64,000 nucleotides of DNA from IMG/VR virus record IMGVR_UViG_3300027861_000016, positions 1 through 64,000 of that record, one strand, 5' to 3'. This stretch comes from a virus. Below, piece after piece: positions 1-64,000 of this stretch (positions are counted from its first letter, which is position 1; each line of letters starts with the position of its first letter). The translations under genes and the position numbers were made by a program. The notes under the pieces were generated by a model. That model was given only the letters and a program-made list of their open reading frames with translations, was not told the DNA's origin and did not search any database.

Positions 1-430
1 GGTATGATAGTAAATAATAATATCCTCCAACAGGTTCAGGTAATGGATAATTACTATTTATTTTCCATGATCTCCATGTGTGAATTTGTTCTACTTCTTC
101 TTCGTCTAAATATGTACGATTAGGTAAGCCCTCAGTAATAGGTTGATCTATATTTGATTCTGAAACCTTAATATAAGGTGAGTAGTTCATAACGCTACCT
201 AAATCATAAGATAACATAAACGGCAAATGGTGTGGCTCAAATGGTAATACTAGGTTTTGTTCTTGTGTTATTGTAGCGGTTATAGTATCGGGGGTTATTA
301 CATTCCTTTTACATCCCACCGCTATAAGGTTATTCACGTAGGTTAAAATAGAGGCATCCAAGTCAGGATTAACCTCTGTTACAGTTTCTACAATGTATTT
401 TTTATGAAGTGTTATTGTTATATCAGCCAT
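1..430 (-). CDS. Partial tail-fibre-region protein, C-terminus outside window
   Basis: An open frame starts with ATG at 430 (MADITITLHKKYIVETV) and runs without a stop off the left end of the window, giving at least 143 residues. I do not recognise the family. The visible part is acidic and rich in Ile, Thr and Tyr, with no membrane segment. It follows the adhesin-like 641-residue gene after a 4-nt gap on the same strand, so a tail-tip or adhesin accessory role is inferred from position only. Confidence 0.7.
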   Translation of the reverse strand, partial: MADITITLHKKYIVETVTEVNPDLDASILTYVNNLIAVGCKRNVITPDTITATITQEQNLVLPFEPHHLPFMLSYDLGSVMNYSPYIKVSESNIDQPITEGLPNRTYLDEEEVEQIHTWRSWKINSNYPLPEPVGGYYYLLSY

Positions 431-434
431 TTTA

Positions 435-2360
435 TTAATTGTTAGTTATTCTTGATTCAGTGTTGTTTTGTGTGCTATTTAGAGTCTTGTTAAACACTCT
501 AATATTTTTTTTATCATCTGTAGATTCCTCAACATATAGGTTATTTATTGTTGTCACTTCTGCAAAAGTCTTTACACCGTCCAACTCAGTACTTACCATC
601 CGTGGGGTTCGTTGTTGCTCTATTGTAGTTCCATCGTTTAACCATGATTCACCATCTTGTACTACCGCATTACTATCATTTAAAGCCGTCCCATCTGCAA
701 AGGTTGTACCATCTTCTAGTAGAGGAATATAGTTAGGTTTTAAGAATCCTTTTTGTGTTTCAAAATATTCGTCTTGGTTACCTACATTGTTTTGTGGAGT
801 TGGATTGGTTACTGTCAAATGATTACCATTCCCACTAATATCATATCGAGTTGTGCCTATTTCGCAAAGTGGATAAATACCAAAAACAGCACCAATACTA
901 GTTTTTAAAGTTAGTCCGTAAACCTTATCTAAATTAGCAATTGACAAGCTTCCTGAGTTAATCACAGGTGTATTACTTAAACCAAACACCTCAGCTGTAA
1001 AATCAGCTAAGATTCCTGCATTTGTTAATATTGCAGTTCCGTCACCCTCAAAGCATCTACCATTTGCATATAAAGTTTTGCTAGGTACATGCCCTATATT
1101 GTGTAAATCACCGCTTACTATATCTTTTAATTCTGGTAATGCTGTGTCGTCTCTTGATACTAACCAAGGTTCTAATACCTCTCCATTTTTTTTAGCATCA
1201 TATATGTAGTAGTAAGTCTCAAATCCCGTGTATCTTCCTAATCCCGCCACCATAGGAAAACTTATATTTGATGTAGATACTTCTATGCTAACTAAATGCT
1301 CTTGATTGTCTGACAGAATACCAGCCATAGTATTTCGGTTTGCAGAGGATACGTCTACCCCGTCAATAAGGATAATACCTGATTCCCCAGTACCAAAATT
1401 ACTACCTGCTGTATTACCCCATTGAAACACTCCCCAATAATTATCTCCAGACCCAACTGCTCCTAGGTGTAAAAGAACACCGTTCCTTGCACTTGTTTTT
1501 ATTTTAAATTCTATAACGTCGTTTACGTCTAAAATAAAAGTATAAATTTGATTAAACCCCTCAACATCTGCAAAACTATAAACTTCTTGTGTTCCCCAAT
1601 TACCGTCATTGGGTAAAGGGTTCATTATTGTCCCTATTGATTTATTGCCTGAGCTTGAATAGATAGTATCTCCTGAACCTTCGAATAGTTTGAAGTGGTG
1701 AGTAGGGGTTTGTGGTATTTTTTTGAAATTATAAATATCTACTAAACTCTGAGTGCCTATATTCTCCTCAAAGAACCTTAAATCAAATACTTCAAAGTCT
1801 TGACCATTAGACGAAAGCAATGTCATACCTTCTGTCGATGCTATTGGGTTACGATTCACATTTGTATGTCCTTGAACTACGCCATTTACACAAAAGTACC
1901 CATCTGTGGTGGGTGAAAAAGTACCTCCTAAATGTACCCACTCTCCGTTAGGGACTAGACCAAAAGGAGCAGAAATACCGTACCCTAATACAGTGTCGGG
2001 GTCATGCTGGTATCTGAAACTAATTGAACAACCTAACGTTTCGTCAACATTATTTGAGTAGATTGAAGCAGTAAATATACCACCACATGAGAAAATTAGA
2101 GGCCTATGATATACTATACTTACACGTTTTAACCAAAAGCTAAATGCATATCCATTACTTACATCCCACACAGCATTAGTACTAACATTTGAAGCACCAC
2201 CACAAACAAAGCTACCTCCACCAATAGCATCTCTATCAGTCCCGAGATTATTGCTTAGATGGTTTTCTTGATCTTCTTTAAGTCCAATTATATTACCGTC
2301 TACATCGGTTAAAACCTTATTGAGTACGGCTGAACTATCTGTTTTATTTCTCCTAGTCAT
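435..2360 (-). CDS. Probable tail fibre / adhesin with concanavalin-like folds
   Basis: This 641-residue protein has the look of a LamG/concanavalin-like jelly-roll adhesin. Around residues 70-190 there are alternating beta-strand motifs with the W-V-H-L-x-G-T-F element (near residue 141) followed by a G-Y-F-V-N-G strand, typical of LamG-type domains that bind carbohydrate. A second beta-rich segment follows around 250-400. The tail end carries short repeated G-T-x-x turns. No enzyme motif is visible. It sits at the distal end of the leftward structural operon beside other fibre-like genes, where crAss-like phages keep receptor-binding proteins. A role in recognising host capsule or surface glycan is inference. 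Confidence 0.6.
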   Translation of the reverse strand: MTRRNKTDSSAVLNKVLTDVDGNIIGLKEDQENHLSNNLGTDRDAIGGGSFVCGGASNVSTNAVWDVSNGYAFSFWLKRVSIVYHRPLIFSCGGIFTASIYSNNVDETLGCSISFRYQHDPDTVLGYGISAPFGLVPNGEWVHLGGTFSPTTDGYFCVNGVVQGHTNVNRNPIASTEGMTLLSSNGQDFEVFDLRFFEENIGTQSLVDIYNFKKIPQTPTHHFKLFEGSGDTIYSSSGNKSIGTIMNPLPNDGNWGTQEVYSFADVEGFNQIYTFILDVNDVIEFKIKTSARNGVLLHLGAVGSGDNYWGVFQWGNTAGSNFGTGESGIILIDGVDVSSANRNTMAGILSDNQEHLVSIEVSTSNISFPMVAGLGRYTGFETYYYIYDAKKNGEVLEPWLVSRDDTALPELKDIVSGDLHNIGHVPSKTLYANGRCFEGDGTAILTNAGILADFTAEVFGLSNTPVINSGSLSIANLDKVYGLTLKTSIGAVFGIYPLCEIGTTRYDISGNGNHLTVTNPTPQNNVGNQDEYFETQKGFLKPNYIPLLEDGTTFADGTALNDSNAVVQDGESWLNDGTTIEQQRTPRMVSTELDGVKTFAEVTTINNLYVEESTDDKKNIRVFNKTLNSTQNNTESRITNN

Positions 2361-2363
2361 ATC

Positions 2364-3437
2364 CTAAACTATTTGTGCGGATTTCGTTTCAATATAGATT
2401 ACACTACTACCGATATTTGACAATTCAATAATAGCAGTAGCACCAATAGCTAGTGAGTTTATTGGGTCACCGTCACCAAATATATAATCAACAGCTCCTG
2501 AATTATCGTTGAAAGTTATTGAACTAACTGTATTAGGGTTATCAATATTATTTAATATTACTCTTCGAGTTGTTTGTTTTGTTGCTGTGTCGATTGGTGG
2601 AGTAATTTGTATATCTATTGCTGTTTCAGTTGCAAAATTGATTTGAGTTGTCTGATTTAACTCCATATCTACAACCTCAGTAACCCCTGTTCTAGTTCGT
2701 TCAATTAATGTTGGTTTTTCTTCTCCACCACCACTAGTATCAATAGCTTTATATGTTCCATCATCTGCTAGATAGTTATTGCCACTTCCATTTGTAGCAA
2801 TTACTCCAACCTTTGTCTTTTCAGCATCAGTATAAGCATTTGTATCTGCGTTATTTTCGTATGCTGTCTTTGTTTCAGGATCAGTAGGATTTACTTCTGC
2901 GGCTTCTTCAATACCTATTAACTTAGTCTGTTCTGTTGCAGTAAAGTTTTTATTAACAGTACCACTAGACATATTATCTTGATTGAAAGAATCAGATGCT
3001 TTATTTGTAGGATCGTATACAGATTGTAACATATCACCAATAGAACTAGCTTCTGTATCTACCCATGTAGCACCGTTGTAATACCATACACTGCTTGTAT
3101 CATCTTGTATTACATAGTTACCATTTATAGGTGTTGGTACTGCTGAATCTCTTGCTGTTGCATCTGCAAATATACCTTTGAAATTATCTGTTAGATTACC
3201 TAGTTTTACTTTTTCAGCATCTAAAAAGGCATTAGTATCTAAATTATTCTCATATTGAGTTTTAATCTCTAAATCTGTTTGATTAACTTCAGATCCAGCT
3301 TCAATTCCTGTTAGTTTTGTGGTTGCTAAATCTAATTCATCAGCATTAGTATTAACTGTTGATTTTATCTCATTTATCTCAGTCGCATAAACTTTACCAC
3401 CTGTTATTTTATTTGGGTATGTTATTTGATTTGCCAT
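2364..3437 (-). CDS. Tail fibre protein with internal repeats
   Basis: This is a 357-residue fibre-type protein. Two copies of a roughly 40-residue repeat are visible at residues 40-80 and 170-210. Each has the order TKLxGIE-x-VNxTD-x-T-x-YENNxDTNAxxDAEK, a pattern frequent in phage tail fibres. Between them is the motif VWYYNGATWVD (117-127), also common in fibre proteins. The C-terminal third is beta-rich and may form the trimeric tip. It lies 3 nt upstream of the adhesin-like gene, which suggests translational coupling. The receptor cannot be read from the sequence. Confidence 0.65.
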   Translation of the reverse strand: MANQITYPNKITGGKVYATEINEIKSTVNTNADELDLATTKLTGIEAGSEVNQTDLEIKTQYENNLDTNAFLDAEKVKLGNLTDNFKGIFADATARDSAVPTPINGNYVIQDDTSSVWYYNGATWVDTEASSIGDMLQSVYDPTNKASDSFNQDNMSSGTVNKNFTATEQTKLIGIEEAAEVNPTDPETKTAYENNADTNAYTDAEKTKVGVIATNGSGNNYLADDGTYKAIDTSGGGEEKPTLIERTRTGVTEVVDMELNQTTQINFATETAIDIQITPPIDTATKQTTRRVILNNIDNPNTVSSITFNDNSGAVDYIFGDGDPINSLAIGATAIIELSNIGSSVIYIETKSAQIV

Positions 3438-3450
3438 TTGTTTATTTTAT

Positions 3451-4401
3451 TTAACTTAGTGTAAAAGGTAATGTGTAAGGGAAACCGCTTGAAGGGTTGG
3501 TGTAAGTCATCCAGTCATTTGATACCATATAATAACCATTTTTATCTACTAATAATACTCCTGTATTATCAGCTAAGGCATATTGAGGAAACATTCTACA
3601 ATATCTCTGTGTTTCTTCTAAACAGTCGCCAAATGGTGCATTTTCATTTGGATCATAAGTAACGATCTTATCAACCTTAATGGTGTATTCTTCTCCGCTT
3701 GTCAGTTCATAGAAAATTCTCACTCCGACTTGACTTAGATTGATTAATTCTGTGATTGTCCACTCTCCATAATGTTCTAGTGTGTAAGTAGTCTCACACA
3801 TATTATGCCCTGTTCCTGTTTCTCCAATACCAACATAAACAATCGGATCGCCCAACACGTCAAAGCCTAAATTATTCGGATCGGTGGGAACAAACTCACT
3901 ATTAATACCTATATTATAACCATCTATCAAATTATTAGGCTTTGTATTTAGTGACAATATACGTGTATTTGTAAATGTTCCTTCTATAGTTGCATCTAGT
4001 CCGTTAATTTTGTCATAACAAATAAGTCCTTTATTTTCAGCAAATACATAATAAGAACCATTACTAAGTTCTAAATAATAAGATTCACCTGCTGTATAAT
4101 TTATGTCATTACCATTAATTGTTGGAATAGCATCACCTAAATAACTAACTATAGTAATCCCTGTTAAATCAGCAAAACTCAAATAATTATCAGTTCCATT
4201 AAATTGAACACATGCAGACTCTAAAGGTATTGGTACAATAGGATCTGACAAGTCAGTTTGATAATATAAGCCACTATCTTCGTAAGTTTTACCGAACCAT
4301 TGCGATATGTTTGTTAAACAAGGTTCTGAACTAACACCATAATAGTAAGCATATTTCCTTAGGTTTTTGAATGGGATTCCTAATCCAATTCCCAAATCCA
4401 T
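3451..4401 (-). CDS. Virion surface protein of unknown fold
   Basis: This 316-residue protein is rich in Tyr, Asn and Thr and predicted mostly beta by eye, with no membrane segment beyond a short hydrophobic start (MDLGIGLGIPF). I do not recognise the family. It overlaps the start of nothing upstream but abuts the 98-residue gene at position 4401, sharing one base, so the two are likely co-translated. Its position between the giant ejection proteins and the fibres suggests a tail-tip or fibre-attachment component, which is inference. Confidence 0.55.
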   Translation of the reverse strand: MDLGIGLGIPFKNLRKYAYYYGVSSEPCLTNISQWFGKTYEDSGLYYQTDLSDPIVPIPLESACVQFNGTDNYLSFADLTGITIVSYLGDAIPTINGNDINYTAGESYYLELSNGSYYVFAENKGLICYDKINGLDATIEGTFTNTRILSLNTKPNNLIDGYNIGINSEFVPTDPNNLGFDVLGDPIVYVGIGETGTGHNMCETTYTLEHYGEWTITELINLSQVGVRIFYELTSGEEYTIKVDKIVTYDPNENAPFGDCLEETQRYCRMFPQYALADNTGVLLVDKNGYYMVSNDWMTYTNPSSGFPYTLPFTLS

Positions 4402-4697
4402 TATCGACCTATGTATATAGTTGTTGCACCAGTATGTCCTTCTGTATCTATAGCTACTACATTATAGTTATTCCATCCACCTAAGTAGACAGGAATAGTT
4501 ACCCAATTTGCTTGCGTACTTCTCAATTTTACTTTTATAGTGGCTCCTTCTGTAGCATCTACAGGTAAAGCTACTTTGAATGGTGATTCTCTTAAAGCTA
4601 CTCCATTAGCCAATGTAATAAGTTCAACATATTGACTTATCTCAAAGTTAACTTCACTTCCATTTTCACCTACTATTTTTACTTTATCTTTTCCCAT
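4401..4697 (-). CDS. Small beta-rich virion protein
   Basis: This 98-residue protein begins MGKDKVKIVGENG and has an alternating strand pattern suggesting one small beta-sandwich, ending in a T-T-I-Y-I-G-R strand. No known motif is seen. It is translated just after the 1183-residue gene (2-nt gap) and overlaps the next gene by one base. It could be a fibre adaptor or decoration protein; the evidence is positional. Confidence 0.55.
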   Translation of the reverse strand: MGKDKVKIVGENGSEVNFEISQYVELITLANGVALRESPFKVALPVDATEGATIKVKLRSTQANWVTIPVYLGGWNNYNVVAIDTEGHTGATTIYIGR

Positions 4698-4699
4698 AT

Positions 4700-7600
4700 C
4701 TATCGTGCGTTAGCTGCAAAATTATATTTATCTCTATAAGAATAGTCTACGAAGTTCTTATAGAAAGGATTCAATGTTTTGTTTAAATAAACCCATGATT
4801 TATATTCTCCTTTTCTTCTACCACTTCCAAATTGATGAAATTCAGCAGAAGTAGCATCATCTAACATACTATCAAGCATTAGTCCAGTAGTCTTCATTAT
4901 ATTCAAAGCTGCTGTAGGAGTCTCTAGAAATCTAACTGCTTCTCCGGATAAGACTGAAACAGGTGTAAAGAAGAACAATTCATTCCACATCCTTCTACTT
5001 AAATAAGCAGCAAAATATAAAGCTTCATTATCATCATCTTCATCTGCTAAGTCTGCTAATAGTTTAGCTGCAAATAAAGCTCCAAACATTATGCCTATTT
5101 CCATTATAGCTTTTCTAATATTTCCTCTCTCCGAGGTAGTTAAATTATTCCAATCCTTAGTCAATAATTCTGCGCCTAAATGTTCTTTATGTTTATATAG
5201 TTCAGACATAAATCTACCAAGAGTTACATATGTACCTTCTTTAAATGTTTTACTTGCTTCTGAATACCCTAATAGATGTGGATCAATTTCACTTTTATTT
5301 GTCCTCACTGTCTCAAACCCCTTCCATCTACTTTGAATACCTCTTTGAATAAATTTTCTAAGGAAGATACCTAATTTACCCCACCAATATCTTTGAATCA
5401 TTGATTTATTCTCTTGGGAGTAGTTACCTTGTAAATCAGCTACTTTATCTTGAATAATTCTAGAAACATTTGATATTAGGTTTTCAATATTATCTGTATT
5501 ACCTACATTATCAAAATAGAAACCTTTTTTATTTTCAAAGTTTCCTTTACTGTCTACAGTAAACACTTGATCTAATGTAGCTGCATCTTTTTCATCTTTG
5601 ACTATATTTCCTTCTATATCTATATAGTCTCCATCCGGACCCGGTTTGTTTTTAGCTTTATAGGAATCCATAATAGCATACATTAAAGTACCTTGGATGT
5701 AATGCTCGGCCATACCATTAACCATGTGTAGATTCTTAACTTGCCCTAATCTCTTAATCTGTGAATCTTGAGTAAAGTCATTTATAAATCCATCAAATCC
5801 AACTGAGTCTCCTATGAATAATTCCATAAGAATATTAGTTTTACTAGTTGGAGCTAGTTTACCTATGTCTTGCATATTAGCTAACATCTCTGTTGGACTA
5901 GTATATTTAACTTCCCCTTTATGTAGATTTTTTAGATCATACACATCTCCTTGAACTGATCCTAAGAAGTTCATAGTCTTACCTTGTAGTATATTGGCTG
6001 CTCCAGATCCCCAGTTTAAAATCAACATCTGATTAGCTGCAAATTCCATTGTCTTATTAGCAATCTTATCTACAGATAGTCCAAACATTTCACCTCCAGG
6101 AATAGAAGATAGTCCATATAATCTATCCTCAATAACAGAAGTTAGTAATTTATAAGAATTGGATTGTTTACCTCCTTCTTTTATTTGTTGTAATATTTCA
6201 GTCTCTTCTTCATCAGATATATTGAATGTTTTCTTCATTACCTGTTTCATCTTCTTATATGTTCCAGGAGAAGTAACATCGAACTTTCTAGATCCTACTA
6301 GTTCTTTAGTAAGTTCTAATGTATCTTTCAATTCATGTTTATGTTTAAAGTTTAATGATACATACCTATTAGTCACAGCCATTCCTGACAAATCAAATGA
6401 TTGATCTTCTATAGGAACATCAGCTCTAAAGGGAACACTTACACTTTTGAATTGTTGTCCAGATTGAGTACCTATTACTTTTACAATACCATCTTCCGTT
6501 ATAGTATCTAAATTTCCATAAGCATAATCATCTGCTTCTCTTTTAAGGCTATCTGTTTTACGTTTATAATATGATTTACCTGCTTCTTTTAAACTATCAG
6601 CTCTATTTATTAGTTCATTAGTTTTAGTCTTCATACCAGGAAGTTTCATTCCTAATTGTTTCCCACTCCCTTTAACCATCTTATCAGATGATTTATTGAA
6701 GTCTACTAATTTATTATAATAGTCGAATCTAGTAGTATCTTTTTCTAAATCTTTATATTGGCCACTTTCAGCATCTTTTCTAATATATCTATTAGGTCTT
6801 TCTTCTTTCTTAACCTTATCATAGTACATTTCATAAGTACTTTCCCATTCAGCTATATCTGTAGGATCTGTAGGTTTTGTGGTCTTAAATTTACTAAACC
6901 ATTTATTCTCTACTTCAGTTCTCTTAGCAAATAGTTCATTACCTTGTTTAGTTAATTCATCCAGTCTTTCTTTATTCTTTTCAGGATCTTGTTTTAGTTC
7001 TCTAATTTCAGCTACTATAATGTCAGTCTGATAATCTATTTCAGCTAATGCTGCTTTCATTTCAGATAATTCATTATAGTATTCAAACTTTAGTTTTCTA
7101 GTATAGAACCCTGTGTATTTACCTTCAGCATTCTTTTCTAGCATGTTCTTATAAAGCTCACGTTGATCTGTAATCTTTACTCCTTCAGTTCCTACTTTCT
7201 TACTAAATTCTTCAAAAGCATTAGATAATACAGCTCTATCTTTAATAAAATCTGTCCTAATCTTAGATGAAGCTCTGTCTAATAAACCTACTGCTGTTTG
7301 TATGATACTATCTTGCGTTACATTTCTAGGATCAACAATCCATGCAGAAATAGCAGATATATCTCCAGGAGATTCAGATAGTAAATTATAGATATAATCT
7401 CTTTCTTTAACTACTAATTGAGGTCTTTCAGCTATAAGTTGCTTCTCTACAGACGCATTCATTAATTTATCATAAGCTTTCCACTTTAAAGTAGATTTCT
7501 TTTTGTCATTGTCAGCTTTATATATTAGTTCTAAAGCTCTTCTTCTCATTCCAGTTTGTATTGTAGACTCTTGACCTAATACATCTGCTAGTTGACTTTT

Positions 7601-8251
7601 AGCTGCTGACTTATATGTGGAATTTAAACCATTAGATCTACTTTGAAGACTAGCTATTTGTCTAGAAACACTATTAGCTAGTTTCTTAGGTATATCATCT
7701 GTAGTATCTACATATTCTTTAATGGAATCTAATATATCAAAACCTTCTAATATTTCTAAACCTTGATTCAATTGAGTTAATGTAAATCCAGGAATATCTG
7801 TACCTAATTGCTTCTTAGATTCTTCTCTTTCTTTATTGATAGAATCTCTTTTCCTTTCTAAAGAAGATAGAATACCATTAGTATTATTTAAGAATATAGC
7901 TAAAGACTCAGATACATCAGCATTCTCAAAGTTCCTAATAGTAGTTTTTAAATCTGTAAGAATCTTCTTTAGTTCAGTAGTCTGTTTACCGGCTTTCTTC
8001 TTATTGTATATATTTAAAGTAGTATTCAAAGATAATTGGACTGACTTTCTCAAGTCAACCAATCTCTTAACACTTTGAGTAACTTCAGCAGTAATTGGGC
8101 TTTCAACCAATTCCATTCTTAAAGTTTCTATTTGATCCAAGGAAGGAATCTCCTCTTTATTTAATATAAAGAGTTTGATTGCTTCTGGTTCTCCTACTTC
8201 TTTCTCTAATTCTTTCCACTCTTTCGAGTTAGTATTTGGACATGAAATCAT
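4700..8251 (-). CDS. Giant virion protein, coiled-coil with C-terminal membrane segment
   Basis: This 1183-residue protein is the third and last of the giant proteins. It begins MISCPNTNSKEWKELEKEVG. Long charged helical stretches (about residues 60-180 and 380-560) look like coiled coil. Near residues 1050-1068 there is a hydrophobic segment (IGIMFGALFAAKLLADL), followed by an acidic patch and a second hydrophobic stretch. The start codon overlaps the stop of the RNA polymerase fusion gene at 8251. In crAss-like phages such proteins travel in the virion with the RNA polymerase subunits. A role as an injected cargo or channel protein is likely but is not shown by a motif. Confidence 0.65.
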   Translation of the reverse strand: MISCPNTNSKEWKELEKEVGEPEAIKLFILNKEEIPSLDQIETLRMELVESPITAEVTQSVKRLVDLRKSVQLSLNTTLNIYNKKKAGKQTTELKKILTDLKTTIRNFENADVSESLAIFLNNTNGILSSLERKRDSINKEREESKKQLGTDIPGFTLTQLNQGLEILEGFDILDSIKEYVDTTDDIPKKLANSVSRQIASLQSRSNGLNSTYKSAAKSQLADVLGQESTIQTGMRRRALELIYKADNDKKKSTLKWKAYDKLMNASVEKQLIAERPQLVVKERDYIYNLLSESPGDISAISAWIVDPRNVTQDSIIQTAVGLLDRASSKIRTDFIKDRAVLSNAFEEFSKKVGTEGVKITDQRELYKNMLEKNAEGKYTGFYTRKLKFEYYNELSEMKAALAEIDYQTDIIVAEIRELKQDPEKNKERLDELTKQGNELFAKRTEVENKWFSKFKTTKPTDPTDIAEWESTYEMYYDKVKKEERPNRYIRKDAESGQYKDLEKDTTRFDYYNKLVDFNKSSDKMVKGSGKQLGMKLPGMKTKTNELINRADSLKEAGKSYYKRKTDSLKREADDYAYGNLDTITEDGIVKVIGTQSGQQFKSVSVPFRADVPIEDQSFDLSGMAVTNRYVSLNFKHKHELKDTLELTKELVGSRKFDVTSPGTYKKMKQVMKKTFNISDEEETEILQQIKEGGKQSNSYKLLTSVIEDRLYGLSSIPGGEMFGLSVDKIANKTMEFAANQMLILNWGSGAANILQGKTMNFLGSVQGDVYDLKNLHKGEVKYTSPTEMLANMQDIGKLAPTSKTNILMELFIGDSVGFDGFINDFTQDSQIKRLGQVKNLHMVNGMAEHYIQGTLMYAIMDSYKAKNKPGPDGDYIDIEGNIVKDEKDAATLDQVFTVDSKGNFENKKGFYFDNVGNTDNIENLISNVSRIIQDKVADLQGNYSQENKSMIQRYWWGKLGIFLRKFIQRGIQSRWKGFETVRTNKSEIDPHLLGYSEASKTFKEGTYVTLGRFMSELYKHKEHLGAELLTKDWNNLTTSERGNIRKAIMEIGIMFGALFAAKLLADLADEDDDNEALYFAAYLSRRMWNELFFFTPVSVLSGEAVRFLETPTAALNIMKTTGLMLDSMLDDATSAEFHQFGSGRRKGEYKSWVYLNKTLNPFYKNFVDYSYRDKYNFAANAR

Positions 8252-11200
8252 TAACAGTGTGTATTAAGTATATGTTCTAACCAAGTCTTTCCAACTTGTT
8301 CATTTAAGTAAGTGGTTACATCTTCTAAAAGAATTTCTTTAGTATCAAAAGAACCAACTACCTCAGCAGGTAAGCCTATCTCTATTTCCTTACCGTTTAC
8401 TTTCTTAACATACGCTTTCAAACCTCCATTTGTTGTCTTACTGAAACCAAATTCTGCATCTATACCTTCATAAGAGAATGTATTACCTCCATCATAGATA
8501 GATTTAAAAGAATCATTAGGTGTAAATTTAACTCCTTGGGTTGGAATAGTCTCTACTATGTCTAAAGATGTAGGCGGTACATAAGCATCAGCTTCTTGTA
8601 CTTTATCATTTACTACCTTACCTCCTTTATTTACAATAGAGTTAGGAGAATATCTATAGTTATATTCTACCATATTATTTCCTTTTTCACTATAACCTAA
8701 TATTGGAATACGTTCATAAATAATACCAAATCCTTTACCATGCTTTTCAGAAGTATCTACTCCTTTAAATTGATATAAATAAGGAGTAACAACAGTACTA
8801 TTTTCATTTTCTCTAACTTTAGCTGAGATGAATTGTACATATTGAGCATCCTTTCCTTCTACAGAGTTAGCTTTATAATTAGTAGGAATATCCTTTTCCA
8901 TAATTATTCTTTCTAGATTCTGTCCAGGCTTACTTATTAATTTGTTCTTAACCTTACTAGATAAACTCTTAACTATCTTTCTCTCTAAAGGATTATGTTG
9001 AGCTAACTGCTTCATGAACTTATTATCTGGGCCAACTGATTCTTTCAATGATCCTATAGTTTCATTATAAGTATTTGTGAAATCAGTCTGTTCATTCTTA
9101 TCAAACCAAGACATAGGAATCAATTCAAAGAATGATGTTCTACTCTTCTTAAATCCTGAACTAAAGAATGAATAAGTAACTAAGTCAGTAGCTAATTCTT
9201 TTAAATCCGAATCATCTGCTTCTAATGCATGTAACCAAGCTCTAGTTAATAAATCATTAGCATCTACATCTGCTATTTTAGATGCATCAATCTTAATGAA
9301 GTTCATACCTTTACTCCTATCGAATGTGGTATATAAATCTTGTATGAATACATTATCTGTATATTTCTTCTTAGCCTCTTTCAATCTAGTAGGTAACTTC
9401 TCAAATAGATCCTTTCTCTTTGTATCAGAGATTTGAAATAAAGGAGTAGCTGAAGATATGTATCTATAATAGTCATTAGCTACTTTCTGATTAATATCAT
9501 CATTTACAAGATAATTAGGATCTTCACCAACTGATTGATAAACTCCTCTAAGAACTTCTCTGAAACCTTCAGTTTTATAAAGCATTTTATCTCCATAAAT
9601 GGCATTAGATAAATGTAATGTATTCTTTGTATAGGCTCCTGAACTAGTATTAGCAAATAATTTATCTAAGTTTTCAACATTACCTTCATCTACTAATTTT
9701 CTATGTAATTCTTCAACACCTAATTGTTCTATAAATGAACCATAAGCACCGTTAGTATCAGCTTTAGTTACCTTCATTGTATTAGATAATACTTTAGCTC
9801 CTTCCCTAGCACGTAGAAAGAAATTCAATATAGATAATTGTTCTGTATAGAAGTCATAGTCTCTAGGTCTAGTTAAAGCATTATCTAATTTAACCATAGA
9901 TAACTCATTAATTCCTACAGTATTATTAGCTGTTAAAGACATTGTATTCTTTAACTCACCTTCACTTGGATTAGGATCATTTAACATTTGTTGAGTCATA
10001 AACTCAATAGTATCAGTAATAGCTGTATTAGTAGTATTCTTCTCTTTAACATCTACAGTCTCTAATCCTATACTTAATACTGACCTCTTCTTAAACTCTG
10101 ATTTAGTTAATTTACTTTGACTCAAGTTATGATTTTGCACTAACCTTTTTATAATAGGTTGGGACATTATACTATTAACTTGCTTATATGATACTCCAGC
10201 TCTTAATAAATAAGCTACTGTATTAGCAGTATAAGCATTATTATTAATCATAGCAATGTAAGGATCTTTAGCATTATCCACATAAGCATTTAGATATGCT
10301 GATAGAACTTGATTAATCTTCTGTGTTCCATCTAAAGTATAGATTTGAGATAGATCTGTAACTGCTCCTAATCCTAAATCCTGTCTTACACCTAATTTAG
10401 ATTGTTGACCATATACATGATGTACTAAGTGATTAGACATTTGACCTGTACCAGTTTTACCTGCTGCATTCTGTCTTTTAACTTTAAACTGATGCATTGG
10501 ATCATAGAACTCAGCATCAGAAGTCTTTCTTAATTCAGAAGTAGCCTTCTTAACTTGTTCTTCATAAGGTAAATTCAAGAACTCTTTATGTTGTTCAGGT
10601 TTACCTTTCATAGTTGCTATATAAGAAGTAACATAAGCATCTTCTTTTAAATAGTCAGCATCTAAAGATGATACAGCTTCACTATGAGTAGCATCTGAAG
10701 TCATGATAGAATTATATAATTCTAGTAGTCTATTTTGAACTGCTTCTTTACTATTTTGTTCATAGATTGTTTGTTTAGAATAAGTGTCAAGACTATCAAC
10801 TTCGCCTGAGGCAATTACTTCTTTCTTCTTCTCTTCGAATATTGTAGACCATTTAAGTTTTGAAGTTCTAATCTCAATTATATCATTTAGTACTCTTTGG
10901 TATCTCTCATCCTCCGTAACATCCTTATTCATCTCAGTAAGATCGTTCAAGATTTTTATATTCTCTTGTACTATCTTCCAATCTTCTACATGATCCTCTT
11001 TAAGCATAGCATCTAATTCTTTACCATATTTTTTAGATGTATATTTATTAACATATTTATTATATCTTTTTTGTGTGCCTTTTTCAGAAGTATCATTATC
11101 AAATTGAGTCATCTCAACCTTACCTGTTTTCTTATTATATTTAAGATTAGGCATCATCACAAACATCTTATCAACATCAAAATCGGAACCAGTCTTAGCT

Positions 11201-14200
11201 GGTACTTCTGTATAAGTCATAATCATATCACCATAAGATTTAGGTAATACTCCTACTATTTCTAATGAATCAATAGATGAGAAACCTTGATTGGGAATAC
11301 GATAACCAATTAATCCTTCTAAGTTCTCTTTACCTATAACTTCTAATAGTTCTCTACCAGACATATTCTCATGTCCTGGAATACTCTTTAATATATTATG
11401 TGGTAAGAATACTTGTCCAGGAAGTGTAGCACTTTCATCTCCATCTTTCCCATTCCACCTTGGTCCTTTTAATTCAGGATCATTACTAAAGTATTTAATA
11501 CCATTTGGATCATTTAGATTCATTAAGTCAGTATCATCTAACTTTAATATCTTATTTAGATCATCCCTCTCTTGTTGTAATTTATCTATCTTCCCCTGTA
11601 CCTTTTCAATCCTATCTGTATTGTCTACTTTACCTTTAGATGTAAACTCTTTAAATCCTTGTATATCTTTTTTAGATCCTAACACATGTACTTGATCTGG
11701 GCTTTTTACAGCTATAAGTCCGGGACCGTCAAAGTATTCAATATGTTCTTTAAATGTATCTTTTACTAAATTACCTTTTGCTGAAGCAGCTTTCCAAAAA
11801 CTATCCTTCCCATCTTTTATAGGTTTTCCTGCTAACGCATTTTCTCTTTTTGTTTCTGGAACAAAATCTTTTACATTTAATATTGCAGAAATTACTTCCT
11901 CCCCGTAATCTAACGCACCTCCGGCGACAGCTTCAGGACTAGTAGTAAAAAATAAACCTTCAGCAATACCCCCTTCAACCTCTTCTTCTATCCATTTATT
12001 TTTATTTTCAAGATTGTCACTAAAACCAGAAGACATTATCTGATCTATATTCTCTTTAGTAGTCCCATGATAAACAATTTCTTGATGTTTACTCTCAGGA
12101 AATACAGTCTCTATGTATTTAGAATACTCCTCTTCACTCCCTATCTCTGCTAATTCAGGATTTTCTTTGAATACAGTCTGTACATCTTCTTTAACTTCAA
12201 CTGTTTCTTCTTGTTTAATCTCAGCCTCTTCAAATACTTTAGTACCTTTTACTCTTTTTATCTCAGCTAACATATTATCACTAAATCCTATATTAGTAGG
12301 AATAAGTCTACTTCCAAAAGCATTAGCTAGTTCATTTAGAGATTTCTTATTAGCATTTTTATCTGTATTATAAGGAACTATAAATCTCTTAGAAGGATTT
12401 TCTCTAGCAACATTATATAATTTTTCTATATTACTTCCTAGTTCTATATAATCTAAAGGTTGTCCAGGCTTTTCTACAGTTACTAACCCATATCCAGTAC
12501 CCTTGTTACCTTCCATTAGACCAGTCTTCCCTGCTATTGCAAAGTCACCTACTTTATTTGCTTTAGTGTCCGCCGGTAAGTTTATATCTTTCCAATTTTT
12601 ATAGTGTCTTGTATCATTTGTATAAGCTAATCCTGCTGTACCATACCCGTGAAAACCTCCTTTATTAGCACCAAAGACCATTACATCATTCTCATCAAAC
12701 ATTTCTTGAGATACATTTCCTGTAAAAGCAGGTTCAAGATTTGAATATTCTTGTTTAACTCCTTCTTGTTTAGTTGGTGTTTCCTGTGGTTTAGATAAGA
12801 CTTTTTCAATAATTATATCTTTTAATCTATCCTCAATTTGTTTTACTCTATCCTCTTGTTTTTTTCTAACATTTATAATTTCATTGAATTTTTTATTTAT
12901 TTCTGGCATTTTTGCAGCAGGGTGATCTTCTAAATAAGTATCTTTAAAATCCCAGATATTAAAAGGAGGACTATAATCAGGCATATCGTATAGTTTCTTC
13001 TTCTCCTCTTCATATATTTCATATTTATCTTTAACACCTTCAACTATACTTGTTGTATTTTCTTTGCCAATTATATCATTAAGTTCTAATGAGAAACCTG
13101 GTTTTTGTTTCCAAATGTCCAACTTCTTTTTTAATGATGGTAGGTCTTGTTTAATTGGTGTTTCTTGTACTTCTTTTATAGGTTTAGTTCCCTCTATTAT
13201 ATTAAAGTTTTTAGTAGGATTTGTATTTTTACTACTTACAATTAATGTATTATTTTTAGCTCTTGTAATAGCTGTATACATTGATTGCGACTTCTGTTTA
13301 TTACTAATAGGACCTACAGACATTATATCATCCTCCATAACAGCAACAGTGTTATAGGTAGAGCCTTGTGACTTATGAGAAGTAATAGCATACGCATAGT
13401 CTAAGTTGGCAAACATATTTTTAACTCTCCAAGCTTCTTCAAAGAGTTCACCTTTGTTTCGTCTATTGGGTTCCACTCTTGCCTTATTAAACAATGAAGA
13501 TACTAAAGCACCATGTTTAGCTTTAGATTTCGAATCTAACATTTCTACTCTTATAGGAGGGTTATCTGCTTCAGGACTTTCTACATAAAAAACAAACCCA
13601 GAAAAAGATTTATCTTGTACAGTAAATGTTGATTCTTCTACCTCTGAAGGTACTTGTATCTCATCTGAGTTATTAAATTCCTCATAAGAATCAGAAAACA
13701 TAAGTAATTCTCCTGGTTCTACTTCCTTTCCTCCTTTGAAGAGTTTAGAATGCATGTATTTATTTATGTCTTTTCTTGTTACATTCTTATATGCTACTAT
13801 TTTAGCTCTATTAGGTTCATAATTTTTTATAGCTAAAGCAAATTCACTTTCTAGTTTTTTAGCCATTGTTGTCGAATCTGTAAATACTAAATTACCTTCT
13901 TCATTTAATATTGATTCTCGGTTAGTACTATTTGGATCCAGTTCGGGATTAGTAGATTGTGTATTATCCCAATATAAGTCAGCAAAAGGTAATATAGGAC
14001 TTGCTTCTCCTTGTCTAATTCTAGTTAATAATTTGGTATTGTCTTTTGTATCAAATACTTTAGAATCCTTATTAGCCTCGTCACTATCCAGTTTTCTTAT
14101 AGGAGGTAATTGTCCTATATCTCCTAAGAATATTAAAGGTGTTCCTGACTGTTTTAACTGTTGAATGTTTTCTAAAGCTTCTTCATTAATCATTGACGCT

Positions 14201-15099
14201 TCGTCAATGATAATAATATCAGCATCTGATACAGGAGGAGGAAGTTGAGAAGAACCTGCAATAAACTCACCAGTTTCAAGATTCATCTTCATACCGAGAA
14301 GAGAAGCAAGAGTGTTGAAATTCACATTATTAGGAACAGCATCTTCTTCTTTTATAGAAGTTTCAATAACTCCTTTAGCTTTATGTGAAAGAGCTGCAAT
14401 ATTTATTTGCTTACCTGGAAACTGTTCGATAATCTTTTTAACAATACTAGTCTTACCTGTACCTGCTTTTCCTTCTAATGTAAACCATCCTTTTCCATCA
14501 TTCTTCTCGATAAAGTCTGTAACTTTATCTACAGCTATTTGTTGTTCAGCAGTGGGTTTGAATGATGTCACTTTATAGTTCGAGGAGTCAGTAAGTTTTT
14601 TACGTTCCTCCTGTGTCTCAACTTCTTCTTTAAGTATCCCACTTTCAGGTTTTAAATTTTCTGTTCCCGATAAACCCTTTATTTCATAATAAGGATTTGC
14701 TGTAATCAACTTGCCTGTATTAGTTCTTAATTCAATATCTACATATCTGTAAAGAATCCCCCTCTCTTCAGAGGTCATAACGGTTTCTAGATTACCAGTA
14801 ACAACAGCTTTAAAAGATTCTTTATATTTATCATATTTTACTGTTACAGTCTTACCTTTATTTTCTTTGGCTAAATCTTCAAAAGTAAACTCTTTTGTTT
14901 CTTCTTTAGTATCTTCAGCAACTTCTTCAGGTACACTTTCTAACTCATTTAACTCTTCTTGTAATTTACTTATCTTCTCATCTATAGCTTCTATTTTAGA
15001 ATTTCCTGTATTTAGATCATCTAATATAGCTTCTTTTAATTTAGGATCATCAATATTTTCATATCTTACTCCTTTATATACTGGATTACATTTTGCCAT
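8251..15099 (-). CDS. Virion RNA polymerase fused to SF1 helicase and ART-like domains
   Basis: This 2282-residue polyvalent protein has several domains in order. Residues 180-640 are an SF1 RecD/Dda-like helicase, with Walker A GKAGTGKT at 210-217, Walker B IIIIDEAS ending in D299-E300, GDIGQLPPI at 326-334, then a TSHKSQG motif and YTAITRAK. Near residue 800 is a VFGANKGGFHGYG motif domain of unknown function. Around 1015-1130 is an ADP-ribosyltransferase-like domain (YHGTT, GLFFTTSPE). At 1306-1310 is DFDVD, matching the DxDxD metal-binding loop of the phi14:2 gp66/crAss single-chain RNA polymerase. Such polymerases are packaged and injected to transcribe early genes. The start at 15099 is the first ATG. 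The polymerase and helicase calls rest on motifs. ART activity is inference. Confidence 0.85.
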   Translation of the reverse strand: MAKCNPVYKGVRYENIDDPKLKEAILDDLNTGNSKIEAIDEKISKLQEELNELESVPEEVAEDTKEETKEFTFEDLAKENKGKTVTVKYDKYKESFKAVVTGNLETVMTSEERGILYRYVDIELRTNTGKLITANPYYEIKGLSGTENLKPESGILKEEVETQEERKKLTDSSNYKVTSFKPTAEQQIAVDKVTDFIEKNDGKGWFTLEGKAGTGKTSIVKKIIEQFPGKQINIAALSHKAKGVIETSIKEEDAVPNNVNFNTLASLLGMKMNLETGEFIAGSSQLPPPVSDADIIIIDEASMINEEALENIQQLKQSGTPLIFLGDIGQLPPIRKLDSDEANKDSKVFDTKDNTKLLTRIRQGEASPILPFADLYWDNTQSTNPELDPNSTNRESILNEEGNLVFTDSTTMAKKLESEFALAIKNYEPNRAKIVAYKNVTRKDINKYMHSKLFKGGKEVEPGELLMFSDSYEEFNNSDEIQVPSEVEESTFTVQDKSFSGFVFYVESPEADNPPIRVEMLDSKSKAKHGALVSSLFNKARVEPNRRNKGELFEEAWRVKNMFANLDYAYAITSHKSQGSTYNTVAVMEDDIMSVGPISNKQKSQSMYTAITRAKNNTLIVSSKNTNPTKNFNIIEGTKPIKEVQETPIKQDLPSLKKKLDIWKQKPGFSLELNDIIGKENTTSIVEGVKDKYEIYEEEKKKLYDMPDYSPPFNIWDFKDTYLEDHPAAKMPEINKKFNEIINVRKKQEDRVKQIEDRLKDIIIEKVLSKPQETPTKQEGVKQEYSNLEPAFTGNVSQEMFDENDVMVFGANKGGFHGYGTAGLAYTNDTRHYKNWKDINLPADTKANKVGDFAIAGKTGLMEGNKGTGYGLVTVEKPGQPLDYIELGSNIEKLYNVARENPSKRFIVPYNTDKNANKKSLNELANAFGSRLIPTNIGFSDNMLAEIKRVKGTKVFEEAEIKQEETVEVKEDVQTVFKENPELAEIGSEEEYSKYIETVFPESKHQEIVYHGTTKENIDQIMSSGFSDNLENKNKWIEEEVEGGIAEGLFFTTSPEAVAGGALDYGEEVISAILNVKDFVPETKRENALAGKPIKDGKDSFWKAASAKGNLVKDTFKEHIEYFDGPGLIAVKSPDQVHVLGSKKDIQGFKEFTSKGKVDNTDRIEKVQGKIDKLQQERDDLNKILKLDDTDLMNLNDPNGIKYFSNDPELKGPRWNGKDGDESATLPGQVFLPHNILKSIPGHENMSGRELLEVIGKENLEGLIGYRIPNQGFSSIDSLEIVGVLPKSYGDMIMTYTEVPAKTGSDFDVDKMFVMMPNLKYNKKTGKVEMTQFDNDTSEKGTQKRYNKYVNKYTSKKYGKELDAMLKEDHVEDWKIVQENIKILNDLTEMNKDVTEDERYQRVLNDIIEIRTSKLKWSTIFEEKKKEVIASGEVDSLDTYSKQTIYEQNSKEAVQNRLLELYNSIMTSDATHSEAVSSLDADYLKEDAYVTSYIATMKGKPEQHKEFLNLPYEEQVKKATSELRKTSDAEFYDPMHQFKVKRQNAAGKTGTGQMSNHLVHHVYGQQSKLGVRQDLGLGAVTDLSQIYTLDGTQKINQVLSAYLNAYVDNAKDPYIAMINNNAYTANTVAYLLRAGVSYKQVNSIMSQPIIKRLVQNHNLSQSKLTKSEFKKRSVLSIGLETVDVKEKNTTNTAITDTIEFMTQQMLNDPNPSEGELKNTMSLTANNTVGINELSMVKLDNALTRPRDYDFYTEQLSILNFFLRAREGAKVLSNTMKVTKADTNGAYGSFIEQLGVEELHRKLVDEGNVENLDKLFANTSSGAYTKNTLHLSNAIYGDKMLYKTEGFREVLRGVYQSVGEDPNYLVNDDINQKVANDYYRYISSATPLFQISDTKRKDLFEKLPTRLKEAKKKYTDNVFIQDLYTTFDRSKGMNFIKIDASKIADVDANDLLTRAWLHALEADDSDLKELATDLVTYSFFSSGFKKSRTSFFELIPMSWFDKNEQTDFTNTYNETIGSLKESVGPDNKFMKQLAQHNPLERKIVKSLSSKVKNKLISKPGQNLERIIMEKDIPTNYKANSVEGKDAQYVQFISAKVRENENSTVVTPYLYQFKGVDTSEKHGKGFGIIYERIPILGYSEKGNNMVEYNYRYSPNSIVNKGGKVVNDKVQEADAYVPPTSLDIVETIPTQGVKFTPNDSFKSIYDGGNTFSYEGIDAEFGFSKTTNGGLKAYVKKVNGKEIEIGLPAEVVGSFDTKEILLEDVTTYLNEQVGKTWLEHILNTHC

Positions 15100-15117
15100 T
15101 TTACATATTTAAAATTA

Positions 15118-15144
15118 GTACTAGCACTCTATGAATGCTAGTAC
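15118..15144 (-). terminator. Hairpin between the two largest genes
   Basis: A perfect 9-bp stem (GTACTAGCA with TGCTAGTAC, 9-nt loop) fills the 65-nt gap between the 3281-residue gene and the RNA polymerase fusion gene. On the transcribed minus strand it is followed by TAATTTTAAAT, a weak T-tract. It may be a partial terminator or an RNA processing and stability element setting the ratio of the two giant proteins. Confidence 0.45.
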
Positions 15145-15164
15145 GTGATTATTATTTACAAGGT

Positions 15165-18100
15165 TTATTCTCCACACTTATTATTATCTTCATCTAACAT
15201 TTGTATAAGTCCTGATGATAATGCTTTTGAAATATCTATATCTTCTTTAGACAATTGTTTCAGAGATTTCATACCAGCATTAGACATTTGAATGAATGCT
15301 CCGCCAGGCATCTTAAACTTAACAGTTGATTTAGTAATAGCTGCTAATAGTTTAGATTCTATTTTATCTCTAATTTGGAATATAGCATCTAATGGAATAT
15401 TATTCTCTAGAGCATAAATAGTATTTATAGATTCACTATCAGCAATTGCTTCTTCTAATAAACTATCATAGATTGGTTGAAGACTCTCTGGTACATTTAA
15501 TCTTCCATCTACATCTTGAGTTATTCCATATTGTTTAAGTAGTTTATTTCTTCCTATATCTGATAAAGCAGATTCAGTTTCTAATACTTGTCTTTGTATT
15601 TCTCTACCATCAACCATCTTACCATCTAAAGAATAAACATCTTCATCTAAAGCAATGTTAGCTAATATATTCTTCTTAACCTGTGAACCTGCTAATGATT
15701 CTCCTTTCTTATCATATTTAGATGGATTATCTACTTGTAGTTTCCAATTGAAGTTACTAAGAGTAATTGGTTTAAGATGTCCTTTAACAGTTTCTCCACT
15801 TGCTATAGATTCAAAAGAGGACTTCTCAGTAGCTCCTAACTTCATTGCAGATTCAAATAGTAATTCATCTACATTATCTACTTCCATTTGTTTAAGAACA
15901 TTCTCTAATTGAGTATCCTTAACTAATCTAGGATGTAATACTGCTTGAGAATACTTTAGGAATGATGGAATACCTCTACCATTCTCATCCTGTCTTACTT
16001 CAAAATGTGTTCCTTTCAATGCTTGAAGTTTAAGTATATTACTATAATCAACTTCTACATTAGGATCTAACATCTTTTGATAAGTAGCTTCATGTTCTGG
16101 AGTCCAGTTTCCTAATCCATTTTGTATCTCTCTAAATCTAGCTAAAGTAATATAACATTGAGCATCTCCTTGATTGATTTCTTCATAAGGTTTCAATTGT
16201 TCTTTAGCTTCTTTCTTAGCTTGTTTATCACTTAATTTAGGATTAGCTGCTTTCTTATCTTTAATAAGTTTAGCTAAGTTTCTATCATAGAACTCTTTAG
16301 CTGCTCCTGTCTTCAAATCATTTAGAACTGCAACATTATATGTACGTTTTACTCTCTCGCCATCAACTCTTAATTGTTGACCATCTGAACCTAAAGCTTG
16401 AATACGTTTAGAAACATCTGAATAGAATGCTGGATCACCTCCAAAGATAAACATAGTTTCTACATTAGCAGTCCAACCCATGAACCAATAGTCAGCTAAT
16501 AATTCATTCATGTTATTATGAATAGCAGCTTGAGATGTAAAGTTAGTCAATTCTTTATCTAATCCTTGTATTTTTCTACCTCTATCTATAAGAATACCTT
16601 CACCAGCTAAGAATGTTTTCTGTTCTTTTAATCTCTTTTCAACTAGTTCTTTCATGTAATTAACTAGTACTTCATTCTCTTGTAAGTCTTTAAGGTCAAG
16701 TAAATGAACCTTACCTTTCCCCATGTCACCATACAAGTCTAATTCATTAGCTAAATCAGTTCCATAAGATAAAGAACCAAAGAATGCTGATTTTAAATCA
16801 CCTCCATTTATCTCATCTTTAAATTTAGTAACATCTTTGCCATCCCTGTCTTTAACAACTTTAGTTCCAGAAGAAGCTACTGATACAATCCTTTCATATT
16901 CTCCATAGAAGTATTGAATCATCTGATCTGTTACAGTCTTTGTTATTTGATAACCTGTACCATCAAACTTAATACCTGATCTAAACTTAGCTGCTGGATC
17001 TTTTGATTGATCATTATATGTCAAATATCTAACTGTAGGTTTATCACCAAATGTTAGTATAGGAAAGTTAGCTGATAATGTAGCACCTATTCTTTCAACA
17101 ACATCATCTTGTGATACTAAGTTAGCAGATTTAGATCCACTGTCAGGTAGATTACCTCCTTCAACTTTATTTGTACTATGTGTAGTAATACTATAGTTCT
17201 CAATACCACGTCCTTTATTCTTACCCATGTCTTGTAACATGAAAGAATGTCTATGGAACATTTGGTTAACATGTTTTGTAAAAGCAGAATCACTTCTTTT
17301 CCACAATGCAAGTGTTTTATCCATTTGTGTATATTGACCTAAAGTAGAATACTTATTACCTTCTGGTCCTAATATCATACTATCACCTTGTACGTTAGAA
17401 CTATAACTAGCTATTCTAGATAAGGCTTGTATTAAATAACTTCCACCATTAACATCTCCTAAAGGATTCTTTCCATTATAATTCCAAGTAAATCCCTCTT
17501 CTAACATAGAAGATATAGAAATAGGTGTGTTCTTATTACCTAAGAATAGCTTACTCATTTCATACATTCCAGTTTTAATAGTTTTCTTCTTAGCTGTAAG
17601 CTCTAAGAAGTAATTCTCTATTTGTGGAATAGTTAAAGGAATACCTAAATCAGTAAATGCTTTAGATAGTACTTCAGAATCTTCTCTTCTAACTCTCTTT
17701 TCTTCACGCTTTACTGCTGCTTGTAATATAGGAGTTACTTCTTCTATAACTCTAGAGATTGTATTTAGTTTACTTGGTTTTGTATAAGCATCTTCTTCAG
17801 TTAGGAAACTCTCAGTAAAGTTAGTTGTCCATTCCTTTTCTATTATCTTTTCGGAACCTTGAGAAGAAGCATTTACAACCTTCAAATCTACATCACCATT
17901 CTCACTCATATAGCTAATGAAAGCACGATAGTCTACATTAGTTACACTAAAAGCATTTACAAACTGAGTTCTTTGGAATTCTTCAGCTCCTTTTAATCTT
18001 TTAAGTACTTCTGTTAAATAACTGTATTCGTCTATAGTAGCTTTTTCTTCTATAGCTTTATACATCTCAAGATATACATCTCCTTCGCTTACAATTCCTG

Positions 18101-21100
18101 CTGTAGCTCGAGCAACATCTATCCATGTTTTACCTGCTGGGTAGAATGATCGCCCACCTATAGAGTTATTCTCTGCATTTTTATCAGGAATAAATCCTAA
18201 CATCAATTTAACATTACCTGTAGCATTGTCTTTAGCAGCATATTCTAATGAACTCTTAGAATATATCTGTTCTCCAGTTACATCATAGTCTTCGTAGTTC
18301 CTTCTTCTAGCATCCTCTTCAGTATAATCTTTCTTCTTAGATTCTACAATGTCTAAAGATATAAGATTATTCTTAGCCATAGCTGCATAAGTATCGAAGT
18401 CTTTGATAAGTTGATAATAGATTGTAGCTAGATCTTTATTTTTGTTGACTTGTTCTTTATATTGTTTAACAATTTGTAATTTAGCATATTTAAGTCCTAT
18501 GTTAAAAGATGAATTCTTCAGTCGTCCCCTATCAAAATCTACAGCTCCCATTTTATTAGCAGCATGATAAGTAATAGTATTAACAGCATCTCTAACATTC
18601 ATTGTACTTAGCGTAGTCTCTGAGAATAACTCTACATCACTCATGTTTGTAGGTTTATAATCAAATTGACCTCTTCTAAGTCTAGAGAATGTTTGATGTT
18701 TAGAGTTTCTAAATAGATCAATGAAGTCCATAATAGCATCATATAACCATTTCATCCATCCAGTTACTTTGACTTCTCTATTAGAGAACATGTACTGTCT
18801 TAATTCTTCTGCTATCTTCTCCTCTACTTTCTTATTATCTAAAGTACTGTTGTTATCCTTTCTCCACCTGTCATATATCTTAATTCTTTGTGCTTCAGTA
18901 AGATACATTTGACTAACAGCATGCCAAGCTTCGTGATATTGAGTACCTTTAGAAGCATTGCTAGATAAAGTAATCAATCCATTTCTAAAACTACCTTCTG
19001 CAAACCCTCCTCCAGGAACATTTAGTAACCCATTTACTACAGTTAAATTGGTATAAGGTAGACTTTTTTTTAACCAACTTTCAGCAGCAGGTATATTAAT
19101 AGAATCTAAATCAGTTTGCCCATTTACAGTTGAAAAACTAACATCTTCGTCATCACCTACTTCGTCTTCTAGTTCTTTTAATAAGTCATCAAACTCATTT
19201 TCATCTAATTCTGGTACTTCTTTAACAGGTGGCTCTAAAGTGGCTAGTTCCTTCTCGGCTTTTGTTAAATCTTTTATACCTTGTGTTCTAGCAGAAGTAC
19301 TTTCTGTAGTTTCTAAAAAGCTGTTTAATGAGCTTATTTTACTTTTTAATTCTTGTTTTCTGTCTATAGCTTTTTCTTTTACTATAGGTTTAGGGGTTTT
19401 TAACTCTAATAATTTAGCCTCATACTTAGCATTTATTTTAGCTATACCTTTGTCAACTGATAAATCATTGTATTCCTTAGAAGCTAGTACCTGTTCTACA
19501 GCAGCATCATACTCATCTCCATCATCGAAGAAATCTGGATCGGGCATCATACGGTCTTGAGCGAAATCTAGATCCGCCATATCAGCTTCACTATCCCCAC
19601 TTTCTTGTTTACCTATTTGGTATTCAGCTAATTCCTCTTTCCACTCTTCTCTAAGTTTAACCTCTTCCTTAGTTACTTTCTTCTTTTCTCCATATTTATT
19701 GGCAATCTCAATGGCTTCTTTAAGAGTTCTATATTCGCCAATAACACCTTCATCCTGATGTCTTATATCATAAGTACCATCTTCTCCTTTTATAATACTT
19801 GTATTGTCAGGAATATCATATACTTCCTCTTCCTTAGTCTCTACAACCTCCTTGACAAATTCTTTCTCTTTCTCAGTAATTACTTGATTTAATTCTGAAG
19901 TATTTACTTGTGACATTGCCGAGAACATAGCCGCAGGATCAAATGCTCCAGTCTCGTCAACTACTTTCTTAGCTACCTTTTCTTCTTCTGGTTTCTTTAA
20001 TTCCTCACTTGCCTCTGTATTATTATCAACAACAGGGGTAGCATCTTCCATTCTAATCTCAGAATATGTAGCTAAAGGGTTAACATATAATACATTACCT
20101 CTATATACTTCAGCATTTGTATATACAAAGTTCTGATCGAATATGAATTTATTATATTCATCATTTGGTGAATAGTCTGTACCAAAGAATGAGAATGTAT
20201 CTTTAATATTCTTATCTCTAAAGTTTTGATTGATAGAATATAATTGAGCAGTAGTAGGGAGATTCTGTAATAGTTCTATAATCTCTGCTTTGTTCTTACT
20301 AATATCTCCTTCAAATGTAGGAGTAGTAGATCCTTCAAAATATACACCTTTAGGTAAATCTACACCATCAATTGTTTTATCTACTGTATTTACCCAGAAT
20401 GGTGTTTTAGATTTATAAGTTGAACTAGAACCTTCAAATGCTACTAGATTAATTAACTGTAGATTAGTTAAACCTTCTACTTGCCCAGAGGGACTCTTAA
20501 AGGCTGTATTAGGCTTCTCATTCTTATCATTAGACATAATTGCCCTAGCTGCTTCATATACTTCATTAGCGATCTCCTTAGAGACTTTATTAGGGTTTAA
20601 TCTAATTAATCCTTTCTTCTTCTTACCATCTTGTTCTTCTGCTGAATCTAATGAAGCATAAGCAAATCCTGGAGTATTAACTCCCTGTCCTTCATGATCT
20701 GGATCAGTTACCCCTGGAGCAAGATTTAAGTTATGTTGTAAATCAGCAATTAAAACAGTTAAACCGTTCTCAGTGTCTTTGAAAGCTTCATATAAATTTA
20801 CATTTGTACCTTTCTTAATTCTTTTTAAATTCTCTTCTACACTAATTGTAGATAGTTTACCATTAACTACGCCATCTATTGTTGTCTCTGCTGTACCTCC
20901 TTGAGCTAAAGTTCTAATCATATTTATACGCTCAGTAACATACTGTTTAGCTGTACCTTTTTTTGAAGTTTTATGATAAGATTCTAGAGATTTACCATTA
21001 TAAAGTTCTTTAGTTCCATCTTTTTTATATGCGACCATCTTAATAGGAATACTACTAAAGTCTTCTATCTTTAAAGATGTTAATGCTACATCTCCTTCTC

Positions 21101-24100
21101 TAATAGCTTTATCATATGCAAACTGTACTCTAGTATCCCAGAACTTATCTGATTTATCTATTTCAAATTTAAAGATTGTTCCAGATTTAATCTGAGTAGG
21201 ATCTTCCATCCAATTTGTAAAGTGGATATTCTCATTATTCATATCCTCTTCAGCTATGAATCTTTTGTCTCCTTCTTTAACTCTACCAGCTTTAGTTAAT
21301 GTATATGACTTATAAGCAGGAGTATTCAACATTGAACTATACTTATCTTCTGCAATATCTATAGCTTCTTCATTGACCCCTGTTCCTTCATTAACTTTCC
21401 CAGACATTGGAACACTGTTAGGATCTTCTATAGTAGCTTTAGGACTTGTTGATAATTGTTTATCGTAATAAGCATTAACATTATCTATTAACTCTTGTTC
21501 TGTAGCAGTATCTTTAAACATTTCTCCACTAAGAGATCCGGCTAGTTGCCAAGTATTTTTAGGTTCTCTGCCTCTACGTGCTATAGTCAACCCTTTTATT
21601 TTTTTCAAATCCGCAACTCTATTTTCTTCCAAAACCGAATCAGGGGTCTTTACACTATCCTTAGATGTTTCACTTTCACCTTCTACTTTATCTTTTTTAG
21701 TAGCTTGAGCTTCTTCTTTCTTTATAGCTTCTAATTTCTCTGTATACTTATCCTGTATTCTTTGTACAGCTATATCATTTTGTTTTTTAACTTCCTGTCT
21801 CTCTGCTTCTACTTTTTTAGTAGCTTTGTCAGTATTAACCGCCTCTCCTTTTATATTAAATGTATTTGTATTACTTACATTGTCAGATGTATATTCTATT
21901 AAAGGTTGCTTAGTTACTACATATATATCATCTCTAAGTTCTACAATACCAGGTTCTAATGTTCTTATACTTATATGCTCGGGCAATTTAGCATTGGTTG
22001 CTACAGCAGCCTGGTTTACATATATATCAGGAGAATTTAAAGCTAATTCTGTCATTTCAGCATTCTCACTATTATATGTTAAATATAATGTACCATCTGA
22101 GGATTCTATAACTCTATATGTACTGTACTCACCACTAGTGTTTGATTGCTCTTCAGCATTAAATTTATTATCTAAATAAGGAGCAGATAAAAAAGATTCT
22201 TTCCCAGAAATAGTAATCTGTTTAGAACCATCCTTCTGTTTTGCATTTTTAATAGCAGTTTCTGTTGCTTTATCAAGTGCAGCTAACTCGGCTTTTTTAC
22301 TTTGCTCAAGTTTTTTAATCTTCTCCTTCTTCTCCTTCTCTATAATAGCTTTCTTATCTTTAACACTCTCAGGTTTAACTTCCTCTTCTATATCTTCTTT
22401 CGTAGCTGTTACAGCTACTCTACCACCAAAAGGATCTGCTACTGGTTCAGGTGTAGTCTCAGGTTGTGAATCTTTTCTTTCTTTATTTTCATAAGCTTGT
22501 TTTGTAGACTCTGTTGTATTAGTAGGAGTAGCATGTTCTGTAGTTGTACTCTTTGCTGTAGATTTCTCTGGTCTAGTGTTAACAAAAGATTCTATTTCTA
22601 ATTCAGCCATAAGATCCTCAAATTCAGCTAAAGGATTATAGTTAAAATCTTCTCCATAGTTTCTTTCAACAGTAGCAAAAGTTTTAGTTAAATCTATTAA
22701 CCTTTCAATTTGCTCTTCTATAGCTGTATTATCTGTTTCATATTTCTCAGCTAATTTCTCTGCTTGATCCAAAACTTCTTTAGATAGGTTTGGATTTTCT
22801 AATTGTTCTCTTAGTTTATTACGTCTACCTTCTAAATATCTAATTTCATTTGTGTATTCTTGTATTTTATCTCTATTAACTGTAGAACGTTTTTCTTTTA
22901 TCTCTTCTTCTTTTACTTTAAACTCTTTGTCTCTAACAGTAGTAACAGCTAATTCTTCTAAAGCTTTAAACTGTTTATCATTAACTTTAGATTTAGCTTT
23001 GTCTAAAAGTAAAGCCATAGAATCAGCATTAGTTGATTCACTAATTCTTTGTTTAAAATCTTCAGTAAGAGCTTTTTGTCTCTTCTCTGTAAATTTAGGA
23101 TCAGTTAAAATATTATAATGTTCAGTATAAACTTGTGAAGCTACTAAAGCATCTGCTTTACTTTTATATAAATTATTTAATTCCTCATACTCATCAAAAG
23201 CTTTAACTTCTTTAGGTAATCCTTTAGTTTGTTCTAAGTCATTAAGTTGTTCTTGTACTTCATTTAATTTAACTTCTAACTTCTCTCTAGAATCCCTTAG
23301 TAATTCTGAGGGTTTACCTGTCTCCTCTTCAAACTTAACAGAGTGTTTCTCAATAGCATTAAGTTGCTTTTTTAAAGCTTCATATTGAAACTGTACTGGA
23401 TTTATATCTTCATCTGATACACTTTTAAAGTTAGCAACTAACTTCCCAGTTAAAGAAGCTATATCATTATTCTTTTGAGCTACTACTTCTTGAGTAGAAT
23501 TCTTTCTAGAATTTGCTTTATAAATAGCATTTACTACACCTAATCCTTCATTACCATATTTATGTCGTATTTTATTATAAGACTCATCTAAAGCAGGAAG
23601 TTTGGTCATATACTCAGAAGCAATCTTTCTATCTTCTTCTGGTAAGTTTTCATCATCTATTATTTGTTGAATAGATTCTCTCAACCCATCTACTTTATCA
23701 GCATTAAAATGATCTAAAGCTAATTCTTCAAATTGTTTACTTGTAATATCTTCAAATGTATTACTATCCCCTTGCTCAATAGCTTGGGCTTTTTTAACAA
23801 GATCTTCAGTACTACTTTTAATAGTTTTTCTTAGTTTCTCACTAACCTTATTTACATCACTAAGTTCTTCAAAATCATCTATAGCTCTCCCTGTTACTTT
23901 CTCTTGTAATTTAGCAGCACCTTTCATCATACCACTTTGAACTGGGCCTCCGACAACTCCCATTATACCGGTATAAAGTCCATCGGGAGAAGTAATATAG
24001 TCAAAAGCTCTTCCTACATATGTAGAATTGTTTTCAGCTTTAATATCTAAATCTATTAAAGCATTTCTTTCAACTTCTTTTTGAATAAGTCCAGTAGATA

Positions 24101-25010
24101 CTTCTTCTAAGTACTCTGTACTTGAACTCATTAGTCCATCTTTTAGAAGGTTTTTCTTAGCTTTATCTTTTAATCCTTGAGTGAAGTAATTTGATTTGAA
24201 TATAGATCCAACTTGTGCTGCGTCTGTAAGTATTAAAGCTTTACTTTGCCAAATTACATTATGCATTGCTTCATTACCTTTAGCTTCTGCTGTCTTATAG
24301 TCTATACCTGACATTAATGCTTTGTCCATTACAGATTTTCTAGTCTCAGCAGCATTAATTCTAGCTTCTGCATAGTTTAAAGCAGTAGCAGTACCAAGTT
24401 GTGTAATTAAAGCTGCACCTTTAGCTGTACCTTTCATTACTTTTAATAAAGCAGCCGCACCAGCTCCAATAGCAGAACCTGTTAAGGCTCCTGTAATACC
24501 AAAACCAACAGCAGATTCTAGTGTTGATGATAATGCTTCAGCATAAGAAGCAGGATCACTAAAATCAAATGTAGCACTTGGATCTTCTTTATAAATAGCA
24601 AATTCGTCTCTAAGACTTTCTTTAGCTTCTCTAGCTGATTCAGATAACCAGTTATCCATATTATCAGAAGTCTCAGCCCAATCAGCTATATCTAATAAAT
24701 AACCGGCATTCTCTCCAACAGACAATAGTCCACCAACTAATCCTGTACCAATAGCCCGTCTAAACTGTTCCCCTGCTGTTTGCCTTTCTGCCCTAGAAGC
24801 ATCTAATCCTGCTTGTGAAGTTATGCCTTCTGGGAAATAGTCTTCATACTCACTAATATCAAAATTAGTAAGCTCTCCCTCTAAGAGGGATTTTCTTACA
24901 GAAGGCTCTTCTATATAATCAGATTCTCCTAAAATAGATGTATCTTCCTCTGGTCTATATGCAGCCTCTTGTTCTTCACTATATTCCGGTGTTCCTAGTA
25001 TATCACTCAT
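15165..25010 (-). CDS. Giant polyvalent virion protein with zincin metallopeptidase motif
   Basis: At 3281 residues this is the largest gene in the window. Two glycine/alanine-rich hydrophobic segments occur near the N-terminus (residues 88-108 and 166-190), which could cross or perturb a membrane. Residues of about 380-760 are highly charged and helical, with a long Lys/Glu-rich linker around 780-1150. A zinc-protease signature HEAWH lies at 2026-2030 in the context YHEAWHAVSQMYL, preceded by a PGGGF strand, as in metallopeptidase domains of phage polyvalent proteins. The last third has no motif I know but occupies the place of the larger RNA-polymerase-module protein in crAss-like genomes. 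It is probably packaged and injected. Whether the zincin is active, and on what, is unknown. Confidence 0.75.
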   Translation of the reverse strand: MSDILGTPEYSEEQEAAYRPEEDTSILGESDYIEEPSVRKSLLEGELTNFDISEYEDYFPEGITSQAGLDASRAERQTAGEQFRRAIGTGLVGGLLSVGENAGYLLDIADWAETSDNMDNWLSESAREAKESLRDEFAIYKEDPSATFDFSDPASYAEALSSTLESAVGFGITGALTGSAIGAGAAALLKVMKGTAKGAALITQLGTATALNYAEARINAAETRKSVMDKALMSGIDYKTAEAKGNEAMHNVIWQSKALILTDAAQVGSIFKSNYFTQGLKDKAKKNLLKDGLMSSSTEYLEEVSTGLIQKEVERNALIDLDIKAENNSTYVGRAFDYITSPDGLYTGIMGVVGGPVQSGMMKGAAKLQEKVTGRAIDDFEELSDVNKVSEKLRKTIKSSTEDLVKKAQAIEQGDSNTFEDITSKQFEELALDHFNADKVDGLRESIQQIIDDENLPEEDRKIASEYMTKLPALDESYNKIRHKYGNEGLGVVNAIYKANSRKNSTQEVVAQKNNDIASLTGKLVANFKSVSDEDINPVQFQYEALKKQLNAIEKHSVKFEEETGKPSELLRDSREKLEVKLNEVQEQLNDLEQTKGLPKEVKAFDEYEELNNLYKSKADALVASQVYTEHYNILTDPKFTEKRQKALTEDFKQRISESTNADSMALLLDKAKSKVNDKQFKALEELAVTTVRDKEFKVKEEEIKEKRSTVNRDKIQEYTNEIRYLEGRRNKLREQLENPNLSKEVLDQAEKLAEKYETDNTAIEEQIERLIDLTKTFATVERNYGEDFNYNPLAEFEDLMAELEIESFVNTRPEKSTAKSTTTEHATPTNTTESTKQAYENKERKDSQPETTPEPVADPFGGRVAVTATKEDIEEEVKPESVKDKKAIIEKEKKEKIKKLEQSKKAELAALDKATETAIKNAKQKDGSKQITISGKESFLSAPYLDNKFNAEEQSNTSGEYSTYRVIESSDGTLYLTYNSENAEMTELALNSPDIYVNQAAVATNAKLPEHISIRTLEPGIVELRDDIYVVTKQPLIEYTSDNVSNTNTFNIKGEAVNTDKATKKVEAERQEVKKQNDIAVQRIQDKYTEKLEAIKKEEAQATKKDKVEGESETSKDSVKTPDSVLEENRVADLKKIKGLTIARRGREPKNTWQLAGSLSGEMFKDTATEQELIDNVNAYYDKQLSTSPKATIEDPNSVPMSGKVNEGTGVNEEAIDIAEDKYSSMLNTPAYKSYTLTKAGRVKEGDKRFIAEEDMNNENIHFTNWMEDPTQIKSGTIFKFEIDKSDKFWDTRVQFAYDKAIREGDVALTSLKIEDFSSIPIKMVAYKKDGTKELYNGKSLESYHKTSKKGTAKQYVTERINMIRTLAQGGTAETTIDGVVNGKLSTISVEENLKRIKKGTNVNLYEAFKDTENGLTVLIADLQHNLNLAPGVTDPDHEGQGVNTPGFAYASLDSAEEQDGKKKKGLIRLNPNKVSKEIANEVYEAARAIMSNDKNEKPNTAFKSPSGQVEGLTNLQLINLVAFEGSSSTYKSKTPFWVNTVDKTIDGVDLPKGVYFEGSTTPTFEGDISKNKAEIIELLQNLPTTAQLYSINQNFRDKNIKDTFSFFGTDYSPNDEYNKFIFDQNFVYTNAEVYRGNVLYVNPLATYSEIRMEDATPVVDNNTEASEELKKPEEEKVAKKVVDETGAFDPAAMFSAMSQVNTSELNQVITEKEKEFVKEVVETKEEEVYDIPDNTSIIKGEDGTYDIRHQDEGVIGEYRTLKEAIEIANKYGEKKKVTKEEVKLREEWKEELAEYQIGKQESGDSEADMADLDFAQDRMMPDPDFFDDGDEYDAAVEQVLASKEYNDLSVDKGIAKINAKYEAKLLELKTPKPIVKEKAIDRKQELKSKISSLNSFLETTESTSARTQGIKDLTKAEKELATLEPPVKEVPELDENEFDDLLKELEDEVGDDEDVSFSTVNGQTDLDSINIPAAESWLKKSLPYTNLTVVNGLLNVPGGGFAEGSFRNGLITLSSNASKGTQYHEAWHAVSQMYLTEAQRIKIYDRWRKDNNSTLDNKKVEEKIAEELRQYMFSNREVKVTGWMKWLYDAIMDFIDLFRNSKHQTFSRLRRGQFDYKPTNMSDVELFSETTLSTMNVRDAVNTITYHAANKMGAVDFDRGRLKNSSFNIGLKYAKLQIVKQYKEQVNKNKDLATIYYQLIKDFDTYAAMAKNNLISLDIVESKKKDYTEEDARRRNYEDYDVTGEQIYSKSSLEYAAKDNATGNVKLMLGFIPDKNAENNSIGGRSFYPAGKTWIDVARATAGIVSEGDVYLEMYKAIEEKATIDEYSYLTEVLKRLKGAEEFQRTQFVNAFSVTNVDYRAFISYMSENGDVDLKVVNASSQGSEKIIEKEWTTNFTESFLTEEDAYTKPSKLNTISRVIEEVTPILQAAVKREEKRVRREDSEVLSKAFTDLGIPLTIPQIENYFLELTAKKKTIKTGMYEMSKLFLGNKNTPISISSMLEEGFTWNYNGKNPLGDVNGGSYLIQALSRIASYSSNVQGDSMILGPEGNKYSTLGQYTQMDKTLALWKRSDSAFTKHVNQMFHRHSFMLQDMGKNKGRGIENYSITTHSTNKVEGGNLPDSGSKSANLVSQDDVVERIGATLSANFPILTFGDKPTVRYLTYNDQSKDPAAKFRSGIKFDGTGYQITKTVTDQMIQYFYGEYERIVSVASSGTKVVKDRDGKDVTKFKDEINGGDLKSAFFGSLSYGTDLANELDLYGDMGKGKVHLLDLKDLQENEVLVNYMKELVEKRLKEQKTFLAGEGILIDRGRKIQGLDKELTNFTSQAAIHNNMNELLADYWFMGWTANVETMFIFGGDPAFYSDVSKRIQALGSDGQQLRVDGERVKRTYNVAVLNDLKTGAAKEFYDRNLAKLIKDKKAANPKLSDKQAKKEAKEQLKPYEEINQGDAQCYITLARFREIQNGLGNWTPEHEATYQKMLDPNVEVDYSNILKLQALKGTHFEVRQDENGRGIPSFLKYSQAVLHPRLVKDTQLENVLKQMEVDNVDELLFESAMKLGATEKSSFESIASGETVKGHLKPITLSNFNWKLQVDNPSKYDKKGESLAGSQVKKNILANIALDEDVYSLDGKMVDGREIQRQVLETESALSDIGRNKLLKQYGITQDVDGRLNVPESLQPIYDSLLEEAIADSESINTIYALENNIPLDAIFQIRDKIESKLLAAITKSTVKFKMPGGAFIQMSNAGMKSLKQLSKEDIDISKALSSGLIQMLDEDNNKCGE

Positions 25011-25044
25011 ATTATCCTTATCAATTTTATATTTTATATATTAT

Positions 25045-27300
25045 TTACTCTCTTCCAATTAATCTACCATGCAACTTTACGAGAGCATCATCAATTGTGT
25101 CACCAGATGAGATAGATGATCCATCTTTTCTGAGTATTTCTACTCCCGTAGGCTTCCCACTTTTATTCTTAATCTTCTTAAATGTAAAATTATATGTTTC
25201 ATTTGTAGCAGGATCTGTATATCCCCAACCAGAAGTCTCTTCATTACCTCTTAAAATATTATTAATAGCTACTTTATCTATCTGCTTAAATCTATTACCT
25301 GCTTCTAGACCCATTATAAGCTTATCTATACCAGGTATAATCTTACCATCAGAATCATATCTTTGCTTTTCAAGATCTCCTTTGTATTTTCTATACATTG
25401 ATTGTCCCAATTCAGCATTATTTGCTTTCACATACTGCTCTCTTGTTTCAGTAGTATTTGAGTTTTTTACAATCATTTTATAAATATACTCTGATCCTGT
25501 TGCAGATGTAGGTAAAAATATAACTTCTGATTTACTATTCACTCCTCCTAATTTTTTTAATTCCGTTGAAGCTTTGTTTTGAAAGTCAACAGCTTGTTGA
25601 GTTATTCCCTTTTCATTTGTAAAAGTAAGAGCGTTTACATTATTTTTCATAAACTCACCATTGTAAAGAATTCCTTCATCAGCAGCACTTTGTAAATCTT
25701 TACGAGCAGTGGGGTTCCCCCATATACTTAACTGTCTTCCTGTAGTTCTAAGCTTCTTAGTTTTGGCGTAAGAATCTATAGCGTCTCTATGTTGTGTAAT
25801 ACGTTCCTGTATAAACTTATTATCTTCAGGTGATTTCCTAAGCATTGTTTCTATTTCTTGCTGTTCCTGAGGAGTCATGTTTTGCATATTTGTCTTTTTC
25901 CATGATTTAAAAACATCCTTTTCAAAATCAGTAGCTAACGCACTCTCCAACCAAGAAAGACTATTAGAATCATAAAGTAACTTATTAATTGTTTTATCAC
26001 TTAATCCTTCTTCAGATAAATAGTTTTTATGCTTTTCTAACTCACCTTGTTGAGTAGGATCATTATAAAAAGTATCAATTTCATATTTCTGTTGTGATCT
26101 AGACTGTTCTAGTGTCCTAAGTGTATTCATATGCTGATCTCTTTCTTCAGCGGTAAATTCTCCTTTTTTATACTTCTCCATAATCTTTGTACTGACATGA
26201 TCACTGTCTACAGATCCATCGTCGTTGAATATAAGATTTGGATTATTAGTTATTTCTTTAACATCTAAAGCTCTAACAATATCTTTCTTACTTTGATTTA
26301 TAATCTCTACCTGATCCTGTTGATTAATCTTATCTGTATTTTGATTAGCTATAGTAATTGAAGCTGTACTTAAAGCATCATTATATATTTTAGCTTTTGT
26401 TCTAGCATTTTTTTCTGCTTGAGTAGGCTTACGTAAATCTTTCAAATCCTTATCTGTTTGATCTACTTCAAATTGCATACCTGTAGCTGTAATTAGATTT
26501 TGTATCATCTCATCAGAATCATAACTAGCATCATTCATTATATCTTTAAAGTTCCTAACATCTTTATCAGATAACGCCATTTGATCTAAAGCTTTTGTTA
26601 TTACTTCTTTAGCAAGTTCTTTCTTCTTTGTAGTACTTCTGGTATCATAACCATCAATAGCTAATTGACTTTCTTCTTTTAATAACCCTAAATATGTATT
26701 GATTTGAGGTTTCATTTGTCCAGCAAACTTAGCCATCTTAGCTTGTACATCAGGTGTTGGGGCTAAGTTGTATAAATTATATTCTGCGTCTCCCAACTTC
26801 CCTCCTGCTTCATTATACTTTCTAAGATAATTTGCTTTTATATCTCTAGCCGTCTCAGCACCTCTACCTCCTTTAGCTATTATCTTATCTTGTAGTTCCA
26901 TGTCTCTTTTAAACTGTTCACCACGTTTATGCATTTCACCCAAAGGTCCAGTACTTAATTCCTTTTTTAACTTATTAGCCAAGCCTCTAATTTCATTCTG
27001 AGCTTTTCCATAATCGCCTCCTACAGATTCCGATATTTCTGAAATTCTATTATTATAGTCAGCCAATCGCTCATTCTTATAGGCTTCGTCTGCTCCTATT
27101 TGACCTTCAGCTCCAGGAATAGTATCTATTTTAGCTATTGAGGCATTTATATCATCAATAGTTCCTGTTGTATCATCATATTGCTTTTGTTTCACATCTA
27201 CCGCCTTTTGCATTTGAGCAAAAGGAAGTGGTATATGTTGAGACACATAATCTTGTTGAAATGTGTCTCTAACTGGTTGCATATATTCATTAACTGCCAT
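25045..27300 (-). CDS. Cargo-type virion protein, helical
   Basis: This 751-residue protein begins MAVNEYMQPVRDTF followed by PLPFAQMQKAVDVKQ, an N-terminal pattern I associate with crAss-like cargo proteins near the polymerase genes. It is almost wholly helical and charged with no membrane segment. Its start overlaps the stop of the 603-residue gene at 27300, so they are coupled. In phicrAss001 the proteins encoded after the muzzle are stored in the portal-tail barrel. The same role is inferred here from order and composition. Confidence 0.6.
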   Translation of the reverse strand: MAVNEYMQPVRDTFQQDYVSQHIPLPFAQMQKAVDVKQKQYDDTTGTIDDINASIAKIDTIPGAEGQIGADEAYKNERLADYNNRISEISESVGGDYGKAQNEIRGLANKLKKELSTGPLGEMHKRGEQFKRDMELQDKIIAKGGRGAETARDIKANYLRKYNEAGGKLGDAEYNLYNLAPTPDVQAKMAKFAGQMKPQINTYLGLLKEESQLAIDGYDTRSTTKKKELAKEVITKALDQMALSDKDVRNFKDIMNDASYDSDEMIQNLITATGMQFEVDQTDKDLKDLRKPTQAEKNARTKAKIYNDALSTASITIANQNTDKINQQDQVEIINQSKKDIVRALDVKEITNNPNLIFNDDGSVDSDHVSTKIMEKYKKGEFTAEERDQHMNTLRTLEQSRSQQKYEIDTFYNDPTQQGELEKHKNYLSEEGLSDKTINKLLYDSNSLSWLESALATDFEKDVFKSWKKTNMQNMTPQEQQEIETMLRKSPEDNKFIQERITQHRDAIDSYAKTKKLRTTGRQLSIWGNPTARKDLQSAADEGILYNGEFMKNNVNALTFTNEKGITQQAVDFQNKASTELKKLGGVNSKSEVIFLPTSATGSEYIYKMIVKNSNTTETREQYVKANNAELGQSMYRKYKGDLEKQRYDSDGKIIPGIDKLIMGLEAGNRFKQIDKVAINNILRGNEETSGWGYTDPATNETYNFTFKKIKNKSGKPTGVEILRKDGSSISSGDTIDDALVKLHGRLIGRE

Positions 27301-29111
27301 TATTTTGTAGTCTTAGTATTAATAAACTCTAATTTTTGTGTGTCTGGATTTATTCTATAGTTGTTAGATAATAAATATTGTAATGTTTTCTGATCCATCT
27401 CATCAGCCTTTTTATCTTTGTTCTTCATATATAACTTCTGAGAGCCTACTTGAGCTAATTTCCCAACATCACTCATAGCTTCACCTAAGAATGCTTCTTT
27501 CTGTGCTTCTCCTCTTCTAGTAGCATCTTGAATATTCAGTTGTTGTTTCTGACTATTCTCTCTTTCCATATTACTCATTTGAGTATTTTGTTGAGCTATT
27601 TGCTGTTGTTTCAATTGCTCTCCTCTATTAATCTGTCCTCTTTGTTCAGCAGCTTTAGCAGAAGTCTGTGATAATCTACCTAAAGCTTGTCCTCTACTTA
27701 GTCCAGATTTATCTATTCCTCTTTGAACTGCTCTTTCAGATTTCAATACATTCTCTCTATCTACATCTGATGTATCTTCATATTTATATCTTTCTAATTC
27801 CAAAGGTACTTCTTTTGGAGCAGAAACTGCTTCTTGACTCTTTAAATATTTATGTAGAGGTGAAGCAAATTGTCCAGCAGTTAAAGCAGCTTGTCCTACT
27901 TTATTTAATCCTGAACCATCTCCTCTTTCTCTATTAGCTAATTTCTCTTTTAATGTAGGTTCTGTAGGATTTACTATTCCACTTTGATTCAAAGAAGAAT
28001 CTGAAATATCATTTACTCTTCCTAATGGTGAAGTCCCTTGTCCTACATTAGTTGCTTTGTTTATAGGATTAACTCTAGAAGTATTTTTATAACTAATACC
28101 ATCAACTCCTATTCCTTCTGTTCCTGTTCTAGTAGCTTTATTCATAGGTCTAGTAGTTTCCCCTTGGTTCATAAATCCAAAGGATGAAGCTAGTGGGTCA
28201 TAAGGCTCATTCTTAGCTACTCCAGGTAATGTATCAAATTGACTACTTAAATATCCTTTAGTTTTATCTTCACCATACTGTCCTGAATCTAATACAACTT
28301 CTCCTCCGTTTGCAAATTTATCAATAGATACTTCATCTGTACCTTGAATCTCACCTGTAATATCTTGTTCATTAGGAGAAAGATTGCCTGTATTAAAAGA
28401 TTGTGTAGAAAACTTATTGGTTCCAGGAACATTAGTAGGATCTCCATCATTACCTTGAGGGTTCTTTACATCAGCAGGCAAATTATCTCTTTCTTTCTCT
28501 AATCTTTTCTTAGCTCCTTTATCCCCATTAAGTTTTACTTTCCTAATATCATTTAGAATAGATTTAGCTTTATCTGGATTATTCTGTGTATCAAATACAA
28601 CATCACCATCTTCCGCCATTACTTTATTACCTCCTTCTGCATGAGATTTAGTTCCTAAGTTCTTTATATTAAACTTAGAATCAGTATGAATTTCAGGAGA
28701 TACTTTTCCTTCGATTTCAATAGCTTTAGTACCTTTTGCGAATTGGTCAATCCTTGTTGTTTGTTGATCAATTTGTGTGTCTCCAATACCTAAGTCTTTA
28801 TATGTTTCATTCTTTCTTAGAGCGTCAGCTCTAGCAGACTCTTCTCTAGCAACAGCTTTTTTACCTGAACCATATCCTTGAGCACCACCGGCAATTCCAC
28901 CGGCGGCTCCTCCAATTACTGTTCCCCAAGGACCAAAAGCACTTCCAATAGAAGCACCAGCAGATGCTCCAGCCATAGCTCCTTGTGCTGTAGTACTTCC
29001 TACATCTGTTGTAACTTCAGGAACTAATATCTGTTTAGCTCCTGCATTATAAGCCTTGACTTTCTTAATGCCTTTAGCTGCTTTCTTTAATTTCGATTTT
29101 CTACAAGCCAT
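27300..29111 (-). CDS. Cargo-type virion protein with Gly/Ala-rich membrane-active segment
   Basis: This 603-residue protein starts with a very basic stretch (MACRKSKLKKAAKG). A Gly/Ala-rich hydrophobic region follows at about 42-82, resembling a membrane-inserting glycine-zipper. Two copies of an F-A-x-G element precede beta-like motifs (EGGNKVMAEDGDVVF near residue 160; NGGEVVLDSGQYGEDK near 268) that look duplicated. The C-terminal 150 residues are Gln-rich and helical. It lies between muzzle and second cargo gene, matching the place of cargo protein C1 in phicrAss001. A role in ejection through the envelope is inference. Confidence 0.6.
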   Translation of the reverse strand: MACRKSKLKKAAKGIKKVKAYNAGAKQILVPEVTTDVGSTTAQGAMAGASAGASIGSAFGPWGTVIGGAAGGIAGGAQGYGSGKKAVAREESARADALRKNETYKDLGIGDTQIDQQTTRIDQFAKGTKAIEIEGKVSPEIHTDSKFNIKNLGTKSHAEGGNKVMAEDGDVVFDTQNNPDKAKSILNDIRKVKLNGDKGAKKRLEKERDNLPADVKNPQGNDGDPTNVPGTNKFSTQSFNTGNLSPNEQDITGEIQGTDEVSIDKFANGGEVVLDSGQYGEDKTKGYLSSQFDTLPGVAKNEPYDPLASSFGFMNQGETTRPMNKATRTGTEGIGVDGISYKNTSRVNPINKATNVGQGTSPLGRVNDISDSSLNQSGIVNPTEPTLKEKLANRERGDGSGLNKVGQAALTAGQFASPLHKYLKSQEAVSAPKEVPLELERYKYEDTSDVDRENVLKSERAVQRGIDKSGLSRGQALGRLSQTSAKAAEQRGQINRGEQLKQQQIAQQNTQMSNMERENSQKQQLNIQDATRRGEAQKEAFLGEAMSDVGKLAQVGSQKLYMKNKDKKADEMDQKTLQYLLSNNYRINPDTQKLEFINTKTTK

Positions 29112-29115
29112 AATT

Positions 29116-32100
29116 TTATCTTCTATTTACTCGGAATAAGGTCTTTATAAAGTTTACTACGAATTTATTATCATTAGTGTTATTATATTTTAGATCTATA
29201 ATAGAATACTTACTTTTTATTCTATCATCACTAGCTCCTCTAGGAACAGACACTCTATATTCATTGTTCTTAAATTTACATTGTACTTGTGTACTAGGTA
29301 ATGTAGGATAGCCATTATCAATTACTATTTCCTTTTCAGATGTATCTTGTAAATCATTTGACATTTGAACTGTATCAAAAGTATCAAATGGTACATATTC
29401 TCCTAGATTAGAATAAGAATTAGTATTGAGTACTATGTTATCAAATACTTTAGTCACATCTATATTATCATTAACTATGAATCTAATAGTTGATTCTGCT
29501 CTAGTTGTATAATTTACTAATTCGGCAAAGTCTCCTTTAAGTCCATCATTAGTTTTATATAAAGAAACGGTTCCAGTATTACTAACCATATACAAATCAT
29601 TATCTATAGAGATGTAAGCATCTGGTCTATAGTCATGTTCTGATAACCAACAATCTCCTACAAATGAGAATGAATAAGTTAATCCTCCAAAAGAATCTTT
29701 CTTAGTAATTAAATATCTTTTAAGTTCAAAATCATAACTAGCTAAGATACCATACCCTGTATAAGGATTATCTATATAAACTCCTGACTCTACTAATCCT
29801 TTTTTTAATCCATTATTGAATACAGTTAACATTCCATTTCTAGACAGTTCTTGTAAGTCTCCTTGTTTAGATCCAGGTGTAAATATGAATACTTTACCTT
29901 GTAACGCATCTGGAAATATATATCCTCCAGGAGTATGAACACCTGCAAACTGAGATATAGTTCCTGCATATCCTCCTTTAAAGTCTGTACGTCTCTGAGC
30001 ATCAATAGTATAAGCATCTCCTGTTCCTAATATTACTTCAGATATATCACTAGATGTCATTGTAGAGTTATTCTTAGAGAACATTCTCCATAATGATTTA
30101 GGTGTGTGAGAATACAACGTATCATTATAAACAAATAGATCCCATATCTCTCCTGTATGTTTAGGAATATCTTGATAGTTATTTACAGGAAATTGTTTAT
30201 AGTTATCTACTATAGAATCCAATGATGAATTGTCTGAGTAAATAATTCTATCTTCAAAATCCCCTTGAATATTCCCTGATAATGATTTAGAGAAATAAGT
30301 CTTAATAGAATTCTCTATAGAATACTGAGGATTATAACTAATACATCTTCCTTTCTCAGTAGCTACTTTTAATGTTTCATAAGCAGTACTTTTAGGATAG
30401 TATCTAGTTTGTTGTTCATCCTCATCATTAAAGAACTCATGTCTAAAGTCACAGTTAATTCTGGATTCTAAAAATACTTCATATAAACACTTACTGTTAA
30501 TACCTAACTTATCTGGTTCACAATCATCATTAGCTTCTCCTCTAAATTGATAATCTTCATTACCTTCTTCATAAGGATGGTCACTATAATATGATGCCAT
30601 CATAGGTAATACATTCTTATTCTCAACAGAATAAGGAGTAATGAATACATCTCCCCCATAAATATTATTTATAGTAGTAGGTACAGTAGGAGGGTTATTA
30701 GATCTATAAGTTTCTATATATTCTGAATTAGGTAACTCTCCATATTGACCAGTAATGTCAGAAGATACTTCTAATATATTTAATGTAGCAGTAGATGTAC
30801 CTGTATATATTCCTAAATTTGATCTCTTTTCATTAGCATAATAATCAGAATCATTTCTTCTATCTTCATAATCATTAGCATCTATACTATCTGTTTTTGC
30901 TGAATAAGAAGCACTTAACGTTGTTTTAACTCTAGAGCCATTTCTAACATTATTATTGGTTCCTCCTGGAATACTTCCAGTTTTAAGTATATATGATTTT
31001 AATCCATTTAGATTATAAACATCTTCATCGAAACCTACCCCTTTAAAATCTCCAGAGTTAACTGTTACTGTTTTTTCAACTAAACATTCATCATCATATA
31101 CATCGAATTCATCATCATATAATGTAACACTTGATTCTTGAAAAGAACATCCTTGCCATAACTTAGGATTCTTTTTTAGTCTATGGTTAAAATAATCTAT
31201 ATTACCTGGAATACCTATTAACATAGCTTGCCACCATTCTCTTACTCTACTTACTCTAGTTGTAGATTTTAAGTATTTAGGATCAATTTGAAAGTTACCA
31301 GTCTTCCTGAAGAAATCATTAATATCTCCTTTTACTCCTAACTTAGCTTTGATCTTATTATTCTCAAATTTATCAACATCTAAAGAATTACCTAAAGTTA
31401 AATCTGGAGAATGAAAATTCAAAAGATCTCTTTTAATTCCTACAATGTCTAATACAAAATCTTTATTATTAGAATAGTTATCTCCTTTAAACTCAAAAGA
31501 ACCTAAATAAGGTTGAGGACAATAAGCTCTTGAAGCTGCTATTGTATTCCCATTACCCGGTTCATAGTTAGTAAATAGGTCCAACATCGGTAATCCTATT
31601 CCTTGAGCTAATATAGATTTATTACCTTCTTTCTCTCTACTCTCTCTAACTATAGAAAAGTTTTGAATATTGTCTACAAGATCCTGACTAAAAGGAATAG
31701 TAAATTCAGCTTCTAATCCAAGTATTCTTATATAGATCTCTGTAACTTCTTCATCTCCAACAGTTTCAGTAACCTTTCTAAAGTGAGGTTCTTGTTGTAA
31801 TGAAGGCATCTTATGGTGTCTAACATAAGTACCAACAAATCCCTGATCTAATGGATATTCAATATCTGATACATATGTTCCTAATTCTCCTTCTGTATTA
31901 CCCACAACTGTTCCAGGTGAATCAGGTATAGCTTCAATAGTAGTTCCTGTTATTTTATTATTTCCTGGAATATGGTAAGTATATGAATCAGATCCATCCT
32001 TGAATTTAGTTTTTATAGCATAAGAATATACTTCTTCTCTCTTATATCCTTTTCTATATGTTGTGAAGAACTCGTCTTTATAAGCTTGTGATTCATTATC

Positions 32101-33831
32101 TGCTAATATTCCAGTAATTTCATAATCTATTTCATTCTCTACTGATGCTTCTAATTGTGTAGTACTATATGATTTAGAACCATCCCAGTTTTTAATGTCA
32201 AATATTTGAAAATAGTATTCGGTATGTGTGTCATAATTAAAATAAGCATAAGCTTTATTTCCTTCTACTACAATATTTGTAGGAAGTATTTCCTTATCCT
32301 CTAGAGGAGTTCCCCCATCAATACCTGTAACAGTTAATTCTAAACTACCCGCTGTTGTAGTTATTGGGAAAGTTTCATCTCCTGGTCTTATGGTTACCAT
32401 TGTTACCAGACCTCCTAGAGAACTACCTCCAAAATTAAAGACTGTCCCTAGTCTACTATTTTCCATAACAGTCTTTAAAGTTATGGTAGTTGCATTTATA
32501 TCTACTCCTATTAATACATCATTAGAATTAACAACACTTGTCACAAAGGTGAAGATCTCACCGTCTACTGTAATAGTATCATTTTCAAGAGTAGCAATAT
32601 CTAATATTGTTATAGACCCAGAAGATCCTCCTACTTCATAAGCTTTAATAGAATCTAATAAAGGTTCTAGTTCTACATTATCTGTAAATGTAAATCCTAC
32701 AGTATTGGGGAAGTATTCTGTTTCTTCTGCTTTCCATATACCAACTAAATTAAAGTCCCCAACATTCTTATTAGAATATCTATAAGGAACTTCTTCTATC
32801 TTATATCTTAGATTAATGTTATTAGCTATATTCTGTAGCTCATCATCAAATTGATTAGTAGCTTCACTTAGATTTCCAAGTATTAGTCTATTATCTAATT
32901 GTTCTATACACTTAGCTTTATTATAACTAATCAATACTTCTCTTACTTCCTCTAATGGAATTTCTTCATCTTCTAATCCAATACCTGTAAAGTTATAGAT
33001 GCTAGTAGTAGCTGTTAATTCTTTAGGAGGCAAAGCATATGATTTTAATACATTACCATCATCAGTGTATCTATGAGCTATTAATTGATATTGTTTATAA
33101 TCTTGATCAAGATTAGTTAAGTTTATCTTTATAGATTTTGATACTACAGTAGTAGTAGTATTACCATCCTTCTCTTTTCTTTTAGCTCCTACAGCTTCAT
33201 CTACAATTGGTACAGGTTGAGTTGTACCTAACATAATAGTATTAGATAAATCCTCTTTTACATATCTTAATGAAAACTGATAAGTACCACAATATAGTTC
33301 TCCTCCTCCTTGAATAATTTCAGAAGGTACGATGAATGGCTCATCAAGATCAGCAATCAATTTACTATTCTCTTCCAAACTATCATCTTCAGGAGGATTA
33401 TCTAAATTGACAGAACCAAAAGGTACATTGTCATCTGTATAATATAATACTCTTTCCCCTGCATAAGTCTTCTTAGCTACACAATCTACTGGATGATCTG
33501 TTGTAAAGCCTAATTGAGACCCTAAATCATCAGAAGGTGCAATTCTAGTATAAGTCTTATTATAGTCGATTATTCCCACCTGAGAATAGCCCAGATCACT
33601 TGCTAGTACTACTATTATATCATTGTTAAGAACAGTTTGTCCCATTAGTTTAAATCCAGAAGGGAATGATACTCTTTGATTAATTACACCATTCTCATTT
33701 ATTAAAGAATAGGTATCTCCATCCTCAGATATTTGAACCCAATGTTTCAATTCCTTTGCTGTATTCTTAGGTTGAAATAAAGGATTACTATCTTTATTAA
33801 TACCTTTATTAAATTGGTTTACACTTTCCAT
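29116..33831 (-). CDS. Muzzle / tail stabilisation-type protein
   Basis: This 1571-residue protein begins MESVNQFNKGINKDSNPLFQP, a highly recognisable start of the tail stabilisation (muzzle) protein of crAss-like phages. The body is beta-rich throughout, with many Tyr/Asn/Asp turns and a central acidic region, and no membrane segment. Its start is 2 nt from the 285-residue connector gene's stop, so the two are probably coupled. In phicrAss001 the equivalent protein closes the distal end of the short tail and contacts the fibres. The family call is from the N-terminal signature and gene order. Confidence 0.75.
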   Translation of the reverse strand: MESVNQFNKGINKDSNPLFQPKNTAKELKHWVQISEDGDTYSLINENGVINQRVSFPSGFKLMGQTVLNNDIIVVLASDLGYSQVGIIDYNKTYTRIAPSDDLGSQLGFTTDHPVDCVAKKTYAGERVLYYTDDNVPFGSVNLDNPPEDDSLEENSKLIADLDEPFIVPSEIIQGGGELYCGTYQFSLRYVKEDLSNTIMLGTTQPVPIVDEAVGAKRKEKDGNTTTTVVSKSIKINLTNLDQDYKQYQLIAHRYTDDGNVLKSYALPPKELTATTSIYNFTGIGLEDEEIPLEEVREVLISYNKAKCIEQLDNRLILGNLSEATNQFDDELQNIANNINLRYKIEEVPYRYSNKNVGDFNLVGIWKAEETEYFPNTVGFTFTDNVELEPLLDSIKAYEVGGSSGSITILDIATLENDTITVDGEIFTFVTSVVNSNDVLIGVDINATTITLKTVMENSRLGTVFNFGGSSLGGLVTMVTIRPGDETFPITTTAGSLELTVTGIDGGTPLEDKEILPTNIVVEGNKAYAYFNYDTHTEYYFQIFDIKNWDGSKSYSTTQLEASVENEIDYEITGILADNESQAYKDEFFTTYRKGYKREEVYSYAIKTKFKDGSDSYTYHIPGNNKITGTTIEAIPDSPGTVVGNTEGELGTYVSDIEYPLDQGFVGTYVRHHKMPSLQQEPHFRKVTETVGDEEVTEIYIRILGLEAEFTIPFSQDLVDNIQNFSIVRESREKEGNKSILAQGIGLPMLDLFTNYEPGNGNTIAASRAYCPQPYLGSFEFKGDNYSNNKDFVLDIVGIKRDLLNFHSPDLTLGNSLDVDKFENNKIKAKLGVKGDINDFFRKTGNFQIDPKYLKSTTRVSRVREWWQAMLIGIPGNIDYFNHRLKKNPKLWQGCSFQESSVTLYDDEFDVYDDECLVEKTVTVNSGDFKGVGFDEDVYNLNGLKSYILKTGSIPGGTNNNVRNGSRVKTTLSASYSAKTDSIDANDYEDRRNDSDYYANEKRSNLGIYTGTSTATLNILEVSSDITGQYGELPNSEYIETYRSNNPPTVPTTINNIYGGDVFITPYSVENKNVLPMMASYYSDHPYEEGNEDYQFRGEANDDCEPDKLGINSKCLYEVFLESRINCDFRHEFFNDEDEQQTRYYPKSTAYETLKVATEKGRCISYNPQYSIENSIKTYFSKSLSGNIQGDFEDRIIYSDNSSLDSIVDNYKQFPVNNYQDIPKHTGEIWDLFVYNDTLYSHTPKSLWRMFSKNNSTMTSSDISEVILGTGDAYTIDAQRRTDFKGGYAGTISQFAGVHTPGGYIFPDALQGKVFIFTPGSKQGDLQELSRNGMLTVFNNGLKKGLVESGVYIDNPYTGYGILASYDFELKRYLITKKDSFGGLTYSFSFVGDCWLSEHDYRPDAYISIDNDLYMVSNTGTVSLYKTNDGLKGDFAELVNYTTRAESTIRFIVNDNIDVTKVFDNIVLNTNSYSNLGEYVPFDTFDTVQMSNDLQDTSEKEIVIDNGYPTLPSTQVQCKFKNNEYRVSVPRGASDDRIKSKYSIIDLKYNNTNDNKFVVNFIKTLFRVNRR

Positions 33832-33832
33832 A

Positions 33833-34690
33833 TTATCTTCTTCCGTCTAAATCTAAATTCTGTGCTAATCCTATATCTGTATAATCAGTAAGTGAAGCAG
33901 ATACATCTCTTACTTGTCTCCAAAGAATATTCTTTAAGTTCTCTATTTGATGTACATCAGGCATGTTAGCATAAGATCTTGCTTGTCCACAATACTTTTC
34001 CCACATCTGTCTACAGTATTCCATATCCCTCATTCTCTGGTTAGGAAGCATATCAGGATTTCTCATAGATATATGATAGGCTATATTCCAAAACATAGCT
34101 TCTCTAAATCCCACATCATCTGGAACTAATGGATAACCTTGTTCATCTGTAGGTATTCCTATATATTGTACAGTTATTTTACCTGTCTCGAAACCCATGT
34201 TAATTTTATTGGCTTGGATGTTATAGTCTAGATCAGTAATAGAATTACTCTTAACATCACCAAATAAATGTTTATTATATTTCAAAGACTGAGGTCTTTG
34301 TGAGCTAGCTCCAGCCATCATCCTAGGTTTAGCAGGATTTAGTATCAAGTTCTGATCATAAATGTTTAATGAACTAAAATCTCCTCCTGACTTCTCTACT
34401 ATCTCTTGATAGGTACAATCATAGAATGTTTTATCACAACAAGAATCATCTTGTTTACATCCTACTTGTAATCTAACTAGTTTATATAGATCACAAGGTA
34501 ATATTCCAGAATAGTCTGTAATATCTACAACAGCCTCCATTTCTTTAAATTGAGCATAAGCTCCAATTTGTAATAAAGCATCAGCTACCCATTCTACAAA
34601 ATCTTGGTAAGGAATATCTTGATTACCTAATCCAAGATCTCTTACGATCTTTGATATTACTACATTAATACTTTCTAATTTATATATCAT
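33833..34690 (-). CDS. Tail connector / ring protein (R1 position)
   Basis: This 285-residue protein has an N-terminal helical domain (VISKIVRDLGLGNQDIPY) and a beta-rich middle with PCDLYKLVRLQVG. It contains several Cys near 95-110 (two adjacent in DSCCDKTF). It sits immediately upstream of the muzzle gene, where phicrAss001 encodes ring protein R1. It overlaps the 138-residue gene by 4 nt. It probably forms a dodecameric or hexameric ring of the short tail; the assignment is by synteny. Confidence 0.55.
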   Translation of the reverse strand: MIYKLESINVVISKIVRDLGLGNQDIPYQDFVEWVADALLQIGAYAQFKEMEAVVDITDYSGILPCDLYKLVRLQVGCKQDDSCCDKTFYDCTYQEIVEKSGGDFSSLNIYDQNLILNPAKPRMMAGASSQRPQSLKYNKHLFGDVKSNSITDLDYNIQANKINMGFETGKITVQYIGIPTDEQGYPLVPDDVGFREAMFWNIAYHISMRNPDMLPNQRMRDMEYCRQMWEKYCGQARSYANMPDVHQIENLKNILWRQVRDVSASLTDYTDIGLAQNLDLDGRR

Positions 34691-35103
34691 CTTATGTAAT
34701 TTTTATATCCATTCTTAATAAACCATTTACGCATCATTTGGACAGCAGGTTCTCTAACATATATTCTCCAGTTTCTATGTCTTTTCCAAGTCTTATTCTT
34801 TCGTAAGTTTATTCTTGGAGCCATGTCATCTGTCTCTGGACTAGTTTGTATAACTACATCTCCAGGAACAGTTTCTTGCCAGTTAATACAACTCATCTTT
34901 CTAGCGTGCATGTGTAATACTCCTACAGGAAGTCTAACCTTCTTCATATGAACAATTACATCTTCCATAACCATTTGAATAAAGTCTTCAAATATATCCT
35001 GTCTTTCAAAAGAATGTACTCCTTTAACTCCTTCCTTTTTATAAGATTCTGTATAGAATTTATTATAGCCTTTATGATGTCTATTCCAACTATATTTTAT
35101 CAT
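34687..35103 (-). CDS. Small basic virion protein, connector region
   Basis: This 138-residue protein is strongly basic (pI high by composition: many Lys, Arg and His). The central helix-strand pattern DIFEDFIQMVMEDVIVHM is followed by a beta hairpin with RLPVGVLHMHARK. I do not recognise the family with certainty. It overlaps both neighbours by 4 nt (ATGA-type junctions), so it is translated as part of the ring and connector set. IHF-like subunits occur nearby in some crAss-like genomes, but I see no IHF motif here. Confidence 0.5.
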   Translation of the reverse strand: MIKYSWNRHHKGYNKFYTESYKKEGVKGVHSFERQDIFEDFIQMVMEDVIVHMKKVRLPVGVLHMHARKMSCINWQETVPGDVVIQTSPETDDMAPRINLRKNKTWKRHRNWRIYVREPAVQMMRKWFIKNGYKNYIR

Positions 35104-35795
35104 TTAGTTGTTATATTAGATGTCTCACTTAAAGCATTATTAGTTGTATCTGTTTGATTTACAGGTACTCTCAATTCAGAATCCATAATCATTTTAAATA
35201 ATGTATCTTCTAAATGAGCAGGGATTGGATATTCAAAGTCATAACCTGTATCTGAACATTGCTCATTATTCTGAGAACAATCACAAGTTCTAAATTCTTC
35301 TGCTATTTGAGGATCTTCAAAGATACCTTGAATGTTAATATAACTCAACATTATGTTAGGTACATTAACTAGATAGATATATCCATTTTGATAATAGTAT
35401 CCCGGAGACTTAGCTGTGTACTTATTAAACTGTTTCCAATATGCAGAATTTGCATTATACCTTTGGAAAGGAGTACCGTTAATCAACCCAACAAAAGATA
35501 AATTCAATCCTATATTAGATTCTAATGGTTTAGGTATTTTAAGTTTAGTTCTAAGAGTACAGTTCTCTATCTCACAACATTCATTCTTATCAAACTTGTC
35601 TACATCTAGTTTACCTAAGTTCTGAATATATAGATCTTTTATTCCTTTACTCTTCTCTTGTTCTTGCTTTATTAACTTAGCTCTATAGTAATTTATAATA
35701 TGTGCCAGTTGGGAATCTGATAAGTTAATATCATCAGATTGAATACCACCACTATATAAATTCTTTATGTTATATATAATTTTTGATAATAGCAT
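35100..35795 (-). CDS. Tail ring / connector protein
   Basis: This 231-residue protein starts MLLSKIIYNIKNLYSGG with an amphipathic helix and has a cluster of Cys (NECCEIENC near residues 74-82, and CDCSQNNEQC near 175-184) that may bind metal. A YIYLVNVPN beta motif lies mid-protein. It opens the connector-muzzle-cargo sub-operon, downstream of a strong terminator hairpin at 35.83 kb, so it probably has its own promoter or depends on read-through. Ring-protein identity is by position. Confidence 0.5.
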   Translation of the reverse strand: MLLSKIIYNIKNLYSGGIQSDDINLSDSQLAHIINYYRAKLIKQEQEKSKGIKDLYIQNLGKLDVDKFDKNECCEIENCTLRTKLKIPKPLESNIGLNLSFVGLINGTPFQRYNANSAYWKQFNKYTAKSPGYYYQNGYIYLVNVPNIMLSYINIQGIFEDPQIAEEFRTCDCSQNNEQCSDTGYDFEYPIPAHLEDTLFKMIMDSELRVPVNQTDTTNNALSETSNITTK

Positions 35796-35820
35796 ACTTT
35801 ACATTTTATAGATTATACTC

Positions 35821-35857
35821 ATAAAAGCAAAAAGGGTTCTAAAATTAATTAGAACCC
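35821..35857 (-). terminator. Rho-independent terminator after the 438-residue structural gene
   Basis: On the minus strand a perfect 9-bp stem (GGGTTCTAA with TTAGAACCC, loop TTAATT) is followed directly by TTTTTGCTTTT. It lies in the 101-nt gap between the 438-residue gene and the connector genes, dividing the capsid and tail parts of the late operon. Confidence 0.85.
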
Positions 35858-35896
35858 CCAATGAAAAATATATTAATAAACTAAAACAGAGCCATA

Positions 35897-37213
35897 TTAT
35901 ACATCCAAATTCAATGCTGTAAATCCTAATACTCCATTGAAGTATGAATTCATAATAGCTGCAAAGCTATCGCCAGTATCTTCATCAGACTGAGCAAGAC
36001 CAGTTGGAATATAAACAGTTGCTCTTTGAGGAGCAGGCATTGGTCGACCAAAATCTCCAGGAATCATATTCTCATACTCAATTGTAATTGAATCATATCC
36101 AACAGTGTCACTAACCAATGATACAGGTTTTTTATGCCAGTAATCAGTCTTAGCATGCCATCCAGCAAATGTTTGTGCTTCACGTTCAGCAGCTCTTACT
36201 TGTCTATAGTAACCATTTCCTGCGAAAGGATTAGTAGCATAAGTAATTGTAGCAGCAGCATCTAATGCACTTTCTTTTCCCATCTGAGCAAAAGTTGCTT
36301 CAAATCTTGTAACAGAATATCTATCGTAATCTTCTAGTAATGGTTCAATTGGTAAACCTGTAAGTTTGATACCAAAGCCAGGAGCAGTAACTATAGCAGC
36401 GGCACTTATTTGTGTTAGTAAAGTATCTACAATTGTAGCACTAGTACCCACATAAGGTGTATCTAAAGTCATAGTGTCAGCAGCATCGTTAATACTTGCT
36501 ATTTTATAAACAGCATTAGTATCTGCTGTAGCTCCAGCACCAATAACAATATAAGCTCCTACTATTAATTTAGCTCCTCCACCTGTAACATCATCAATAT
36601 TACCGTTACAAACAACAACGTTTGAACCTTTTACAAAATCAAAGCTTGTAGTAGCTGTTCCTAATACAGTTTTAGCAGCATCTGATACTCTTTCAGCAAT
36701 TACATAAGGATTAGCCCCTACAGAATTTGCATAAAAATCATCTACTAATTTACCTGCAATTGTTTCTTGTGTTACACTAGTACTACCAGTAGAAGCATAA
36801 GAATCAAAGAACCAAGGTCCACGAGGACTAAGTACTTTTGCACCTTTGAACACTACTCTTAATCTGAATTCTTCATCAGCAGTTGTTGGAAGTGAAGTCC
36901 CCGATCCCGTAACACCGTCAAATCCTACATAAGCTACTTGTTCTACTGGAGCATCGTATTTATTACCCAAGTATGTATTTACATCAACTCCTTTGATAGG
37001 CATTGATAAGATTGCTTTACCATTTTCAAAGCAAGAAACGATTTGTACTGTATCATTTTTAGTCAAAGCAGCAGCTTTAGCATCAGTATTAATTAATGCA
37101 CTACCTTTGATTAAAAAAAGATCTCCTTTTTCTATTGTTTGTAATGTGGTTGCTGCGCTATTAACACCATCACCAATAAGTACCTGAGGTACTCTCTTTG
37201 TATTCTTTCCCAT
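35897..37213 (-). CDS. Abundant virion structural protein (capsid auxiliary or sheath-like)
   Basis: This 438-residue protein is rich in Ala, Thr, Val and Gly with low charge, typical of abundant virion shell proteins. The N-terminal VPQVLIGDG leads into regular beta strands. A PRGPWFFDSYAS motif is followed by an inserted Ig-like or beta-sandwich stretch of roughly residues 190-275, and the C-terminal domain contains YDRYSVTRFEA. It has its own terminator downstream, fitting high expression. The position between capsid-proximal and ring genes suggests a head auxiliary or connector protein; the exact role is unresolved. Confidence 0.55.
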   Translation of the reverse strand: MGKNTKRVPQVLIGDGVNSAATTLQTIEKGDLFLIKGSALINTDAKAAALTKNDTVQIVSCFENGKAILSMPIKGVDVNTYLGNKYDAPVEQVAYVGFDGVTGSGTSLPTTADEEFRLRVVFKGAKVLSPRGPWFFDSYASTGSTSVTQETIAGKLVDDFYANSVGANPYVIAERVSDAAKTVLGTATTSFDFVKGSNVVVCNGNIDDVTGGGAKLIVGAYIVIGAGATADTNAVYKIASINDAADTMTLDTPYVGTSATIVDTLLTQISAAAIVTAPGFGIKLTGLPIEPLLEDYDRYSVTRFEATFAQMGKESALDAAATITYATNPFAGNGYYRQVRAAEREAQTFAGWHAKTDYWHKKPVSLVSDTVGYDSITIEYENMIPGDFGRPMPAPQRATVYIPTGLAQSDEDTGDSFAAIMNSYFNGVLGFTALNLDV

Positions 37214-37235
37214 CTTCTTTTTAATTTAGGGGTTA

Positions 37236-37949
37236 TTATTCAATTGTATTTAAGTTATTCTGATAAGTATTTCCTCTTGGAGATTCTAAAACTTCTATAG
37301 CATCTTTGACAGCCATCTTCACTATTTCTTCATGAGTGTGCTCTGGTAAATCAAATTCTACTATTGGTCCCCGTGTAATGTCTACGTTTACTCTAGCAGG
37401 TTGTTTTAGAAATGTTAATTTAAAATTATCTATTGTATTAGTTTCTGCACATTTAACAAAAATATCACCACTTTCAAAGTAAAGTATTACTCTATCTTTA
37501 GTTGGTTTATTAAATGGATCTTTTAAGACCTTGTTTAAATCATCTTGTTGAATCTGTTTACACTCTTTATATTTCAATCCACAATTAATATCATTTACTA
37601 ATGCTCTACTTTTTAAATAGAACCAATAGACTTCATCAACACTAACTTGTTTTTCCTCATCACTAAATAATGTAGAAGTACTAATTCTATATGTATTATC
37701 TTCATAAGGAACTTCTGTTAGTTCTGGGAACCTAGTTACAACTAATGTACGTAAATCATCAGTACGTTTTTGAATCTCTTCAAACCCAGCACGATAGACA
37801 TTATTCTTTCCGTATCTAGTCTTTGCAAATTCATCAGATGCGTTCTGTAAAAATATATCTATTTCTAAAGAACTAACCTCTGCATAACTTTCAGAGGCTA
37901 GTTTATCTAAATAGATCTTGAACATTCTATGTGCTTCGGTTAATGTCAT
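37236..37949 (-). CDS. Head-tail connector protein, P22 gp4-like position
   Basis: This 237-residue protein begins MTLTEAHRMFKIYLDKL, with a helical N-terminus (an EIDIFLQNASDEFAKTRYG element) followed by a beta-rich middle (DRVILYFESGDIFVKC) and a C-terminal helix. This is the layout of the P22 gp4-like tail-tubular or connector proteins annotated in crAss-like phages. It overlaps the 273-residue gene by 4 nt. It would dock on the portal after packaging. The call combines layout and order. Confidence 0.6.
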   Translation of the reverse strand: MTLTEAHRMFKIYLDKLASESYAEVSSLEIDIFLQNASDEFAKTRYGKNNVYRAGFEEIQKRTDDLRTLVVTRFPELTEVPYEDNTYRISTSTLFSDEEKQVSVDEVYWFYLKSRALVNDINCGLKYKECKQIQQDDLNKVLKDPFNKPTKDRVILYFESGDIFVKCAETNTIDNFKLTFLKQPARVNVDITRGPIVEFDLPEHTHEEIVKMAVKDAIEVLESPRGNTYQNNLNTIE

Positions 37950-38767
37950 TTAACTGTTTTATACTGAGTTTCTATAGCTTGTTTAATCTTAGAATTCTTT
38001 TTATCTAATATGAATCTTGCTACTTGTTCAAGTGTTAATCCTAAAGAGTTACCTTCATATAATAGTTCTTGATCAAATGTTGGTTTAGCAGATCCTTTTT
38101 GAAGTACTCCAGCATTTACATATCTAATCACTGTAGCTTTTGATTTATAAATCTCATCATTAAGTAGATTAATAAATACAGCAGGATTCTCTTCCATTTT
38201 ATCTCCAAGTTCCTTTTTAATTGTATCTGGAACCATGTTCTGAAGAATAGTTAATGACTTACCATATAATGATAAAGCATCTTTCATATCATTCTCAGAT
38301 AATGTATTGAAGATTCCATAAGCAGTACCAATTAAATCTCTACGTTTGTTTTGTGTACTAGCTTCAATTTGTTCAGAAAGTAATATATAAATATATTTAT
38401 GAGGTGCTTTTGCATATTCTATTTTAGAATTAGCTATACCTTTATCTGCTTTTAATATCTTAATTCTTAATCTATCTAAAGGTTGATTGTCATCTAAAGA
38501 CAAACCTTGATCTGGTACATCTATTTTAAATAGATCCCACCAAGAACTATTTGCTTTTAATTGTCCTTGATTTAGTTGTAGTTCTTTTTCAAACTGTTCA
38601 CGTTCTTTTACGGATTCATCTGTGTGATCAAAACTTGTATTTAATGATCCACTTTTACCCATACATAATGAATAAGTAGAATTGCAATTACCAAATGATT
38701 TCATCTGTTTGCCATTCTTTCTTATTGGCCCACCTATTACAGGAGGTATTTCTAATTTATAATTCAT
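37946..38767 (-). CDS. Virion-associated protein of unknown function after the capsid gene
   Basis: This 273-residue protein begins MNYKLEIPPVIGGPIRKNG and is helical and charged after residue 50, with no membrane segment and no motif I recognise. Its 5' end lies just after the terminator that follows the capsid gene, so its expression may depend on read-through. Overlap with the connector gene suggests a head-completion role. Confidence 0.5.
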   Translation of the reverse strand: MNYKLEIPPVIGGPIRKNGKQMKSFGNCNSTYSLCMGKSGSLNTSFDHTDESVKEREQFEKELQLNQGQLKANSSWWDLFKIDVPDQGLSLDDNQPLDRLRIKILKADKGIANSKIEYAKAPHKYIYILLSEQIEASTQNKRRDLIGTAYGIFNTLSENDMKDALSLYGKSLTILQNMVPDTIKKELGDKMEENPAVFINLLNDEIYKSKATVIRYVNAGVLQKGSAKPTFDQELLYEGNSLGLTLEQVARFILDKKNSKIKQAIETQYKTVK

Positions 38768-38802
38768 TTTCTTTTCTGTTTAGCTCTTATTAATATTCAA
38801 AG

Positions 38803-38830
38803 AAAGTAGGAGAAATTAATCTCCTACTTT
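38803..38830 (-). terminator. Terminator hairpin after the major capsid gene
   Basis: A perfect 11-bp stem on the minus strand (AAAGTAGGAGA paired with TCTCCTACTTT, loop of 6) lies 7 nt after the capsid stop codon and is followed by CTTTGAATATT. The tail is short, so it is probably a leaky terminator that boosts capsid message over downstream genes. Confidence 0.75.
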
Positions 38831-38836
38831 TATAAT

Positions 38837-40306
38837 TTAGTCTACTCTTAAAATCAATTCTCCACAAGTTGTTGGATCTTGAATCTGAACACCAAACTCA
38901 GAAAGCCAATGTGTTTCATATCCATCATAACCAGTTGCTCTTGATGTACCGCCTGTAGCAATACCTGATGTTGGACTTTGTGAACCTTCAACATGCCACA
39001 TTAAGTTCTTACCATTCTTCATTACTACTTTTCGAATGTTAGATTTCATATCTTTAGAACCCATGTTCAAGATAGTATATCTATAAGACTCTACAGGATA
39101 ACCTGTTACTGGATGTTTCTTTCTGAAACGTTGAGTATCATCATATGGAGGAAACTCTTTAACAGTTACTTTAATACCATTCTGTAATACAACAGAAGTA
39201 TAGTAACCACTCAATGTGATATTATCGCCATTGAACTTCAAGAAGGAAGCATCATTCTTAACAATGTTTCTATCATCTGATTCTTTAGAGATAGCATTAT
39301 GGAAAGCTCTAATTCCTTGCTTACCTGTTAACATGATAAACTCAGCATTTCCACCCCATTCTTTAATCTTATATGATAACATTGTAAAGTAATCATCAAT
39401 TCTAGCATAAGTAAGCTCGCCAGTATAATAAGAAATGTTACTCTTAGCAATTTGTTGTCTAACTCCTGCACCTTCATATGCTGGACGACCATTGTTATCT
39501 TTATCTAGTACATGACCTTCTGGGTTCTTGTTGTATGTAGAATACATCAATACTTTATCCATCTCAGCATGCCAGTTTTGGATAGCTACTAATTCTTGAT
39601 GATTAGTCCACAACTTAGTTGTTTTAGTTGGGTCATTAGGATTAGGTAATTCCATAACCATTACAGCATCACTAGCAGATCTAGTACAACCAATAGTCTT
39701 ACGATAGATACCTAAAATATTCTTCATACCATAAGGAGTATGATAAACATCAGAGTTACCTCTCATTGATCCTTCACCAACTAAAGTATAATCTTTAGAC
39801 CATTGTGCATCTGTATCAAGGAATTCAACTGGACAGAATCCATCAAAACCTCCACCGTGTACAACAGCAGTATAAATTACAGCTTCACCATCTTTAACAC
39901 CATCATCAGTTAATCTGATTCTAGTAATAGCATCATCAGCTACTAAAATATCATTTTCACCATACCAATCTCTATCCAAGATAATACGGAAGAAAGTACC
40001 ATTGATACCAGGTTGAGACGCATCATTAATGTAATCAGGTGATTTAACTAATACATTAGAGATCTCTTCATCTTTTGTATAGATGTCCCATTCGTACTCA
40101 TTCGAATCTACTTCACGTACAGCACCCATTCCGCCTGTAAGGTATTCAAAAATATTGATACCTTGATGTCCCATCATTTGGGCCATTACTGGTTCAATTA
40201 TTTGTGGCTTAGTCAAGTAAGCGTTTGCAAGCATATTGGTTTCTCCAAGTCCGTGGAAATCCGTAGACCTTTTAAACTGCAATACACTATTCATGTCTTG
40301 TTGCAT
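38837..40306 (-). CDS. Major capsid protein, HK97 fold
   Basis: This 489-residue protein matches the usual length of crAss-like major capsid proteins (about 490). It begins with a short arm and then GLGETNMLANAYLTKPQ and MMGHQGINIFEYLTGGMGA. The body has the alternating long-helix and strand pattern of the HK97 fold, with a D-R-D-W-Y-G element near residue 115 and RFRKKHPVTGYPVESY near 385. It is preceded by a scaffold-like acidic protein and followed by a strong hairpin terminator, as expected for the most abundant virion protein. The call is by length, order and composition. Confidence 0.85.
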   Translation of the reverse strand: MQQDMNSVLQFKRSTDFHGLGETNMLANAYLTKPQIIEPVMAQMMGHQGINIFEYLTGGMGAVREVDSNEYEWDIYTKDEEISNVLVKSPDYINDASQPGINGTFFRIILDRDWYGENDILVADDAITRIRLTDDGVKDGEAVIYTAVVHGGGFDGFCPVEFLDTDAQWSKDYTLVGEGSMRGNSDVYHTPYGMKNILGIYRKTIGCTRSASDAVMVMELPNPNDPTKTTKLWTNHQELVAIQNWHAEMDKVLMYSTYNKNPEGHVLDKDNNGRPAYEGAGVRQQIAKSNISYYTGELTYARIDDYFTMLSYKIKEWGGNAEFIMLTGKQGIRAFHNAISKESDDRNIVKNDASFLKFNGDNITLSGYYTSVVLQNGIKVTVKEFPPYDDTQRFRKKHPVTGYPVESYRYTILNMGSKDMKSNIRKVVMKNGKNLMWHVEGSQSPTSGIATGGTSRATGYDGYETHWLSEFGVQIQDPTTCGELILRVD

Positions 40307-40336
40307 AATCTATTTAATTTAGTTGTTATTTAATTT

Positions 40337-41428
40337 TTACTTTTGCATATAGTGTTCTAACGCATCGAATACAGCAGATTGCTCTTCAATGTTATTATCC
40401 ATTGTTCTTGTGGTATTAGCTGATCTAGAAGCTCCTACTGTTTTGGCTCCTTCTAACTTCTTTTTAAATACCATGTTATTAGTTCTTTCAGCTTTCTTCT
40501 CTAACTTCTTGAAATCAAAGTTCTTCATTTGCATATAAGCAAATAAGTATCTTGATTCATCATTGTCATCTAGTTGTAATTTAGTCTCACCATTCTTACC
40601 AATTGGTTTAGTGATGTATTCTAATAACTTCTTAGACTCTTTCTCATCTACTTTGATTCCTTTTATGTCTCTAAGACCTAATACTTGTTTTTCAAAGTTC
40701 TCTTTTTGAATTCTATCACTCTCAGTCTTTGCTTCTATGTCAGCTAGTCTTTGAGTTTCTTTCTGAGCTATTTCATTCTCTTGAATAGTTTTCAAAGAAG
40801 CTTTAGATGCATTGGCCATCTTATCTAATGAACCTGCTGATTTAAGAGCTTCAACTTGTTCAGCTATATCTGCATTCGATAGTCCTTGTTTTTCTAAAGC
40901 ATATTCAACAATCATTTGTTGATTACCTTCTTCTGACATATCTATACCATCATAATCTATAACAGATTGTTGGTCCTTAACAAAGTCATCTATTGAGAAT
41001 CCTTGTTCAACATGTTCTAATAATCTAACACCTTCTTCTGATAAGCTTTCTTTATATTCTGAAATAGCATCTACTTTGCTATTCTTTAAATTCTCTTCTA
41101 TAAGTGTTACTAACCCATCTTCAGAATCTTCATACTCACCTTCCTCATTGAACTTTAATAGTCCGCTATCAACAAACTTCTTTGCTGCTTCTCCCCATTG
41201 AGTTTCTGGTCCACCTTCTTCAGGTATTGGGTCTGTAACTGGTTCAGTAGGAACTTCTAATTCCTTCTCTTCTGGTTCGGGTATTACTTCAGGTTCCTTT
41301 TGAAGTGGAATATCCTCTACCGGTTTATCTTCAATAACTTTAGTTTCCTCAACCTCTGGTTGTAAGTCACTGAATGCATCAAAGAGTCTCCCCTCATCTA
41401 ACATACTTGCTTGCTCTGCTCTATCCAT
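40337..41428 (-). CDS. Putative scaffold protein
   Basis: This 363-residue protein is very acidic in its N-terminal third (many Glu and Pro, residues 20-75). It becomes a long charged helix with coiled-coil character from about 90 to 330, ending in a short basic segment with KKKLEGAK. There are no Cys and almost no hydrophobic core. This composition, directly upstream of the capsid gene, is characteristic of phage scaffold proteins that line the procapsid and leave before packaging. The 5' side of the gene is a structured non-coding RNA ending in a terminator-like hairpin. Confidence 0.65.
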   Translation of the reverse strand: MDRAEQASMLDEGRLFDAFSDLQPEVEETKVIEDKPVEDIPLQKEPEVIPEPEEKELEVPTEPVTDPIPEEGGPETQWGEAAKKFVDSGLLKFNEEGEYEDSEDGLVTLIEENLKNSKVDAISEYKESLSEEGVRLLEHVEQGFSIDDFVKDQQSVIDYDGIDMSEEGNQQMIVEYALEKQGLSNADIAEQVEALKSAGSLDKMANASKASLKTIQENEIAQKETQRLADIEAKTESDRIQKENFEKQVLGLRDIKGIKVDEKESKKLLEYITKPIGKNGETKLQLDDNDESRYLFAYMQMKNFDFKKLEKKAERTNNMVFKKKLEGAKTVGASRSANTTRTMDNNIEEQSAVFDALEHYMQK

Positions 41429-41474
41429 TCTATTATGTATTACGTAAATAAATTATTTTGTTCACTTTTTTAGT

Positions 41475-41509
41475 TAAAAATTTCACATATTTAGTGAAAA
41501 TATGTGAAA
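41475..41509 (-). terminator. Terminator-like hairpin closing the 41.5-kb RNA
   Basis: On the minus strand a 12-bp stem (TTTCACATATTT with AAATATGTGAAA, 5-nt loop) is followed by TTTTTAACTAAAAAAG. It stands between the structured RNA and the scaffold gene start at 41428. It could terminate the portal-side transcript or act as an attenuator for the scaffold-capsid genes. Confidence 0.65.
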
Positions 41510-41687
41510 TAATGTAGGATCACCGGCTAAACCTACTTGCATACTAAAGTTTAAGTCGGTGTGTATGCTTCCCTTTAACACCTAGGCAGTTTTGTTATAT
41601 CCTATCCCGTAGATAGAAAGCGGAACTTTAGGTATTCCGATTGTAAGAACAAGTCTCTAACCATGTCCTTCACCCTTTGAGTGATGA
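41510..41687 (-). ncRNA. Structured pseudoknotted RNA between portal-side and scaffold genes
   Basis: This 178-nt gene-free stretch is more GC-rich than its surroundings and folds on the minus strand. I can pair four hairpins. They are 41670-41684 (6 bp, AAA loop), 41621-41639 (CGGAA with TTCCG), 41602-41616 (CTATC with GATAG) and a long one at 41521-41561 (CACCG with CGGTG, then CTAAAC with GTTTaAG). The loop of the last hairpin (GCATAC, 41539-41544) is complementary to GTATGC at 41563-41568, just outside the stem, making a pseudoknot. A terminator-like hairpin follows. No RNA family is recognised. It could be a 5' leader, a packaging RNA or an attenuator. Confidence 0.65.
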
Positions 41688-42107
41688 CTAAAAATTCTCT
41701 ATTCTTTCTACCAATATAGTTAAATAGTATTTCATTGCTAAAAGTTGTTGAGTAAGTCTCTCTTGTTCCTTCTCATCTAGTTTCCCGAAGAAGGGATTAT
41801 CATTTATAAAAATTCCTAAGTCTTCTACCTTAACACTCAATTCCATTGATTCTTTTATAACTCTCTCTTGATGTGGTTGAAGTTTTTCACCTAAATCCGA
41901 ATGAACTTGTAATTCAATTCTCCTATAAGCTTTTTCAAATACCTCTTTTGGACTCCATGATTCGTAACCGTCTTCGTATTTTACTTTATATCCTAATGTT
42001 TCATAGTCCTCTCTTTTTATGAACTTAACACTTCCTTGTCCTTCTCGAAAGTCTCCTTGCTTCATAAATTCTGCTTCAATTAATTTTACTCCTAAATATT
42101 GCTCCAT
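41688..42107 (-). CDS. Small helical protein between portal and scaffold
   Basis: This 139-residue protein starts MEQYLGVKLIEAEFM and contains YKVKYEDGYESWSPKEVFEKAYRRIE. That is a short motif (EDGYxSWxPKxxFExAYR) found in small phage proteins that also occur in the Gp49/phi29-like families, whose function is not established. The rest is helical. It lies 23 nt after the portal gene. It may be a head-assembly helper; I have no direct evidence. Confidence 0.55.
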   Translation of the reverse strand: MEQYLGVKLIEAEFMKQGDFREGQGSVKFIKREDYETLGYKVKYEDGYESWSPKEVFEKAYRRIELQVHSDLGEKLQPHQERVIKESMELSVKVEDLGIFINDNPFFGKLDEKEQERLTQQLLAMKYYLTILVERIENF

Positions 42108-42130
42108 CTTTATTTATATTTAATTATTAT

Positions 42131-44479
42131 TTACTTTTGTCCTACAACTTTATTTTTTAGAGCTGTGGCATTCTTCTCTTTCTCAATCTTCTCTTTAGAC
42201 TTGATCTCTTCTCTCTTCAAGTTTCTATCTTTCTCTTTATTCAAGTTATCAGAATTTATCTTAGACTGCTCAAGAGCAGTAGAAGCATAATCAAATACTT
42301 CTACAGTTCCGCTATCTTGAGTGTCTGTATCGAATCCAGCAGATTTCATTGCCTCTACTTGTATCTTATTCTCTCTATCTAATTGATTTTGGTCTGCTTC
42401 AAATTGTTGAGCAGCTTGTTGTAATTGTTGAGCACCTTCTCTTTCAGCTTCAGCTTGTTGTTGTTCTGCTGCTTTCTTATTAGTCTCAGCATCTTTAATA
42501 GCATGAGATATTTCAGCAATAGAATTAGATTTAACTAAATCAACTATACCTGAGAATTCAACCATTCCAGATGATAAAGCTGTCTCACCTAATCTTTCTA
42601 ACTTATTAAGTATGTCTCTATCTTTGCCAGAGTTAGTAATGAATACTCCATAATCAGAATCGGGAAACTTTTCCATATCTATATCCATAAATACTCTAGA
42701 TATATCATTCATTACATAAGTTAGTTTCTTCTTACCTTGATAAGCAAATTTAGATACTTCTAATAATGCTGTAAGAACATCTTTCTTAACTATGTTATGT
42801 TGGTAGAACCAAGGTTCGGTTATGTATGTTGAATTGGCTATTGCTGCTTGAGTTCCAGAAGCTGTTTCAGAAGCTTTAGTTTGACCTTCTCTTTGTGGAG
42901 TAATACCAATTACTTTATCTATCAATTGTTCAATCTTACTAAGTATATTAATATACTGCCCTACAGATTCCGACATAGCCATATCTATAGATTGGAATTG
43001 ATTAAAGTTTGGTTGTTGTTGATTCTTTCCTTCTTCTAATGAATTAATAACTGCTATATCCATGTTAGAAAACATGTACATCCATTTATTCATATCTATA
43101 CCTTCTGATCTAGGTATCTGTGCCATATCCATTACAAACTTCTTACCTTGAGCTTTATTCATTTCTCTTTCAAGATTGAACCAAGTAATCATGTACATAT
43201 ATTGAAATGGTTTTAACAAATCAACAACTGATGTAGGAAGAGTATTTGTAGTATTATGTACTTTACCTATGTAAGGTAATTGTACTTTTCTAGGATTATC
43301 CATTGAACGCCCTTGATATTCTAAAGCTGATATATTTAGATAAAGATCAGACTCTACTTTAGTTCCTTGCCATACTTCTGGAATCCAAGTCCAGTCTATA
43401 GTAACTCCTAATTCTTTCATCTCTTCAGTTAATTTGAAAGATTCATCAACCATCATAGACTCTTCAGGATTTTCAGGATCTAATAGAAATCCTATCTTCT
43501 TTAGTGACTTCCAAGTAACTGTAGATACAGTGTATAAATTATTATTAGTATTATCCTCATTAAACATATCTAATTTATGTTTAGGTAAAGCATAACCTAC
43601 TGGTTGATTTACATTAAATGATAATCCTATTTCCCCCTTATCTAATTTTCTAACTTCAGAATCAGACATGAACTCACCGTACTCATCTATAATCTGTCCA
43701 ACAGTCATTAGTCTATCTTCTCTAAACCAATCACCATCTTGAATAGTGTTGTTAGAAGGATTCTTATCATAATCACAATATAGAGGATTACAAACTCTTA
43801 CATTAGGTTCACCATTAACAATTCCTACATGAGCAATCTCATGAGAAGATATTAAAGCGTGTTCCCATAAATCTTGGAATACATTGTGTAAGTCTAATTC
43901 ATATTCTAAATACTTCAATAGATCATTAGCCCATACTTCTCTAATATCTTGAACTGAATAATTAATCCATTTCTTTAATTCTTTGAATGATTGAGGTTCT
44001 CCTTCTTGTTGTTCCGGAGGATTACCAAATTCACCTAAAGCTTTTGCAAATTCAGATTGAGCTACTTTCTTAACCATATCAGCTACCATCTTTTCTTTGA
44101 TAGTAACAGCATTACCATTTACAGCAATTGCTGAATAGTTGAAGGGTCTAGATAACTCTTCACCTTTTAAAAGATTAATCTTATTTATAATAAGGTTATA
44201 ATCTCTCATCTTAGAAGGTTGATTCAAATCCATAGATGAACCATCCATACCATAAGGCTGAGTTACATAGTTGAAATCTGCTGGATCATATATAGAATTG
44301 ACTAGTCCATAGTTTGCTTTCATTTTAGTCTTACCTGAACGAAAGCTCATATCAACTCCTGACATTCCTAATATACCGTCCACATTCTGTTCTTGCCATT
44401 TCTTAGTGTTCTTCACTGATTGTGAAACAGCTTGAGCAGGTCTTCCAATATTTTTATATATTTTTTTTGTAGTATCCAT
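42131..44479 (-). CDS. Portal protein
   Basis: This 782-residue protein is in the size range of crAss-like portals (about 750-800). The N-terminal 100 residues are basic and disordered. A portal-like core of helices and strands follows, including the wing region with DYDKNPSNNTIQDGDWF near residues 234-250 and a YMYMITWFNLEREMNKAQG helix near 430. The C-terminal 130 residues are Gln/Glu/Lys-rich and form the extended barrel helices. Its ATG overlaps the TerL stop by one base, the usual TerL-portal arrangement. It forms the dodecameric vertex through which DNA is packaged and ejected. Confidence 0.85.
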   Translation of the reverse strand: MDTTKKIYKNIGRPAQAVSQSVKNTKKWQEQNVDGILGMSGVDMSFRSGKTKMKANYGLVNSIYDPADFNYVTQPYGMDGSSMDLNQPSKMRDYNLIINKINLLKGEELSRPFNYSAIAVNGNAVTIKEKMVADMVKKVAQSEFAKALGEFGNPPEQQEGEPQSFKELKKWINYSVQDIREVWANDLLKYLEYELDLHNVFQDLWEHALISSHEIAHVGIVNGEPNVRVCNPLYCDYDKNPSNNTIQDGDWFREDRLMTVGQIIDEYGEFMSDSEVRKLDKGEIGLSFNVNQPVGYALPKHKLDMFNEDNTNNNLYTVSTVTWKSLKKIGFLLDPENPEESMMVDESFKLTEEMKELGVTIDWTWIPEVWQGTKVESDLYLNISALEYQGRSMDNPRKVQLPYIGKVHNTTNTLPTSVVDLLKPFQYMYMITWFNLEREMNKAQGKKFVMDMAQIPRSEGIDMNKWMYMFSNMDIAVINSLEEGKNQQQPNFNQFQSIDMAMSESVGQYINILSKIEQLIDKVIGITPQREGQTKASETASGTQAAIANSTYITEPWFYQHNIVKKDVLTALLEVSKFAYQGKKKLTYVMNDISRVFMDIDMEKFPDSDYGVFITNSGKDRDILNKLERLGETALSSGMVEFSGIVDLVKSNSIAEISHAIKDAETNKKAAEQQQAEAEREGAQQLQQAAQQFEADQNQLDRENKIQVEAMKSAGFDTDTQDSGTVEVFDYASTALEQSKINSDNLNKEKDRNLKREEIKSKEKIEKEKNATALKNKVVGQK

Positions 44480-47295
44480 TAATATCTATAGTTTGTATTT
44501 TGAGTTGGATTATTTGTAAAATAGTTTTCTAAGTTATCGAAGAACGCATCTACTTTAGTTTCTTTAACCATGTCTACTCTTACTTTATAATTATCTAACT
44601 TATGTGTTATTACTAATAACATTGCAATGATTCTATCAAAGTTACCAGTATCATTATAATTAATAAGTTCATCTAGTAATGGTAACGAATAAATCTTATT
44701 AAGGTTTAGTTTTCCGTCTTGATCTTCTTCCATTAACCAATCTCTAAGATACATTTCCATCTCTAACTTAATATCCTTAGTCATATGAATACCATATTGT
44801 CTGTTTACTTTAGATCCTTCTGTTGCTTTTAGAATAGTAGGAGTCTTCTTTAATAGATGTAAACATCTTTTAAATTCTAAATGATATTTTAATGTGTTCC
44901 TCTCATTCTCATATAAGTCTTTTGCATTATAATACATCAAAAGCTTTCTAACATTTTCATGATGTTCATGTGCTGTATCAGGTCTAGCTGTATATTCAGC
45001 TACTAACCAATGATTAATCTGATCTAATCCTCCAAATGTTTTATAGATATACGTAGATCCTAATGAAGTTGTTGTGGATTGATCCTGATCATATGGATCT
45101 GTTCCTGCTATGTAAAGACCAAACGGAATATTCCCTTCATTATCTTTTTTAGGATGTTCCCATATTTGTACACAGCCTGTAGTATCATCAGTCTTTTGCA
45201 TATTATATTTACAAGGAACTAATTTACCTTTTAGATCTGGTTTCCATATTACTTCATTAGCTGTATCTGGTTTTATAAATAATTCACCACATTGACCTTG
45301 AACTAATCCATCAGTTTGTATAGCTGATTGAACCCATCCTCTTTGTTCCATTAACTCTGCTGTGGGAAATATATTTGAGTTACTAACATGAAATGCTTCA
45401 GTTGGTACATCAGGGTTATTCTGTATCTCAGCTTCATATTTGTATCTATCCTTTTGATTTAGTAGCTTTTCACGTTTATCTTCTGTAAACATACTAGCTC
45501 TAGATAGATCAATGACTCCATTAGAATCTCTATATTCATCAAACTTAAACTGATAAGGTATAAAGAATCCTACATTCCCATTACCTTCCCAAATATCTTC
45601 AAAACATAAAGCATCATATCTTTCAGGATGAAAGAACATATCTTTGATTCCTTCTGATACTCCTTTACCCATATCTCCACCAGTCCCTGTTGCATAGATA
45701 GTACCAAACTTATTTAGTCCATCTTTAGTAGCATCTGTAAGTGCTGAGAATGTTTCTATAATATTAGAGAAGAATCCTACTTCCTCTAATACTATTAAGT
45801 TAGGTCCAGTACCATTACCTGCTAATGGGTTATCAGCAAATGTTCTATGATGTATTTTAGATCTAGACCCTTTAGTTACCCAGCCTCCAGGAAGTTTCTG
45901 ATCAAACGCTGCTTCTAAGAATTTACCTGGCATTAGAGATCCTCTACTTTGTTTAGCAAATGGAGAAGGTCTTTCAATACCATTGAAAGTCATATTTCCT
46001 TTTAAATTCTCTAAGATTAGTTTAGTCTTATTTAGTAAATCTCCAGAGTACTTGGAATCAATAGCTCCTACTAATGTTTCAGAAGAAGGTATAGTACCTG
46101 TATTCTTAGCATTTAGAAACATATCATAGTCAGTGGCTCCATCAAATAAATAGTTATGAACTATCATAGATCCTGCACTTCCCCAAGAGTTATGTGTAAC
46201 TACATAATCATTGACTAAGAACAAAGAATCTTTATTATCCACTCTAATACATACTGAGGGTTTTATATCTAAAGGTTTAATATCATGTATTGCACACCAA
46301 GAGACTCCTAGCTCTGGAAGATACGAAGGTATATCATATTTATAATGCTTTATACTACAATCATAATCATAAAAGAATTCAGTTCTAAAATTATCTAGTT
46401 CTAACGTTACTTCCTCTTCTGTTTTTCTGTCTCTTACTGTCCATAAATGTCCACCACCACATGTTACAGTTCTACCGTCCCTCAAAGTAACTTCATATTG
46501 TAACTGATCGTCAAAATCAATTCTCTCTAAAATAGTAGTTGGTTTACCGTCACCTCCAAAGATAATATCCCCTACCTTTACATTTTTAATAACTCTCTTT
46601 GAACCATCAATATAATGTAATAAACTATCTTCATGTAGATCTTTTCCCATACGTCTAGCTTGTATATCCACTACGTTAGAGGCATTATTCTCATATAAAG
46701 GTTTACCATAATTCTTAGGATGTATCCTTCTTAAATAATCTCTAGGATGTACAAAGGTTTTAAACTTACCGTCCTTCTTATAAGCTGTTGGGGGTATAAT
46801 AGCAAGTTCTAATTTTCTTTTATATTGTTCTTTATCTTTATTACTAAGTTCTTCTAATTCTTTTACTATATGTAAGCAAGTGATAGTATCATCCCCATCG
46901 AATCCAGAGAATCCTCTAGACTCCATATAGACATAAGCTTTCTCCCATTCTATATCTCTAAGAAATGGACTACCTAATGATTTACCTTTAGAATTAGGTA
47001 GGTTCAAAAGTATCATACAGAAATTAGTATAGAAATATAAATTACCCGGCATCCATTTACCTTCAACCCAATATCCTTCTATACACTTTCTCTTCTGTTC
47101 TTTCCAGTAATTTGTGTATTTATTTGTATGTGGATTCATGTAACTAGGAAGTTCTATAATGAACTTATTCCTATCTACACCTTTACTATGTAAACCTCTT
47201 TCAGCATATTTCCAGTAGTCACAACTAGCCAGTCTTTTATGTAATTTATCAGCAGGTACTATTTCAATTCCTGATCCGCTTTCCACTTCAGCCAT
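44479..47295 (-). CDS. terL: Terminase large subunit interrupted by an intein
   Basis: This 938-residue precursor drives DNA packaging, with an ATPase that powers translocation and a nuclease that cuts the concatemer. The P-loop ARRMGK (213-218) is followed by a 151-residue intein. The flanking exteins join as RRMGK-SWGSAG, restoring the GKS of Walker A (K218, S370). Walker B is NLIVLEEV with acidic residues E504-E505. The nuclease domain starts around IAGTDPYDQD (D733), with later acidic residues in DLYENERN and LLDELIN. The spliced protein would be 787 residues. It overlaps the upstream 104-residue gene by 37 nt and the portal gene by 1 nt. The terminase call is strong. Confidence 0.92.
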   Translation of the reverse strand: MAEVESGSGIEIVPADKLHKRLASCDYWKYAERGLHSKGVDRNKFIIELPSYMNPHTNKYTNYWKEQKRKCIEGYWVEGKWMPGNLYFYTNFCMILLNLPNSKGKSLGSPFLRDIEWEKAYVYMESRGFSGFDGDDTITCLHIVKELEELSNKDKEQYKRKLELAIIPPTAYKKDGKFKTFVHPRDYLRRIHPKNYGKPLYENNASNVVDIQARRMGKDLHEDSLLHYIDGSKRVIKNVKVGDIIFGGDGKPTTILERIDFDDQLQYEVTLRDGRTVTCGGGHLWTVRDRKTEEEVTLELDNFRTEFFYDYDCSIKHYKYDIPSYLPELGVSWCAIHDIKPLDIKPSVCIRVDNKDSLFLVNDYVVTHNSWGSAGSMIVHNYLFDGATDYDMFLNAKNTGTIPSSETLVGAIDSKYSGDLLNKTKLILENLKGNMTFNGIERPSPFAKQSRGSLMPGKFLEAAFDQKLPGGWVTKGSRSKIHHRTFADNPLAGNGTGPNLIVLEEVGFFSNIIETFSALTDATKDGLNKFGTIYATGTGGDMGKGVSEGIKDMFFHPERYDALCFEDIWEGNGNVGFFIPYQFKFDEYRDSNGVIDLSRASMFTEDKREKLLNQKDRYKYEAEIQNNPDVPTEAFHVSNSNIFPTAELMEQRGWVQSAIQTDGLVQGQCGELFIKPDTANEVIWKPDLKGKLVPCKYNMQKTDDTTGCVQIWEHPKKDNEGNIPFGLYIAGTDPYDQDQSTTTSLGSTYIYKTFGGLDQINHWLVAEYTARPDTAHEHHENVRKLLMYYNAKDLYENERNTLKYHLEFKRCLHLLKKTPTILKATEGSKVNRQYGIHMTKDIKLEMEMYLRDWLMEEDQDGKLNLNKIYSLPLLDELINYNDTGNFDRIIAMLLVITHKLDNYKVRVDMVKETKVDAFFDNLENYFTNNPTQNTNYRY
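46189..46641 (-). other. Mini-intein of class 3 type inside the TerL P-loop
   Basis: TerL residues 219-369 (151 aa) form an intein without a homing endonuclease. It begins with Asp in place of the usual Cys or Ser (D-L-H-E-D-S-L-L), followed by IKNVKVGDIIFGGDGKP. Block B is DGRTVTCGGGHLWTV, with His283 and Trp285 at B:12. Block F begins CIRVDNKDSLFLVND, with Cys349 at F:4. The end is VVTHN with Thr367 at G:5, His368 and Asn369, and Ser370 is the +1 residue. A non-nucleophilic first residue together with the Trp-Cys-Thr triad defines class 3 inteins, in which the F:4 Cys makes the first attack. Insertion is between Lys and Ser of Walker A, a favoured class 3 site. Confidence 0.93.
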
Positions 47296-47573
47296 CTTTC
47301 TCTATTTCTTTTTTGAATGTATAAGTATCCTCTATATCTATTTTGACTAAACTTCATTTTAAAGAAGCTACCAAAGAACATTTCCATATCATCAGTATCT
47401 CTGGTTATTCCTTTACTAATTAACTTAATCCAGTTAAAAGGAGAATTGAGGAATACGTATAGTTCTTTTTTAGAATACTTTGGATATTTCTCATGTAGTC
47501 TAGCTGCATAATGATTTAATGTGTCCTTAGAGGATAAGTGTAGTGACTTCTCTTTAGATTGCTCCATCATCAC
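47259..47573 (-). CDS. Small protein overlapping TerL start
   Basis: This 104-residue basic protein contains YAARLHEKYPKYSKKELYVFLNSPFNWI, a helical unit. It overlaps TerL by 37 nt and the preceding 183-residue gene by 20 nt. No family is recognised. The position next to TerL makes a packaging accessory role possible, but a small terminase cannot be claimed from the sequence. Confidence 0.55.
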   Translation of the reverse strand: MMMEQSKEKSLHLSSKDTLNHYAARLHEKYPKYSKKELYVFLNSPFNWIKLISKGITRDTDDMEMFFGSFFKMKFSQNRYRGYLYIQKRNRERWLKWKADQELK

Positions 47574-48105
47574 TTAGTGAGGTTTCTATACCTCCTTTAT
47601 TAGTTCCTTTGTCTTTTTCAGCCATTACTTTCTTTCTAGCATCTTCTAATTCATTTGCTATCTTAGAAGTAGCAGGTAATAGCTTTTCTAGTATATCACA
47701 ATGCTCTTTGTAGTTTAGTCCATTAATATATTCTGCTCTTTCTATAAACTTGTTCTCATGATTTACCAATGCCTTCTCTAACTTAGAAGTAGTAAGGTCA
47801 GTATATGCTTTCATTAAGTTATTTAGCTTAGTCCTATACTTTACATGCCAATCCTTTTTAGTAGTAGAGATACTACCAATCATGTCATCAAAGATTTCAT
47901 TGATCCTATCTTCTAAAGGACTTTGTGCAAATTCAGAATCACTATCACATATTTTAGTAATAGACCACATAACAGTAGAAGTAAATATCTTCTTAGAAGT
48001 TTTATCTGTAAAATGAAATTCCTTAAAAGGACCAGTCACCTTGAATATAGGATACTCTTCCCAAAAGGAATGTTTTACATCTATAAAGTTTTTATTGAAT
48101 CCCAT
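47554..48105 (-). CDS. Unknown helical protein upstream of terminase
   Basis: This 183-residue protein has an N-terminal beta portion (FWEEYPIFKVTGPFKEFHFTDK) and a helical, charged C-terminal two thirds (about 90-165) with coiled-coil character. It is one of two candidates, with the 104-residue gene, for a terminase small subunit, because it lies just upstream of TerL and has the length and helical content of such proteins. No DNA-binding motif is clear, so this stays a guess. Confidence 0.5.
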   Translation of the reverse strand: MGFNKNFIDVKHSFWEEYPIFKVTGPFKEFHFTDKTSKKIFTSTVMWSITKICDSDSEFAQSPLEDRINEIFDDMIGSISTTKKDWHVKYRTKLNNLMKAYTDLTTSKLEKALVNHENKFIERAEYINGLNYKEHCDILEKLLPATSKIANELEDARKKVMAEKDKGTNKGGIETSLSDDGAI

Positions 48106-48335
48106 TTGTCTAATTTACATTTATTCTCTATTCTAATAATCTTAGCTGGAAGATAACATCCACAAGCTCCACATATATTTAAAGTCTTCTCTTTACAGTT
48201 GGTACAAGCTTCGACACGTTTAACAACTATGTCCTTTTCCTTATCTGTTAGTTCTATCATATTTAGATTAAGTCTAATTAACTTAGCCCAACTATCATAG
48301 ACTGTTTTCCAACTAAACTTATAGTTCTTTCCCAT
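48081..48335 (-). CDS. Small zinc-ribbon-like protein
   Basis: This 84-residue protein has a Cys cluster at C44, C47, C55, C58, C60 and C73. The two CxxC knuckles (ACTNCKEK and ICGACGC) are separated by 7 residues, with a third Cys downstream, consistent with zinc binding. The N-terminal half is a basic helix. It overlaps both neighbours. Similar small zinc-ribbon proteins occur in crAss-like genomes; the function is unknown. Confidence 0.6.
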   Translation of the reverse strand: MGKNYKFSWKTVYDSWAKLIRLNLNMIELTDKEKDIVVKRVEACTNCKEKTLNICGACGCYLPAKIIRIENKCKLDKWDSIKTL

Positions 48336-48657
48336 TATAAAATACTGTTTTATCTGTGAATTCTAATAATTCTTCTTTCCAACCATTGGGAAGGAATGAT
48401 TTAATATAATCTTTCAGAATCATAGAATGACCTATATGAGATCTAACAAACTTATTAAGTCTTTTAATCTTAGCTACACCTTCTGGAGAATCATCAGTAG
48501 GATCAACTTGTTTTACATTCTTTAGTTTACGCATATGAAGTCTATACTGTTTAGCATAGAATTTCTTCTTAGCTTTCTGCTCTTGACTACTATTGATTGT
48601 TTTAAATTCAACAACCTTTTCCTTCATTCCAGAATCATCTATTTCATTCTTGCTCAT
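48319..48657 (-). CDS. Small basic protein, unknown
   Basis: This 112-residue protein is rich in Lys and helical, with a basic segment AKKKFYAKQYRLHMRKLKN near residues 28-46 that could bind nucleic acid. It overlaps the genes on both sides by 14-17 nt. No family is recognised. Confidence 0.55.
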   Translation of the reverse strand: MSKNEIDDSGMKEKVVEFKTINSSQEQKAKKKFYAKQYRLHMRKLKNVKQVDPTDDSPEGVAKIKRLNKFVRSHIGHSMILKDYIKSFLPNGWKEELLEFTDKTVFYNGKEL

Positions 48658-49024
48658 CTTCTATCTGTTTAAATTTAAAACCTATCGAACTTTGTGGTAC
48701 TAATAATTGATTAATTAGTAAATTATCTTTTACTTTAAACAATGCTTTCTTCTCTAATAATGCATTCTTAATATTATGGTATTGATTGATGCTTAATCCC
48801 GTCTCTTCACAAAGTTTAATTATTTCACTCTTACTAAATACCTCTTTATTTAAAAAGAATACATTATGTTTAGGATATTGTTTTTTAAATTCTAAGAGAG
48901 ATATTATTAAGTACAACATAATACGTATCTCAGTATCTGTTAATTTAAGTTCTCCTTGATATAATGATAAATACTTTGAGTAGAAATCATCGGTATCTTT
49001 ATATGGTATTTCTAGTATTCTCAT
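48644..49024 (-). CDS. Winged-helix-like DNA-binding protein
   Basis: This 126-residue protein has a helix-rich N-terminus (TDTEIRIMLYLIISLLEFKKQ), then SKSEIIKLCEETGLSINQYHNIKNALLEKKALF and a beta wing (KVKDNLLINQLLVP). This is a typical replication-initiator or regulator winged-helix layout of Bacteroidota elements. It overlaps the 87-residue gene, which has a similar shape, by 4 nt. A regulatory or replication role is inferred. Confidence 0.55.
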   Translation of the reverse strand: MRILEIPYKDTDDFYSKYLSLYQGELKLTDTEIRIMLYLIISLLEFKKQYPKHNVFFLNKEVFSKSEIIKLCEETGLSINQYHNIKNALLEKKALFKVKDNLLINQLLVPQSSIGFKFKQIEDEQE

Positions 49025-49284
49025 ATTTGTATAAATTGATCATTATATATTGTTGCTCCTCCTATATTAAGTAAAAGTGTTGCTCTGTTCAGTTTACTTA
49101 ATGAGGTTCCTAAAGTCTGTCTAGAAATATCTAGTTCTTTTTGTAGAACTAAACGTACTTGAGAATTAATAACAACAAAACCCGATTCCTCCATATAAGG
49201 AACCAGGCTAAATAACACTTTAATATCAGAGAGAGTTAACTCTCTGAATATTTCATTTGCTCTATCTTTAGTTATCTTTATCAT
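49021..49284 (-). CDS. Winged-helix-like regulator
   Basis: This 87-residue protein contains TLSDIKVLFSLVPYMEESG, then QKELDISRQTLGTSLSKLNRATLL and a short beta wing (NIGGATIYNDQF). The DISRQTLGTSLSKLN stretch reads as a recognition helix. It resembles the winged-helix proteins of phage late-gene regulation or replication and pairs with the overlapping 126-residue gene. Targets are unknown. Confidence 0.6.
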   Translation of the reverse strand: MIKITKDRANEIFRELTLSDIKVLFSLVPYMEESGFVVINSQVRLVLQKELDISRQTLGTSLSKLNRATLLLNIGGATIYNDQFIQI

Positions 49285-49601
49285 TATTTATCAAAATGTC
49301 CAGCATATGATGTAATAGGTAATTCCCATTTCTCACCTTCTTCAAAATTGAAAGATTTCATACCCATAATATTTTTTAATAGAATATACTGCCCTTTATT
49401 AATTGTTAACTTACCATCACTCGATACAAAATCTTTAGCTACCAATAAAGGCTTGCCATCATCTACCCAGTCCATCTTTTCTTTTTGTACTACAGTATCA
49501 GGTTTAATAGTCTCACTTTTACCTACAGTCATTTTTACAATAGGGACATCTAACATAATGTTGTTAGGAGCAGGTACATACTTACTTAATGGTAACGTCA
49601 T
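49284..49601 (-). CDS. Unknown small protein, beta-rich
   Basis: This 105-residue protein begins MTLPLSKYVPAPNNI and has alternating strands with GKLTINKGQYILLKN, suggesting a small beta barrel. Its stop and the next ATG share one base at 49284. It overlaps the upstream 63-residue gene by 20 nt. No family is recognised. Confidence 0.5.
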   Translation of the reverse strand: MTLPLSKYVPAPNNIMLDVPIVKMTVGKSETIKPDTVVQKEKMDWVDDGKPLLVAKDFVSSDGKLTINKGQYILLKNIMGMKSFNFEEGEKWELPITSYAGHFDK

Positions 49602-49773
49602 CTTTCTTTACTTTAACTTTTTTAACTTTCTTTTCTTCAACTACAGCTTCTAAAACGAATTCATCTTTATCAGCTACTACTTTAAATGGAACTACTTTAC
49701 CATTTACTTTTAATACTACATCCTTATCTCCTGGATAAGAGTTTAGTGTTTTTACTAGATTACTCTTTTTCAT
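49582..49773 (-). CDS. Small Lys/Val-rich protein of the LxxxLxxYPxxxxVxVNG family
   Basis: This 63-residue protein starts MKKSNLVKTLNSYPGDKDVVLKVNG. The LxxxLxxYPxxxxVxxxVNG motif recurs in the partial gene at the right end of the window (LIEQLQQYPKNMEVKVHNG), so the two are members of one small-protein family common in phages of this type. The C-terminus is Lys-rich. Function is unknown. Confidence 0.55.
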   Translation of the reverse strand: MKKSNLVKTLNSYPGDKDVVLKVNGKVVPFKVVADKDEFVLEAVVEEKKVKKVKVKKDDVTIK

Positions 49774-49832
49774 ATAATGTTAAATCAATTTAACTTGTTG
49801 TTAATTCTATTACTCATAATGTTAAATAAAGG

Positions 49833-50027
49833 TTACACAAATCCTACTTTCTTTTTCTCAGGCTCATCTATGTCTATACATTTATTATCTACATTAGTCT
49901 CTGCATCATATACTTTAATTCCTAAGAAGTATATTCTCTTTCTAAAATTTCCTGTAGGCATTGCATATACACCTATATCAGGATTCTCTTTATACGTTTG
50001 ATTCTCTTCGTACTTAATCTTTATCAT
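49833..50027 (-). CDS. Hypothetical small protein
   Basis: This 64-residue protein contains FRKRIYFLGIKVYDAETN and an acidic tail. It overlaps the 92-residue gene by 4 nt (ATGA-type junction), supporting translation. No family is recognised. Confidence 0.5.
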   Translation of the reverse strand: MIKIKYEENQTYKENPDIGVYAMPTGNFRKRIYFLGIKVYDAETNVDNKCIDIDEPEKKKVGFV

Positions 50028-50302
50028 ATTGTATTAGTTTTAATTATTTCTTTTGCATCCTCTATAGCTTGTAGTCTTTCAGCATACTCATAGTTTGTTT
50101 CCAATCTACCTGTATAAAACACTAATCGTTCTATCCCATCATCTCCTTCTTCTATACTAACTTTATCAATTCGCCATTTGGCTAACTCATCACTTGATCT
50201 ATATATAGTACCATAATCAAAATATGGTTTACCATCTTCCCAAGAATCAGCCTTGACTATTAGTCTTCTTTCATAAATTACTTTCTTGTTATTCTTTATC
50301 AT
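50024..50302 (-). CDS. Hypothetical small protein
   Basis: This 92-residue protein has an N-terminal beta half (KKVIYERRLIVKADSWEDG, then a DYGTIYRSSDELAKW turn) and a C-terminal helix. It is 2 nt from the 76-residue gene. No motif is recognised. Confidence 0.5.
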   Translation of the reverse strand: MIKNNKKVIYERRLIVKADSWEDGKPYFDYGTIYRSSDELAKWRIDKVSIEEGDDGIERLVFYTGRLETNYEYAERLQAIEDAKEIIKTNTI

Positions 50303-50304
50303 AT

Positions 50305-50535
50305 CTACTTGTTTAAATAATAATTAGCCGCATCGTTAAATGCTAAGTTTACATCTTGAATTTTTTGCATTCCTAATCCTTTATGTATATGGGAATGTAC
50401 CATACTTAGTTCTTTAAAGGGATTAACCTTAACGGTCTTTCCTTTCCTCTCCTTAATATACTGCTCAATAACATATACTTGTTCTTCTATAGTATAAGTC
50501 ATTGGTTGTCTATTTACTATCTCTGTTACATCCAT
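50305..50535 (-). CDS. Hypothetical small helical protein
   Basis: This 76-residue protein with QVYVIEQYIKERKGKTVKVN is helical and basic. Its ATG overlaps the stop codon of the 36-residue gene upstream at 50535, so both belong to the same message. No family is recognised. Confidence 0.5.
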   Translation of the reverse strand: MDVTEIVNRQPMTYTIEEQVYVIEQYIKERKGKTVKVNPFKELSMVHSHIHKGLGMQKIQDVNLAFNDAANYYLNK

Positions 50536-50645
50536 TACTTTCTCTTTTTAGCTTTTCCATAGAAGTATTTCTTTACTGGTATATAATGTTTAACTACTAT
50601 TGGTTGACCTACTAAATCAACTCCTATTACATATTCGTGTATCAT
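50535..50645 (-). CDS. Short basic peptide gene
   Basis: An open frame of 36 residues (MIHEYVIGVDLVGQPIVVKH, ending in a Lys-rich tail) fills the gap between two accepted genes. It has an unusually good ribosome-binding site for this genome (GGAGGAG, 5-6 nt before the ATG). Its stop overlaps the next start. No family is recognised. Confidence 0.55.
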   Translation of the reverse strand: MIHEYVIGVDLVGQPIVVKHYIPVKKYFYGKAKKRK

Positions 50646-50666
50646 TTCTTCTCCTCCTTTTTATTA

Positions 50667-50873
50667 TTAAACCCAACTATTACGACATATAATATATAAT
50701 TCAAAAAGCTCCTCTTCGTTGAGAGATTCAAGATTTCTCCATTCTGTACTTCCATATTGATCTCTATATAGATGACCAGCCTTTATTGTTAGCGGATTAT
50801 TAAACGCATTATAATTTGGATGACTTCCTTTAACTAGAGCCTCTAAACCTTCTCTATCTAAATCTATTTTCAT
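50667..50873 (-). CDS. Hypothetical small protein
   Basis: This 68-residue acidic protein contains HLYRDQYGSTEWRNLESLNEEELF. It overlaps the upstream 65-residue gene by 4 nt. No family is recognised. Confidence 0.5.
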   Translation of the reverse strand: MKIDLDREGLEALVKGSHPNYNAFNNPLTIKAGHLYRDQYGSTEWRNLESLNEEELFELYIICRNSWV

Positions 50874-51067
50874 TTCTTCTCCTCTATTATTTGTTTATTC
50901 CTTTTAATTATTTCTTGTAGTAACTCACTAGCTACTACTTTATCTTTACTTAGTATATCTACAGCTAATTGTCTTAACTCTGGTGTACTTAGATTAGAAT
51001 AGTATGCTTTATTAATTACTTTAAAGTCTTCTTCTGTGTGATGTACTAATGGTGAATCTTTACTCAT
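50870..51067 (-). CDS. Hypothetical small helical protein
   Basis: This 65-residue protein with LSTPELRQLAVDILSKDKVV is helical throughout. It overlaps neighbours at both ends by 4-8 nt. No family is recognised. Confidence 0.5.
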   Translation of the reverse strand: MSKDSPLVHHTEEDFKVINKAYYSNLSTPELRQLAVDILSKDKVVASELLQEIIKRNKQIIEEKK

Positions 51068-51491
51068 AATTTATATTTAATTGTTTAAATAGTTTCTTTA
51101 GTTCACTTTTGTTTTTAATGGTTCCTGCAAATATCTGCTCCCCATGAGAAGGTTCATAAATAAAAACTAACCCCTCTTCTAACCAAATCTGATCTCCTTT
51201 CTTATTCACAAAGAACTCAGGATTCTCTTCAAAACCTAAACTTTCTATATCTAAAGAGTCTAAGTGTTTTACTCTGACACCACATAAACCATTATCTGCA
51301 TTTTTACCAAACAACATTCTTTCTATATAGGGAGAATCTTGGCTTCCTGTGATACGTTCTATCCATTTGGCTTTATCATATTCTTCTTGTGTTTTAACTG
51401 TACCATCTCCGAAACGTTCTTTCATTTCATATTCAAATCCAAAATAAAACTCAGATATATCTGGCGTATAATATTTATTCATAGTATTCAT
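51060..51491 (-). CDS. Unknown protein with phage-type YTPDISEF start
   Basis: This 143-residue protein begins MNTMNKYYTPDISEFYFGFEYE. This MNKYYTPxISEFHVGFEYE-like opening recurs in small proteins of Bacteroidota phages. A beta-rich body follows with GVRVKHLDSLDIESLGF. The start could be the second Met (residue 4). It overlaps the zinc-ribbon gene by 17 nt. Function is unknown. Confidence 0.6.
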   Translation of the reverse strand: MNTMNKYYTPDISEFYFGFEYEMKERFGDGTVKTQEEYDKAKWIERITGSQDSPYIERMLFGKNADNGLCGVRVKHLDSLDIESLGFEENPEFFVNKKGDQIWLEEGLVFIYEPSHGEQIFAGTIKNKSELKKLFKQLNINYE

Positions 51492-51693
51492 TAAAATTGT
51501 TTATAAACTCTATATAGTCCTTCTTCTTTTTAGGATAAGGAACTCTTATTTTTTTATATTCTTCAAATCCACAGTTAGGACAACTAAACTGACCATCCAT
51601 CATTGATATTGATTCTCTTTTATATTCAGTATAACATCTATGATTTTGGCATTTAATTACTAATTCATATTTACCTTCATCATCTTCTAACAT
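51475..51693 (-). CDS. Small zinc-ribbon protein
   Basis: This 72-residue protein carries C15 and C20 (CQNHRC) and C38 and C41 (CPNC) in a beta-hairpin context, a zinc-ribbon pattern. A basic stretch (YPKKKKD) follows. Its stop region overlaps the next gene. It may bind nucleic acid; the target is unknown. Confidence 0.6.
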   Translation of the reverse strand: MLEDDEGKYELVIKCQNHRCYTEYKRESISMMDGQFSCPNCGFEEYKKIRVPYPKKKKDYIEFINNFNEYYE

Positions 51694-51695
51694 AG

Positions 51696-51872
51696 TTATT
51701 TACTTACTGGATACTTTCTATCTAAATCCTCTCTAATCATTTCTTCTTGTAAAGGATCAATCTCTTCTCCATACATTTCTAGAAGTTCATATCCTGTTAC
51801 CCATTTAACTTTATCTCTATACTTTAATCTAGAGTCTAATTTATGTTGTTCTATTTGATCTTCTACATCCAT
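51696..51872 (-). CDS. Hypothetical small acidic protein
   Basis: This open frame of 58 residues (MDVEDQIEQHKLDSRLKYRD) fills the space between two accepted genes. It overlaps the upstream gene by 10 nt and ends 2 nt before the next. It is charged and helical. No family is recognised. Confidence 0.5.
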   Translation of the reverse strand: MDVEDQIEQHKLDSRLKYRDKVKWVTGYELLEMYGEEIDPLQEEMIREDLDRKYPVSK

Positions 51873-52120
51873 CTTCCAAATCCCGGTTTAGTTTTTAACT
51901 CTTTTCTTTGTAAATATATTTGATTACTTAATCTCATTTGTATATCAGTAATATGATCCATTAGTAAATCAAATTCTATAAGTTCTTGAGTATACTTTTG
52001 ATAGATTTTATCAGCAGGAGGTCTTTTCCAAGTATGTTCTTTTGTAGTATCTATTGGGAAATCCTTTATTACTCTTCTATAATTTAATTGGAACCATTTA
52101 TTAATTCTAAACTCATGCAT
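51863..52120 (-). CDS. Hypothetical small protein
   Basis: This 85-residue basic protein contains FPIDTTKEHTWKRPPADKIY and a C-terminal helix. It lies 9 nt from the FTR-like gene. No family is recognised. Confidence 0.5.
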   Translation of the reverse strand: MHEFRINKWFQLNYRRVIKDFPIDTTKEHTWKRPPADKIYQKYTQELIEFDLLMDHITDIQMRLSNQIYLQRKELKTKPGFGRWM

Positions 52121-52129
52121 AGTTTTACT

Positions 52130-52447
52130 TTATTTATATAATTTACAACAACATTCTTCTTTCTCATATCCATTGATACATAATTGATCAATGGTAATCT
52201 CATAAGGTAATTGACTTTCAAAAGGACAATTACTCTTAGGTGTTCTTTCTACTTGACATGGACAATAACCTTCTTTCTTTTCTATACCATCTAATATCTT
52301 GTGTACATATTTAATATCTTGGTTAATTGTTAGTTTTTCTTTCTTCTTAGCTTTTTGCTTCTGTACTATTCCTAATACTTCTTTCATGGCTGCGTCTAAA
52401 TCTCTAACTACTGTTTCTTTATCTAATATCATACACCAAATGTACAC
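52130..52447 (-). CDS. Cys-rich protein resembling ferredoxin-thioredoxin reductase catalytic chain
   Basis: This 105-residue protein has a helical N-terminus and a C-terminal Cys pattern C62-P-C64, C74-P, C90 and C99-C100-C101 (GYCPCQ, NCPFE, ECCCKLY). The catalytic chain of ferredoxin-thioredoxin reductase has CPC, CPC and CHC motifs in the same order around a 4Fe-4S cluster. Here the second CPC is CPF and the last motif is CCC, so activity is uncertain. The start may be Met6 (52432). It lies just downstream of the terminator of the 52.5-kb RNA. The family link is by pattern only. Confidence 0.5.
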   Translation of the reverse strand: MYIWCMILDKETVVRDLDAAMKEVLGIVQKQKAKKKEKLTINQDIKYVHKILDGIEKKEGYCPCQVERTPKSNCPFESQLPYEITIDQLCINGYEKEECCCKLYK

Positions 52448-52460
52448 TAATAATTCTATA

Positions 52461-52497
52461 AAACAAAAAATCCTCTAACATTAATTTGTTAGAGGAT
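52461..52497 (-). terminator. Strong rho-independent terminator of the 52.5-kb RNA
   Basis: On the minus strand there is a perfect 11-bp stem (ATCCTCTAACA with TGTTAGAGGAT, 6-nt loop) followed by TTTTTTGTTTT. It ends the non-coding transcript before the FTR-like gene. Confidence 0.9.
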
Positions 52498-52657
52498 TAT
52501 AATTTTCCACCAGGAAGCAAACCTTGGTTTGTACATTAATTTGAAAGGACTTATTCATACTTTACCTTTCTTGTATAACCTATCTATGACATAGGCTTCG
52601 TGGAAGTGAAAGAGTCGAACTTTCTTTATACCCTCTAGTAGTAACCATTACTTCCTT
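52461..52657 (-). ncRNA. Autonomous structured RNA with tRNA-like 5' end
   Basis: About 195 nt runs from a -7 promoter box to a strong terminator, with no open frame. The 5' end (52655 down to 52602) pairs as an acceptor-like stem, GGAAGT with ACTTCC. The 3' strand is directly preceded by a perfect T-arm, GAAAG-TTCGACT-CTTTC (52624-52608). Only 25 nt lie between stem and T-arm, so there are no D or anticodon arms of normal size. Three hairpins follow (52595-52579, 52570-52543, 52531-52518), enclosed by CCAC/GTGG and GAAGC/GCTTC. The outer helix shares two bases with the acceptor-like stem, so the two may alternate. No RNA family is recognised. Confidence 0.7.
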
Positions 52658-52663
52658 ATTCTG

Positions 52664-52671
52664 CAAATATA
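52664..52671 (-). promoter_or_regulatory. Bacteroidota-type -7 box
   Basis: The minus strand reads TATATTTG, matching the TAnnTTTG -7 consensus of Bacteroidota promoters. It lies 8-9 nt before the first paired base of the tRNA-like RNA, which puts the transcription start at about 52657. A TTTG -33 element is not present at the usual spacing. Confidence 0.5.
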
Positions 52672-52699
52672 ATATTATTAATTTAGAATCCTAATGTTT

Positions 52700-52852
52700 C
52701 TATAGTAAAAGGATTAAAAATACTATCAATACTATGATAGGTAAGAATCTAAATACTTCAAGTACTAATATTACTATATAATACAGAAGTAATAAATTGA
52801 TGTAAAATACTACTATAAGTAAGAGTAGTATTATTTCTATAAATGTTTTCAT
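52700..52852 (-). CDS. Two-TM micro-protein
   Basis: An open frame of 50 residues (MKTFIEIILLLLIVVFYINL) is almost entirely hydrophobic, with two probable membrane helices separated by an E-V-F-R-F turn. It fills the gap between the RNA locus and the 60-residue gene, starting 3 nt after it. It could be a holin-like or superinfection-related membrane peptide; nothing decides this. Confidence 0.5.
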   Translation of the reverse strand: MKTFIEIILLLLIVVFYINLLLLYYIVILVLEVFRFLPIIVLIVFLILLL

Positions 52853-52854
52853 AT

Positions 52855-53037
52855 CTAAAATCTAAATATATCTTTTTGTTTTATTCTCTTTATAAACTGT
52901 GATGGACTAATACCTCTCTTATGTATTTCTGAAATATCCATAACAAACTTACATCCTTGTCTTTTCTTACACCTATCAATATTAATTAAAATTCTTCTAT
53001 AGAATTCTTTCTTCTGTTTTCTTGGTAGTCTGCTCAT
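52855..53037 (-). CDS. Small basic protein
   Basis: This 60-residue protein is strongly basic (RLPRKQKKEFYRRILINIDRC), with a second helix GISPSQFIKRIKQKD that could act in DNA binding. It has two Cys near the centre. It is 2 nt from its upstream neighbour. No family is recognised. Confidence 0.5.
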   Translation of the reverse strand: MSRLPRKQKKEFYRRILINIDRCKKRQGCKFVMDISEIHKRGISPSQFIKRIKQKDIFRF

Positions 53038-53039
53038 AT

Positions 53040-53204
53040 TTATCTGTGTTTAGCTAAAGGTTTTAAATACTCGTGTACATCTAATATAGTTTTACAATTG
53101 TATGCTGTAAAGCCTTCAAGATTCCATACTATAACATCATCTGAGATTCTACTGTCTTCTTCTTTAATTTTTCTATTGAGATCATTTATAGTTTCTTCTT
53201 TCAT
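53040..53204 (-). CDS. Hypothetical small protein
   Basis: An open frame of 54 residues (MKEETINDLNRKIKEEDSRI) lies between two accepted genes and ends 2 nt before the next start. It has an acidic helix followed by a short beta segment. No family is recognised. Confidence 0.5.
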   Translation of the reverse strand: MKEETINDLNRKIKEEDSRISDDVIVWNLEGFTAYNCKTILDVHEYLKPLAKHR

Positions 53205-53230
53205 AGTGTAAAGTTAAACATATTATTCTT

Positions 53231-53479
53231 TTATCCAAAAATTATATACCCTTCTTCTTTATATACCTTCTTTCTTTGTTCTGTTATAATACTATCCTTA
53301 TGTATATATGTTAACTCTGTACCATACTTTCCTTCTTTATGTGCCCATAGGAAGTAGTCATCAAAATCCTTTACTGTAGTAGATACTTTAAGTCTAGACA
53401 TCTCCTGTACTGTCATATATTTACTCCAGTCTACATCTGTTAGTAACACTTTTATTTGTTTGAATTCATCTTCTTTCAT
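53231..53479 (-). CDS. First gene of the leftward arm, unknown
   Basis: This 82-residue protein begins MKEDEFKQIKVLLTDVDWSKY, with YMTVQEMSRLKVSTTVKDFDDYFLWAHKEG. It is acidic and mixed helix-strand. A TATATTTG box lies only about 5-12 nt upstream of this ATG, so either the message is leaderless or translation starts at Met22. As the promoter-proximal gene it may be expressed first in this direction. No family is recognised. Confidence 0.55.
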   Translation of the reverse strand: MKEDEFKQIKVLLTDVDWSKYMTVQEMSRLKVSTTVKDFDDYFLWAHKEGKYGTELTYIHKDSIITEQRKKVYKEEGYIIFG

Positions 53480-53683
53480 AAGTCAAATATAATAATTTTT
53501 TTTATTTTTTATAATACAAAGTAGATTAATTTATATAGGGAGGTGTACAAATTGTATGAAGGGTTACAAATACCATGGTCTCTATCATACCCTCCCCTAG
53601 TCAGCGGTGGAGATTGGCTGTACCCCCATGTTTATCACAGCTTTAAATTCAATTCATTTATTAATAACTTAATACATAACATT
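53480..53683. promoter_or_regulatory. Divergent control region with structured leader
   Basis: This 204-nt gene-free region separates the leftward and rightward arms. On the minus side CAAATATA (53484-53491) is a TATATTTG -7 box, flanked by a run of A/T. On the plus side, 53538-53596 pairs as GGGAGG with CCTCCC and GTATGA with TCATAC, enclosing the palindrome ACCATGGT. The bulge GTACA (545-549 of this kb) is complementary to TGTAC at 53619-53623. This GC-richer leader precedes the first rightward gene. It probably holds promoters for both arms. Confidence 0.55.
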
Positions 53684-54211
53684 ATGTCTACAACAAACAC
53701 AGTAATCGGATCAGTTCTTTTATCAACATTCCTTAAAGAACAAACAAACTTTACCTTCAGAGCAGTTCCTAACAAAGAAAAGCAACCAACTGAAGGTATC
53801 ATGAATAAAGAGAGTGACAATCCTATTAACATGGGTAAGTACTCTATCTTACTTCCTCAAGTAATGAGTGACTTCACTATGATTACTCCTCAAATATCAA
53901 TGGAAGTAACTGAAGATGGTAGGACTTACACTAAAGTACAAGAGAAGGGTTACATCAACTTCTGGGCATTCGCAGGTTTATCTGATAAAGAATTCTCATT
54001 AATACCTGATAAGTGTCACGTACAGATCGAGAAGTCTGTTAATGAGGATACTGGAGACGTGTATTACAACACTAACCTTGTACCTGAAGATGGTGGTTTA
54101 ACTCTTCCTATTGCATCTAAGACTACTAATAAGTCTAATGCACAAACTAGTAAAGCAGGTATTCCTGAAGTACCTGTAAAACAAAAAGAGACTACTGATG
54201 AAACATTCTAG
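53684..54211 (+). CDS. First rightward gene, unknown 175-residue protein
   Basis: I place the start at the ATG at 53684 (MSTTNTVIGSVLLSTFLKEQ), not at the earlier ATG at 53543, because 53543 lies inside the folded leader and the added 47 residues look non-coding. The 175-residue protein has a beta-rich middle (TPQISMEVTEDGRTYTKVQ, then a KGYINFWAFAGLSDKEFS segment) and a disordered Ser/Thr/Lys C-terminus. That fits a small nucleic-acid-binding or SSB-like protein, but no OB signature is certain. It has its own terminator immediately downstream, so it is probably made in quantity and early. Confidence 0.65.
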   Translation: MSTTNTVIGSVLLSTFLKEQTNFTFRAVPNKEKQPTEGIMNKESDNPINMGKYSILLPQVMSDFTMITPQISMEVTEDGRTYTKVQEKGYINFWAFAGLSDKEFSLIPDKCHVQIEKSVNEDTGDVYYNTNLVPEDGGLTLPIASKTTNKSNAQTSKAGIPEVPVKQKETTDETF

Positions 54212-54220
54212 TAGATTCTC

Positions 54221-54250
54221 CTCCCTTCGGGGAGTTTCTCTTTTATTTTA
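54221..54250 (+). terminator. Terminator after the first rightward gene
   Basis: CTCCC and GGGAG pair around a UUCG tetraloop (54221-54234), followed by TTTCTCTTTTATTTT. It lies 10 nt after the stop codon of the 175-residue gene. Confidence 0.85.
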
Positions 54251-54271
54251 ATTACTTAATACTATAATATT

Positions 54272-54610
54272 ATGAATATTCCTACAATAAATACAGTTGA
54301 TACTGATTGCAAATTAATAAAAGTAGATTCATTCCAAGCTACTCAAATAGCTTGTGGACTTGTACATGATAATAACTTTGTTGAGTTATCAACTCTCAAA
54401 TCTACTTGTGGTATTCCAATGTGTACATGGTTATCAATAACTAATGAGTTGCCTCAATCTATTACATTCCATGAATCTAATAGAACTGTTCTTAGAGAGG
54501 CTATCATTTCACGAATTAGACATTGCAAGAAAGAACGAGATAATGGTGGATTTGATTTTAATCCTCGTACTTATAATGCACAGCTTACTCTTCTGGAGAA
54601 ATTACTTTAA
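54272..54610 (+). CDS. Hypothetical protein with Cys pair
   Basis: This 112-residue protein contains FQATQIACGLVHDNNFVELS, CGIPMCTW and a basic C-terminal helix (RIRHCKKERDNGGFDF). An A-rich leader precedes it. No family is recognised. It lies between two UUCG-loop terminators with two micro-genes. Confidence 0.55.
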   Translation: MNIPTINTVDTDCKLIKVDSFQATQIACGLVHDNNFVELSTLKSTCGIPMCTWLSITNELPQSITFHESNRTVLREAIISRIRHCKKERDNGGFDFNPRTYNAQLTLLEKLL

Positions 54611-54649
54611 TTATCTAACTACAACTTAATTACTTAATAACTAACTACT

Positions 54650-54754
54650 ATGAACAAGATTATATTCAGAGCACTCGTAGAAACAATGACTGACGAAGAA
54701 TTATCAATTCTTAATAAAGATAGTGAGTTTAAATCATTCTATAAGACTTTATAA
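54650..54754 (+). CDS. Micro-protein gene
   Basis: An open frame of 34 residues (MNKIIFRALVETMTDEELSI) follows the usual A-rich leader. Its stop overlaps the next ATG in a TAATG junction, which supports translation of both. The family is unknown. Confidence 0.45.
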   Translation: MNKIIFRALVETMTDEELSILNKDSEFKSFYKTL

Positions 54755-54852
54755 TGCATAAACTAAAAGAATTAATCAAACAAGCAATACCTTACACATG
54801 TTGTGTAGGGTTCTTTGCGGTATTTTACTTTATAACAATAGTGTTTAACTGA
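54754..54852 (+). CDS. Single-TM micro-protein
   Basis: An open frame of 32 residues with a basic N-terminus (MHKLKELIKQAIPY) and one hydrophobic helix (CVGFFAVFYFITIVF). It is coupled to the preceding frame through TAATG, and a terminator begins at its stop codon. It could be a small inner-membrane peptide. Confidence 0.45.
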   Translation: MHKLKELIKQAIPYTCCVGFFAVFYFITIVFN

Positions 54853-54876
54853 CCTCTTCGGAGGTTATTTTCTTTC
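54851..54876 (+). terminator. UUCG-loop terminator
   Basis: ACCTC and GAGGT pair around TTCG (54852-54865), followed by TATTTTCTTT. It overlaps the stop of the TM micro-gene and closes the first rightward transcription unit ahead of the repeat region. Confidence 0.8.
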
Positions 54877-54881
54877 ACTTC

Positions 54882-54897
54882 TGATTCCTAGGAATCA
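54882..54897. repeat. Perfect 16-bp palindrome
   Basis: TGATTCCTAGGAATCA is a perfect inverted repeat lying between the terminator and the repeat array. It is a candidate binding site for a dimeric protein. Confidence 0.6.
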
Positions 54898-54916
54898 TAA
54901 TTTAATCGACTAAAAG

Positions 54917-55079
54917 AAATGATTGTTCCTCGATATTTATCACAATAGTTAGAAACCTTAGATAAATGATTGTCTCTTGATATATTAATACAACAGTCAG
55001 AGAACAATCTATTCATAGATTAATACAACAGTTTATACAGATATTAAGGCAACAGTCTATTCATGTATGAAATGATTGT
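54917..55079 (+). repeat. Iteron-like direct repeat array
   Basis: Two short repeat families interleave here. AAATGATTGT occurs exactly three times (54917, 54964, 55070). ATTAATACAACAGT occurs twice exactly (54984, 55019), once with two changes (55043) and once as a looser copy (54935). ATTGT and ACAAT parts can also pair into small hairpins. The stretch 54877-55173 has no gene. Such AT-rich direct repeats at the edge of an operon are typical of replication origins or multi-site operators. Confidence 0.6.
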
Positions 55080-55112
55080 TTGTCGAATTTGAGCTTCGAA
55101 CTGGTCTTCGAT

Positions 55113-55148
55113 GTGATTACCTCAACCAACGTGACTACCTTGACCAAG
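55113..55148 (+). repeat. 18-bp tandem repeat pair
   Basis: GTGATTACCTCAACCAAC (55113-55130) is followed directly by GTGACTACCTTGACCAAG (55131-55148), 14 of 18 bases identical, and a third GTG begins at 55149. It lies next to the iteron-like array and just before the 68-residue gene, so it is either part of the same origin or an operator. Confidence 0.55.
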
Positions 55149-55173
55149 GTGGGTATAAATAAAAATAAAAGAT

Positions 55174-55380
55174 ATGACAGTAAATATGTTATTAATAGGA
55201 GTGGGATGTGTGATTTGGTGCTTCCCTTTGTGGACAGTATTATCTAATATGATAACGACTCCTGTGCAGTTTTACCAACCAAAACTATGGGAAAAGTGGG
55301 TATTCTGGTTAACTATTGGTATGATAGTTGTTTCTGTGATAAAGATCATAGTTAACTATGGAGATTACGCATTGTTTTAG
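55174..55380 (+). CDS. Two-TM small protein
   Basis: This 68-residue protein has two membrane helices, roughly residues 4-24 and 42-60 (FWLTIGMIVVSVIKIIV), joined by a loop with QFYQPKLWEK. It follows the repeat region, preceded by an A-rich leader. No family is recognised; it is one of several small membrane proteins in this arm. Confidence 0.6.
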   Translation: MTVNMLLIGVGCVIWCFPLWTVLSNMITTPVQFYQPKLWEKWVFWLTIGMIVVSVIKIIVNYGDYALF

Positions 55381-55645
55381 TTAAAGTATTACTTTAAGTG
55401 GGTGCTATAAGTGGTTGAGTGTTAAGAAGTTAACGTGTTAGTCTCACTCCTTCCTATTCCCTCAACAATCCTCAATATTCACACTTCCATAACTAACCAA
55501 CATTCTTTACCATTTAAACACAATTACAATACAACCCAATTGACACAGACTCTTCATATTACACCCAATAAAGAATATAAATCAATACCAAAACTCTTAA
55601 AAATATGCTTTACAATACAGTAAACGTACAATTAACACTAAACCA
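55381..55645. other. Gene-free stretch with inverted repeat and G-depleted tract
   Basis: Directly after the 68-residue gene, TTAAAGT and ACTTTAA form an inverted repeat (55381-55397). A G-rich 40-nt part follows. From about 55441 to 55645 the plus strand is almost without G (about seven in 190 nt), rich in C and A. An open frame of 62 residues (55435-55623) crosses it but has an improbable Pro/Thr/His/Asn composition and no clear start context, so I do not call it. The strand asymmetry next to the repeat array suggests an origin element or an unstructured leader. Confidence 0.5.
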
Positions 55646-55792
55646 ATGGAAATACTAGCTCTATCAATAGGAATGTTATTAGGTTTAATAATATGGTTAT
55701 TAGATGTTCTAACAAAGAAAGCACCAATATTTGCTCTAATAATACTACTAGCAATTATAATTTCACTTCTAACTTTAATATTTAATCAATAA
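55646..55792 (+). CDS. Two-TM micro-protein
   Basis: An open frame of 48 residues (MEILALSIGMLLGLIIWLLD) has two hydrophobic helices separated by a short basic turn (LTKKAP). The A-rich leader AACCA precedes the ATG. The family is unknown. Confidence 0.5.
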   Translation: MEILALSIGMLLGLIIWLLDVLTKKAPIFALIILLAIIISLLTLIFNQ

Positions 55793-55845
55793 AGTTCATG
55801 AAAGAAAGACATGTATTAAAACAACACAATTTAAACTAATCAAAT

Positions 55846-56790
55846 ATGAAAATAAAAAGATTTAATAGCTCAGAAGGTAATGTGTGGAAGTATGTATTTG
55901 ACTTCAAAGATGCAATTGCAGAAGCAATATTATATAAATATGATACATTCACAAAAAGAACAGTATTATGCATCTCTGTACAATCAGGATGTCCAGTAGG
56001 ATGTAACTTCTGTGGAACAGGAAAACAATTCATTAGAAACCTAACATCTGATGAAATAGTGAATCAAGTACGACATGTACTAAAAGATATGAATATTGAC
56101 ACTGATGACATAGAAAGATTCCAAATCATGTTCATGTCAATGGGTGAACCTATGTTAAACTTCGATAACGTTAAATGTTCTATTCATGACTTACATTATC
56201 TTTACTCAAATACTGAATTACTATTATCTACTATTGGTGTATTAAATGCTGAAGTAGTAGCTGATCTTATTACTTTAAGTAGAGCAATTGATAAAGTAGG
56301 TCTACAATTTTCAGTACATGAAGCAATTGATACTAAAAGAGATGAATTAATACCCTTTAAAAACAAATTAACTCTTCGTCAAATAAGAGACTTTGGTATA
56401 CTTTGGAATCAACAAACAAATAGACCTGTTTATATCAATTATTGTGTAACAGATACAAACCAAAGCGAAGAAGAGTTATATAGACTAATGGATCTATTTC
56501 CTCCAGCCATATTCAATTTTACATTCTCTGTAGTATGTTCAGACGATGAAACTATGAAAGATAAAGGGTATAAAGACTTAGGCGCAATAAATAAAATATC
56601 TTCTTTATTCTTATCCAATGATTACAATGTCAGAGTATTTAATCCAGCAGGACAAGATGATATTGGAGGAGGATGTGGACAACTATGGTATGTGCAAGAA
56701 TGGATGAAAAAGAATAAAAAATGTTTAACCAACACTAAATATGATGAACAGTTAAAACTTGGAATACCTTTAGATAAAATAATAAACTAA
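55846..56790 (+). CDS. RlmN/Cfr-like radical SAM methyltransferase
   Basis: This 314-residue enzyme carries the radical SAM cluster motif CPVGCNFC (C49, C53, C56). It also has both extra catalytic cysteines of the RlmN/Cfr family: C42, seven residues before the cluster as in E. coli RlmN C118, and C277 in the DIGGGCGQL context, matching RlmN C355. It keeps the GEPMLN motif and a SVHEAIDTKRDELIP element. RlmN makes 2-methyladenosine in 23S rRNA A2503 and tRNA; Cfr makes the 8-methyl form. It lacks about 75 N-terminal residues found in RlmN. It may modify host ribosomes or tRNA during infection. The family call is strong; the substrate is unknown. Confidence 0.88.
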   Translation: MKIKRFNSSEGNVWKYVFDFKDAIAEAILYKYDTFTKRTVLCISVQSGCPVGCNFCGTGKQFIRNLTSDEIVNQVRHVLKDMNIDTDDIERFQIMFMSMGEPMLNFDNVKCSIHDLHYLYSNTELLLSTIGVLNAEVVADLITLSRAIDKVGLQFSVHEAIDTKRDELIPFKNKLTLRQIRDFGILWNQQTNRPVYINYCVTDTNQSEEELYRLMDLFPPAIFNFTFSVVCSDDETMKDKGYKDLGAINKISSLFLSNDYNVRVFNPAGQDDIGGGCGQLWYVQEWMKKNKKCLTNTKYDEQLKLGIPLDKIIN

Positions 56791-56803
56791 CTATTTAAAC
56801 CAT

Positions 56804-57007
56804 ATGAAAGTATATCTTTTTAAATTCGATACAAACTATGGAGAAGCCGGTATAATAGTAACAACAGTTCTAGGATTAGAACATGCTAAGAAACTAGCTT
56901 TAGAACAAGGTGCTTGGGATACAAATTGTATTACAGAACTAAGCCCTAAAGAAGGAGCTATAACAAGTGTAAACTTTGGAGTACAAGGTAATTATGGTAA
57001 CTACTAA
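56804..57007 (+). CDS. Hypothetical small protein after the methyltransferase
   Basis: This 67-residue protein begins MKVYLFKFDTNYGEAGIIVTT and has a strand-helix-strand layout with GLEHAKKLALEQGAW. Short proteins of this shape are frequent in Bacteroidota phages. It follows the methyltransferase after 13 nt. Function is unknown. Confidence 0.6.
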   Translation: MKVYLFKFDTNYGEAGIIVTTVLGLEHAKKLALEQGAWDTNCITELSPKEGAITSVNFGVQGNYGNY

Positions 57008-57027
57008 TAATACTAAAACAAAAACCA

Positions 57028-57198
57028 ATGAATAAAACTATAGAATTCGTAACTACATGTGTAAAACATGATAATGATATACTAAGAGAAGACTCTTCTC
57101 CTTACTCTGAACTTTTAGATATAAATGAATTAATAATGAACAATATCCCTGAAGATGAAGAGTATACTCTAACTATTAAACTAGAAAAGAATGAATAA
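57028..57198 (+). CDS. Hypothetical acidic small protein
   Basis: An open frame of 56 residues (MNKTIEFVTTCVKHDNDILR) overlaps the lipoprotein gene by 8 nt. It is acidic with a C-terminal strand. The A-rich leader and overlap support it. No family is recognised. Confidence 0.5.
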   Translation: MNKTIEFVTTCVKHDNDILREDSSPYSELLDINELIMNNIPEDEEYTLTIKLEKNE

Positions 57199-57439
57199 AA
57201 CAATCTATCTAATACTAGCAATAATACTACTCCACTCATGTGGTGAAAGAATACCTATACTTGATGGAGAAGAGCCATTTGTTGTAGAAAGTATAACAAC
57301 TTATAATGACACCCATTGTATCTATGTAGCACATGATTGGAACAGTGGGTATAGTTTTTGGGCAATGGGTGAGCCACAAATAATACTCCCAACAGGATTA
57401 TATCAAATCAATGATACTATAAGTATTTCACCTAACTAA
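57191..57439 (+). CDS. Phage-encoded lipoprotein
   Basis: This 82-residue protein starts MNKTIYLILAIILLHSCGE. A short basic start, a hydrophobic core and a lipobox-like LHSC with Cys17 suggest export and lipidation. The mature part is a small beta domain (SYFWAMGEP-like stretch and YQINDTISI). Phage lipoproteins often block superinfection or modify the envelope; that role here is inference. Confidence 0.6.
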   Translation: MNKTIYLILAIILLHSCGERIPILDGEEPFVVESITTYNDTHCIYVAHDWNSGYSFWAMGEPQIILPTGLYQINDTISISPN

Positions 57440-57450
57440 CAATTAATATC

Positions 57451-58044
57451 ATGAACAATCTACCAGAGAACTGGTGTGTAAAAGTGACCAAGGAGAATAA
57501 ATCAGTAATCAATAAATGGAAGATTAAACAAGACTTAAATGCTTCATTATTTGACTATGATTATCGTTTTGTTAAAAACAATGGTTGTGGAGATGTAACA
57601 GAACCAAGACATTTACAACTAATAACATTCGAACAATTTAAAAAATATATACTTATGCAAGAAGAAGAAATAATAGGATATAAACTAAAAGACTTTGTAA
57701 ATATTGAAGACGCTACGAATCTTTTTGAGTGTGAGTTAATACTAAGAAATAATTGTAATATACAAACAGATCAAATTGGATTAGTAAATATGGCTAAAGC
57801 CTTAAAAATATTAGACATATGGTTCGAACCTGTTTATGCACCTAAACTTACTTTACCTATAATTGGTGATTATCATGGATCCTTAGCAAGAGGTAACCTT
57901 AGTGTAGAATATGGTTGTAAAAATATATCACTTGAATTTATCCGAGGACTACTTGCAATAGGAGTCGAATCTCTTAAAATTGAAGGAATTCCTATTTCTA
58001 GGAAACAATTAGAACAAATAGTTAAATACTTTAATAATCTATAG
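57451..58044 (+). CDS. Unknown protein with WCVKVTKEN motif
   Basis: This 197-residue protein opens with NLPENWCVKVTKENKSVINKW. The same WCxxxTKENxxVxxKW element recurs near residue 280 of the 393-residue gene at 61.8 kb, so the two share a domain. The middle is helical, and the C-terminal 60 residues contain LARGNLSVEYGCKNISLEF. No enzyme motif is seen. Confidence 0.6.
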   Translation: MNNLPENWCVKVTKENKSVINKWKIKQDLNASLFDYDYRFVKNNGCGDVTEPRHLQLITFEQFKKYILMQEEEIIGYKLKDFVNIEDATNLFECELILRNNCNIQTDQIGLVNMAKALKILDIWFEPVYAPKLTLPIIGDYHGSLARGNLSVEYGCKNISLEFIRGLLAIGVESLKIEGIPISRKQLEQIVKYFNNL

Positions 58045-58046
58045 TC

Positions 58047-58532
58047 ATGAATCAGCCAATAACAGAAACAGTAATAACAGCACCAGAAGGATTTCAAATA
58101 GATCCTGAAGCTTTAAAGAATAATGAAGTAAAGTTTATACCTATCAATGAACTAGATAACTTACCTGAAAGTTGGGAAGAGTTAGAGGAATTAACAGGTG
58201 AATATATATCAGAAGGTTCAGATGTAAGGATTGCAATTGAACATAGTACAAGAGCATACTTTAAAAACATAGTACCAAAAGGTTACGGAGAACCAATGTT
58301 AGCACTCTGTCAACTCTTACAACTAAGAGATAGATATAATGGTGATTGGGAACCTGATTATAATGCCGAAACACCTAAATTCTTTATTAACACTGCTTTT
58401 AATACCATAGATTATGGTTGGACAAAGAGTATAAACCATAGTCTAGCCTTCAAAACAGAAGAACTAAGAGACAAATTCTTCAACGCTCCTAAAATAAGAG
58501 AATTAATAGAAATTGCAAAACCACTTTTATAA
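58047..58532 (+). CDS. Conserved phage protein of unknown function
   Basis: This 161-residue protein contains INELDNLPESWEELEELTG and LLQLRDRYNGDWEPDYN with a following KFFINTAFNTIDYG strand. I recognise this RDxYNGDWxPDW-type block from many Bacteroidota phage and prophage proteins, but no function is known to me. It begins 2 nt after the 197-residue gene. Confidence 0.65.
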   Translation: MNQPITETVITAPEGFQIDPEALKNNEVKFIPINELDNLPESWEELEELTGEYISEGSDVRIAIEHSTRAYFKNIVPKGYGEPMLALCQLLQLRDRYNGDWEPDYNAETPKFFINTAFNTIDYGWTKSINHSLAFKTEELRDKFFNAPKIRELIEIAKPLL

Positions 58533-58552
58533 ACAATTAAAAATAGAAAGAT

Positions 58553-58837
58553 ATGGAAATAGGAATGATTGTAATAATGTGTATAGTAATGTTAGGAATA
58601 ATAATAAGCTCTGCTGTACTAGAAGGAACTGATGGTGTATCGGTTATAGGTTTGATTCTACTTCTTGCTTTTTTAGGTTTTCTATTGTGCATAAATAATG
58701 AGCTAATAACTACAAAAGCAGAACAACAAACTTATCACAAAGCCTTAATACATAACCCATATGAAATGACTATTTTATACGATGCACTTAATAATCCTAG
58801 AGATACAATTTATGAACTAAAAGAAATAAAACTATGA
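58553..58837 (+). CDS. Two-TM small protein
   Basis: This 94-residue protein has two membrane helices (residues 4-22 and 29-48, VIGLILLLAFLGFLLCI) and a soluble C-terminal helix. Its stop overlaps the next ATG by 4 nt, so the two membrane proteins are made together. Function is unknown. Confidence 0.6.
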   Translation: MEIGMIVIMCIVMLGIIISSAVLEGTDGVSVIGLILLLAFLGFLLCINNELITTKAEQQTYHKALIHNPYEMTILYDALNNPRDTIYELKEIKL

Positions 58838-59049
58838 CACTACTAATAATAGGAACAGTATTTGGATGGTGGGTTCTAGGATTTCTAGCAGCTTATATAG
58901 CACATAGAATAGAAAATGTAAACTATAAATTTTATGTTATAATGTTCATTACGCTCGTTGGTGGTTTTAGTTTGTGTATAGTTTTACTACTTATACTCTT
59001 TACACTCATCCCTTGGAATAAAACTATCTGGAAAGCCAGAAAGAAGTAA
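58834..59049 (+). CDS. Two-TM small protein, coupled
   Basis: This 71-residue protein has two membrane helices (LLIIGTVFGWWVLGFLAAYIA and, from about residue 33, FYVIMFITLVGGFSLCIVLL) and a basic tail (WKARKK). It is coupled to the preceding membrane protein by an ATGA overlap, which suggests a complex. A holin pair is possible, but no endolysin gene is seen nearby. Confidence 0.6.
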   Translation: MTLLIIGTVFGWWVLGFLAAYIAHRIENVNYKFYVIMFITLVGGFSLCIVLLLILFTLIPWNKTIWKARKK

Positions 59050-59068
59050 AATAATTTAAACTAAACAT

Positions 59069-59512
59069 ATGAAAAGAATAGTAATAGTAGGCATAGACGG
59101 TACAATATCTAAAGTAGGAGATAGATTAAAATACTTAAATCAAACACCTAAAGATTGGGATAGTTTCTATAAAGCATGTGATGAAGATGAGCCTATAGAT
59201 GATGTACTTAACCTGGTTTATACATTAGATCAAGAAGATTATGATATAATATTCTGTACAGGTAGAAGATCATCAGAAAGAACTAAAACAATTAAATGGA
59301 TAGATGAAAATATAGTACTTTCAGATTACAAATTATTAATGAGACCTACTAAAGACCATAGACATGATACAATTGTTAAACCTGAATTATTAGAAAATCA
59401 TGGTATTCCTCTTGATAATATAATGTTTGTTTTAGAAGATAGAAATTCAATGGTAGCTAAATGGAGAGAGTTAGGTTTAACTTGTCTACAAGTAGCTGAA
59501 GGAGATTTCTAA
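59069..59512 (+). CDS. PNKP-type HAD phosphatase-like protein with altered active site
   Basis: This 147-residue protein resembles the 3'-phosphatase domain of T4 polynucleotide kinase. It has motif I at residues 8-12, FCTGRR as motif II, LMRPTKDHRHD, a VKPELL lysine motif, EDRNSMVAKWRELGL as motif IV and the characteristic end CLQVAEGDF. Motif I reads GIDGT where the family has DxDGT, so the catalytic nucleophile Asp is replaced by Gly; the second Asp (D10) remains. In motif IV the usual DD is ED. It may therefore be inactive or have a different job, such as nucleotide-end binding. The family assignment is good. Confidence 0.8.
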   Translation: MKRIVIVGIDGTISKVGDRLKYLNQTPKDWDSFYKACDEDEPIDDVLNLVYTLDQEDYDIIFCTGRRSSERTKTIKWIDENIVLSDYKLLMRPTKDHRHDTIVKPELLENHGIPLDNIMFVLEDRNSMVAKWRELGLTCLQVAEGDF

Positions 59513-59542
59513 AATAATTTATAAATAACTAAAAATAATAAA

Positions 59543-59746
59543 ATGGAAATAATAGGAACAACAATAGCAGTGATAATTGGAGTAGTAATAATGGCATTAA
59601 TATATGCTTTACCTGTAATGTGGTTATGGAATTGGTTATGTCCTGATATATTTGGGTTAACTGAACTAAGTTTCTTACAAGCATTAGGTCTATCATTATT
59701 ATCAGGCATTCTATTTAAAAGTAATATTTCAAACTCTTCTGATTAA
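59543..59746 (+). CDS. Two-TM small protein
   Basis: This 67-residue protein has two hydrophobic helices (IIGTTIAVIIGVVIMALIYA and FLQALGLSLLSGILF) with a W-rich link. It is the last gene before the non-coding RNA region. Function is unknown. Confidence 0.6.
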   Translation: MEIIGTTIAVIIGVVIMALIYALPVMWLWNWLCPDIFGLTELSFLQALGLSLLSGILFKSNISNSSD

Positions 59747-59749
59747 ATA

Positions 59750-59781
59750 TTTGCATTATAACAAAAATAATATTACTTTTG
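59750..59781 (+). promoter_or_regulatory. Host-type Bacteroidota promoter
   Basis: TTTG (59750-59753) and TACTTTTG (59774-59781) are separated by 20 nt. This matches the -33 TTTG and -7 TAnnTTTG consensus of Bacteroides-type primary sigma factor promoters. Transcription would start at about 59788 and run into a gene-free region that ends at a terminator. Confidence 0.7.
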
Positions 59782-59787
59782 TCTCAC

Positions 59788-59942
59788 TTATTTGAAACTA
59801 CTATAGCTGGTAAACGTTTAATTAAATGTTCGCCAACAACACATGTTTATTTCATTTAAGTAAATACGGAAAACCCTAATATACCCCTTAATAGACTTGT
59901 TGATTTGGCGATCAAAATTCTTATTAAGGGTTTTCTTTTTTA
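59788..59942 (+). ncRNA. Promoter-to-terminator small RNA
   Basis: About 155 nt lies between a consensus host promoter and a strong terminator, with no open frame. It can form AACGTTTAATTAAATGTT as a hairpin near 59815-59832. TCGCCAA at 59830-59836 is exactly complementary to TTGGCGA at 59905-59911, which sits in the loop of the terminator hairpin. This pairing would make a pseudoknot, or could compete with termination. No RNA family is recognised. Confidence 0.65.
59884..59942 (+). terminator. Terminator of the 59.8-kb small RNA
   Basis: CCCTTAATA (59885-59893) pairs with TATTAAGGG (59922-59930), with an inner TTGAT/ATCAA stem. A T-rich tail TTTTCTTTTTT follows. The direction is plus. Confidence 0.8.
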
Positions 59943-59969
59943 CACTCCCTTATAAAAACATATTAAACG

Positions 59970-60400
59970 GTGTGCTGAATTGCACCTTAAAAGAAGGGTA
60001 AGAAATTGCCTGGGCCGAAGTCTCGAACAAAGGGAACAAAGACTACACTCAATAGCTTGATACGGTTGAAATCCGTGCTCGTTCTCTTTTATCCAGTAGT
60101 TTATAACTTACAACTATAAACTAACAGCTTGAATTTAAGTTCACACTTATTACTTGAGGCTTCTATAATATCTTTTCTGTTCCCTTTTAAGATATATGTC
60201 TCAGACCTGTTGTATTCTATTAACTTCTATAGTAGACAATGATAGTAAATCTAAATTGTCGAAGAAGTGGCCCTGCGAGATACTAGGAGTGTAGCAAGCA
60301 TTGAAGAGTGCTTAACTATTAAACTGGATGGGTGATTCTCCTACAATCAAAATAACAAATCTTCATTTCTATTATTCTCACCAAATTTGACAGAGGGCGA
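59970..60400 (+). ncRNA. Large folded non-coding RNA region
   Basis: About 430 nt lies before the secreted-protein gene without any convincing open frame. Local folds are dense. They include GGTAA-GAAA-TTGCC (GNRA loop, 59997-60010) and AGTCT pairing with AGACT across GGGAAC, which itself pairs with GTTCTC (a pseudoknot around 60019-60085). There is also a T-arm-like hairpin TACGG-TTGAAAT-CCGTG (60061-60077). Further folds are an 8-bp perfect stem at 60098-60122, AAGCA/TGCTT at 60296-60313, and TAGGAG/CTCCTA (60284-60289 with 60338-60343). Size and style recall the large ornate phage RNAs (ROOL, GOLLD), but I cannot match either. Confidence 0.5.
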
Positions 60401-60433
60401 TAGCTATATCTAATAACTAAATAACTAACAAAC

Positions 60434-60769
60434 ATGAAACTAAAACTAATAACAATACTACTATTAATTAGTAGTTATGCTTTTGCATTTGAACTAGAAA
60501 TAATAGCAGTTAAACAAAATGATTCTTTAGTAAAAGTAACAGGAAGTATATTTGGTAATGATGACCACATATTCATTAGTAAAAATGGTGAAGATTATAC
60601 TTTCATAATTACTAAGATTATAAAAACTGAGGAGACATTACAAATGTATTGTGATGATGTTATCATAGGTATGCAATTTCTAAGAGAATGTGATGGTAAT
60701 AAATTATTCAATATTACAATAATATTTGAAGATGGTACTATAGCATTTTTAACTAGAACTAATAACTAA
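60434..60769 (+). CDS. Secreted or periplasmic small protein
   Basis: This 111-residue protein begins MKLKLITILLLISSYAFA, a clear signal peptide with likely cleavage after Ala18. The mature 93 residues are beta-rich with two Cys (MYCDD, RECDG) that may pair in the periplasm. It follows the non-coding region. It could act on the envelope; the function is unknown. Confidence 0.65.
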   Translation: MKLKLITILLLISSYAFAFELEIIAVKQNDSLVKVTGSIFGNDDHIFISKNGEDYTFIITKIIKTEETLQMYCDDVIIGMQFLRECDGNKLFNITIIFEDGTIAFLTRTNN

Positions 60770-60775
60770 AGAGAT

Positions 60776-61060
60776 ATGAACATAGGTATGACTAAAGAAG
60801 AATACATCAAGGCACAAGAAATGTTTCCAGATGTAGATTGGACTAAAGAGTTCCCAAGAGAGATGTTGGTTACTGATAATTTAAAAGGATTGAAAACAAA
60901 AGCATTAGTACATGGTATATTTCCTAATAGATTAAATAAATGGAAAGTAATAACAGATAAGGATAGTTTTGTATATGCAAAAGAACTACCCACAACAAAG
61001 AAAATGACAGTAGCTGAACTTGAAGAAGAATTAGGATATAGTATAGAAATAGTTAAATAA
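60776..61060 (+). CDS. Hypothetical protein
   Basis: This 94-residue protein contains EYIKAQEMFPDVDWTKEFP and GIFPNRLNKWKVITDKDSF, and ends in EEELGYSIEIVK. The last residues resemble the end of the next protein (DDIEIVK), suggesting related C-termini. No family is recognised. Confidence 0.6.
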   Translation: MNIGMTKEEYIKAQEMFPDVDWTKEFPREMLVTDNLKGLKTKALVHGIFPNRLNKWKVITDKDSFVYAKELPTTKKMTVAELEEELGYSIEIVK

Positions 61061-61069
61061 AAATAAAAC

Positions 61070-61255
61070 ATGAACATAGATAGAAAAGAACTAATAAGAT
61101 TACTAGAATTTGCCCAAATAGGTATTGATAGAGATATGTGTTATACTCATTGTGCAAAGACAGAGCAAGACAGAGTACAAGACCTCAAAGATGTAAATAA
61201 ACTAATAGATGAGTTAGAATCTATTGAAGTAGATGATATAGAAATAGTTAAATAA
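61070..61255 (+). CDS. Hypothetical small helical protein
   Basis: This 61-residue protein (MNIDRKELIRLLEFAQIGID) is helical with two Cys and an acidic C-terminus ending IEIVK. It lies 6 nt before the tRNA-like gene, so the RNA is probably processed from a common transcript. Function is unknown. Confidence 0.55.
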   Translation: MNIDRKELIRLLEFAQIGIDRDMCYTHCAKTEQDRVQDLKDVNKLIDELESIEVDDIEIVK

Positions 61256-61261
61256 AACAAT

Positions 61262-61382
61262 AAAGGGATAGCTCAGTCTGGTAGAGCAAGGTATATTAGA
61301 CGACAAACGGTCACTAGATTTATACTTTAAAGATAAACTAAGTCGCTTACCAAGGTCGTAGGTTCAAATCCTACTCCCTTTA
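61262..61382 (+). tRNA. tRNA-like gene with a 47-nt enlarged anticodon region
   Basis: The acceptor stem is a perfect 7 bp (AAAGGGA, 61262-61268, with TCCCTTT, 61375-61381; discriminator A, no encoded CCA). The D-arm is canonical (GCTC-9 nt-GAGC, 61271-61287) and so is the T-arm (GTAGG-TTCAAAT-CCTAC, 61358-61374), with an AGGTC variable loop. Between them, GGTA (61290-61293) and TACC (61348-61351) close a region 47 nt longer than normal. Inside, CGAC/GTCG and TAG-A-TTTAT/ATAAA-CTA continue as one long hairpin capped by CTTTAAA, which has the form of an anticodon loop (UUA). It is either a tRNA with a tiny intron or insertion, or a tRNA mimic. Confidence 0.65.
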
Positions 61383-61398
61383 CTAAAACTTATAAACA

Positions 61399-61497
61399 AT
61401 GAAGAAAAGAAATAAAGAAACACAAGCTATAATAGGCTTTACAATATCAATATTATTATTCATATCAACAATAGCATGTATAACTTATAATGTATGA
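61399..61497 (+). CDS. Single-TM micro-protein
   Basis: An open frame of 32 residues with a basic start (MKKRNKETQ) and one hydrophobic helix (IIGFTISILLFISTIACI). Its TGA overlaps the next ATG (ATGA), which supports coupling. The family is unknown. Confidence 0.5.
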   Translation: MKKRNKETQAIIGFTISILLFISTIACITYNV

Positions 61498-61751
61498 GAC
61501 AAAGACTAAGAACACCTGAACCGAAATGTATCTATTCTACTAACCCAATAGAATTATCTGGTAGAAAACAATTACAAATAGCTACTAACACTTTAAAACA
61601 AGAAAGGATAAGAGATGAACGAAGACAATCAAACAAGACTAGACAAGTTACAAAAGTTGAATGCAAATATCCTGGACAATCTAAAAGACTTGAAAGATTT
61701 AAAGGATCTAACAACTCAGAAGATGTGCATGAGCTTATCATCGGTTTCTAA
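61494..61751 (+). CDS. Hypothetical basic protein
   Basis: This 85-residue, very basic protein (MRQRLRTPEPKCIYSTNPIE) is coupled to the preceding micro-gene by ATGA. Its last 137 nt overlap another open frame in the +1 phase (61615-61809). Either one of the two is not used, or both are translated. No family is recognised. Confidence 0.45.
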   Translation: MRQRLRTPEPKCIYSTNPIELSGRKQLQIATNTLKQERIRDERRQSNKTRQVTKVECKYPGQSKRLERFKGSNNSEDVHELIIGF

Positions 61752-61809
61752 AGAACTAAATTCTCTAATTATAAAAGAAATTACAGGAGATATAGAAGAT
61801 GAAAGTTGA
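61615..61809 (+). CDS. Hypothetical coiled-coil small protein, overlapping frame
   Basis: This 64-residue protein with LDKLQKLNANILDNLKDLKD has a heptad-like Leu pattern. It begins inside the preceding frame and its stop overlaps the next ATG at 61799. That favours it as a real member of the operon, but the long out-of-phase overlap lowers confidence. Confidence 0.45.
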   Translation: MNEDNQTRLDKLQKLNANILDNLKDLKDLKDLTTQKMCMSLSSVSKELNSLIIKEITGDIEDES

Positions 61810-62980
61810 AAATTTAATAGAAGGAGAGTATTATTACTGTGATTGGGATGGTTTTTCTCACATTTTTGAATGTAAATATAATGGAGCAAGTATTGATATT
61901 GATGATAATAGATTTACAGATAGATGTTGGAAATTTTGGGAAATGAAGGCTACAAACATAAGACCAGTAACTAAAGATGAAAGAGAATGGTTAGATTTAT
62001 GTATAAAAGAAGGAAAGTTTGTAGATAAACCTGATAAGATTAAAGAAGGATTTAAAGTTGATGATTGGGTTGAACATATTGATAGTTCAGATCCGAAACC
62101 AGAACAAATAATAGGATTTCATTCAAATGGTTGTTTGTCTTTAAAAGGAAAGAAAAGAGAACATTGCTATATAAAAGATTATAGACTAGCAACTCCTGAA
62201 GAAATAGCTAGTGTTGAGAAGTCTAAGTTTGAAATAGGTAAGTGGTATAAACTCAAAAATTCATCAGGAACCAAGTTTCTAGGATATATTGATAAAAAGA
62301 ATCATTACTATGGGTTTGGTCCTACAGGTAAATGGATTGAATCTGACTTAGTAAAACCAGATCATTCTAAATATATACAGGCAACTGACTCTGAGGTGAA
62401 AGATCGTTTACTGTTTTATGCTAAAGAGAAATATCCTGTTGGGAGTTTCTATAAATGTTTTGTAAATAAAGATAAATGTGAAATAAGATTTGATGATGTA
62501 CAATTTACAGATAATTTGGACGGGATTGTGGATTCTGATATAGGTTATATTTATCATGATGGAAAATGGGCAGAGATAGTAGAAGAATCTAAACCTAAAA
62601 ATGATACTTGGTGTATACAAATTACTAAAGAGAATAGAGAAGTAGTTAAGAAGTGGTATGCTCGTACTAACCCATCATATAATATAGGTGCTTACTACGG
62701 TCTTAAAGAGAATGTAAAACATGCAAGAGGTAGTAACATGGTTCCTTGGACAAAGGATGATATTATATCAACTGAAGAGTTCTATAAAAAGATAGGACAT
62801 GTTCCACCATCATTTGGTGAAAATCCTTGTAAACAAGTAGCTGTAGATTCATTAAAAGATGACTATCCAGTAGAAATATATGGAGGATGTAATGATGATG
62901 GAGCTTTAGATGATTTCATGAAAGGTCAAGAAGTTGGTAGAGTAAGAAAAAGAAAGAGATTTAATCCTCCAAAAATTTAA
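61799..62980 (+). CDS. Multi-domain protein with repeated small beta domains
   Basis: This 393-residue protein appears built from several short beta-barrel units (YYYCDWDGFSHIFECKYNG near residue 10; GKWYKLKNSSGTKFLGYID near 148; YPVGSFYKC near 212; IYHDGKWAEIVE near 253). They resemble the SH3-like repeats common in Bacteroidota phage proteins. A WCIQITKENREVVKKW element near 280 is shared with the 197-residue protein at 57.45 kb. The C-terminus is basic. No catalytic motif is seen. A binding or scaffold role is possible. Confidence 0.65.
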   Translation: MKVENLIEGEYYYCDWDGFSHIFECKYNGASIDIDDNRFTDRCWKFWEMKATNIRPVTKDEREWLDLCIKEGKFVDKPDKIKEGFKVDDWVEHIDSSDPKPEQIIGFHSNGCLSLKGKKREHCYIKDYRLATPEEIASVEKSKFEIGKWYKLKNSSGTKFLGYIDKKNHYYGFGPTGKWIESDLVKPDHSKYIQATDSEVKDRLLFYAKEKYPVGSFYKCFVNKDKCEIRFDDVQFTDNLDGIVDSDIGYIYHDGKWAEIVEESKPKNDTWCIQITKENREVVKKWYARTNPSYNIGAYYGLKENVKHARGSNMVPWTKDDIISTEEFYKKIGHVPPSFGENPCKQVAVDSLKDDYPVEIYGGCNDDGALDDFMKGQEVGRVRKRKRFNPPKI

Positions 62981-63024
62981 GTAATTAATAATTTTTAGTA
63001 AATAATAATTAAAAGTAAAGTATT

Positions 63025-63489
63025 ATGTCAAAAGAAAACAAATCAGTAGTAGAAGTAGTAAGTGAGTTTGCATTAGTAAAGAAAATAATGGCTACATTGA
63101 AATTAGATGATGCTGGTAAAATGGATAAGTTCTTTAAAGGTGAAGTAAGAACATGTAATGATATTATTACACAGTTTAAAGCAGATATGTCTGGAGATAC
63201 ATTGCAACACGATATAGATCAAAGTAAATTAGACAGAGCTATTGAGGATGCTATTGAAGCAGTAGACCAAGCTTACCAAGCTGTTACACCTGAGAATATT
63301 GTTAATAATGCAGCTTGTACTAAGTTTAGTAGTGTGTATTGGGCTAATATTACTAGAGCAGAACATAGTTTAGATAGATTAACAGAAGATAAAGAAGAGG
63401 ATATAAAAATGTATGAAGAAACAAAGAAAGAGAATCTAGAACAAATAGAGAAATATAACGCTAGAATAGTAAAGATTTCTAAGAAATAA
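63025..63489 (+). CDS. Unknown helical protein
   Basis: This 154-residue protein is helical throughout. It has an early lysine-rich segment, a middle with AIEDAIEAVDQAYQAVTPENIV, and a Lys/Glu-rich C-terminal coiled coil. An A/T-rich leader precedes it, and the second tRNA-like gene starts 10 nt after its stop. No family is recognised. Confidence 0.6.
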   Translation: MSKENKSVVEVVSEFALVKKIMATLKLDDAGKMDKFFKGEVRTCNDIITQFKADMSGDTLQHDIDQSKLDRAIEDAIEAVDQAYQAVTPENIVNNAACTKFSSVYWANITRAEHSLDRLTEDKEEDIKMYEETKKENLEQIEKYNARIVKISKK

Positions 63490-63499
63490 AAGAATGGTT

Positions 63500-63577
63500 A
63501 GTAAACAGGCGTAATGCGGAATTGGTTCCAAACCCTATTATAGGTCGCTTATCCAGGTTCGAGTCCTGGGTTTACTT
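63500..63577 (+). tRNA. tRNA-like gene with abnormal D/anticodon region
   Basis: The acceptor stem is a perfect 7 bp (AGTAAAC, 63500-63506, with GTTTACT, 63570-63576; discriminator T) and the T-arm is perfect (CCAGG-TTCGAGT-CCTGG, 63553-63569). The 46 nt between do not form ordinary D and anticodon arms. Instead TAA-t-GCG (63512-63518) pairs with CGCTTA (63546-63551), closing a long hairpin with a TTCCAAA loop flanked by GG/CC, which would read as a CCA (Trp) anticodon loop. The 3' base of this hairpin, GTCGCTTA, is identical to that in the 61.26-kb element. The element is tRNA-derived, but a working tRNA is uncertain. Confidence 0.55.
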
Positions 63578-63608
63578 CGAAAAGTATTAATTAATAAAAC
63601 TAAAAGAT

Positions 63609-63725
63609 ATGAGTTATACTAAAGAACAAGTAGAATCACTAATAGTTAAATTCAAAGGAGATAATTTCAAGCATTTATATATGACTATTGCTCAATTACA
63701 AGAATGGTTTACTAAAAACTTATAG
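63609..63725 (+). CDS. Micro-protein gene
   Basis: An open frame of 38 residues (MSYTKEQVESLIVKFKGDNF), helical and charged, lies between the tRNA-like gene and the last gene and ends 3 nt before it. The A-rich leader AAAAGAT fits the genome style. The family is unknown. Confidence 0.5.
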   Translation: MSYTKEQVESLIVKFKGDNFKHLYMTIAQLQEWFTKNL

Positions 63726-63728
63726 ATT

Positions 63729-64000
63729 ATGAATGTGCAACAATTGATAGAACAACTTCAACAATATCCTAAGAATATGGAAGTAAAGGTTCATAATGGA
63801 TTAGTTGATGATTGGCAACTGTTTAATCTTACTAGATATAGATTAGAAAGATGGGATGAGAATTTTATCTATAAAATGGCTATGCGTCAATGTTTAGATA
63901 GAGATAAGAATACTGAACTTCCTTTTAGAATTAAAAAACAAGTATGGGAATATTCAGAGTCTTGCAGTGAGAATAAGAATAAAAAGTATAAAAATATATT
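63729..64000 (+). CDS. Partial gene of the LxxxLxxYPxxxxVxVxNG family
   Basis: The frame opens at ATG 63729 with MNVQQLIEQLQQYPKNMEVK and runs off the right end after about 90 residues. The YPKNMEVKVHNG motif matches the start of the 63-residue protein at 49.58-49.77 kb, so the same small-protein family appears on both arms. The rest is charged with one Cys pair. Function is unknown. Confidence 0.65.
   Translation, partial: MNVQQLIEQLQQYPKNMEVKVHNGLVDDWQLFNLTRYRLERWDENFIYKMAMRQCLDRDKNTELPFRIKKQVWEYSESCSENKNKKYKNI

What the first reader, a model, noticed from the sequence alone, without database searches (positions are those of the whole stretch)
46189..46641. Class 3 mini-intein splitting the Walker A motif of a crAss-like terminase
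The sequence shows an Asp at the first intein position, Trp two residues after the block B His, Cys at the start of block F, and Thr-His-Asn at the C-terminus before Ser. Established knowledge: this Trp-Cys-Thr triad with a non-nucleophilic first residue defines class 3 inteins, first described in mycobacterial and phage proteins. Removal restores GKS in the P-loop, so the terminase is dead until splicing. With no endonuclease domain the intein cannot home by itself, so its survival in a phage suggests either trans mobility or a regulatory use (packaging ATPase activated only after splicing).
Basis: partly seen in the sequence, partly recalled or inferred. Interest (0 to 1): 0.82.

Follow-up and report, generated by a model that had tools for sequence, protein, structure and literature searches.

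The report
Self-splicing intein in phage packaging motor
A crAss-like phage's DNA-packaging ATPase is interrupted, inside its ATP-binding loop, by a small class 3 intein (a protein segment that cuts itself out); it is real and intact, but many phage ATPases, including those of other crAss-like phages, carry such elements at this spot, so it is a new example rather than a new phenomenon.

Summary
Minus-strand ORF 44479-47295 is a crAss-like large terminase (TerL, 938 aa). Residues 219-369 (46189-46641) are a 151-aa insert between Lys and Ser of Walker A. In 80 TerL loci aligned through this point the site is uninterrupted. The insert has every class 3 intein signature: non-nucleophilic residue 1 (Asp), Trp B:12, Cys F:4, terminal Thr-His-Asn, Ser +1. 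An AlphaFold model (pLDDT 95) matches solved class 3 inteins. No endonuclease domain is present.

It is not exceptional. Full-length class 3 inteins with LAGLIDADG endonucleases interrupt the same loop in cultured crAss-like phages DAC15/DAC17, in cr111_1 and in about a dozen IMG/VR crAss-like TerL loci, several at the identical K|S position. A class 3 mini-intein in a P-loop (Mycobacterium smegmatis DnaBi1) is already characterised. Best reading: a splicing-competent intein that lost its endonuclease. Splicing is inferred, not shown.

The parts
44479..47295 (-). terL ORF (938 aa): large terminase with the intein in frame
   Evidence: phrog_6681 terminase large subunit E 2.3e-108; tblastn to crAss-like TerLs E down to 2e-77
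46642..47295 (-). N-extein (residues 1-218), ending in ARRMGK
   Evidence: alignment to intein-free TerLs
46642..46656 (-). N-side half of Walker A, RRMGK (residues 214-218)
46189..46641 (-). class 3 mini-intein, 151 aa (residues 219-369)
46603..46641 (-). intein block A; Asp at position 1 (46639-46641)
   Evidence: alignments A3 and A5
46435..46476 (-). intein block B (TCGGGHLWT): His B:10 at 46447-46449, Trp B:12 at 46441-46443
46297..46434 (-). linker of about 46 aa where relatives carry a LAGLIDADG endonuclease of about 200 aa; its first part (to residue 109 of the intein) still aligns with the segment that leads into the endonuclease
   Evidence: no LAGLIDADG_3 hit in the genome
46213..46260 (-). 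intein block F: Cys F:4 (C349 of the ORF, C131 of the intein) at 46249-46251
46186..46212 (-). intein block G ending Thr-His-Asn, plus Ser +1 of the C-extein (46186-46188)
44479..46188 (-). C-extein (569 aa) starting SWGSAG, with the rest of the ATPase and the nuclease domain

Best explanation
The insert is a class 3 intein. After translation of the TerL precursor it folds into the Hedgehog/intein (HINT) fold. Cys131 of the intein (F:4), in a triad with His65 (B:10) and Thr149 (G:5) and packed by Trp67 (B:12), attacks the Lys-Asp bond. The N-extein is passed from Cys131 to Ser +1, Asn151 cyclises, and the exteins join as ...RRMGKSWG..., rebuilding the P-loop. The same serine then serves TerL as the Walker A Mg-binding residue. 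Biologically it is the endonuclease-less (late) stage of a homing intein: an endonuclease-bearing ancestor entered the P-loop, the endonuclease was lost, and the splicing domain persists because only a precise deletion restores an essential ATPase. Shown here: anatomy, exact insertion, complete catalytic set, fold prediction, homology, empty sites in sister phages. Inferred: that it splices, that unspliced TerL is inactive, and the direction of change (endonuclease loss).
For: In-frame insert exactly at K|S with the site empty in 80 TerL loci. Trp, Cys, Thr, His and Asn of the class 3 signature invariant in 26 of 26 aligned relatives including the window. hhalign 99.2% to endonuclease-bearing class 3 inteins. 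AF2 pLDDT 95.2 with Foldseek matches to class 3 DnaB inteins 6bs8 and 6rix and to gp41-1_WCT 6riz. Endonuclease-bearing class 3 inteins at the same K|S site of crAss-like TerLs: DAC15/DAC17, L212, L215, L216, L218-L220. Homology runs to intein residue 109, into the segment that precedes the endonuclease in full-length relatives. Intein GC, GC3 and codon usage equal those of the extein (0.316 v 0.321; 0.179 v 0.193), as for a long-resident element. Same mechanism and same kind of site proven for M. smegmatis DnaBi1 (PMC6195587) and other class 3 mini-inteins (PMC5222942).
Against: No splicing assay. No close homologue of this intein is held, so purifying selection (dN/dS) could not be measured. 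The branch is long (1.9 changes per column), which could mean relaxed constraint. An ancestral mini form, never endonuclease-bearing, cannot be excluded.
Confidence: 0.85

Rival explanations
1. Regulatory intein: splicing is conditional (for example blocked by oxidation of Cys131 or by metals), so that the packaging ATPase is switched on only under set conditions; the element is kept because of that use.
For: The M. smegmatis DnaBi1 class 3 P-loop mini-intein is inhibited by H2O2 through its catalytic cysteine (PMC6195587), and H2O2 blocks N-cleavage by MchDnaB1 (PMC7664689). The window intein has three further cysteines (61, 95, 116) besides Cys131 that could form a disulfide (read from the sequence).
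Against: Not kept in relatives: sister TerLs L015-L018 and the rest of the clade lack it. Sensitivity of a catalytic Cys is a by-product of the chemistry. No gene-context evidence.
Confidence: 0.06
2. Trans-mobile intein: a separate homing endonuclease cuts intein-less terL and spreads this mini-intein (collaborative homing).
For: Free-standing endonuclease genes flank terL in other crAss-like phages (crAss001 gp18, cr126_1, cr85_1). A GIY-YIG gene lies at G000:C1:71429-71614.
Against: Neither HNH_3 nor LAGLIDADG_3 in the 95.9-kb record. The GIY-YIG ORF is 25 kb away and looks frameshifted, its NUMOD-like tail being in another frame. No short gene beside terL in the window was matched to an endonuclease, though not every small ORF was scanned.
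Confidence: 0.05
3. Dead intein: it no longer splices and this TerL copy is non-functional.
For: Long branch in the intein tree.
Against: All catalytic residues intact, ORF open, confident fold, and no other terL seen in the genome (only one place matched, searched with intein queries).
Confidence: 0.04

Closest known systems
Class 3 P-loop intein of TerL in Bacteroides phages DAC15/DAC17 (and cr111_1; IMG/VR loci L211-L223)
   Same: Class 3 signature, host protein TerL of crAss-like phages; DAC15/DAC17 and L212, L215, L216, L218-L220 at the identical K|S junction; splicing domain 36-46% identical.
   Different: They carry a LAGLIDADG endonuclease (about 330-354 aa against 151). cr111_1, L211, L214, L217, L222 and L223 sit 1-3 residues upstream. 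Exteins are only 27% identical. They form one clade (100/100) without the window intein, though common descent is not rejected (p-AU 0.38).
Mycobacterium smegmatis DnaBi1 (PDB 6bs8) and MchDnaB1 (6rix)
   Same: Class 3 mini-inteins of about 140 aa, no endonuclease; DnaBi1 is in the P-loop with the P-loop Ser as +1 (PMC6195587). Foldseek E 9.5e-9 and 1.2e-8 to the model.
   Different: Host protein is the replicative helicase DnaB in a bacterium; 22-24% identity; position 1 is Ala.
Mycobacteriophage TerL1-a/-b inteins
   Same: P-loop insertion in a phage large terminase, TerL1-a between Lys and Thr; five TerL inteins at other sites and TerL1-b spliced when tested (PMC5050341).
   Different: Different terminase family (terminase_1) and host; TerL1-b and -c carry active endonucleases; which classes sites a and b belong to was not checked here.
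Delta-group (Suoliviridae) TerL inteins
   Same: Inteins in crAss-like TerL, reported as typical of the Delta group (PMC7886860).
   Different: Those read here (cr118_1, cr7_1, also L107) start with Cys, carry LAGLIDADG and sit at AG|CDPYD in the nuclease motif, not in the P-loop.

Membership tests
Class 3 inteins | Trp B:12, Cys F:4, Thr G:5 (WCT triplet) | tested here: met
   W285, C349, T367; the three columns are invariant in 26 of 26 aligned inteins
Class 3 inteins | No Cys/Ser/Thr nucleophile at intein position 1 | tested here: met
   Asp219 at position 1; L164 also has Asp, others Ala/Glu/Gln/Gly
Class 3 inteins | Penultimate His, terminal Asn, +1 Ser/Thr/Cys | tested here: met
   H368, N369, S370
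Class 3 inteins | HINT fold | tested here: met
   AF2 pLDDT 95.2; Foldseek matches to 6bs8, 6rix, 6riz. A prediction, not a solved structure
Class 3 inteins | In-frame insert whose removal restores a conserved host protein | tested here: met
Class 3 inteins | Splicing that strictly needs Cys F:4 (block F branched intermediate) | not testable with these tools
   needs expression and a Cys131Ala mutant
Mini-intein | No homing endonuclease domain | tested here: met
   151 aa against about 330-360 in relatives; the linker gives no LAGLIDADG_3 or HNH_3 match
Crassvirales (crAss-like phages) | TerL related to that of Crassvirales | tested here: met
   best annotated matches are Crassvirales TerLs (34.5-36% identity); phrog_6681 E 2.3e-108
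Crassvirales (crAss-like phages) | Placement inside a named family | tested here: inconclusive
   TerL falls in a large uncultured clade that joins phi14:2, away from the gut Suoliviridae and from crAss001/DAC15; tree rooted only at the midpoint
Crassvirales (crAss-like phages) | Shared structural block (portal, major capsid protein and others) | tested here: inconclusive
   portal phrog_6547 E 3.5e-131 and major head phrog_11589 E 9.5e-94 lie next to terL; whether these PHROGs are confined to Crassvirales was not checked

The most novel reading that the evidence does not exclude
A domesticated, endonuclease-free class 3 intein makes phage genome packaging conditional: splicing at the Walker A Ser is held back by oxidation or metals at Cys131, so that TerL becomes active only in a reducing (anaerobic) cell.
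Probability: 0.05. Interest if true: 0.65.

Novelty: new member of a known kind. Interest (0 to 1): 0.27.

Why it matters
It adds an intact class 3 mini-intein in an environmental crAss-like TerL and shows that crAss-like TerLs are recurrent intein targets: class 3 homing inteins crowd the P-loop (K|S and 1-3 residues upstream) and class 1 inteins sit at other motifs. DAC15/DAC17 are cultured, so the effect of P-loop splicing on packaging can be tested in a living crAss-like phage. It also explains a misannotation: DAC15 TerL is called 'DarB-like antirestriction' in NC_055832. As a compact, divergent class 3 splicing domain it might be of use in protein engineering.

Tried and rejected
Close homologues of the intein or of TerL from single-sequence queries: none found, so no dN/dS. 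Search with an alignment of all class 3 inteins (A3): too divergent for patterns. Pfam and NCBIfam: nothing over the cut-offs. AF2 from the single sequence: useless (pLDDT 34); with 26 relatives it is confident. Common origin of the window intein with the crAss-TerL class 3 clade: the tree separates them but the AU test does not reject their union, so it is left open; mean identity to that clade is no higher than to other class 3 inteins (30.7 v 32.1%). Recent import judged by composition: rejected, intein and extein match. Second copy of the intein elsewhere in the genome: none. Host from TerL in GTDB genomes: three hits to MAG contigs of unrelated phyla, not informative. InBase is not held.

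Full report
Observation. The minus-strand ORF 44479-47295 encodes a 938-aa large terminase (phrog_6681, E 2.3e-108; tblastn to crAss-like TerLs at about 34-36% identity). The portal (phrog_6547) and major capsid (phrog_11589) genes lie next to it. Residues 219-369, window 46189-46641, are a 151-aa in-frame block between ARRMGK and SWGSAG. Aligned crAss-like TerLs have no block there: phi14:2 GARGGGK|SF, cr1_1 ARRKGF|SY. In 80 fetched IMG/VR or GTDB loci the TerL alignment runs through this junction without an insert, with GKS in 69, GFS in 9 and GKT in 2. The nearest TerLs, L015-L018 (51-60% identical in the C-extein), are all empty.

Identity. The block has the full class 3 set: Asp at position 1, His B:10 (283), Trp B:12 (285), Cys F:4 (349), Thr-His-Asn (367-369) and Ser +1 (370). 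The signature Trp B:12, Cys F:4, Thr G:5 is that defined for class 3 inteins in PMC5222942. In an alignment with 25 phage inteins these positions, with His B:10 and the terminal His-Asn, are invariant. A profile of 12 endonuclease-bearing class 3 inteins aligns to the window intein at 99.2% probability, E 5.8e-20. AlphaFold2 with the 26-row alignment gives pLDDT 95.2 and pTM 0.87, and Foldseek matches are intein/HINT structures, including class 3 DnaB inteins 6bs8 and 6rix and gp41-1 re-engineered to the class 3 triad, 6riz. By sequence 6riz is also the best PDB match, ahead of wild-type gp41-1. Position 1 Asp is unusual but not unique: L164 has it too.

Relatives. TerL of the cultured phages DAC15 and DAC17 has a 346-aa class 3 intein with LAGLIDADG motifs at the same K|S site. 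cr111_1 has one two residues upstream. A scan seeded with these two gave 13 IMG/VR loci (L211-L223) with DAC15-like inteins and TerL flanks: L212, L213, L215, L216, L218-L220 at K|S; L211, L214, L217, L222, L223 one to three residues upstream; L221 sits elsewhere. L229 carries a related one at another TerL site. In the window's own TerL clade, L023 and L098 have inteins starting with Cys just upstream of the P-loop, and L107 (like cr118_1 and cr7_1) has one in the nuclease motif AG|CDPYD. Class 3 P-loop inteins are in addition common in other phage ATPases: helicases, SbcC-like proteins, other terminases.

Origin. The TerL tree puts the window with L015-L018, inside an uncultured clade that joins phi14:2 and is far from DAC15. 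Every sampled relative in between is empty at K|S, and cr126_1, 77% identical to DAC15, is empty too. The window and DAC15 therefore most simply gained inteins separately. The intein tree agrees in placing the window outside the crAss-TerL class 3 clade (100/100), but the window branch is very long and the AU test does not reject their union (p 0.38), so shared ancestry of the two inteins stays open. Base composition and codon usage of the intein equal those of TerL, which speaks against a very recent import from a different genome.

Mechanism. Inferred from established class 3 chemistry (PMC5222942; PMC7664689; PMC6195587): Cys131 attacks the Lys-Asp junction, the N-extein moves to Ser +1, Asn151 cyclises, and the P-loop ...RRMGKSWG... 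is rebuilt. The P-loop Ser thus does double duty, as described for M. smegmatis DnaBi1.

Why no endonuclease. Full-length relatives have about 200 more residues between blocks B and F. The window intein still aligns through residue 109 with the segment that leads into the endonuclease, which fits a secondary loss; mini-inteins Slicko01 (142 aa) and L014 (141 aa) show that this state recurs, and the DnaBi1 linker has likewise been read as an endonuclease remnant. In the 95.9-kb genome no LAGLIDADG_3 or HNH_3 domain was found; the one GIY-YIG ORF, 25 kb away, looks frameshifted. Trans mobility and regulation are possible, but nothing here favours them.

Verdict. A correct and precise observation of a new member of a known kind. 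The individual combination (class 3 mini-intein, crAss-like TerL, K|S) was not found in the open-access papers searched, but each element is known: TerL inteins in crAss-like phages (PMC7886860), P-loop TerL inteins in mycobacteriophages (PMC5050341), class 3 P-loop mini-inteins (PMC6195587).

Noticed in passing
window 61262-61382 (+): Rfam tRNA match (48.5 bits) with intact acceptor, D and T arms but about 50 extra bases in the anticodon region; ARAGORN finds no tRNA. A tRNA carrying an insertion or a decayed one; no full-length match among phage records.
   Followed up: partly
G000:C1:71416-71730 (+), L111 7416-7730 (outside the window): GIY-YIG homing-endonuclease-like ORF (127 aa) whose NUMOD-like tail GFNGSHIRSCCRGKRKTHKKFKW appears in another frame: a probable broken homing nuclease.
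   Followed up: partly
L013 1895-5227 (Bacteroides phage DAC15): DAC15 terminase with a class 3 LAGLIDADG intein at Walker A is annotated 'hypothetical protein' or, in NC_055832, 'DarB-like antirestriction'.
   Followed up: yes
L023 2444 onward; L098 2054 onward; L107 1148 onward; L125 1-3360: Further intein sites in crAss-like TerLs: DIE|CRGSGKS (L023), RG|SGKS (L098), AG|CDPYD (L107, as in cr118_1 and cr7_1), GVG|TGGS (Dulem virus 41); these inteins start with Cys.
   Followed up: partly
L004, L119, L120, L122: Annotated free-standing endonuclease genes lie beside terL in several crAss-like phages (cr6_1, cr126_1, cr85_1, crAss001 gp18).
   Followed up: no
L211 2501-3544: In-frame stop codon inside a DAC15-like TerL intein (AHPYS*EI), consistent with stop-codon recoding in that phage or with decay.
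   Followed up: no
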